Below the pieces are notes generated by a model. It saw only the letters and a list, made by a program, of their open reading frames with translations. It was not told where the DNA came from and did not search any database. Shown here piece after piece: positions 1-24,561 of a stretch of 24,561 nt of DNA. Every line of letters starts with the position of its first letter. Position 1 is the stretch's first letter. Made by a program: the position numbers and the translations under genes. The DNA is from a virus, in IMG/VR virus record IMGVR_UViG_3300029319_000488, positions 1 to 24,561 of that record; one strand, written 5' to 3'.

Positions 1-345
1 GTAGCGCCGGGTATACGTCATCGCCTTACCCCACTCCTGCGTGCCGTTTTTACCGGCGTTGATCGTGAGGGGCGTGACAGATGAAACCATCTGTCCGCTG
101 ACGTGCATCAGCGTGGTGCGGAGGCCAGGCTGACCGTTGATCTGCTCTGGCAGCTGCGATACGGCGAGGCCGTTCGCTCGGAGGGCTGGGCCGATGGTGG
201 AGAGGATGCCCGGCAGATTGGCGAAACTGCCGTGATAGCTGTTGTCGTTGTCGTGGATCGTCGGGACTGCCTGCTGAAACTGAATCAGCGCAGCGGCGAG
301 ATCACTCAAGGGCTGTGACGGTGATGATTGCACAGGGTCGTTCAT
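1..345 (-). CDS. ERF-family single-strand annealing protein (partial)
   Basis: The minus strand is open from an ATG at 345 to the window edge, giving 115 residues with no stop, so the C-terminus is missing. The pattern is that of the ERF superfamily of phage annealing proteins: an N-terminal helix (SDLAAALIQFQQAV), a HGSFANLPGILSTIGPAL segment, a GLAVSQLPEQ strand, then LRTTLMHVSGQMVSS and finally GKAMTYTRRY, the usual ERF 'G-x-A-x-T-Y-x-R-R-Y' signature. ERF proteins pair complementary single strands during phage recombination. The gene starts 44 bp inside the 3' end of the RusA gene, so the two are probably co-transcribed and translationally coupled. A resolvase beside an annealase supports a recombination module. 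The family call rests on the motif order and is fairly secure. Confidence 0.85.
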   Translation of the reverse strand, partial: MNDPVQSSPSQPLSDLAAALIQFQQAVPTIHDNDNSYHGSFANLPGILSTIGPALRANGLAVSQLPEQINGQPGLRTTLMHVSGQMVSSVTPLTINAGKNGTQEWGKAMTYTRRY

Positions 346-742
346 CAGGGTTGGCGTAGCGGCGGTGGGCGATGAGGCTGACGACCTGAGAGTCGTCGTC
401 ATAGGCAACCCCAGTCAGCGCGTCGCAGACCGCCCGACAGAGTTTGTCGAGGTCTCCGATGCGCTTGACGGAGTATTTAGGTGCGTTTGCTTTCAGCTCG
501 CGGGCGGGATCGCCTGCGACGTGATGGCTGTTCGGGCGCTTGAAAACAAATGTGGCTTCCACCTGCATTGGCATTATGGCGCGCCATGGCAGGGTATGCA
601 AAGCCTCCTCAGCGGCGAACTTCACGTCTGATCGCCATGGCTTTGTCCGAGAGCTGGACTCGACCATGACGCCTCGGCCCTTGTGGGTTTTGCTGCCCTG
701 GGGAGCCGGGACGCCGGGGACGATAAACGTGAAGCTGTTCAT
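302..742 (-). CDS. rusA: RusA-family Holliday junction resolvase
   Basis: This 146-residue protein has the normal length and motif order of RusA endonucleases, which cut four-way DNA junctions as dimers with Mg2+. Visible features are the N-terminal VPGVPAPQGSK strand and loop, KPWRSDV near residue 36, and the acidic core GDLDKLCRAVCDAL (residues 96-109) followed by YDDDSQV (114-120). In RusA the catalytic aspartates lie in such DxDK and YDDD segments. The start overlaps the stop of the upstream helix-turn-helix gene by ATGA, and its 3' end overlaps the ERF start. An early-region palindrome, ATGGCGCGCCAT, lies inside the coding sequence at 576-587 and encodes part of LPWRAIM. The function call is strong; no key residue looks missing. 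Confidence 0.92.
   Translation of the reverse strand: MNSFTFIVPGVPAPQGSKTHKGRGVMVESSSRTKPWRSDVKFAAEEALHTLPWRAIMPMQVEATFVFKRPNSHHVAGDPARELKANAPKYSVKRIGDLDKLCRAVCDALTGVAYDDDSQVVSLIAHRRYANPDERPCAIITVTALE
576..587. repeat. Palindrome ATGGCGCGCCAT, copy 1 (inside rusA)
   Basis: This is a perfect 12-bp palindrome identical to those at 2349, 5443 and 5908. It differs from the others in lying inside a coding gene and in lacking a convincing -10 box or leader motif at the expected distance. It may be a bound but silent site, or may be fortuitous. Confidence 0.7.
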
Positions 743-1200
743 GCCTGCAGTTTCTCCAGCTCATCCTTAACTGAACGCTGCAGCAGGATCGACGCAACCT
801 GTGAGGTCGTCATCTGCTCTCTGTTGGTTGAGAGGATGATGTCGCCGATCTTTTCCTCGGTGACCTTTGTCCATGAATCGGACTGCCTGATCAGCTCGAG
901 CCCAGCTCGAGTGTCGGGACAGATCGGAGTGCTCACGACTTTCTGACGGATCTCTTCCATGTGAACGCGCTGGGATTGAAGGCGCTGTTCTCCGAGGTCC
1001 TGCAGTTGCTTGAGCACAGCGTCGCGGCAGTAAAACACTTTTTTGTTGCTGTTAGTGGACTGGATCCAGTGCTCGCCCTGTTGGAGGCGACCGTCACGCC
1101 GATATTTGTTCAGCGTTGGGATTGAGAGGCGGGCAGCGAGAGACATCGCGTTGGTGTCAACCCACTCGCGGCCGTGTTGATCGGTGAACGTTTTCTGCAT
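739..1200 (-). CDS. Helix-turn-helix / excisionase-like DNA-binding protein
   Basis: This is a 153-residue protein starting at the ATG at 1200 (MQKTFTDQHGREW), six bases after the stop of the upstream gene. A longer in-frame extension upstream would overlap that gene and looks non-coding. Residues about 15-60 (MSLAARLSIPTLNKYRRDG, then EHWIQSTNSNKKVFYCRDAV) match the winged helix of excisionase/MerR-like proteins: a helix, a turn, a recognition helix with LNKYRRDGRL, and a wing ending in a 'K-x-x-Y' strand. The rest is helical, with charged heptads around EQRLQSQRVHMEEIRQ. The protein is probably a regulator or a DNA-architecture protein of the recombination block. Its target is unknown, and it is one candidate for binding the early-region palindrome. 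Confidence 0.75.
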   Translation of the reverse strand: MQKTFTDQHGREWVDTNAMSLAARLSIPTLNKYRRDGRLQQGEHWIQSTNSNKKVFYCRDAVLKQLQDLGEQRLQSQRVHMEEIRQKVVSTPICPDTRAGLELIRQSDSWTKVTEEKIGDIILSTNREQMTTSQVASILLQRSVKDELEKLQA

Positions 1201-1205
1201 GATGC

Positions 1206-1691
1206 TCAGGAGTTTTTCTTGGGACGGCCGGGGCCGCGTTTGACTGGCTCGAGGGATGCGACGTAGCGCTTTTCCGCCTCCTCTCGCGCAGCGGTGAGGC
1301 TGTCGCAATGCGAGCGGGCTTCCTTGTGGAGCTTTTCGGCGGTGTGCTCAGCCATGAGCACGGTTTTGCACTGCTCAACCATCTGCTGCTTTATCAATTC
1401 GGCAGCAGCGTTGTACTGGCCGAACCAAATGTCACTGCTGTCAGATGTGAGTCGCTTCAGCTGCTTGTCCAGCTCGCTGTCCTCCTCGACATCTTCGTGC
1501 TCCCATGCCTTTTCGACGCAGAGGTCAAAGGCCATGAGCAGCATGTTGATTTTTCGCAGCTCATGCAGGATGTCGGCCCGAGCAGATCGAGCCGCTTCGT
1601 GCATTTTGTTGTGGCGCTCGCGCACGAGTTTGTAGCCGTCGTCGTTATCGACGTACTCGCGCTGCGCCCTCAAATCGATGGGCTGGGTCAT
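1206..1691 (-). CDS. Coiled-coil protein with AT-hook-like C-terminus, unknown function
   Basis: The protein has 161 residues and starts at the ATG at 1691 (MTQPIDLRAQREYVDNDDG), which overlaps the upstream stop by ATGA. Nothing in it matches a family I recognise. It is almost entirely helical and charged, with heptad-like runs in ARSARADILHELRKINMLLM and in AEHTAEKLHKEARSHCDSL. It ends in KRGPGRPKKNS, where GRP flanked by basic residues is the core of an AT-hook that binds the minor groove of AT-rich DNA. That tail suggests DNA contact. Its place between two helix-turn-helix genes fits a regulatory or recombination accessory role. The gene is convincing because of tight spacing on both sides; the function is not known. 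Confidence 0.72.
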   Translation of the reverse strand: MTQPIDLRAQREYVDNDDGYKLVRERHNKMHEAARSARADILHELRKINMLLMAFDLCVEKAWEHEDVEEDSELDKQLKRLTSDSSDIWFGQYNAAAELIKQQMVEQCKTVLMAEHTAEKLHKEARSHCDSLTAAREEAEKRYVASLEPVKRGPGRPKKNS

Positions 1692-2020
1692 TTGGCGAAG
1701 TAGATACGGGCAGTTCGGCCGGAGGAGTTGACGCGCCGCTGGGGCTTGCCAGTTTTCGGATCCGGGCGAAACTCGAGAGGAGACGGGTGCATCTCCATCA
1801 GATCGCGAAGACGAGCGCTCGCGGTCTGATGTTTCATCCCCAACAGTTGCTCGACCTGTTCGCACGTCAGCCCTGAGGGGCAGTCGCGGACTTTTTCGAG
1901 AACATCTCGGCACATGCCGTTGATCTGAAGGCGGATGCTTTCAGCAGCGTCGCGACTGGTGTCGGTGCCGTTATGGGGTGCCGCTGGGTGGTTGAACAGC
2001 GGCAGATCGTTGTGATCCAT
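1688..2020 (-). CDS. Winged helix-turn-helix DNA-binding protein
   Basis: The protein has 110 residues. After a short leader (MDHNDLPLFNHPA) comes GTDTSRDAAESI, then a winged helix: VLEKVRDCPSGLTCEQVEQ, the recognition helix MKHQTASARLRDLM, and a wing of RRVNSSGRTARIYF. This is the layout of small phage winged-helix proteins that resemble MarR-type folds, with T-S-x-x-A-A before the first helix. It probably binds DNA as a regulator. It is the first gene behind a strong terminator (2089-2116) and a palindrome promoter (2054-2082), and its leader carries the 14-nt motif at 2030-2043, so it likely heads the recombination operon running down to ERF. The stop overlaps the next start by ATGA. Confidence 0.78.
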   Translation of the reverse strand: MDHNDLPLFNHPAAPHNGTDTSRDAAESIRLQINGMCRDVLEKVRDCPSGLTCEQVEQLLGMKHQTASARLRDLMEMHPSPLEFRPDPKTGKPQRRVNSSGRTARIYFAK

Positions 2021-2029
2021 GAGTTGAGA

Positions 2030-2043
2030 AACAGATCCCTCTC
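2030..2043 (-). promoter_or_regulatory. Leader motif GAGAGGGATCTGTT, copy in 5' UTR of the 2020 gene
   Basis: Read on the minus strand, the 14 bases GAGAGGGATCTGTT lie 22 nt downstream of the palindrome and 9 nt before the ATG at 2020. They match the leader of the gene at 5496 (GAGACGGTTCTGTT) at 12 of 14 positions. The GAGAGGGA part could also serve as a distant ribosome-binding site. Confidence 0.45.
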
Positions 2044-2053
2044 GGGTGTGCGG

Positions 2054-2082
2054 AAACTAGCGCCTCTGGCGCGCCATGGCAA
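2054..2082 (-). promoter_or_regulatory. Promoter-like module with palindrome in the spacer (copy 2)
   Basis: On the minus strand TTGCCA (2082-2077) resembles a -35 box and TAGTTT (2059-2054) a weak -10 box, separated by exactly 17 nt that begin with the palindrome core TGGCGCGCCA (2076-2067). The outer base is CTGG rather than ATGG on one side, so this copy has 10 perfect palindromic bases. It sits just behind the terminator at 2089-2116, where a new promoter would be needed for the genes from 2020 to 1. The repressor or activator is unknown. Confidence 0.5.
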
Positions 2083-2088
2083 CAAGCC

Positions 2089-2116
2089 AAAAAAAACCCG
2101 CTGAGTTACCAGCGGG
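2089..2116 (-). terminator. Rho-independent terminator
   Basis: On the minus strand the sequence reads CCCGCTG, a six-base loop, then CAGCGGG, followed by eight T residues (the A tract at 2089-2096 on the plus strand). The 7-bp GC-rich perfect stem with a long U tract is a textbook intrinsic terminator. It would end transcripts that come from the 3298-2133 genes. It lies between the 55-aa gene and the 2020 gene and thus splits the minus-strand block into two transcription units unless an antiterminator acts. Confidence 0.9.
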
Positions 2117-2132
2117 CCTGCCTCATGCTTTT

Positions 2133-2300
2133 TCAATCTAGCGGTGAGATGACATCCTCAACATCGAAGGTGATGTCGTGGATCCAGTCATCCAGGTGCT
2201 CAAACATGCCGCTGTGCATGTCGGCCTCCTTGACCGTCATCAGCTCGTTGAGAGCCTTGCGGATCCGGATGGCCTGATGAAGCCTCTCTGATGGAGTCAT
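2133..2300 (-). CDS. Small acidic protein, 55 aa, unknown function
   Basis: An ATG at 2300 opens 55 codons ending in TGA at 2133: it begins MTPSERLHQAIRIRKALNEL and ends in an acidic tail around DITFDVEDVISPLD. The first half would form an amphipathic helix; the second half is rich in D and E. No family was recognised. Support for the gene comes from its exact fit between a palindrome promoter with leader motif (2313-2365) and a strong terminator (2089-2116), which would make it a one-gene transcription unit or the last gene of the upstream one. Small acidic early phage proteins are often inhibitors of host enzymes, but nothing here shows a target. Confidence 0.6.
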   Translation of the reverse strand: MTPSERLHQAIRIRKALNELMTVKEADMHSGMFEHLDDWIHDITFDVEDVISPLD

Positions 2301-2312
2301 TTGATTCGGGCA

Positions 2313-2326
2313 AACAGTGCCGTCGC
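2313..2326 (-). promoter_or_regulatory. Leader motif copy (GCGACGGCACTGTT) before the 55-aa gene
   Basis: On the minus strand GCGACGGCACTGTT matches GAGACGGTTCTGTT at 11 of 14 positions. It lies 22 nt downstream of the palindrome at 2349-2360, the same gap as in the copy at 2030, and 12 nt before the ATG at 2300. Confidence 0.4.
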
Positions 2327-2336
2327 CGGCAATCGA

Positions 2337-2365
2337 ATATTAGCCCTTATGGCGCGCCATGGGAA
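2337..2365 (-). promoter_or_regulatory. Promoter-like module with palindrome in the spacer (copy 3)
   Basis: On the minus strand TTCCCA (2365-2360) and TAATAT (2342-2337) are placed 17 nt apart, and the spacer starts with TGGCGCGCCA; the full perfect palindrome ATGGCGCGCCAT occupies 2349-2360. The module overlaps the last codons of the zinc-ribbon gene, and it would drive the 55-aa gene at 2300. Confidence 0.5.
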
Positions 2366-2600
2366 GGAAGGATGGGCGGTACATACCCGCCGTTTCCTCC
2401 AGCTCCTCCACCAGCTCATCCCGGACTTTGAATGTCCCCCAGTTCCCGGCCTGCGATGAGATCGGTGGACAGGTGATTTCAGCCGTCGGCCAGGTATGAG
2501 CGCAGATCTTGCACTGGCGTTTGCGGCTGATCACCCCCTTCCCTGTATGGCGAGATTCGAGGACGCAGATCAGCGTGGCGCCGCAGCTGGGGCAGTTCAT
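2340..2600 (-). CDS. Zinc-ribbon protein, NrdR N-terminus-like
   Basis: The protein has 86 residues starting MNCPSCGATL at the ATG at 2600; this start shares one base with the upstream stop (TGATG), so it is preferred to the TTG one codon earlier. Residues about 2-42 form a four-cysteine zinc ribbon: CPSC, then a basic segment SRHTGKGVISRKRQC with KICAHTW. This order (CPxC, strand, ESRxxxxGxxxRKRQCxxC, aromatic) resembles the N-terminal zinc ribbon of NrdR-type repressors, but the ATP-cone that follows in true NrdR is absent. The second half is acidic and helical (VRDELVEELEETAG). It probably binds DNA or another protein. The 3' end contains the palindrome at 2349-2360 (encoding MARH). Confidence 0.7.
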   Translation of the reverse strand: MNCPSCGATLICVLESRHTGKGVISRKRQCKICAHTWPTAEITCPPISSQAGNWGTFKVRDELVEELEETAGMYRPSFLPMARHKG

Positions 2601-3298
2601 CAAAAATCAGGTTGGTCGAGTTCATACCGGGCCCAGATGTCCTCCCATGCGGCTCGGCAGTCCTCGGGATCCTCTCGGATCACGCGGCAGCCCTCCGGGC
2701 CAGAGACCACGGTGACGCATTGATCGACGCGCAGATCAGGATGGTGCTGCTGCAGCATCCCCAGGTACGCACCGAGCTGGGCGGTGGCCGGCTTTCGCCT
2801 TTTTAGCGCCTGGGCGGAGGAAACAGTCTTCAGATCTCCCAAAACCATCAGCCCTGAGGCTCCCGGCTCATCCAGCTCAACCAAAAAGTCAAAACTGCCG
2901 CCCATCGAGCGGGCCTCATCCACCAGCCGATACTCACAGGCATGTAGCTGTATGCGGTTGAACAGCGCCTCGTCGAGGAGCGGCTTGATCCATGGCTCCC
3001 ACATCTCGTCATGCACGCAGGGCTCGCCCTTGAGGTGATGCTCGAGCACTTTGTGGATAGCCGCGCCACGAGCCGCCCAGCCCCTCGGTCCATTTTTGTA
3101 ACGCTCCATCCCTGCGCGCTGGATGTCCGTCAGCTGATAGCCGACAACCTCCGATACAGAGCGGGCCAACAGCTCCCCGCGATAGCTGTAGCGGTGATAC
3201 GTCTCGTCGAGGAGCAGTTCGGGGATTGGACTGAGCAACTGGGCCTTGCATGGCCGGCCAACAATGGCAGAGTCAGGGCCCGAATCAAGCCCTGCCAA
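2600..3298 (-). CDS. PD-(D/E)XK nuclease, RecB/Cas4-like phage exonuclease
   Basis: The protein has 232 residues. The nuclease motifs are in the expected order: RGAAIHKVLEHHL with H82, E122 in the ACEYRL helix, GGSFDFLVEL with D137, LGDLKT with D155 and K157, and ATAQLGAYLGML with Q174 and Y178. This is the RecB-type core used by phage 5'-3' exonucleases that prepare single strands for an annealing protein, so it is likely the partner of ERF. The start is uncertain. The only start near the N-terminus is a TTG at 3298, since an in-frame stop lies just upstream (3305-3307); a later TTG at 3238 is possible. That TTG overlaps the divergent plus-strand start, which is unusual. Confidence 0.82.
   Translation of the reverse strand: MAGLDSGPDSAIVGRPCKAQLLSPIPELLLDETYHRYSYRGELLARSVSEVVGYQLTDIQRAGMERYKNGPRGWAARGAAIHKVLEHHLKGEPCVHDEMWEPWIKPLLDEALFNRIQLHACEYRLVDEARSMGGSFDFLVELDEPGASGLMVLGDLKTVSSAQALKRRKPATAQLGAYLGMLQQHHPDLRVDQCVTVVSGPEGCRVIREDPEDCRAAWEDIWARYELDQPDF
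3251..3260. repeat. Related palindrome TGGCCGGCCA
   Basis: This perfect 10-bp palindrome has the same outer TGG/CCA as the early-region palindrome but a CCGG centre in place of CGCG. It lies 37 bp before the ATG at 3298, a distance like that seen for the other modules, and inside the 5' end of the nuclease gene. It may be a variant operator; alone it is weak evidence. Confidence 0.3.
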
Positions 3299-3326
3299 TG
3301 CCCATCACAGGCCCTACCAATGCCCA
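3289..3326. repeat. Direct repeat GCCCTRCCAATGCCCA, 22-bp period
   Basis: Two 16-bp copies lie at 3289-3304 and 3311-3326 and differ at one base (G or A at position 6). The 22-bp period equals about two helix turns, so a protein could bind both on one face. The first copy contains the ATG of the plus-strand gene and, on the other strand, the TTG of the nuclease gene. A dimeric repressor bound here could shut both divergent units. Confidence 0.5.
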
Positions 3327-3495
3327 ACTGGGGGAGGTCATCGATCCGCACGGCGAGTACCGCGTTGCGATCGATCCTCGAGTCCTCAAGGAGCTACATC
3401 GCAAAAAGCCGATTGGGCAGACCCGCGTTTCATGGGTGAATTTGCTGCTGCAACGAGCCATCGCTCAGGAGCCCGAGCCGATCGATCGTGACTAA
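3298..3495 (+). CDS. Small ribbon-helix-helix-like regulator
   Basis: The protein has 65 residues from the ATG at 3298. An ATG at 3250 in the same frame would lie deeper inside the divergent gene, so the later start is preferred. The central part, EYRVAIDPRVLKELHRKK followed by TRVSWVNLLLQRAI, fits an Arc/CopG ribbon-helix-helix: a strand with alternating residues, a short helix, a turn, then a second helix. Such proteins bind operators as dimers, often tandem repeats, and repress their own genes. The 22-bp-phased direct repeat over its own start codon is a natural candidate site. There is no clear Shine-Dalgarno sequence before the start. The fold call is from pattern only and the family is easily mimicked, so confidence is moderate. 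Confidence 0.55.
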   Translation: MPITGPTNAQLGEVIDPHGEYRVAIDPRVLKELHRKKPIGQTRVSWVNLLLQRAIAQEPEPIDRD

Positions 3496-3856
3496 AAATG
3501 ACGAAGAGCGGCGCGCCTACGAGCTGCTCCAGTGGGTGCCCTACGGGCTCCCTGCAGAGTTTGATGACGGCTTGGCCCAGGCCGGCTACTACTCAAAAAT
3601 CCAGCGGCAGCGCTCTGATGAAGCGCTAGACGCATTCGATGCAGCCCATCCCTACGAGACCAGCCCTGAGCTAGCTGCGTTTCGGGAGCTGGAGCGCCTT
3701 CGCATCTATTCACCCCACACCCTGTTCTCCCCGTCAAAAGCGAAGGATGGTCACTACACCCGACGACTCAAAGAGCTACGTGAGCCCGGAGGCGCTCAAC
3801 GACCACAAAGCCCTCCTCCGCGACGTCCAACAGGCCGCCGTCGCCGTCATCTCTGA
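3488..3856 (+). CDS. Hypothetical early protein, 122 aa
   Basis: A GTG at 3488 overlaps the preceding stop by eight bases and opens 122 codons. Residues 1-85 look like real protein: a charged start (TKNDEERRAYELLQWVPYG), an acidic-aromatic middle and ELAAFRELERLRIYSP. The last 36 residues (proline- and arginine-rich, ending RRRRHL) overlap the 5' end of the RepA-like gene in another frame. They look like a by-product of that overlap, so the functional part may be only the first two thirds. No family was recognised. Position just before the helicase gene suggests a replication accessory, but that is inference. Confidence 0.55.
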   Translation: MTKNDEERRAYELLQWVPYGLPAEFDDGLAQAGYYSKIQRQRSDEALDAFDAAHPYETSPELAAFRELERLRIYSPHTLFSPSKAKDGHYTRRLKELREPGGAQRPQSPPPRRPTGRRRRHL

Positions 3857-5396
3857 CGAGCCTGATCAGTTCCTGCAGAGCCAGCGGCTGCGGCTCATGG
3901 CTGAGGAGCTGGGCTGTCCCATCAGCGAGCGAACTGCGGCGACATATCTGGCCCGCGCACGCGGCGAGATCAGCGGCGTGACCGTTCCTCGCATGAAAGG
4001 CGAGCGGATGGACACCACTCCTACACCTTGGGCATGGGAGGGTGTGATCATGGCCGGCACGTTCAACCTGCTGGTTGCTCCGCCGAAGGTCGGCAAATCA
4101 GCGCTCATGGTCGGGATGATCGGAGCCTGGTGGCGCGGCGATGCGACGTACCTGGGCCAACCGCTACATGGCCCCTGCCCCAAGGTTTTCATCGTCGGCA
4201 CCGACCAGCCGGAGAACGATTGGCACACGCTGTTTGAGCGGGAGGGCCTGGTTGCTGCTGATGGTGGCCTCGGCGGCCCGATCGAGATGCTCTGGCACAC
4301 CGGCGCCCCGCTTCATCTCACGACGGAGGGGATCGCGCACCTGGGCTCCATCGCTGAGCAGCACCCTCGATCGCTGTTCCTCGTCGATAGCTACCACGCC
4401 TGCATCAGCCCGCTCGGGGTGGATGAGGCCACCAGTGCATTTGATGGCCCGGCCCGCGACCTCGCTCATGCCTTGGCCCCGCATCACGCCACGCTGGCGA
4501 TGATCCACCACACCAACAAATCAGTGGCGGGCGGCAACGCAACCAACGCCTCTCGCGGATCGAATGCCCTCCCGGCCGCGGCGAGCCTGACGATCCTGAT
4601 GAACTGGTTTCGGCAGCCGGCCGAGGGCCAGACGCAGCAGGATCACCGCGTCATCCTCAAAACGCAGGGCCGGGCAAAAGGCTCGACGCTGCTGATCGAG
4701 CTGCACGATGATGGCTGGATCCACCACGGCGATGGTGAGGCTGTGCTGCAGGGTGAGGCGCTGCAAGAGGCAGCCGACGATCTGCAGGGCCGAGCGGCTG
4801 ATGTTTTTGACTACATCAACGAGCGGTGGATGATCGGCCAGTTCCCCTGCACCGTTGCTGAGCTGGGGCGGCGCTTCAACCTTGAGGCAAACAAGGTGCA
4901 TCGATGCCTGAGGTCGCTCAGCAGGAAGGGCCTCGTGCATCAGGTGGGCCAGGCCGATACCGGAGCAGAGGGAGGCCGCCCGGCGGGCCTGTATGCGCCG
5001 ATCAACCCCCTCCCCTCTGAAGGCCAGATAAACGTCCAAAAGGTGAAAAACCCTGAGGAGGCTCCCACGTACGCGCACGCGCGCGCACAGGAACAGAGAG
5101 GTTTTTCACCTTCTTCACGTTCTTATCGGGGTTCTGAGGGAGGGGAGGTTAATCACCCTGCCTCTGGAGGTTTATCTCCCCTGTCTGAGGGCGACCCTGT
5201 AGAGCGCCTCTCGGGCGGGCAGTGGAGCAACGGCTGGGTCGTTCATGACGCCAGCAACCCTCTGTCGATCACCATCGCCAAGCTGGGCACGCCGACCATC
5301 CAGTTCCGGAACCAGCGGCCTGATTTGGACATCCGTCCCTGTCGGGGCTCAGCGTTCGCGGCGCAGCCGGAGGCGGAGGATCCGTTCGATTTCTAG
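3747..5396 (+). CDS. RepA-like RecA-fold replication ATPase/helicase
   Basis: The protein has 549 residues. Residues about 40-75 (LRLMAEELGCPISERTAATYLARAR) resemble a helix-turn-helix. The RecA core follows: Walker A APPKVGKSAL (111-120), a strand with VFIVGTDQPE (147-156), Walker B SLFLVDSYHA (209-218), and a HHTNKS sensor-like segment (254-259) before a Q/R-rich end. This order fits AAA_25/RepA hexameric helicases that act at phage and plasmid origins. Residues about 346-420 form a winged helix (TVAELGRRFNLEANKVHRCL). The C-terminal 130 residues are low-complexity and then a small strand-rich domain. An origin-like repeat cluster lies inside the gene at 5027-5180, encoding the linker. The 5' end overlaps the previous gene by 110 bp. 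The helicase call is good; loader versus helicase is open. Confidence 0.8.
   Translation: MVTTPDDSKSYVSPEALNDHKALLRDVQQAAVAVISDEPDQFLQSQRLRLMAEELGCPISERTAATYLARARGEISGVTVPRMKGERMDTTPTPWAWEGVIMAGTFNLLVAPPKVGKSALMVGMIGAWWRGDATYLGQPLHGPCPKVFIVGTDQPENDWHTLFEREGLVAADGGLGGPIEMLWHTGAPLHLTTEGIAHLGSIAEQHPRSLFLVDSYHACISPLGVDEATSAFDGPARDLAHALAPHHATLAMIHHTNKSVAGGNATNASRGSNALPAAASLTILMNWFRQPAEGQTQQDHRVILKTQGRAKGSTLLIELHDDGWIHHGDGEAVLQGEALQEAADDLQGRAADVFDYINERWMIGQFPCTVAELGRRFNLEANKVHRCLRSLSRKGLVHQVGQADTGAEGGRPAGLYAPINPLPSEGQINVQKVKNPEEAPTYAHARAQEQRGFSPSSRSYRGSEGGEVNHPASGGLSPLSEGDPVERLSGGQWSNGWVVHDASNPLSITIAKLGTPTIQFRNQRPDLDIRPCRGSAFAAQPEAEDPFDF
5027..5180. other. Candidate replication origin within the repA-like gene
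   Basis: A perfect 13-bp inverted repeat, AAGGTGAAAAACC at 5040-5052 and its complement at 5100-5112, flanks a 24-bp run of strictly alternating pyrimidines and purines at 5066-5089 that is rich in CG steps. Outside the perfect arms the pairing continues imperfectly: both sides carry GATAA, ACGT and a four-base gap (5027-5052 and 5100-5127). A third related arm, GATAAACCTCCAGAGG, is read on the minus strand at 5176-5161 and resembles GATAAACGTCCAAAAGG at 5027-5043. The right arm also has a 9-bp near-tandem (TTCACCTTC, TTCACGTTC). Nested repeats in the initiator-helicase gene suggest an origin. Confidence 0.55.
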
Positions 5397-5435
5397 AGGG
5401 GCTGTGTGCAGGACCCAGGAAAAATCACCCAGCTC

Positions 5436-5464
5436 TTGCGATATGGCGCGCCATGCCCCAAGAT
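5436..5464 (+). promoter_or_regulatory. Promoter-like module with palindrome in the spacer (copy 4)
   Basis: TTGCGA (5436-5441) and CAAGAT (5459-5464) are 17 nt apart, and the perfect palindrome ATGGCGCGCCAT (5443-5454) fills most of the spacer. The module lies just after the repA stop and would start transcription about 25 nt before the ATG at 5496. The -10 box is weak (three of six consensus bases), so an activator, or a different sigma factor, may be involved. Confidence 0.45.
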
Positions 5465-5479
5465 TGAGGAAACCAAGCC

Positions 5480-5498
5480 GGAGACGGTTCTGTTCATG
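5480..5498 (+). promoter_or_regulatory. Repeated leader GGAGACGGTTCTGTTCATG (copy A)
   Basis: This 19-nt leader ending in the ATG of the 5496 gene matches the one before the 5985 gene (5969-5987) at 17 of 19 positions. It supports the choice of both ATG codons as starts. GGAG is a possible ribosome-binding site, though 12 nt from the ATG is long. Confidence 0.5.
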
Positions 5499-5687
5499 AA
5501 TTTCACTCTTTTCCAAGCCACCAAGCAGGTTCAGGTTCGCGACAACGATCCAACTCCTGTGCTCATGCCTGAGGGCCCTGCCTTTTTCACCCGCTATGAG
5601 GCAGAGCAATGGCTCAGCAAATCAGAGCTGGGCCCTGAATACTCGGTTACTGAGGTTCATCCTTTCACCTCTGGGTTCGGAGGCTGA
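5496..5687 (+). CDS. Small early protein, 63 aa, unknown function
   Basis: The chosen start is the ATG at 5496 (MNFTLFQATKQVQVRDND), which follows the repeated leader. An in-frame GTG at 5406 would add 30 residues but would run through the promoter module, so it is unlikely. The protein has a strand-rich N-terminus, then PAFFTRYEAEQWLSKSELG, which looks like a helix of the kind seen where a Y-x-A-E-x-W motif packs against a small sheet, and ends FTSGFGG. No family was recognised. It is the first of several short genes placed behind palindrome promoters, probably expressed early. Confidence 0.65.
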   Translation: MNFTLFQATKQVQVRDNDPTPVLMPEGPAFFTRYEAEQWLSKSELGPEYSVTEVHPFTSGFGG

Positions 5688-5690
5688 TCG

Positions 5691-5897
5691 ATGAGCAAAA
5701 AGCGTTATCAGTTCGAGGTCACGCTCAAGGCAGGCGTGACCCAATGTTTCAAGATCGAGGCCAACAGTGTTGCTGAGGCCAAGCGCCTCGCTGATCGGGC
5801 TGGCTTTCTCGGCCCTGTCACCTACGTACCTCGCAAACGCACCGTTCGCGTTGGCAAGCCAAGCGCTCTGCAGGCATTGCTTTCACAGCACCTCTGA
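5691..5897 (+). CDS. Small basic early protein, 68 aa
   Basis: An ATG at 5691 follows a good ribosome-binding site (GGAGG eight bases upstream) and lies three bases after the previous stop, so the two genes share a transcript. The protein (MSKKRYQFEVTLKAGVTQ at the start) has a strand with alternating residues, then IEANSVAEAKRLADRAG, a helix typical of small alpha/beta domains whose A-x-S-x-x-E-A-x-x-x-A pattern occurs in many short phage proteins. A basic segment RKRTVRVGKPS follows. The strong positive charge would allow nucleic-acid binding. No family is recognised and the role is unknown. Confidence 0.7.
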   Translation: MSKKRYQFEVTLKAGVTQCFKIEANSVAEAKRLADRAGFLGPVTYVPRKRTVRVGKPSALQALLSQHL

Positions 5898-5900
5898 GCC

Positions 5901-5929
5901 TTGCGCGATGGCGCGCCATCTGGCATTAT
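5901..5929 (+). promoter_or_regulatory. Promoter-like module with palindrome in the spacer (copy 5)
   Basis: TTGCGC (5901-5906) and CATTAT (5924-5929, four of six consensus bases) are 17 nt apart around the perfect palindrome ATGGCGCGCCAT (5908-5919). As in copy 4, two bases separate the -35 box from TGGCGCGCCA. The module follows the 5897 stop directly and would drive the three-gene run from 5985 to 6729. Confidence 0.5.
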
Positions 5930-5968
5930 TCAATCACGGAGGCGATCCCCCGCGCCTCCCCTACAGCT

Positions 5969-5987
5969 GGAGACAGCTCTGTTCATG
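5969..5987 (+). promoter_or_regulatory. Repeated leader GGAGACAGCTCTGTTCATG (copy B)
   Basis: This is the second copy of the leader seen at 5480-5498, with 17 of 19 bases identical and ending in the ATG of the 5985 gene. Here it lies 50 nt beyond the palindrome instead of 22-26, because extra sequence separates the two parts. Confidence 0.5.
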
Positions 5988-6224
5988 GATGCTTTCAACA
6001 CCTCTCTCGCCCTCCACGAATGGCTCGAGGCCACCGCGCCTCAGCCTGAGGATCAACAGCCCGAGCTGGCTTACTACTGCGAGGCCATCAATCCCGCCAC
6101 CAACGAGGTGGCCTGGGACGACTGGCTCTACACCGATGAGCAGCGCCGCGAGCGCCTCGAGCAGGCTGCCAAAGAGGGCCTGACTCTGACCATCGAGGAA
6201 ACCGCCGACGAGGTTTGGGCATGA
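5985..6224 (+). CDS. Small acidic early protein, 79 aa
   Basis: The start is set at the ATG at 5985 by the repeated leader; upstream codons in the same frame overlap the promoter module and give a proline/arginine-rich stretch that looks non-coding. The protein begins MDAFNTSLALHEWLEATAP and is acidic and aromatic (NEVAWDDWLYTDEQRRERLE), ending in EETADEVWA. It should be mostly helical. No family was recognised. Its stop overlaps the next ATG (ATGA), and the next gene does the same, giving a three-gene coupled unit ending at 6729. Confidence 0.68.
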   Translation: MDAFNTSLALHEWLEATAPQPEDQQPELAYYCEAINPATNEVAWDDWLYTDEQRRERLEQAAKEGLTLTIEETADEVWA

Positions 6225-6394
6225 ACATCGACGGCATGGACACCATCCAGCTCTGCTGTGTGGTTCGCGAGCGCCTTGAGCGTGCCGCCAAAACTGAATA
6301 CCTCGAGATCCCTCTCGACATCCTTGCCCGCATCGAGGACGACGTCCTCCCTGCTCTCGAGTTCATCCAAACCACCTACGAGGAAAACGAATGA
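6221..6394 (+). CDS. Small acidic protein, 57 aa
   Basis: The ATG at 6221 overlaps the previous stop and the TGA at 6392-6394 overlaps the next ATG, so this 57-codon reading frame fits exactly between two genes. The protein (beginning MNIDGMDTIQLCCVVRERLE) is acidic and predicted helical, with EYLEIPLDILARIEDDVLPALEFI in the second half. No family is recognised. The double ATGA junctions and the coding-like codon use make the gene likely although it is short. Confidence 0.65.
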   Translation: MNIDGMDTIQLCCVVRERLERAAKTEYLEIPLDILARIEDDVLPALEFIQTTYEENE

Positions 6395-6729
6395 CCGCCT
6401 CCCCCTCCATCCTCCAGACCAAACAGTTCGAGATCGGACAGATCGTTTGCTCGAGCTACGGCTACAACATGACCATCGTCGAGTTCTATCTCGTCGATCG
6501 GATGACCAAATCAAACGTCTGGCTCCGCCCCATCGGCCGCATCGTCAAAAACGACGACGGCAAGGGCGACGGCACTGCTGAGCCCAGCCTCGACTTCAAA
6601 GCAGCCGACAGCTGCGTCTTTCGCAAAAAGATTCAGGTCAGCTCCGATGGCTGTCAGTACATCTCTGACACCATGAAGGCCTACTCAATCTGGGATGGGC
6701 GTCCTAAATACCACAACACCTGGGACTAG
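6391..6729 (+). CDS. Conserved phage protein of unknown function (IGQIVCSSYGYNMT type)
   Basis: This protein has 112 residues from an ATG that overlaps the previous stop. The segment FEIGQIVCSSYGYNMTIVEF followed by VDRMTKSNVWLRPIG is a pattern I associate with short phage proteins annotated only as hypothetical: a gated 'F-x-x-G-x-x-x-x-S-x-G-Y-x-x-T-x-x-x-F-Y' strand pair, then a strand with K-S/T-x-V-x-L-R-P-I. It is probably a small beta-barrel. The rest (KAADSCVFRKKIQVSSDG) continues in strands, ending in a W/Y-rich tail around SIWDGRPKYHNTWD. It closes the early coupled unit. Function is unknown, and neither a nucleic-acid nor a protein partner can be read from it. Confidence 0.7.
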   Translation: MTASPSILQTKQFEIGQIVCSSYGYNMTIVEFYLVDRMTKSNVWLRPIGRIVKNDDGKGDGTAEPSLDFKAADSCVFRKKIQVSSDGCQYISDTMKAYSIWDGRPKYHNTWD

Positions 6730-6747
6730 CGCCGGCCCTTAAATTTG

Positions 6748-6770
6748 AGGCGTCGGGGAGCCTGACGCCT
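6748..6770. other. Hairpin AGGCGTC / GACGCCT in the 6730-6861 gap
   Basis: A 7-bp perfect stem with a nine-base loop lies 18 bp after the early-unit stop, followed by a smaller GGCT-GAA-AGCC hairpin at about 6774-6784. There is no T tract on either strand, so it is at best a weak or Rho-aided terminator or a processing site. The remaining 77 bp up to 6861 hold no clear promoter or ribosome-binding site. Confidence 0.4.
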
Positions 6771-6861
6771 TCGGGCTGAAAGCCATACAACACCCACGTG
6801 CAGAGCGGGAAAAGCAGGGCGCGGATAACAGCGCGATCCATCCCCCGACACCCCCTTTCAA

Positions 6862-7188
6862 ATGGACATCCATCCCAAACGCCTTTACGGCCCGGAGCTG
6901 ATCGCCAAAGTCAAAATGTCAGCCAAGCTCCGGAAAGCAGCTCTTGTTCTTCGCTGCGGCTACGCCAAAGTTCTCCCCAGAACCGGTCACATCCTCCCGG
7001 ATTACGACGCGTTCTACACCTCGTTGATCGAGGCCCAACGTGAGCAGGAGCAGGCTTACAGCTCCGCTCAGCAATGCAACAACGACCTCAAAGCCTTCAC
7101 TGACTATGAACGCCAACTTCGTGATGCGTATGCCAAATCCAAAAATCAGGGTCCTCAACACCGGAGTGATTCGGATTCAGATCGATGA
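6862..7188 (+). CDS. Protein with cyanobacterial AbrB (cyAbrB)-like N-terminal region
   Basis: This is a 108-residue protein starting MDIHPKRLYGPELIAKVKM. Residues about 9-60 (GPELIAKVKMSAKLRKAALV, then RCGYAKV, a G and DYDAFYTSLIEAQ) follow the order seen in the conserved part of cyanobacterial AbrB-like regulators: G-x-x-L-x-x-K-V, helix, x-C-G-Y, then x-x-F-Y-x-x-L-x-x-A. In the host proteins these regulate carbon and nitrogen genes. Here the region is followed by a charged coiled segment (EQEQAYSSAQQCNNDLKAFT). The last 20 residues overlap the next gene and look like out-of-frame sequence. No ribosome-binding site is seen. If right, this supports a cyanobacterial host and a phage interest in host regulation; the similarity is by memory and not proven. 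Confidence 0.55.
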   Translation: MDIHPKRLYGPELIAKVKMSAKLRKAALVLRCGYAKVLPRTGHILPDYDAFYTSLIEAQREQEQAYSSAQQCNNDLKAFTDYERQLRDAYAKSKNQGPQHRSDSDSDR

Positions 7189-7303
7189 CCTGGTTGGTTT
7201 TGTCGACTCTCAGCATCTAGTTGATCCAAAGATCTTGCAGCTGCAGGTAGCGTGGCGACAGCGAAACAACCCGCGTGGAGTCAATCAACAGCCTGAAGTC
7301 TGA
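7130..7303 (+). CDS. Small protein, 57 aa, before the methyltransferase
   Basis: A reading frame from the ATG at 7130 (MPNPKIRVLNTGVIRIQIDD) runs to 7303; earlier in-frame ATGs at 7106 and 7124 are equally possible, and none has a clear ribosome-binding site. The sequence looks coding, with alternating hydrophobic residues (VIRIQIDDLVGFVD) and a DPKILQLQVAW strand, suggesting a small beta protein. It overlaps the 3' end of the cyAbrB-like gene by 59 bp and the methyltransferase GTG by 29 bp. No family was recognised. Confidence 0.45.
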   Translation: MPNPKIRVLNTGVIRIQIDDLVGFVDSQHLVDPKILQLQVAWRQRNNPRGVNQQPEV

Positions 7304-8843
7304 CCATAAAAACGCACGGAAACGCACAGATCGATCCTCTGAACTAATCAAAGAGTCCCTGCAGCGCTACGGCGCCGCTCGCTCCATCGTCATCGACGAG
7401 GAGAACCGCATCCTCGCCGGCAACGGCACTGTCGAGGGTGCCAAAGCTGCCGGCATCAGCAACATCCGCGTCATTGAGTCAGAGGGCGACGAGATCATCG
7501 CGGTGCGCCGCACCGGCCTCTCTGAGGAGCAAAAGGTCGGCCTCGCTCTCGCCGATAACCGCACCTCTGATCTGTCGACCTGGGATCAGGAGATGCTGAA
7601 CCGGCTCTCTGATGAGCACGACATCAGCCCCTGGTTCTCTGATGCAGATTTGACCGGCCTGGCAGAGGCAGAGGATCTGTCGGCATTTGATGAGGCTGTT
7701 GAGGATTCGATCGAGGCAGAGACAGCGCAGCCCGGCGCCAAGCTCGCTGATCGGTTTGGCATCGCTCCGTTCTCAATCCTCAACGCCCGCGAGGGTTGGT
7801 GGCAGGAGCGCAAACGGCAGTGGCTGGATCTCGGCATCCAGTCAGAGGTCGGCCGTGAGGGCAACCTCCTCGGCATGTCCGAGACGGTCCTGCAGCCTGA
7901 TGAGCAGCTGCGTCAGCTGAAGGAGGCCCTGCAGGCTGGGGGCGGCGCAGGCAACGGCAGCATCCACGCCAAAATCCCCGGCTACTACCAGAAGAAAAAT
8001 GCCGGCATGAGCGACGAGGAGATCGTCGCCGAGTTCCTCGACTCTGGCTCTCAAATCGGCGCAGGCACCTCGATCTTCGATCCTGTCCTCGCCGAGCTGG
8101 CCTACCGCTGGTTCTCGCCCCAAGACGGCATCATTCTCGATCCGTTTGCCGGCGGATCAGTGCGCGGCATCGTTGCCTTGAAATCAGGTCGGCAGTACAT
8201 CGGCTGCGATCTCCGGGCTGAGCAGGTTGAGGCGAACCGGGCCCAGGGCGCAGAGATCACCCCGGACAACCCGCCCATTTGGCACTGCAGCGACTCCCGG
8301 AACATCGATCGCGTTTGCGAGGGTCTTCAGGCCGACATGATCTTCTCCTGCCCTCCGTACGCAGATCTCGAGGTTTACAGCGACAACCCCAAGGATCTGT
8401 CCACGCTGCCCTATGACCAGTTCGTCGAAAGCTACCGGGAGATCATCGACAAATCCTGCAGCCTGCTGAAGGACAACGCGTTTGCCTGTTTCGTTGTCGG
8501 CGATGTCCGCGACAAAAAGGGCAACTACTACAACTTCGTCGGCGACACCATCAAAGCGTTCACCGATGCAGGGCTCAGCTACTACAACGAGGCGATCCTG
8601 ATCACCCCCGTCGGCACCCTGCCGATCAGGGCCGGCCGCACATTTGCCAGCACCCGCAAGCTCGGCAAAACCCATCAGAACGTCCTCGTGTTCCTCAAGG
8701 GCGATGCCCGCAAAGCCGTGGCCGCCTGCGGCGAATGTGATTTCGCCGACGTTGAGGAGCAGCCTGCAGAGCATGGCCCTGTCGCTGAGAGCACTGAGTA
8801 CGGCGAAAAGCTGACCGCTGATTCCATCGGAGGTGAGCTGTGA
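7275..8843 (+). CDS. ParB-like domain fused to a DNA methyltransferase
   Basis: The protein has 522 residues from a GTG start. Residues 1-100 form a ParB/Srx-like domain: INSLKSDHKNARKRTD, RYGAARSIVIDEENRILAGN with the G-N-G-T motif (49-52), and the ALADNRTSDL tail. Residues about 155-205 form a linker region conserved in phage ParB-methylases (RFGIAPFSILNAREGWWQE). The methylase follows: FxGxG-type motif I DPFAGGSVRG (289-298) and catalytic motif IV SCPPYADL (358-365), then FVVGD and a KTHQNVLVFLKG end. S-P-P-Y indicates amino-methylation (N6-adenine or N4-cytosine) of phage DNA. Motif I precedes IV. It has no partner restriction enzyme here, so it is likely an orphan that protects or marks phage DNA. 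The stop overlaps the next GTG. Confidence 0.85.
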   Translation: MESINSLKSDHKNARKRTDRSSELIKESLQRYGAARSIVIDEENRILAGNGTVEGAKAAGISNIRVIESEGDEIIAVRRTGLSEEQKVGLALADNRTSDLSTWDQEMLNRLSDEHDISPWFSDADLTGLAEAEDLSAFDEAVEDSIEAETAQPGAKLADRFGIAPFSILNAREGWWQERKRQWLDLGIQSEVGREGNLLGMSETVLQPDEQLRQLKEALQAGGGAGNGSIHAKIPGYYQKKNAGMSDEEIVAEFLDSGSQIGAGTSIFDPVLAELAYRWFSPQDGIILDPFAGGSVRGIVALKSGRQYIGCDLRAEQVEANRAQGAEITPDNPPIWHCSDSRNIDRVCEGLQADMIFSCPPYADLEVYSDNPKDLSTLPYDQFVESYREIIDKSCSLLKDNAFACFVVGDVRDKKGNYYNFVGDTIKAFTDAGLSYYNEAILITPVGTLPIRAGRTFASTRKLGKTHQNVLVFLKGDARKAVAACGECDFADVEEQPAEHGPVAESTEYGEKLTADSIGGEL

Positions 8844-10000
8844 GCGATGCACCCGCCTGGGCGCTCGGCTACGACCTGGCGTTCCTGAAGCAGCTCGCTG
8901 CTGTTTTCGCTCGCGATTTCAAGCCGCACTGCTACGGAGCGTTCGGCCTCCCAAAAGAGCGCGACATCGCTACGGCGATGAAGGAGGGGCAGCTGGCGTG
9001 GACCCGCTCGCCCGACACCAACGCGATCGCTGCCGTGGTGATGTTTCGCATCGCCAAGGTCGCCAGCTCTCAGAGCGACTTCGCTCAGCGGCCGATCAGC
9101 ATCCACAAAGGTGATCTGCAGATCCGTGCCCTAGCGGGCAACTCTGCAGATCTCAGCAGGCTGGTCACCAAACTCATGGGCAAGGCTGGTCCACGGCCCG
9201 TTTGGATCGAGCTGCACGAGGAGAACCGGAAACTCAGAGATGTCGCGATCAGCCTCGGCTTCAAGCCTGTAGCAACCAAGGTCACCGCCTCATCTGACAT
9301 CAAAGCGCTCTACATCCATGGAGTGCCCAACCCCGCAGCTCGCGTGCAGGGCAGCCTGCACCCCTCCGACATCCCTGCCCTCAAGCTCCTGGGATGTGGC
9401 GCCATGCCCGGCGAGATCCAAAAATGCCTCGATGAGATCGCTGCGTTCAACCCTGCATGGGAGCAGCACTACAGCTCCTACAACAAACGCAAAAGCTGGA
9501 CGGCCATCGCTCTGCAGGGGTTCGATCCTTCTGATCCTGGCTTCATCATCAAGCCCGCAGAGATGAGCAAAGGGTGGAAACAGGACAACCCTGAGCGCCT
9601 GAAAGCCGCCTGCGCTCCAACCATCGCAGCGATGGCGATGCCCACCGTTTGGATGCTGGCCCAGAGCGTTCCCGGCAAGCTCGAGCGGGTTCGCCTCATG
9701 CGGCTTCGCGCCTCAAACGGAGAGTTGACTCGTCATGCCGACATCACAGATCGAGATGCCGGCACTGCAGACGGCAGGATTGCTCGCCTGCACATCCCGC
9801 TGCAAACAGCCGAGGGCTGCGAGTTCTCCGGCTGGGAGCTGACGGGCAACCGCACCCGCCGGCATTTCCCCGCCGGCTCGCTGTTCTATCTCGACATCCG
9901 AAAACCGCACGCGGTCAAAAACACCAGCGACTGCGACCGGATCCACCTAGTGGTCGATGTCGCCTGCAACGCTCAAACCCGGAGGTTGATCGATGCCTGA
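8840..10000 (+). CDS. GNAT-like domain fused to an aspartyl-hydroxylase-type 2OG-Fe(II) oxygenase
   Basis: The protein has 386 residues. A GTG at 8840 follows a strong GGAGGTGA site and overlaps the methyltransferase stop. Residues about 20-160 resemble a GNAT acyltransferase: a central strand (AIAAVVMFRIAKVA), and VWIELHEENRKLRDVAISLG with FKPVATKV at the end, the usual 'E-N-x-x-x-x-x-A-x-x-x-G-F-x-x-V' GNAT tail. Residues about 280-375 match aspartyl/asparaginyl beta-hydroxylases: TRHADITDRDAG with the H299-x-D301 iron pair, RIARLHIPLQT, FPAGSLFYLDIRKPHAV with H357, and DRIHLVVD with R367 to bind 2-oxoglutarate. All iron ligands are present. Role is unknown; coupling to a DNA methylase makes DNA modification a reasonable guess. 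Confidence 0.72.
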   Translation: MSDAPAWALGYDLAFLKQLAAVFARDFKPHCYGAFGLPKERDIATAMKEGQLAWTRSPDTNAIAAVVMFRIAKVASSQSDFAQRPISIHKGDLQIRALAGNSADLSRLVTKLMGKAGPRPVWIELHEENRKLRDVAISLGFKPVATKVTASSDIKALYIHGVPNPAARVQGSLHPSDIPALKLLGCGAMPGEIQKCLDEIAAFNPAWEQHYSSYNKRKSWTAIALQGFDPSDPGFIIKPAEMSKGWKQDNPERLKAACAPTIAAMAMPTVWMLAQSVPGKLERVRLMRLRASNGELTRHADITDRDAGTADGRIARLHIPLQTAEGCEFSGWELTGNRTRRHFPAGSLFYLDIRKPHAVKNTSDCDRIHLVVDVACNAQTRRLIDA

Positions 10001-10718
10001 TCGTTGGTGGCAGCCCACGCCGATCATCGACCGCCACGATCGGTTCCTCATCGTGCGGGATGACCAGGTGCCTGGCGGCTCAAAGATGAGGTTCCTGCCC
10101 TATCTCGTGCAGGATGCCAAGGAGGTTGTGTTCGGCGGCCCCTTTTGCGGCGGTGCTCCTTACGCCCTGTCTGTATGGGGACAGCGAACCAACAGCAAGA
10201 TCACGCTGTTCTACGCCAAACGAAAGGAGCTGCACATCCGCCAAAAGAAAGCCCTGCTCAATGGCGCAACGATCTATCAGGTGCCCTACGGCTACATGAC
10301 GAACGTGCAGGCAAAGGCCAAGCGCTACGCCCGAGAGCATGGCGCTTTGTTCCTCCCGCTCGGTTTCGACGTGCCTGAGGCTTCGAACCCTTTCATCGAA
10401 CAGATGCGCCGCGTTCGATCGATGGTTGGCAACGTTGATCAGGTGTGGGCCGCAACCGGCTCAGGGATGCTGGCCCGCTGTCTTGGCGAGGCGTTCTACC
10501 CAACGCCTGTTCATGGCGTGATCGTTGGCCTGGCGAGCCGCAACTCGAAGCAGCAGTATCCAGACAATGTCACGTTGCACGAGTACCCGAAACAGTTCTC
10601 GTGGTCCTGTTCCTACGAGGCGCCCTTTCCAACATGCGGAAACTACGATCGGAAAGCATGGGAGTTATGTCACAAACTGTCAGCAGGGACAGTTCTGTTT
10701 TGGAATGTTCTGGGGTGA
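9993..10718 (+). CDS. PLP-dependent enzyme-like protein (fold type II)
   Basis: The protein has 241 residues from an ATG with a strong GGAGGTTGATCG leader, overlapping the oxygenase stop by eight bases. The order resembles fold-type-II PLP enzymes such as ACC deaminase and cysteine synthase: FLIVRDDQVPGGSKMRFLPY with candidate Schiff-base lysine K31, VVFGGPFCGGAPYALS for the substrate loop, LLNGATIYQVPYGYMTN, LPLGF, then VWAATGSGMLARCLGE (151-166) in the place of the glycine-rich phosphate loop. It is shorter than free-living relatives (usually over 300 residues), the reduction being C-terminal, and it ends in a Cys/Trp-rich tail. A lyase or amino-transfer reaction is likely. Alternatively it is a diverged non-catalytic member. 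Confidence 0.55.
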   Translation: MPDRWWQPTPIIDRHDRFLIVRDDQVPGGSKMRFLPYLVQDAKEVVFGGPFCGGAPYALSVWGQRTNSKITLFYAKRKELHIRQKKALLNGATIYQVPYGYMTNVQAKAKRYAREHGALFLPLGFDVPEASNPFIEQMRRVRSMVGNVDQVWAATGSGMLARCLGEAFYPTPVHGVIVGLASRNSKQQYPDNVTLHEYPKQFSWSCSYEAPFPTCGNYDRKAWELCHKLSAGTVLFWNVLG

Positions 10719-10721
10719 ATC

Positions 10722-11045
10722 ATGCCGGCGAGTAACTCGACCAAAGCCAAAGTTGAGATGAGGGTGAACCGGATCGCTCGTCTGTTGGCTAATGGCGCGA
10801 CCAGATCTGAATGCGTGCAATACGGTTCAAATGAGTGGGGCATCGGCGCCCGGCAGATCGACAAGTACATCCACCGAGCACGAGAGCTGCTGAGAGCCGA
10901 CTGGGAGCTTGATCGGCAGACGATGGTGGCTGAGCTGCTGAGCCAGTGCGCCACGCTCCAAAAGGAGGCGCGCAAGCAGGGCAACCTCAACGCTGCGCTG
11001 GGCTGCATCAACTCAGCCGCTCGTCTCGCGAGGATTTTCGATTGA
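10722..11045 (+). CDS. terS: Terminase small subunit (probable)
   Basis: The protein has 107 residues from the ATG at 10722, three bases after the PLP-like gene. The N-terminal part (KAKVEMRVNRIARLLANGAT then RSECVQYGSNEWGIGARQID) is a helix-turn-helix, and residues 50-107 are helical (YIHRARELLRADWELDRQTM), as in small terminases, which bind the pac or cos site and form a ring on the large subunit. The call rests on size, fold pattern and direct linkage to the large terminase, whose TTG start overlaps its stop. It marks the start of the packaging and structural region. Confidence 0.8.
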   Translation: MPASNSTKAKVEMRVNRIARLLANGATRSECVQYGSNEWGIGARQIDKYIHRARELLRADWELDRQTMVAELLSQCATLQKEARKQGNLNAALGCINSAARLARIFD

Positions 11046-12391
11046 CCATCCTCGACGCCATCCCAGCGGGCTACGTCCTGCATCGGCCCGGCGAACATGG
11101 CCGCGACCTCAACATGCAGGAGCTGTTGGATCGGGTGCGGGATGACCTGCATCCGGGACAGCGCGCTTTTGTAGACGATTGCTCAACGCAGATCCTCGGC
11201 GTTTCTGCCGGCTATGGCGCAGGCAAAACCCGAGCGCTAGCAGCGAAAACCCTGTTCATGGCTGCGGCCAACCAAGGCTTCACAGGCTGCGTCATGGAGC
11301 CAACCGGACCGCTCATCCGTGACATCTGGATGAATGACTTCGAGGAGTTCCTCGAGGGGTACGAGGTGCCTTATACGTTCCGGGCCTCGCCTCTGCCCGA
11401 GTACATCCTGCATCTGCCCCAGGCCGACAGCAAAGTGCTGTGCCGCAGTTTCGAGAACTGGTCACGGATCATCGGCCTAAACCTGGCGTACGTCCTCGCC
11501 GACGAGATCGATACCGTCAACCCGACGACCTGCCAGCGAGCGTTCCCCAAAATCCTCGGCCGTCTCCGGGCTGGCAACGTGCGTCAGTTTGCTGCTGCCT
11601 CAACGCCTGAAGGCTTCCGCTGGATGTGGAAAACGTTCGGCTCAGAGGATGCCCTGCAGCGAGACGATCGCAAGCTCATTAGGATGCGCTCGGTAGACAA
11701 CCCGCATCTACCCCAAGACTTCATCGAACGGCTCGAGGCCAACTACGACCCAAGCCTGCTGCAGGCGTACCTGCACGGCGAGTTCGTCAACCTCAACACC
11801 GGTCAGGTTTACGACCGCTTCGATCGATCGAAGCACGTAACCAGCATCATTCCCGACGTCAGCTCCGAACCTCTACGCATCGGCGTTGACTTCAACATTG
11901 GCAACATGTCAGCCGTAATCGGTGTTCGTCTTGGCAACAAGCTCGTGCTGATCGATGAGATCAGCGGTGCCCATGACACCGACGCTTTGGGTCAAGAAAT
12001 CAGACGGCGATTTCCCGACCGCCGCATATACATCTACCCTGACGCATCAGGCGGCTCGCGTTCTACTAACGCTTCCCGCACAGACATCCAGATACTCGAA
12101 TCCTATGGATTCAGCAATCAATCGCCGAAGGCAAATCCTCCCGTCCGTGATCGGGTGGCTGCTGTGCAAGCTGTTTTGGAGAACGGGAAAGGCGAGGTTC
12201 GCGTCCAAATAGCAAGTAGCTGCAAGCGAACGATTGAGTGCCTCGAGCTGCAGAGCTACACAGAAAAAGGGGACCCGGATAAAGAGGGCGGATACGACCA
12301 CATGAATGACAGTTTGGGGTACCTCATTTGGCGTGAGTTCAACCCTCTGCACGCTCGTGCTGGTCGTGGTACAGGAATCAGGCTTTACTAA
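11042..12391 (+). CDS. terL: Terminase large subunit
   Basis: The protein has 449 residues from a TTG at 11042, which overlaps the terS stop (TTGA); the next in-frame ATG is at 11114. The ATPase half has Walker A AGYGAGKT (56-63) and Walker B YVLADEID (150-157), then AASTPEGF (185-192), the coupling motif. The nuclease half has GVDFNIGN with D283, YPDASGGSRS with D334 and the SRTDIQIL segment, and YDHMNDSLGYLI with D419 and D423, the RNase H-type metal ligands. It packages DNA into the prohead by ATP hydrolysis and cuts the concatemer. All catalytic residues are present, and length is normal for the PBSX/T4-type group. Confidence 0.93.
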   Translation: MTILDAIPAGYVLHRPGEHGRDLNMQELLDRVRDDLHPGQRAFVDDCSTQILGVSAGYGAGKTRALAAKTLFMAAANQGFTGCVMEPTGPLIRDIWMNDFEEFLEGYEVPYTFRASPLPEYILHLPQADSKVLCRSFENWSRIIGLNLAYVLADEIDTVNPTTCQRAFPKILGRLRAGNVRQFAAASTPEGFRWMWKTFGSEDALQRDDRKLIRMRSVDNPHLPQDFIERLEANYDPSLLQAYLHGEFVNLNTGQVYDRFDRSKHVTSIIPDVSSEPLRIGVDFNIGNMSAVIGVRLGNKLVLIDEISGAHDTDALGQEIRRRFPDRRIYIYPDASGGSRSTNASRTDIQILESYGFSNQSPKANPPVRDRVAAVQAVLENGKGEVRVQIASSCKRTIECLELQSYTEKGDPDKEGGYDHMNDSLGYLIWREFNPLHARAGRGTGIRLY

Positions 12392-12418
12392 ACTGCGAGG
12401 ATCAGGCGGAGTTGCGCT

Positions 12419-13864
12419 GTGTATTCAGGCTTTACGAATGTTGGCCGCCAGCGCGTCGGCACTGTCACCAATGTCAACGATCCGAGCACTGCGTGGATCA
12501 ACATGGAGCCACATTGGCTCCTGATTGAAGTTCTGCTGCAGGGCACATACGGCATCAGGAAAAAACACCGTACATATCTGCCACAGGAACCTCGTGAGCT
12601 GGACGAGGCGTATGACAATCGCCTGCTCCGTAGCGTTTTGTCGCCCTACTACGTGCGGCTTGAGCGGATGCTGGCGGGCATGTTGACGCGGAAGCCAGTC
12701 CGCCTCACCGATGTCTCAGATCAGGTCATCGAGCATCTGTTCAACGTCGATCTGCAGGGCAACGACCTCAACGTTTGGACATACGAAACAGCTCGTAAAT
12801 GCATCCGCTACGGCCACGTCGGCGTTTTGGTTGATGCCCCTGCAGCAGGGCAGAACGGCCGGCCCTACTGGGTGACCTATACGCCACGCGACATCCTCGG
12901 CTGGCGTACCGAGATCAGGGATGGAGAGCAGAAGCTGGTGCAGCTGCGGCTCATGGAAAAGATCGTCGTTGCTGACGGCGACTATGGCGAACAGCACGTA
13001 GAGCAGATCCGGGTGCTAACGCCTGGCACGTTTGAGATCCATCGCAAGGGTGAGGACGGCGATTTCAGGGTTGTAGAGGAGGGCACCACGAGCCTCTCGG
13101 AGATCCCGTTCGCTGTTGCCTACTCGAACCGCGCCAACATCCTCGAGTCCACGCCGCCTCTGGCTGACATCGCTGAGCTGAACCTGCAGCACTATCAGAC
13201 GCAGAGCGATCTCAGTAACCAGCTGCACATCAGTGCCGTGCCGATGCTGGCTTTCTATGGCTTCCCGCAGGCGGCAGAGGAGGTCAGCGCTGGACCCGGC
13301 GAGGCGATCGCGTTCCCTGCCGACGGACGGGCGGAGTACATCGAGCCCGGCGGCCGCAGCTATGACGCCCAGTTCAAGCAGCTGGACAGGATTGCCGATC
13401 AGATCAACAGCTTGGGCCTCGCCGCCGTCCTAGGCCAAAAGCTCGGGGCTGAGACGGCTGAGGCCAAGCGAATCGATCGGAGCCAAGGCGACAGCACCAT
13501 GATGGTGATTGCTCAGCAGATGCAGGATCTGATCGACAACTGCTTGGTGTTTCACGCTGACTATCTGCAGGAGCGGGAGGCAGGCACCAGCTTCGTAAAT
13601 CGCGATTTCCTGTCCTCTCGCCTCGATCCTCAGGAAATCCAAGCGTTGCTTGCCCTTTATACGACCGGAACGATCACGCAGAAAACACTGCTTGACCAGC
13701 TAGAGGCCGGCGAGGTCCTGGGCGATGACTTCGATGTAGACGAGGAACTGGAGGCAACGCAAACCGGCGGGCTGATCGAGATGAACCAGCCTGATCAGCG
13801 GGAGCGAGCGGTCATGCCAGAGGCCGAGCCAGAGCAGGAGCCAACCGAGAGGATCCCCGAGTGA
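12419..13864 (+). CDS. Portal protein (DUF4055-like)
   Basis: The protein has 481 residues from a GTG preceded by AGGCGGAG at 7 bp, which is a good ribosome-binding site. The core, RSVLSPYYVRLERMLAGMLT, then ARKCIRYGHVGVLVDAP, PYWVTYTPRDILGWR and ADIAELNLQHYQTQSDL, follows the DUF4055/SPP1-type portal order. The Q-D-L-I-D-N helix (MVIAQQMQDLIDNCL) lies towards the C-terminus, and the tail is acidic and proline-rich, typical of portals. Twelve subunits form the DNA channel at the capsid vertex. The position right after the large terminase confirms the role. Gene order continues with a short gene and a MuF-type protein. Confidence 0.9.
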   Translation: MYSGFTNVGRQRVGTVTNVNDPSTAWINMEPHWLLIEVLLQGTYGIRKKHRTYLPQEPRELDEAYDNRLLRSVLSPYYVRLERMLAGMLTRKPVRLTDVSDQVIEHLFNVDLQGNDLNVWTYETARKCIRYGHVGVLVDAPAAGQNGRPYWVTYTPRDILGWRTEIRDGEQKLVQLRLMEKIVVADGDYGEQHVEQIRVLTPGTFEIHRKGEDGDFRVVEEGTTSLSEIPFAVAYSNRANILESTPPLADIAELNLQHYQTQSDLSNQLHISAVPMLAFYGFPQAAEEVSAGPGEAIAFPADGRAEYIEPGGRSYDAQFKQLDRIADQINSLGLAAVLGQKLGAETAEAKRIDRSQGDSTMMVIAQQMQDLIDNCLVFHADYLQEREAGTSFVNRDFLSSRLDPQEIQALLALYTTGTITQKTLLDQLEAGEVLGDDFDVDEELEATQTGGLIEMNQPDQRERAVMPEAEPEQEPTERIPE

Positions 13865-14142
13865 TGGGCTGGATGAACCGCTGGCAGAAACGAGGCAGCG
13901 ATCAGCCGAAGCAGCTGTTGTATTTCGCTGAGCAGCAGCTCGAGAACGAGTTCTACGCAGTCATCCGGGTTACATGGTTTGAGGGCAGCCGAGTCAGGCT
14001 GGTGGAGGAATCGGCATACAGTTTTTACGACGGCATGACTCCTCATGATCTGCGGCTGCTGCTGAAGGATCTGTTGACCAAAGGCGCTGACGTTTCTGTC
14101 TGCTGCATTGATGGAGCGGATGAGCTGGGCCTGAAAAGCTGA
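13864..14142 (+). CDS. Hypothetical protein, 92 aa, between portal and MuF
   Basis: The ATG at 13864 shares its first base with the portal stop (TGATG), so it is preferred to the adjacent GTG at 13861. The 92 residues (MGWMNRWQKRGSDQPKQLLY at the start) have a strand-rich centre (FYAVIRVTWFEGSRVRLVEE) and a helix DLRLLLKDLLTKGADV. The end joins the next gene by another TGATG. It is an unknown small protein common to this position in several phages, perhaps a head accessory. No family was recognised. Confidence 0.68.
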   Translation: MGWMNRWQKRGSDQPKQLLYFAEQQLENEFYAVIRVTWFEGSRVRLVEESAYSFYDGMTPHDLRLLLKDLLTKGADVSVCCIDGADELGLKS

Positions 14143-15284
14143 TGAGCGAGCTAACAGAGCTGTTCCGCAATGCGATCGATCTGAATCGCTACAGCAACGG
14201 CGTCTCGCTCCGGCTGGTGCGTGCGTGGAACGATGCGGTGCTTGACGTTGTGGAGCAGCTGCAGCTCCTCGAGGACCTAGATCGATCCGCAAAGGCCGTC
14301 AGGTTGCGGTCGATCCTGGCTCAGTTAAAAGAGTCGCTCGATAGCTGGGCAGGCACCAGCACGCTCGCGATGCAGCAGGAACTGCAGGGGCTGGCAGTTC
14401 TGCAGGGCGAGTTCGCGACAAGGCAGCTACAGCGGGCGCTGCCTGCTGGCAGGGCTGACATCGTGCAAACGGTTGAGATCAGCCCAACGCTTGCCCAGGC
14501 GATTGTGACCGCCGAGCCAACAGCCGCAGGCGTTGTCAATCTGAGCGACAGCTTAGTCCGGATGAGCACTCAGCCGGTGACGTTTCAGCTCACGCTGGGG
14601 CAGCAGCTAACGCTCCCGAACGGTCAAACGATCAAGCAGGCGTTCAGCAGCATGTCGGAGAGACAGGTCGACATTTTTAGCCTGACAGTGCGCAACGGGA
14701 TCATCGAGGGCGAGTCGATCGAGGCGATCACCCGCAGGGTGCGTGGGCGGCTGCAGAGGGATCAGGCTGGCTCTGTTGATGCGATCATCGCGAGAGGCGG
14801 CCAGGCGACGGCGATCCCTAACAACCAAATCAGAGCGATCGTTCGCACCAGCGTGAATCAGGTTGCCGCTACCTCTGACCAGCTGATCGCAGCTCAGAAT
14901 CCGGAATTAACGAAGCATTACATCTACACCGCAACGCTGGATACAAAAACAAGCGACATCTGCAGGGCGCTAGACGGGAAAATGTTTCGCCATCGGGAGG
15001 GACCTGTGCCGCCTCAGCATTTTCAGTGCCGCTCGAGGATCCGCAATGTGCCGCGCGGCCTCGAGAAGGAGTTCTCGGAGATCAGAGAAACCTACGGGCA
15101 GTGGCTCAACGATCAGGACGAGGATACGAAACGCGATGTGCTGGGGCAGGAGCGATTGAAGCTATGGGATGGGCTGGTCAAAAAGTACGGGCCAACAGAT
15201 GCGATCCGTAAGTTTGTTTCGCAGGACGGCGCGACGCTAACTTTGGATCAGCTCAAAGACCGTGGCTATGGCTCCCTTGCCTAG
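14142..15284 (+). CDS. MuF/SPP1 gp7-like minor head protein
   Basis: The protein has 380 residues. The C-terminal third contains the MuF signature: HYIYTATLDTKTSDICRALD (260-278) with an ICRxLDGK core, then VPPQHFQCRSRIR (289-301), and a long helical N-terminal half. Proteins of this family are minor capsid proteins assembled with the portal and may be ejected with the DNA; several carry toxin or enzyme domains at the C-terminus, but here the end (YGPTDAIRKFVSQDG) is short and has no such fusion. The C-rich loop (C274, C296) may bind metal. Placement after portal and before scaffold is canonical. Confidence 0.85.
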   Translation: MSELTELFRNAIDLNRYSNGVSLRLVRAWNDAVLDVVEQLQLLEDLDRSAKAVRLRSILAQLKESLDSWAGTSTLAMQQELQGLAVLQGEFATRQLQRALPAGRADIVQTVEISPTLAQAIVTAEPTAAGVVNLSDSLVRMSTQPVTFQLTLGQQLTLPNGQTIKQAFSSMSERQVDIFSLTVRNGIIEGESIEAITRRVRGRLQRDQAGSVDAIIARGGQATAIPNNQIRAIVRTSVNQVAATSDQLIAAQNPELTKHYIYTATLDTKTSDICRALDGKMFRHREGPVPPQHFQCRSRIRNVPRGLEKEFSEIRETYGQWLNDQDEDTKRDVLGQERLKLWDGLVKKYGPTDAIRKFVSQDGATLTLDQLKDRGYGSLA

Positions 15285-15387
15285 TAACTACAGGTTCAAA
15301 GCCTCCGAATCGACCGAGGCTGAATCTTGTCCTCCCAAAAAACCGGCCGCTAAAAAAACCAAGGCCAAGACCTCGTCAGAGGAATGA
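15268..15387 (+). CDS. Small lysine-rich protein, 39 aa
   Basis: An ATG at 15268, overlapping the MuF end by 17 bases in another frame, opens 39 codons: MAPLPSNYRFKASESTEAES followed by PPKKPAAKKTKAKTSSEE. The Lys/Ala/Pro-rich centre is the type of low-complexity basic tail seen in DNA-condensing virion proteins. No clear ribosome-binding site is present, so this is a modest-confidence gene, supported mainly by its place at the head of a run of basic mini-proteins. Confidence 0.45.
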   Translation: MAPLPSNYRFKASESTEAESCPPKKPAAKKTKAKTSSEE

Positions 15388-15422
15388 GGAGCTACTACGA
15401 TCGGCACAGCAGCGCTTGTTCC

Positions 15423-15500
15423 ATGCCTGGTTACATGAAGGGGCCTAAGAAGCCTCAGAAGCCCGCCGGCAAGCGCAAAAAGGCTGGGAAAAAGAAGTAA
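15423..15500 (+). CDS. Basic 25-aa peptide
   Basis: An ATG at 15423 opens 25 codons beginning MPGYMKGPKKPQKP and ending GKKK, with eleven lysines and one arginine. The stop shares a base with the next ATG (TAATG), which suggests coupled translation. Short K/P/G-rich peptides starting MPGY or MPG occur beside capsid genes of marine phages; their role is unknown, but DNA condensation inside the head is a reasonable guess. Confidence 0.5.
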   Translation: MPGYMKGPKKPQKPAGKRKKAGKKK

Positions 15501-15694
15501 TGGCCTCCCGCAGCGTCCCTACAGACAAGGCTTTGTACAGCCGCGTCAAAGCGGCAGCAAAGCGGAAGTTCGACGTCTATCCCAGCGCCTACGCGAACGC
15601 CTGGCTCGTTCGTGAATACAAAAAGCGCGGCGGAACCTACACGACGCAATCATCCAAACCCAAAAGCCGTGGCCGCAAGAAAAAGAAAACCTAG
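15500..15694 (+). CDS. Basic 64-aa protein, VKAAAKRKFDVYPSAYAN type
   Basis: This protein has 64 residues. The core RVKAAAKRKFDVYPSAYANA plus WLVREYKKRGG is a motif I recognise from many marine phage and giant-virus proteins of unknown function. It is often the first part of longer proteins. The C-terminus is basic (SKPKSRGRKKKKT) and ends within a slippery A-rich run, AAGAAAAAGAAAACC (15679-15693). The next reading frame, with the GGLGRWF domain, lies one base ahead, so a +1 shift could fuse the two. It is likely packaged in the virion, as its whole neighbourhood is structural. Confidence 0.75.
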   Translation: MASRSVPTDKALYSRVKAAAKRKFDVYPSAYANAWLVREYKKRGGTYTTQSSKPKSRGRKKKKT

Positions 15695-15941
15695 GGGCGG
15701 CCTCGGGCGTTGGTTCGCCGAGAAATGGGTTGACGTGAAAACGGGCAAGCCCTGCGGTCGGCAGAAAGGCGAGAAACGCGACGGCTACCCAGCCTGTCGG
15801 CCATCTAAGCGGGTGTCGTCCAAAACCCCCAAAACAACGGGCGAGATGACTGCCGCTGAGAAAGCCAAGTTCAAGCGGGAGAAAAAAGGTCCGGCGAAGA
15901 TCAAGTATCAGCATCGCCGCCGCCGGAGGAAAAAGTCCTGA
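15669..15941 (+). CDS. DUF5872-like basic protein
   Basis: The recognisable part is GGLGRWFAEKWVDVKTGKPC, then GRQKGEKRDGYPACRP and a TPKTTGEMTAAE segment. This is the order of the DUF5872 family as I recall it: W-F-x-E-x-W-x-D, C-G-R, Y-P-x-C-x-P, then a T-P/E stretch. Two cysteines lie in a zinc-site-like spacing. The start is uncertain. A GTG at 15669 gives 90 residues and overlaps the previous gene by 26 bases; the frame is open back to 15612. The end is very basic (HRRRRRKKS), and its stop overlaps the next start by TGATG. Function unknown; likely a virion or DNA-binding protein. Confidence 0.65.
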   Translation: MAARKRKPRGGLGRWFAEKWVDVKTGKPCGRQKGEKRDGYPACRPSKRVSSKTPKTTGEMTAAEKAKFKREKKGPAKIKYQHRRRRRKKS

Positions 15942-16228
15942 TGGCAAAGAAAAAGGACCCGAGGCTCGAGCGCCATGGCCTGAAAGGCGTCAACAAGCCC
16001 AAGCGAACACCAAAGCATCCCACCAAGAGCCATGTTGTTCTGGCGAAGGAGGGAGACAAAACAAAACTGATTCGTTTCGGGCAGCAAGGCGTCTCTGGCT
16101 CACCTAAGCGGCCTGGCGAATCTGCAGCAGCAAAAGCTCGGCGCCAGTCTTTCCTAAAACGTCACGCTAAGAACATTGCCAAAGGCAAAATGAGCGGCGC
16201 TTGGTGGGCAAAAAAAGTGAAATGGTGA
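15941..16228 (+). CDS. DUF6321-like basic protein
   Basis: The protein has 95 residues from the ATG at 15941 (TGATG junction). The pattern GLKGVNKPKRTPKHPTKSHV then VLAKEGDKTKLIRFGQQGVS and KRHAKNIAKGKMSGAWWAKK is the one I know as DUF6321, small basic proteins found in many marine phages near capsid genes. The conserved K-L-I-R-F-G-Q-Q-G strand and the H-x-K-N-I-x-K-G-K-M helix are intact, ending with AKKVKW. It has a high lysine content and probably contacts DNA or the capsid interior. It completes the basic mini-protein block. Confidence 0.75.
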   Translation: MAKKKDPRLERHGLKGVNKPKRTPKHPTKSHVVLAKEGDKTKLIRFGQQGVSGSPKRPGESAAAKARRQSFLKRHAKNIAKGKMSGAWWAKKVKW

Positions 16229-16271
16229 ACTGTTGTTAGTCTTGGACAGCAATTTAGCCCGTGGCTAATTC

Positions 16272-17000
16272 ATGTCCGAAGAACAAAATGCTCCCGTGGA
16301 GCAGGCTGTTGACATTCAAAAAATGCAAGGCGAGCTGGAAGCGATGCGTCGGAAGAACGCAGAGCTTCTCAAGGAATACAAGGATTTCAAGGAGTCAGCC
16401 CAGAAACAGGCGCCTGTACCGGATGGCGTTGATGTTCAAGAACTGCTTGAGTTCAAACGCAGAGCAGAGCAAGCAGAGCTTGAGTCCCAGGGCAAATACA
16501 CTGAGGCTCGACAGGCTCTGGAGCAGCAGTTCCGTGAGGCGTCGGCGCAGAAGGACCAGCGCATCGCCGAGTTAGAGGCCCGCGTTCGTGAGCTGGAGGT
16601 GATCGCCCCGGCAACGCAGGAGCTGTCTCAGCTGGTGCACGATCCCTCGCTGATTTTCAAAGCAGGAATGCTCGATCCGAAAAACATCGAGACAGGCAAC
16701 GACGGCAAACCAGTCGTGGTTGATGGCTACGAGCGAATCTCTTTCCCGCAGTGGGTTGAGCGCAATGTGCAGCCCTACATGCAGATCTCCGCAAAACCTC
16801 AGGGCAGCGGAGCACCTGCAGGCCGGGCGAGTGATGGCAACGTTCGTTTCGACGAACAACTGATGAGCCGATTGGTTCTTGATGGCAACGGCCGCCCAGG
16901 TTTGAACATCTCTGTGCTCTCAGAGATTCAAACAAAACTCGGACGTGATGCCCGCATTGCGTATAACGCCGAGGCCACTCGTCGTTTACAAGGGCGGTAG
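16272..17000 (+). CDS. Head scaffolding protein (probable)
   Basis: The protein has 242 residues. Residues 1-110 are a charged, helical coiled-coil region (MQGELEAMRRKNAELLKEYK and AEQAELESQGKYTEARQALE), the usual form of scaffold proteins that line the prohead during assembly. The C-terminal half holds a PQWVERNVQPYMQI segment and a short helix that could bind coat protein. Position directly before the major capsid gene and absence of enzymatic motifs support the call. A protease domain is not seen, so capsid maturation must use another route or no cleavage. Confidence 0.82.
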   Translation: MSEEQNAPVEQAVDIQKMQGELEAMRRKNAELLKEYKDFKESAQKQAPVPDGVDVQELLEFKRRAEQAELESQGKYTEARQALEQQFREASAQKDQRIAELEARVRELEVIAPATQELSQLVHDPSLIFKAGMLDPKNIETGNDGKPVVVDGYERISFPQWVERNVQPYMQISAKPQGSGAPAGRASDGNVRFDEQLMSRLVLDGNGRPGLNISVLSEIQTKLGRDARIAYNAEATRRLQGR

Positions 17001-17075
17001 TATTTGTAGCAAGGCGAAGCCGTGCTGAGCTGAAGGGCCGTGCCCGACTGTAAACATCATTTCTGAGGATTTGTC

Positions 17076-18101
17076 ATGGCGACTCTTCGCTCTGACTTGA
17101 TCATCCCCGAAATATTCACGCCGTACGTCATTGAGCAGACGACTCAACTGGACGCCTTTTTGGCATCCGGAGTTGTTCAGCCGATGGCCGAGCTGAATGC
17201 TACTGAGGGTGGTGATTTCGTTCAGGTGCCTTTCTACAAGGCAAACCTGACCGGAGATTTCGAGGTGCTTTCTGATAGCTCCTCCCTGACTCCGGGCAAG
17301 ATCACGGCTGACAAACAGGTGGGCGTTGTGCTCCACCGTGGCCGTGCATTTGAGGCTCGCGACCTCGCTGCTCTTGCAGCTGGTTCCGATCCCATGGCTG
17401 CGATCGGCCAAAAGATCGCCGCCTACGTTGCTAACCAGCGTCAGAAAGATCTTCTGTCCTGCCTGGCTGGTGTTTTTGGTTCCGTAAACACCACCGACAG
17501 CAACGCTGCCTTTTTTGATCTGACCATCGACGGTGGATCAAGCGACACCCCGACTGCCCTTGCCCCCCGCCACGTTGCGGAAGCCAAGGCCAAGCTGGGT
17601 GATCAGGGCGAGAAACTGACCGCCATTTGTATGCACAGCAAGGTCTACTACGACCTCGTTGAGCGCCGCGCTGTTGACTTCGTTGTCGCAGGCGATGCAA
17701 ACGGTGGCGCTGCAACTGCCTCTGGTGGTTCTATCGCCGGTGCGTTCGGCAACCCTTCTGTCCCGACCTTCATGGGTCTCCGGGTGATCGTCAGCGATGA
17801 CGTGACCACGGCTGGCAGCGGTGCTTCAACCGAGTACAGCACCTTCTTCTTCACCCAGGGCGCTGTCGCCTCCGGTGAGCAGCTGGCACTGCAAACTGAA
17901 ACCGACCGTGACATCCTCGCCAAGAGCGATGCGATGTCCATCGATCTGCACTATTGCTATCACCCGGTCGGCTCGAAGTTCAGCACATCGGTCACCAACC
18001 CGACTCGCGCTCAGCTCGAGACTGTCGGCAACTGGACCAAGGTGTACGAAACCAAGAACCTTGGGATCGTGCGTGCCACCAACGTATCCAACATGGATTG
18101 A
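17076..18101 (+). CDS. Major capsid protein
   Basis: The protein has 341 residues from the ATG at 17076, preceded by TGAGGA. The N-terminal part (TLRSDLIIPEIFTPYVIEQT) is the start typical of one group of HK97-fold coat proteins, followed by a GDFVQVPFY strand, the E-loop region around SLTPGKITADKQVGVVLHRG, and a long helix MAAIGQKIAAYVANQRQKDL. Later come the A-domain strands (LTAICMHSKVYYDLVERR) and the C-terminal LGIVRATNVSN. It probably folds like HK97 gp5 without an N-terminal delta domain, since the scaffold is separate. Family name (gp13-like) is uncertain; the role is well supported by position, length and strand pattern. Confidence 0.85.
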   Translation: MATLRSDLIIPEIFTPYVIEQTTQLDAFLASGVVQPMAELNATEGGDFVQVPFYKANLTGDFEVLSDSSSLTPGKITADKQVGVVLHRGRAFEARDLAALAAGSDPMAAIGQKIAAYVANQRQKDLLSCLAGVFGSVNTTDSNAAFFDLTIDGGSSDTPTALAPRHVAEAKAKLGDQGEKLTAICMHSKVYYDLVERRAVDFVVAGDANGGAATASGGSIAGAFGNPSVPTFMGLRVIVSDDVTTAGSGASTEYSTFFFTQGAVASGEQLALQTETDRDILAKSDAMSIDLHYCYHPVGSKFSTSVTNPTRAQLETVGNWTKVYETKNLGIVRATNVSNMD

Positions 18102-18116
18102 CGGAGGTAACTAACC

Positions 18117-18479
18117 ATGGCATCCAAGTTTGAAGCAACGGCCGGCAAACTGATCGGCCCAACCACTGGCGGCACTGTGACCCAGGCCACCAACAAATCA
18201 ACTGGCGTGACGCTCAACGCGGCATCCGGTCAAATCACTATGGACGACGCCAGCCTTGCTGGTGGCGCAGAGGTTTCCTTCACGGTGACCAATAGTGAAA
18301 TCAGCAGCACTGACGTTGTTGTGGTCAACCACAGCTCTGCCGGTACTGCAGGCTCTTATCTGGTCCAAGCCAACAGCATTGCTGATGGCTCGTTCAAGAT
18401 CACTGTGGCAAACGTGGGTTCTACCCTCGGTGAAGCCATCGTGCTGAGCTTCGTGGCTCTGAAGGGCGCTAGCTCCTGA
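18117..18479 (+). CDS. Head decoration/fibre-like beta protein
   Basis: The protein has 120 residues from the ATG at 18117, with a strong GGAGGTAA eight bases upstream, suggesting high expression. The sequence is Thr/Ser/Val-rich and all-beta: TTGGTVTQATNKSTGVTLNA, GQITMDDASL, EVSFTVTNSEISSTDVVVV, and a FKITVANVGS strand. This pattern, 'T-V-T-Q-x-T-x-x-x-T-G-V-T-L-N', is seen in phage head-fibre or decoration proteins that trimerise on the capsid surface. It follows the coat gene directly. The exact family is not named; the virion location is likely. Confidence 0.7.
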   Translation: MASKFEATAGKLIGPTTGGTVTQATNKSTGVTLNAASGQITMDDASLAGGAEVSFTVTNSEISSTDVVVVNHSSAGTAGSYLVQANSIADGSFKITVANVGSTLGEAIVLSFVALKGASS

Positions 18480-18709
18480 TGGGGATCTTCGCTTTTAAGC
18501 GAATGCGGGAACGTGAGGCTGCTGCTCAAGCGGCAGCCTCCGCCCCTAAACGCAAGACTTCTACTGTGACGCCCGATGGCAGTAACAATCGACGCAACAG
18601 CGGGCGGCGCAAACGCCAACAGCTACATCACGCTGACGGAGGCGAACACGTTCGTGGAAGCGATGATCTCCAGCACGGACGTAAGCAAGTGGACAACGGG
18701 GACGGATGA
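18479..18709 (+). CDS. Small basic protein (MGIFAFKRMREREA type)
   Basis: The ATG at 18479 shares a base with the previous stop (TGATG). The first 35 residues, MGIFAFKRMREREAAAQAAA then SAPKRKTSTV, form a positively charged amphipathic helix and look coding; short proteins with a similar N-terminus sit before connector genes in other phages. The remaining 40 residues overlap the next gene in another frame and are Arg/His/Gly-rich, likely of no function. Treat the gene as a short protein whose true end may be functionally around residue 35. Role unknown. Confidence 0.5.
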   Translation: MGIFAFKRMREREAAAQAAASAPKRKTSTVTPDGSNNRRNSGRRKRQQLHHADGGEHVRGSDDLQHGRKQVDNGDG

Positions 18710-19136
18710 CACCCGTAATCGGGCTCTAGCAGCTGCTGCACAGCGCCTTGATCGTGAGCGCTTCCTGGGAGCCAGGGCGACAGATACGCAGGCTCTGCAG
18801 TGGCCCAGAACAGGCGTTCGTAAGCCAGACACCTACGTCAACACGTATTCGACAGGGTTTCCGTTTCGCATCTCTGAGGATTACTTCACCGATACGGAAG
18901 TTCCGGATCAGGTGAAAAGGGCGCAGGTCGAGCTTGCTGTCTATCTGAAAAACAACGCGGACGGAATCGGCCTGAGCGGGCTCGAGGATTACAAACGAGT
19001 CAAGCTGGGCAACATTGAAGTTGAGCCTGACAAAACAGGCGCGGTGGGTGCCGATCGAGTGCCGCCTATGTTTGAAAGGTATTTGACCGGCCTTAGAATC
19101 TCAGGACCGGGCAACATCGGTATCAAACGGAGTTAG
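18576..19136 (+). CDS. Head-tail connector/adaptor (DnaT-like domain)
   Basis: This protein has 186 residues. The N-terminus MAVTIDATAGGANANSYITL then TEANTFVEAMI, the helix RALAAAAQRLDRERFLGARA, LQWPRTGVR, and VPDQVKRAQVELAVYLKNNA is the standard order of a widespread phage head-completion protein sometimes annotated DnaT-like or putative ssDNA-binding. It is the gp6/gp15-type adaptor: helices that bind the portal and a C-terminal tail (MFERYLTGLRISG). It is the first of five neck genes in the right order. Confidence in role is high and in the family label moderate. Confidence 0.78.
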   Translation: MAVTIDATAGGANANSYITLTEANTFVEAMISSTDVSKWTTGTDDTRNRALAAAAQRLDRERFLGARATDTQALQWPRTGVRKPDTYVNTYSTGFPFRISEDYFTDTEVPDQVKRAQVELAVYLKNNADGIGLSGLEDYKRVKLGNIEVEPDKTGAVGADRVPPMFERYLTGLRISGPGNIGIKRS

Positions 19137-19138
19137 TC

Positions 19139-19378
19139 ATGATGGGTTACGAGCCTTCCAAGGCGAACATCATCAACAACACGGCAGCCCAAACCGGCAA
19201 GTTCGTGAAGGTTGTTGCCCTTGAGGACAGCGTGATCACGCTGGTTTCTGATTTCATCACTGAGAACGGATCGTCCACCGTTAGCAGCATCAACCTCAAC
19301 GCCAACTGCGCGATCGAGGGACTGGTGATCACCAGCATCACGCTCGCCAGCGGCACCGTTATCGCCTACGAAGCCTGA
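19139..19378 (+). CDS. Small beta-rich virion protein, 79 aa
   Basis: The ATG at 19139 (ATGATG, with GGAG upstream) lies three bases after the connector stop, and its stop shares a base with the next start. The sequence is Ser/Thr/Val-rich with alternating strands (GKFVKVVALEDSVITLVSDF and LVITSITLASGTVIAYEA). The same S/T-V pattern appears in small decoration or head-fibre proteins. It is too short for a neck protein on its own. Location and strand pattern suggest a virion surface or neck component; the family is not recognised. Confidence 0.68.
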   Translation: MMGYEPSKANIINNTAAQTGKFVKVVALEDSVITLVSDFITENGSSTVSSINLNANCAIEGLVITSITLASGTVIAYEA

Positions 19379-19737
19379 TGGCACTACGAGGGCTCGACAA
19401 GGTCGCGCAGACCATCGTGGACAAGCTCGGCGGAGACGTGACGATCCGTTACGTTTCTGGCGGCAGCTACAACACGACAACGGGCGCGATCACTGAGACG
19501 ACCTCGGATACGTCGATCAAAGGTCACGTTTATGACGTCAACGTCAGCGAGGCGAACGAGCTGATCCAAGCTGGCGACAAACGCTTGATCGTTGCAGCGA
19601 AAGAGCTGGCTACAGCGCCTGAGACAAAGGATCGCGTCGTCATCAGCAGCATCGTCTATCAGATCATCCGGGTCGAGACGACGTTCCAAGAAACAGCCGG
19701 CGATGCGACCCACTACGAACTAATCCTGAGGGCGTAG
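19378..19737 (+). CDS. Head-closure/stopper-like neck protein (probable)
   Basis: The protein has 119 residues in a TGATG junction. After a helical start (LRGLDKVAQTIVDKLGGDVT) come strands with IRYVSGGSYNTTTGAITETT and KGHVYDVNVSEANELIQAGD, then VVISSIVYQIIRVETTF. This is the order seen in the SPP1 gp16/HK97 gp7-like stopper family, which plugs the portal channel after packaging: an early helix, a beta barrel, and a 'D-x-V-x-I-x-x-x-x-Y-x-I' strand at the end. Size is normal. Placement second among neck genes fits. Some uncertainty remains as the family is short and divergent. Confidence 0.7.
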   Translation: MALRGLDKVAQTIVDKLGGDVTIRYVSGGSYNTTTGAITETTSDTSIKGHVYDVNVSEANELIQAGDKRLIVAAKELATAPETKDRVVISSIVYQIIRVETTFQETAGDATHYELILRA

Positions 19738-19739
19738 CC

Positions 19740-20126
19740 ATGGCTCGCGGCATTCGAATCAGAGACATCGGAGATTTTTGTCGCAAAGAGGTTGAAGAAA
19801 CTGTCGGCAAAACAACGATTGCATTGCACGCCAAGCTGAAAACCTATGAGGCAGCAAGCAGAGGAGGACTTGGCACCCCGGTTAAAACTGCAAATCTGAT
19901 CGAGAACTGGGAGATGACGCTCGATAACCCTCTACAGGGTCGCGTTTTCAACAGGGTCAAATACGCAGCGCCTGTGATCATGGGCGAGAACCTGCCGGCA
20001 TCTTGGAACGGCGAGTACCGCACAAAACAAGGGACAATCCCTCGCTATCCAGAATCGATCGCAGATGAGGTGGCGAAAAAGGACGTGCCTAAAATCGTGA
20101 ATGACATCAGGCGGAGACGCAGATAA
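19740..20126 (+). CDS. HK97 gp10-like neck/tail completion protein (probable)
   Basis: The protein has 128 residues. It begins MARGIRIRDIGDFCRKEVEE, with a helix that continues through KTTIALHAKLKTY, then TANLIENWEMTLDNPLQGRV, VKYAAPVIMGENLPASWNG, and a basic C-terminus (PKIVNDIRRRRR). In gp10-like proteins an N-terminal helix, the T-x-N-L-x-x-W segment and the Y-A-x-x-x-x-G loop are usual. It is probably the tail-completion protein located between stopper and terminator. Stop and next start overlap (TAATG). Confidence 0.68.
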   Translation: MARGIRIRDIGDFCRKEVEETVGKTTIALHAKLKTYEAASRGGLGTPVKTANLIENWEMTLDNPLQGRVFNRVKYAAPVIMGENLPASWNGEYRTKQGTIPRYPESIADEVAKKDVPKIVNDIRRRRR

Positions 20127-20551
20127 TGGCCGCTGCTGATCTCAACTCGATCCGATCGACCATTGAGGGACGCCTCGCGACAGAGCTAGCTCAGAGCCCT
20201 GTCTTACCTGTTGTCTTTCACAACATGGCCTATGAGCCGACGCCAAGCAGTTCTTGGGTTCAATGCCTTACAGCGTTTGGCGCAAATGAATATCTCAGCT
20301 TGGGCGGGACCTCTGCGTCAAATAATCGCATCACAGGGCTCGTTTTGTTCAACATTTTCACCCCGCTTGGGGAGGGCCCTGGCGGCAACATCACCATCGG
20401 CAAAAGAATCCGCGACCTTTACACTAGGGTCATCGTGTCGGGGGTTTACTTCGACGCTCCGATTGGCCCTGAGGCACTGGCTTCACCAGCTCCCGAGGGT
20501 TATTTTCAAACACAGGTCCGTGTGACCTTTGAATTCATCGAGGAACTCTGA
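20126..20551 (+). CDS. Tail terminator-like protein
   Basis: The protein has 141 residues. It starts with a helix (LNSIRSTIEGRLATELAQSP) and continues with VVFHNMAYEPTPSSSWVQCL, a strand LVLFNIFTPLGEGPG, a helix KRIRDLYTRVIVSGVYF and a final strand QVRVTFEFIEEL. This is the alpha/beta order of small tail-terminator proteins (DUF4128 or lambda gpU-like), whose ring ends tail-tube growth and binds the head. It directly precedes the tail-tube genes, as in many siphoviruses. The fold call is by pattern. Confidence 0.75.
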   Translation: MAAADLNSIRSTIEGRLATELAQSPVLPVVFHNMAYEPTPSSSWVQCLTAFGANEYLSLGGTSASNNRITGLVLFNIFTPLGEGPGGNITIGKRIRDLYTRVIVSGVYFDAPIGPEALASPAPEGYFQTQVRVTFEFIEEL

Positions 20552-20553
20552 CC

Positions 20554-20970
20554 ATGGCCTTTTATCGCGGTGAGGAGGGAAGCGTCAAATTCGACGACGC
20601 TGGGTCTTCTGCATCAGCTATCACCAGCACCCGGTCCTGGTCCCTGACACTGGACAAAGAGGTGCTGGAAACCACCGTGATGGGTGACACCTACGCAGGA
20701 AACGTCGGTGGCATCATCAGCGGCAACGGCAGCGTCGAGGTGATCTACACCGCTTCGTCCTCTGATGAAACGGCAGCATTTATCGATCACATCAACACCG
20801 CGACCGACGAAGGCACCGCGCTGTTTGAGCTTTATCTCGATACCAGCGGCAGCAAGTCAATCAGCTTCGATGGCGTGGTGACATCGGCTGAGCTTTCCGC
20901 CACGGTGGGTGAAATCGAGATCATCACGGTCAACTTCGTGACCAACGGCACCATCACCACCGCTATCTGA
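20554..20970 (+). CDS. Major tail tube protein, copy 1
   Basis: The protein has 138 residues with GAGGAAC before the ATG at 20554. MAFYRGEEGSVKFDD, a RSWSLTLDKEVLETTVMGDT strand pair, GGIISGNGSVEVIY and ELYLDTSGSKSISFDGVVTS, then ATVGEIEIITVNFVTNGTIT match the small tail-tube fold (lambda gpV N-domain-like): a strand-turn-strand start, a central sheet and the C-terminal 'G-E-I-x-x-x-x-x-x-F-x-x-x-G-x-I' end. It stacks in rings to build the tail. A close paralogue follows three bases after its stop. The final T-x-x-I motif is present, so nothing looks truncated. Confidence 0.85.
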   Translation: MAFYRGEEGSVKFDDAGSSASAITSTRSWSLTLDKEVLETTVMGDTYAGNVGGIISGNGSVEVIYTASSSDETAAFIDHINTATDEGTALFELYLDTSGSKSISFDGVVTSAELSATVGEIEIITVNFVTNGTITTAI

Positions 20971-20972
20971 TC

Positions 20973-21395
20973 ATGGCTTTTTACCGAGGACAACAGGGCA
21001 CCGTTAAGTTCGACAAGGACGCAGCAGGTGCAGCACTTAGCGAGATCGCTGCTGTGCGGTCTTGGTCAATGTCAATCGACAAAGAGCAGCTGGAAGTTAC
21101 CGATCACGGTGACACCTTCCGCGCTTATGTCGGTGGACTGGTTAGCGGCACTGGCTCCTGCGAGGTGCTTTATGACGCCCCAGGTTCAGGCGACAAGCTT
21201 GACCTGTTTAATGAGGCGCTGACTACTGAGGATCCAGCTAACGCTAACTTTGAGCTGTATCTTGATGAAAGCGGCGACAAAAAGTTGTCGTTTGCGGCTC
21301 TAGTTACCAACGCAGAGTTCGGTGCTACCGTTGGCGAGATTGAAGTTGTAACTATCAGCTTCACTGCAAACGGTACTATCACCTCTGGTATTTGA
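20973..21395 (+). CDS. Major tail tube protein, copy 2 (paralogue)
   Basis: The protein has 140 residues and is about half identical to copy 1 when aligned by eye: shared MAFYRG, VKFD, RSWS, DKE, GDT, VGG, FELYLD and the ATVGEIE-x-x-T-x-x-F end with NGTIT. The middle loop is longer and differs (DAPGSGDKLDLFNEALTTED). Both copies look intact. Either they form mixed tubes, or one is a tip-end or initiator variant, or one is a host-interaction decoration that diverged after duplication. Stop and next ATG overlap (TGATG). Confidence 0.82.
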   Translation: MAFYRGQQGTVKFDKDAAGAALSEIAAVRSWSMSIDKEQLEVTDHGDTFRAYVGGLVSGTGSCEVLYDAPGSGDKLDLFNEALTTEDPANANFELYLDESGDKKLSFAALVTNAEFGATVGEIEVVTISFTANGTITSGI

Positions 21396-21751
21396 TGCCT
21401 GCGACTCAAAGAACGGTTGATCTGCTGGTGGGGGCATTTGACCTCCACCAGCGTCGCAAGTTTGAACTGAAAAACACGGAAGGCAAGAAGATCATCGATC
21501 TTTACTTCAAGCCGATTACTCGCGCTGATCGCAAACGGGCGCAGAATCTTGCTGGTTCTGATGAAGCCCTAGACATCAGCACCAACATGCTTTGCCAGCT
21601 TGCCGAGCTGGAAGATGGCACCAAGGCATTTGCTCCGGCTGATGCAGCGAAACTGCAACGCGAGCTGCCCGAGTCTGTCTTGAATGAAGTCGAGCTATTC
21701 GTCTTTGGCCTCGGAGAAGAGACCAGTCTCGAAGACGCAAAAAACGACTGA
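21395..21751 (+). CDS. Tail assembly chaperone G
   Basis: The protein has 118 residues from the ATG at 21395 (TGATG). It begins MPATQRTVDLLVGAFDLHQR and has a KPITRADRKRAQNLAGSDEA helical middle and an acidic end, GLGEETSLEDAKND. As in lambda gpG, it lies between tail tube and tape measure and its stop is bypassed on a slippery A AAA AAC (21739-21745) to make a GT fusion. The chaperone coats the tape measure and recruits tube subunits. The acidic end fits the family. Confidence in the role comes mostly from the frameshift and position. Confidence 0.85.
   Translation: MPATQRTVDLLVGAFDLHQRRKFELKNTEGKKIIDLYFKPITRADRKRAQNLAGSDEALDISTNMLCQLAELEDGTKAFAPADAAKLQRELPESVLNEVELFVFGLGEETSLEDAKND
21739..21745 (+). 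other. -1 ribosomal frameshift site A AAA AAC
   Basis: The heptamer occupies the last codons of G in the exact X XXY YYZ register: GCA ends at 21739, then AAA 21740-21742 and AAC 21743-21745, two codons before the TGA at 21749. A -1 slip would read CGA CTG AAG after the site and continue for 60 codons to TAG at 21925-21927. No stop is met on the way, and the sequence beyond is chaperone-like. Confidence 0.88.
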
Positions 21752-21927
21752 AGCAGGACAAGTGGGTCTTCTATGAGTTCCACCTGGCCTGCGAACTAGG
21801 GATGACGGTCAGCAGGCTTCGCACCGAGCTGACAGATGACGAGCTGGTGCATTTTGCGGCCTTCCATGAGCTGAAGTCTGAGATGGAAGAAAAAGCTATG
21901 CAGCGCGCAAAACAAGGACGGCGGTAG
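21745..21927 (+). CDS. T domain of the GT frameshift fusion
   Basis: These 60 codons have no start of their own. They are read after the -1 slip and give a 177-residue GT product in total (117 residues of G plus 60). The sequence RLKQDKWVFYEFHLACELGM then TVSRLRTELTDDELVHFAAF is helical and charged, with an E-x-H/Y-x-L-x-x-L pattern as in the T part of lambda-like chaperones, and ends RAKQGRR. The T part binds the tube protein while G binds the tape measure. The low ratio of GT to G is set by the slip rate and cannot be read from the sequence. Confidence 0.8.
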   Translation, partial: RLKQDKWVFYEFHLACELGMTVSRLRTELTDDELVHFAAFHELKSEMEEKAMQRAKQGRR

Positions 21928-21950
21928 ACTTCGCTTATTGCTAGTCGAGC

Positions 21951-23906
21951 ATGGCAAGGGCTTCGGTTGAACTGATCGTCGAAGCCGCCAAGGCGGTTAA
22001 TCCTTTGCGCCGTGTTCAGCAACAATCACTGAAAGTTGAACAGCGTCTGAACAAAACCAACGAAGCGGCCAGAAAGGTTGCTCAAGGTTTCCAGTTCATG
22101 GGCAATCGCGCCAAGCGTGCTTTACGTGATGCGGAGGCAGGTGCAGCTCGCCTTGGCAAGCGTATGGGCGGCTTGCGTGGCACCGTAGGCAAAGCAGCTA
22201 TCGCCTTCGCTGCATTTCGGGCAGTTCAAACAGGCATCCAGCGGGCTGAATCTGAACGCAGGATCAAACTGCTGGGTGAACGGTTTGGTGAATACACACA
22301 GCTGCAGGACGCAGCAACGGCAGCTGCCAAGAAGTTCAAGCTCAGCCAAACAGAAGCCAATGAGGCTTTGGCAAATACCTTCGCCCGTTTGCGGCCTCTT
22401 GGCGTTTCGCTGGAAGACATCACTTCAACATTTGGCGGCTTCAGGACGGCTGCCGTTTTGGGTGGTGCGACAGCAGCTGAAGCATCTGCAGCCTTCACTC
22501 AGTTATCACAGGCACTGGGTTCTGGCGCATTGCGTGGGGATGAGTTCCGAAGCATTGCTGAGCAGGCACCGTTAGTGCTGCAGGCCATCTCTGATGAAAC
22601 AGGGATTGCCGCCGGTGAATTGAAAAAATACGCGGCTGAAGGGCTGCTGACCAGTGACATTGTTATTAAGGCACTGAAGCGTATTGAGCGTGAGGGCGCT
22701 GGAAGACTTGCTCAATCTTTGGATGGCCCTGCAGCAAAAATAAAAGAGTTCCAGAACGCAACTGAAGACGTGCAAGTTGCGTTGACAGAATCCGTTATTC
22801 CTGAACTGAGCAAATCATTCGTCATCTTGGCGGAAATCATCACAGACCTAAAACCTGTGATTAAAGGTGTCGGTGATTTTGCGGCCACAGTTCTTGGCGG
22901 TATTGCAAGCGCGATTGAGCGTATTCGCGATCCAGGAAAACTTGCATCTGAAGTGCAAACAGATCGCGCACGCAAGTTAATGGCTAAAGGCATTTCTTTG
23001 CGTCGCCTCACTGGTTCGGGGATGTCAAGCCTTGGCCCTGACTACGCAGAACAAGAGCGTGCATTGTTTGCGGCGGCAGGGACGCCCTCCACGCAACCAA
23101 CTAGGCCAACATCAGTCATTGAACCGCCAAAATCCAAAGAAAAAGATCCACTGGCAAGCCTCCGAGAGCAAATCAAGTCATTGAAAGAAGGCGTTACTCT
23201 TGCAAAAACACGCAGTGAAGAAGAGGAAAAACAGGCGCAGCTGTTGATTGACATAGGCAAGCTCACTGCAATCAGGACTGATGATAATGCTGCTTTGGTA
23301 GATGAAGCAATCAAGCTAACTGGTGAGCTTTTCTACCAAACTGAACTGCAAGACAAAGCTGCAGAGGCTGAGCGTAAGCGCAAAGAACTTGCAGATAAAG
23401 CGGCAAAAGCGCAACAAAAAGCGTTGGAAGATTACAACAACAAGCTAAAAGAAGTTGATGCAACTTTCCGGAACAGTGTTGTTGATGGCATCTTGGCCGC
23501 AGTGGAGGGCACCAAGTCGCTGTCTGATTCTCTTGTGGGTGTAATCAAGCAGATGGCACGCCTGATCCTTCAGCAGAAGCTGTTGAACGCCTTGAAGGGC
23601 TTCAGTTTCACCAGCATCTTCGGTGGATTCTTTGCCGATGGTGGTCGTCCCCCAGTTGGCCGCCCTTCTGTTGTTGGTGAGCGCGGCCCTGAGCTATTTG
23701 TTCCTGACAGGGCTGGCACGATTGTTCCGAATAGTGCTCTCGGTGGGGCGGGAATCGGGTCCAACGTCGTTGTGAACGTTGATGCCAGCGGCACTACCGT
23801 CGAGGGCAACGAGGGCCAGTCACGGCAGCTCGGTGCTCTAATTGGCGCTGCTGTCCAGACTGAGTTAATCAAGCAGCAACGACCTGGAGGACTTCTGAGC
23901 CGATGA
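21951..23906 (+). CDS. Tail tape measure protein
   Basis: The protein has 651 residues, 23 bases after the GT stop. It has a coiled N-terminus, then the TMP motif SGALRGDEFRSIAEQAPLVL (191-210) with AGELKKYAAEGLLTSDIVIK, hydrophobic segments (KAAIAFAAFRAV and DFAATVLGGIASAIER), a charged coiled-coil middle (EERKQ-type around residues 420-490), and the usual end FFADGGRPPVGRPSVVGERG plus ELFVPDRAGTIVPN. This protein sets tail length and is ejected with DNA; at about 0.15 nm per residue it predicts a tail of roughly 100 nm. Base composition is more A-rich than the flanking genes from about 22,700 to 23,460. The ribosome-binding site is weak. Confidence 0.92.
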   Translation: MARASVELIVEAAKAVNPLRRVQQQSLKVEQRLNKTNEAARKVAQGFQFMGNRAKRALRDAEAGAARLGKRMGGLRGTVGKAAIAFAAFRAVQTGIQRAESERRIKLLGERFGEYTQLQDAATAAAKKFKLSQTEANEALANTFARLRPLGVSLEDITSTFGGFRTAAVLGGATAAEASAAFTQLSQALGSGALRGDEFRSIAEQAPLVLQAISDETGIAAGELKKYAAEGLLTSDIVIKALKRIEREGAGRLAQSLDGPAAKIKEFQNATEDVQVALTESVIPELSKSFVILAEIITDLKPVIKGVGDFAATVLGGIASAIERIRDPGKLASEVQTDRARKLMAKGISLRRLTGSGMSSLGPDYAEQERALFAAAGTPSTQPTRPTSVIEPPKSKEKDPLASLREQIKSLKEGVTLAKTRSEEEEKQAQLLIDIGKLTAIRTDDNAALVDEAIKLTGELFYQTELQDKAAEAERKRKELADKAAKAQQKALEDYNNKLKEVDATFRNSVVDGILAAVEGTKSLSDSLVGVIKQMARLILQQKLLNALKGFSFTSIFGGFFADGGRPPVGRPSVVGERGPELFVPDRAGTIVPNSALGGAGIGSNVVVNVDASGTTVEGNEGQSRQLGALIGAAVQTELIKQQRPGGLLSR

Positions 23907-24253
23907 CCGCTAGCTGGGATACATCCGTCAACCTCCAGCCGTCCTACGGCACGACGAAGGGCAGCCAGCCGCTAGTCCGCCGGGCGCGGTTTGGCAGCGG
24001 TTACGAACAAGTGGGCAGCCTGGGCATCAACCAGAATCCCAAGTCGTTCACGCTGACGTACAACCTGTCGGAGTCAGAGTCGGACACCGTTGAGGCGTTC
24101 TTAGATGCTCGTGGGGGCACTGAAAAGTTCACCTTTACGCCACCGAGCGAAAGCAGCAGCATCAAAGTGCGCTGCTCTGCATGGAGCAAAACGATGACTA
24201 CAAAGGGTCGGGTTCAGCTCACCACAACCTTTGTGCAGGTGTTTGAAGCATGA
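23903..24253 (+). CDS. Minor tail protein, lambda gpM-like
   Basis: The protein has 116 residues with an ATGA overlap with the tape measure stop. LVRRARFGSGYEQVGSLGIN, QNPKSFTLTYNLSESESDTV, FLDARGGTEKFTFTPPSES, and a final TTTFVQVF follow the lambda gpM/Phage_min_tail order: an F-G-x-G-Y-x-Q loop, an E-x-x-x-x-x-x-F-L-x-x-R-G-G segment, and a strand with F-T-P-P. It initiates the tail tip between tape measure and gpL. Order H-M-L is the same as in lambda. Length is normal for the family. Confidence 0.88.
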   Translation: MTASWDTSVNLQPSYGTTKGSQPLVRRARFGSGYEQVGSLGINQNPKSFTLTYNLSESESDTVEAFLDARGGTEKFTFTPPSESSSIKVRCSAWSKTMTTKGRVQLTTTFVQVFEA

Positions 24254-24561
24254 GCACACCGCAGTCGATTCAAGAGCAGCTGCAGTCGCTGGAGCCGTCG
24301 GCAATTATCGAGCTGTTCCAGCTGGAGCTAACCGAGGCTGTCAACGGTGTGGATCAGGTTTACTACTACCACGCAGGTACCAACGAACTGACAGCCGATG
24401 TTGTGTTCAACGGTCTGACTTATTCGGCCACAGCAATCGAGGTCGATGGCTTCGAGGCTTCAACGAAAGGTGTGCTGCCTCGCCCGACAATGCGGATCGC
24501 AAACACCGGCAACGCCATCTCGGCTCTGCTGCTGCTTTACAACCCGCTGCAGGCAAAGGTG
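24250..24561 (+). CDS. Minor tail protein, lambda gpL-like (partial)
   Basis: The ATG at 24250 overlaps the gpM stop (ATGA) and runs 104 codons to the window edge, so the C-terminus is missing. It begins MSTPQSIQEQLQSLEPSAII, then ELFQLELTEAVNG, YYYHAGTN, VVFNGLTYSATAIEVDGFEA and LPRPTMRIANTGNAISALLL. This is the N-terminal domain of gpL: the LEPSAIIELF start, the H-A-G-T-N strand, and the L-P-R-P-T-x-x-x-x-N motif. In lambda the missing C-terminal half holds an iron-sulphur cluster. Lambda-type tail-tip genes K, I and J would be expected to follow. Confidence 0.88.
   Translation, partial: MSTPQSIQEQLQSLEPSAIIELFQLELTEAVNGVDQVYYYHAGTNELTADVVFNGLTYSATAIEVDGFEASTKGVLPRPTMRIANTGNAISALLLLYNPLQAKV

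Follow-up and report, generated by a model that had tools for sequence, protein, structure and literature searches.

A conserved viral cassette of ParB-methyltransferase, GNAT-2OG oxygenase and PLP-type genes as a probable DNA hypermodification pathway

The window examined here is the whole 24,561-nucleotide stretch of IMG/VR virus record IMGVR_UViG_3300029319_000488 (positions 1 to 24,561). The virus is cyanophage-like; when replication proteins are compared, Synechococcus phages S-CBS3 and S-CBS1 come nearest (41-49%). No known phage matching more than 1% of the window length was found. Directly upstream of a terminase gene lie three overlapping genes, which an earlier note, made from the sequence alone, had read as one DNA-modification cassette:

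7275..8843, + strand: gene 1, ParB-like and N6/N4-methyltransferase-fold protein (522 aa, GTG start; open reading frame, PF01555, phrog_498)
8840..10000, + strand: gene 2, fusion of a GNAT fold and a 2OG-Fe(II) oxygenase (386 aa; open reading frame, Pfam, structure model)
9993..10718, + strand: gene 3, PLP enzyme of fold type II (PALP; 241 aa, short form, ATG at 9993; Pfam, PHROG, model)
8829..8843, + strand: GTGA shared by the gene 1 stop and the gene 2 start (8840-8843), with a GGAGG ribosome-binding site at 8829-8833 (sequence)
9993..10000, + strand: eight-base overlap of genes 2 and 3 (gene 2 stop codon at 9998-10000), with GGAGG at 9981-9985 (sequence)

All three open reading frames and both overlaps are present as the earlier note described them. 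Its statement that every gene has a strong ribosome-binding site holds for only two of the three, because no clear Shine-Dalgarno sequence is seen ahead of the GTG codon at 7275 of gene 1. All three genes are under strong purifying selection, as evident by dN/dS values of 0.025-0.072 computed against loci L008-L010, and therefore the cassette is not a product of chance. The three-gene set is found again in dozens of viral contigs, and the identical gene order with identical overlaps is kept in many contigs.

The features of the gene 1 product are as follows:

About residues 1-155 of the 522-aa protein, + strand: ParB-like domain (ParB-like PHROGs on residues 3-241)
About residues 161-185 of the 522-aa protein, + strand: conserved [V/I/A]PPF-S-[V/I]-L..W..RK..W motif (family alignment)
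About residues 255-485 of the 522-aa protein, + strand: N6/N4-methyltransferase-fold domain (PF01555, phrog_498)
8139..8168 (residues 289-298), + strand: SAM-binding motif I, DPFAGGSVRG (sequence, alignments)
8346..8360 (residues 358-362), + strand: motif IV, S-C-P-P-Y (alignment), with Cys replacing the D/N/S of amino-methyltransferases

The assignment of this protein as a ParB-methyltransferase was borne out by matches to PF01555 (1.3e-12, above the cut-off) and PHROG 498 (‘DNA methyltransferase’, 7.7e-109), and by the ParB-like PHROGs on its N terminus. It also matches PADLOC MTase_II, and the nearest solved chains are amino-methyltransferases such as 2zie, MboIIA and CcrM. Motif I of the amino-methyltransferases (PF01555) is present, but the [DNS]PP[YFW] form of motif IV found in N6-adenine and N4-cytosine enzymes is absent from gene 1, which carries CPPY instead. 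The cysteine, C359, is invariant in 22 of 22 aligned family members and is found in 199 of 206 distinct methyltransferases. Six others have a TS form and one (L281) has SS; the TS forms fit a T4-like/L078 group, and TSPPY is kept in relatives from T4-like marine phages.

Gene 1 might simply encode an ordinary self-protective N6-adenine or N4-cytosine methyltransferase, with the GNAT-2OG and PALP proteins having targets of their own, either small molecules or a different base. This reading, which we consider somewhat unlikely, is consistent with the fold, motif I, the profile matches and the nearest solved chains, and with the many family members that stand alone: 38 of the 100 members in our tree lie outside every partner group that was scored, which suggests an enzyme able to work without partners. 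However, the invariant cysteine at the D/N/S position, the gene overlaps, and the fused PALP domains and the SpeD partner with its matching motif I change described below speak against it. The motif IV cysteine, the SpeD partner and accessory enzymes of amino-acid type make the methyl transfer originally proposed doubtful, and we infer that another group may be transferred. It is also possible that the CPPY cysteine attacks C5 of a pyrimidine, in the manner of 5mC methylases. Simple methylation is still not ruled out, and we found no biochemical data for any ParB-methyltransferase in the family. The same architecture, including CPPY, occurs in gp36 of Enterococcus phage phiFL3A (PHROG 498, annotated ‘DNA adenine methyltransferase’), which is 36-38% identical to the window enzyme but, unlike it, has no adjoining PALP, GNAT or 2OG gene.

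Gene 2 carries the following features:

8873..9331 (residues 12-164), + strand: GNAT-fold domain (AlphaFold2 model, secondary structure)
9374..9997 (residues 179-386), + strand: 2OG-Fe(II) oxygenase domain (structure and sequence match to proline hydroxylase)
9734..9742, + strand: iron ligands H299-x-D301 (third ligand H357 at 9908-9910; R367 at 9938-9940)

Structure prediction, a check the earlier note had proposed for this protein and for gene 3, gave an AlphaFold2 model of the 386-aa product (pLDDT 95) that joins a GNAT fold to a proline-hydroxylase-like oxygenase fold. Neither Pfam nor PHROGs gives a match for the GNAT half, and an assignment that had been no more than ‘GNAT-like’ is now firm by predicted structure, with the GNAT acetyltransferase 2pc1 matching residues 12..164 (Z 13.6, 143 aligned, 3.4 A). 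In profile comparison this half also resembles GNAT-like proteins that stand alone in T4-like phages (E 1.7e-4, probability 49%). Strand beta4 ends at residue 100 and a helix starts at 102; the beta4-alpha3 pyrophosphate loop looks shortened, without a clear Q/R-x-x-G-x-G/A motif, and its degenerate appearance makes the use of acyl-CoA uncertain.

The oxygenase assignment is supported by PF05118 (Asp_Arg_Hydrox; 1.1e-8, above the cut-off). The HxD...H iron triad and the arginine of that family, in a double-stranded beta-helix, are present, and H299, D301, H357 and R367 are invariant in all 31 aligned 2OG relatives. The domain shares its fold and iron ligands with L-proline cis-4-hydroxylase (4p7x and 4p7w, Z 16.7 and 16.5; sequence match to 4p7w, E 1.5e-6) and with a nucleoside-antibiotic beta-hydroxylase (7v4f, 7v4m), at Z scores from 16.7 to 15.5 overall. 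It differs from both in its fusion to GNAT, its unknown substrate and an identity of only about 20%. Judged by sequence and predicted structure, the domain is close to free-amino-acid hydroxylases.

Two elements stand out in gene 3:

10083..10085, + strand: K31 of GG[STA]K, the lysine presumed to form the PLP Schiff base (invariant in 26/26)
10458..10466, + strand: G156-S157-G158, presumed PLP phosphate loop (invariant in 26/26)

These roles are presumed by analogy. The PLP-type assignment was upheld by the model of the 241-aa protein (pLDDT 92), which has fold type II and matches D-cysteine desulfhydrase and ACC deaminase at Z 22 over 236-240 aligned residues, by PHROG 7093 (‘threonine dehydratase’, 8e-29), and by a match to PALP PF00291 (1e-5) whose score of 25.4 lies below the Pfam cut-off of 35; relatives such as AlanGrant gp2 pass that cut-off. 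There is also sequence kinship to O-acetylserine sulfhydrylases, and the cysteine synthase fold matches at Z about 21. Gene 3 thus shares the fold, the GG[STA]K lysine and the glycine-rich loop with these three enzymes, but is only about 16% identical to them, is shorter, and is linked or fused to a DNA-targeting enzyme.

A methyltransferase gene lies within 4 kb in 29 of the 32 distinct PALP clusters that have enough upstream sequence. Some of these loci had been collected by methyltransferase or 2OG queries. A PALP-seeded genome scan placed the methyltransferase directly upstream in 15 of 18 loci, the other three being partial matches or lacking flanking sequence. Erythrobacter phage ZS04, Pseudanabaena phage Pam4 and locus L173 carry PALP as an insertion in, or a fusion to, the methyltransferase. 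On the ParB-methyltransferase tree, PALP presence requires 18 changes, and methyltransferases without PALP are widespread.

Such associations could also mean that the PLP enzyme attaches the amino acid itself, whereby it would form a PLP-aminoacrylate, as cysteine synthase does, with a base kept exposed by the ParB-methyltransferase as the nucleophile. The result would be an alanyl-type base, later tailored by the 2OG and GNAT domains. The sulfhydrylase kinship and the cysteine synthase fold, the nested fusions in ZS04 and Pam4, and the position of PALP and methyltransferase where an amino acid:DNA transferase (ADDT) sits in other phages all agree with this proposal. We nevertheless regard it as unlikely, given that the top structural matches are lyases (though only slightly ahead, Z 22 vs 21), that PALP was gained or lost repeatedly while the methyltransferase widely does without it, and that the insertion point, inferred from alignment, appears to lie away from the methyltransferase active-site side.

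The GNAT-2OG fusion has a second context. In actinophages (LilMcDreamy and L080-L088) it accompanies ParB, Tet_JBP, ADDT (PF18724, above the cut-off) and P-loop kinase PF18751 genes, and GNAT-2OG genes without the methyltransferase lie mostly in such Tet/JBP, ADDT and kinase operons. In those phages, therefore, the fusion probably modifies a base that already bears an amino acid, whereas in the window PALP and the methyltransferase take the position that the ADDT route has there. Pfam gave no match to ADDT (PF18724/PF18746) among the window proteins it was run on, and local profiles detected no ADDT up to 4 kb from the cassette. No Tet/JBP or hmdUMP synthase was found among these proteins either, but the virus genome probably extends beyond the window, and their presence in the rest is not excluded.

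The modified thymidines of phages M6, ViI and phiW-14 arise by way of 5hmdU, a DNA kinase, an amino acid:DNA transferase, and PLP and GNAT tailoring. The cassette resembles these pathways in its PLP and GNAT enzyme classes and in the amino-acid or amine groups proposed for its bases, and the GNAT-2OG fusion itself occurs inside an operon of that type. In contrast, no Tet/JBP, kinase or ADDT was found in the window, its PLP enzyme has fold type II and is linked to a ParB-methyltransferase, and its 2OG domain resembles amino-acid hydroxylases and is fused to GNAT. PMC6449724 describes the bases that M6 and ViI derive from 5hmdU.

Because the set recurs, PALP and methyltransferase are fused, and the GNAT-2OG module swaps into the ADDT pathway, we favor base hypermodification of DNA, and the relationships to proline hydroxylase, to D-cysteine desulfhydrase, ACC deaminase and cysteine synthase, and to GNAT enzymes fit amino-acid chemistry. 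It is very probable that the cassette carries out hypermodification of this kind, with DNA as the inferred substrate. The earlier note would have abandoned a shared pathway had the three genes occurred apart beside unrelated pathways; instead they co-occur across very divergent phages, and separated genes mostly adjoin other DNA-modification genes. The 2OG Asp_Arg_Hydrox and GNAT families do include enzymes that act on proteins, and DNA as the substrate is inferred; proteins or tRNA could be imagined as targets. Given the ParB-like and DNA-methyltransferase domains of the cassette and the Tet_JBP and ADDT context of GNAT-2OG, such targets are highly improbable.

Further evidence on the transferred group comes from a sister clade of methyltransferases in which motif I reads D[TC]FAGDxxFG rather than the window-type GGSVRG. 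Motif I residues are presumed to help bind the SAM carboxylate. A gene for SpeD (AdoMet decarboxylase) is present with 64 of 68 D/F-type enzymes (GDxxFG) and with none of 125 G/R-type enzymes (GGSVRG), and overlaps the methyltransferase gene in 56 of the 64 cases. Among the loci examined SpeD is restricted to this clade, which has one origin on the 100-member tree (support 99), and therefore the link represents a single co-change rather than many. The catalytic S/H/C residues, whose positions are named in PMC10407285, are invariant in 22 SpeD proteins. E. coli that lacks speD regains spermidine when given the SpeD of Croceibacter phage P2559S (PMC9992855), so this protein is a true AdoMet decarboxylase. 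It makes decarboxylated SAM (dcSAM) from the same downstream overlapping slot, beside a ParB-methyltransferase of the same family, that PALP fills in the window branch.

PALP and SpeD might instead be anti-restriction SAM sinks or polyamine genes, leaving less SAM or providing spermidine, and neighbor the methyltransferase merely as early anti-host genes. Phage SAM lyases are known as counter-defense (PMC7877911), and the discoverers of phage SpeD interpreted it as polyamine metabolism (PMC9992855). However, the confinement of SpeD to the D/F clade, its overlaps, the PALP-methyltransferase fusions, and the lack of any spermidine synthase annotation in two annotated neighborhoods make this quite improbable.

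The invariant motif IV cysteine, the motif I swap and the SpeD partner led us to propose that a larger SAM-derived group is transferred to DNA. That the ParB-methyltransferase installs a non-methyl group of some kind, itself an inference, falls just short of an even chance in our estimation. More tentatively still, the CPPY proteins might be DNA aminoalkyl transferases, the SpeD clade using aminopropyl from dcSAM and the window clade 3-amino-3-carboxypropyl from SAM, with PLP, 2OG and GNAT enzymes elaborating the product.

Our best explanation for the whole, which we favor only slightly, is a base-hypermodification pathway in which a SAM-derived amino-acid group is added and then tailored. The ParB domain would bring the methyltransferase-fold enzyme to DNA, where it would place the group, which judging by the partner enzymes is most likely 3-amino-3-carboxypropyl and not methyl, on a base. 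In an inferred order, the added side chain might first be altered by the PLP enzyme, through elimination, deamination or replacement, then be hydroxylated by the 2OG domain and have its amine acylated by the GNAT domain. The product is inferred to shield virion DNA from restriction. In PADLOC, the cassette matches no known bacterial anti-phage defense system; gene 1 gives the generic methyltransferase and weak matches, and genes 2 and 3 give none.

Aminopropyl and aminocarboxypropyl chemistry is known from polyamines and tRNA, and these proposals, if true, would tie phage DNA hypermodification to it. They would also reveal a widespread modification family whose members currently go by the labels adenine methyltransferase or hypothetical protein (at least 583 relatives passed confirmation in one scan), predict bases undescribed in the literature searched, and offer a concrete alternative role for phage SpeD genes. 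Aminoalkyl transfer would be a second natural route, besides amino acid:DNA transferases, for placing an amino acid on DNA. Our searches on the three-gene combination, CPPY methyltransferases, and aminopropyl or aminocarboxypropyl phage DNA found nothing relevant; earlier prediction of parts of the cassette is not excluded.

Two LilMcDreamy genes were also reassigned. LilMcDreamy gp2 is annotated as a queuine tRNA-ribosyltransferase, which would suggest a link to 7-deazaguanine, but its Pfam match is to Tet_JBP (below the cut-off), and the idea was rejected. LilMcDreamy gp3, considered as a PALP, is an ADDT. AlanGrant also carries a PF18751 kinase, with no Tet or ADDT gene seen beside it, and this kinase is therefore not confined to the ADDT route.

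The window sequence bears out the three-gene cassette described in the earlier note, including the GTGA junction of genes 1 and 2 at 8840-8843 and the eight-base overlap of genes 2 and 3 at 9993-10000.

7275-8843: gene 1, ParB-methyltransferase (ParB-MTase), 522 aa
8840-10000: gene 2, GNAT-2OG, 386 aa
9993-10718: gene 3, PALP (PLP fold type II), 241 aa

The strong ribosome-binding site attributed to each gene is evident for genes 2 and 3 (GGAGG at the usual spacing), but none is visible for gene 1. The cassette sits between replication-type genes on its upstream side and the terminase gene immediately downstream, the position between replication and packaging given in the earlier note. Strong purifying selection acts on each of the three, with dN/dS values of 0.025-0.072 relative to loci L008-L010. 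No close relative of the window, a virus record of 24.6 kb, extends beyond 1% of its length among named phages. The virus is probably a cyanophage, a judgement made from sequence because the 549-aa replication protein shares 41-49% identity with its counterparts in Synechococcus phages S-CBS3 and S-CBS1. A small gene on the minus strand (2340-2603) adjoins an exonuclease-like gene and encodes an NrdR-like zinc ribbon (PF22811, 1.1e-9) without the remainder of NrdR.

Pfam and PHROGs matches reveal that gene 1 joins a ParB-like domain to an N6/N4-methyltransferase fold. The structure model of gene 2 (pLDDT 95) supports both predicted halves, with a GNAT fold at residues 12-164 (2pc1, Z 13.6, 143 aligned, 3.4 A) and a 2OG oxygenase at residues 179-386 that most closely resembles L-proline cis-4-hydroxylase (4p7x, Z 16.7, 183 aligned, 3.1 A). 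The next-best match of the oxygenase domain is a nucleoside-antibiotic hydroxylase (7v4m, Z 16.4), and a sequence search agrees with the structure (4p7w, E 1.5e-6). Neither the iron triad H299/D301/H357 nor R367 varies among 31 aligned relatives. Gene 3, predicted to be a PLP-type enzyme, indeed adopts PLP fold type II in its model (pLDDT 92). D-cysteine desulfhydrase (Z 22.2), an ACC deaminase homologue (Z 22.0) and O-acetylserine sulfhydrylases (about 21) are nearly tied as structural matches, cysteine synthases are matched in a sequence search (E 6e-5), and all 26 relatives compared retain K31 and the GSG loop.

Co-occurrence of the cassette genes elsewhere, a check proposed in the earlier note, is confirmed: searching viral contigs with genes 2 and 3 recovers many in which gene order and overlaps match those of the window. 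Gene order can differ, as in contig L031, where PALP precedes GNAT-2OG. When PALP is clustered at 80% identity, 29 of the 32 distinct clusters with enough upstream sequence have a ParB-MTase gene within 4 kb; this set includes loci retrieved by other queries. An independent PALP-seeded scan of bacterial genomes places it directly upstream in 15 of 18 loci, most of them from Alphaproteobacteria, the other three being partial matches or lacking flanks. Fusions are observed as well: a single polypeptide, of 812 aa in Erythrobacter phage ZS04 and of 829 aa in Pseudanabaena phage Pam4, combines PALP with ParB and MTase, and PALP is joined to the MTase C-terminus in contig L173. In mycobacteriophage AlanGrant, the ParB-MTase gene (gp1) overlaps the PALP gene (gp2). 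The possibility that the PLP enzyme itself installs a group on DNA remains open. PALP and MTase pairs also occur on bacterial contigs (L196-L210, mostly Alphaproteobacteria), which are probably prophages.

The GNAT-2OG fusion is present without the MTase in actinophages. In phage LilMcDreamy and contigs L080-L088, as far as the fragments reach, a single run carries ParB, GNAT-2OG and three further proteins.

Tet_JBP (Tet/JBP domain): PF12851, just below cut-off in L084
ADDT (amino acid:DNA transferase): PF18724, above cut-off
P-loop kinase: PF18751

Among 32 distinct 2OG clusters, the full Tet/ADDT/kinase set accompanies 7, Tet plus kinase 1, an MTase 22 and neither 2. In T4-like marine phages (L092-L113), an unfused 2OG gene stands together with a small GNAT-like gene, whose Pfam GNAT matches are weak, and a TSPPY MTase; this triad is likely a relative of the window pathway without the PLP enzyme. 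Because these observed swaps span MTase and ADDT contexts, GNAT and 2OG travel with varied base-modifying enzymes, at least one from a family that places amino acids on DNA. The swaps are the best evidence for our inference, made without substrate data, that GNAT-2OG tailors an amino-acid-bearing base. Four genes in phages LilMcDreamy and AlanGrant are likely misannotated.

LilMcDreamy gp2 (L001, 855-1787): annotated 'queuine tRNA-ribosyltransferase', looks Tet_JBP-like
LilMcDreamy gp3 (L001, 1784-2665): annotated 'hypothetical', is ADDT
LilMcDreamy gp5 (L001, 3761-4333): annotated 'terminase small subunit', matches P-loop kinase PF18751 (~1e-71)
AlanGrant gp4 (L005, 2571-3152): matches P-loop kinase PF18751 (~1e-71)

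A scan seeded with the ZRG1 and P2559S enzymes reveals a second partner, in that a gene for SpeD (AdoMet decarboxylase) adjoins most of the 80 loci kept. The SpeD-linked ParB-MTase clade is represented at the following loci.

L214-L293: viral contigs
L115, 3453-5298: ZRG1
L117, 3480-5121: P2559S

Partner identity follows the SAM-binding motif I. Among 125 distinct members with the G/R form (FAGGSVRG), PALP is found in 66 and SpeD in none; among 68 with the D/F form (FAGDxxFG), SpeD is found in 64 and PALP in none. The D-form count is enriched because one scan pattern contained FAGD; SpeD was not a criterion for choosing loci. A wider check of seven contigs detected SpeD in L268 and L269, and not on fragments L245, L246, L262, L263 and L280. 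In a tree of 100 members, the SpeD clade has a single origin (support 99), and thus the link between SpeD and motif I is one coupled event, retained since. PALP and 2OG undergo 18 and 8 state changes, respectively, and therefore are optional, swappable modules. The slot immediately downstream of the MTase is occupied by PALP or SpeD, overlapping the MTase gene in 31 of 34 and 56 of 64 cases, respectively, is empty in phiFL3A and Funu2, or holds a small second N6_N4 MTase (204-213 aa) in HCTV-2 and two other loci.

L007, 5141-5782: second small MTase
L061, 5603-6226: second small MTase
L091, 7160-7774: second small MTase

The product of SpeD is decarboxylated SAM (dcSAM), a known aminopropyl donor, and the loop formed by motif I in class I SAM enzymes is close to the methionine moiety of SAM. 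Replacing G and Arg with Asp and Phe might suit a donor that lacks the carboxylate. Together, the overlapping SpeD gene and the observed change from GGSVRG to GDxxFG suggest that dcSAM serves as a donor for DNA modification. P2559S SpeD, whose gene overlaps the ParB-MTase gene, is a true AdoMet decarboxylase by complementation, and the main text of that report mentions no methyltransferase or ParB neighbour (PMC9992855). The S, H and C residues required for AdoMetDC processing and catalysis (PMC10407285) are invariant at equal spacing in 22 SpeD proteins of the clade. Some phage SpeD proteins have become arginine or ornithine decarboxylases (PMC10407285), so activity on AdoMet should not be taken for granted in every case.

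We infer that the ParB-MTase family might move the methionine-derived chain of SAM, rather than the methyl group, onto a DNA base. The SpeD clade would transfer aminopropyl, and the window clade would transfer 3-amino-3-carboxypropyl, placing an amino acid on DNA. Such a product would explain why its partners are GNAT and two enzymes of amino-acid type, one using PLP and the other a hydroxylase, and also the replaceability of the MTase by the ADDT route. What the analysis establishes is the genes, their folds and residues, the linkage, fusions and swaps, and the motif I switch; DNA as the substrate, the group transferred, the order of steps and protection from restriction are likewise inferences, and plain methylation by ParB-MTase with separate tailoring remains open. 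Phages M6, ViI and phiW-14 are known to contain hypermodified thymidines whose side chains bear amines (PMC6449724). Our literature search, which did not cover preprints, returned nothing on a window-type cassette or aminopropyl DNA.

Motif IV of the family reads [S/T/G]CPPY, with Cys (C359 in the window enzyme) standing where amino-methyltransferases have D/N/S. This residue is invariant in 22 aligned members and is found in 199 of 206 distinct MTases; the seven exceptions are six TS forms, fitting the T4-like/L078 group, and one SS form. The latter (L281, 2734-4290; compare L271) is otherwise a SpeD-linked ParB-MTase, and is the sole member seen with SSPPY for SCPPY, a naturally occurring replacement of the motif IV Cys by Ser.
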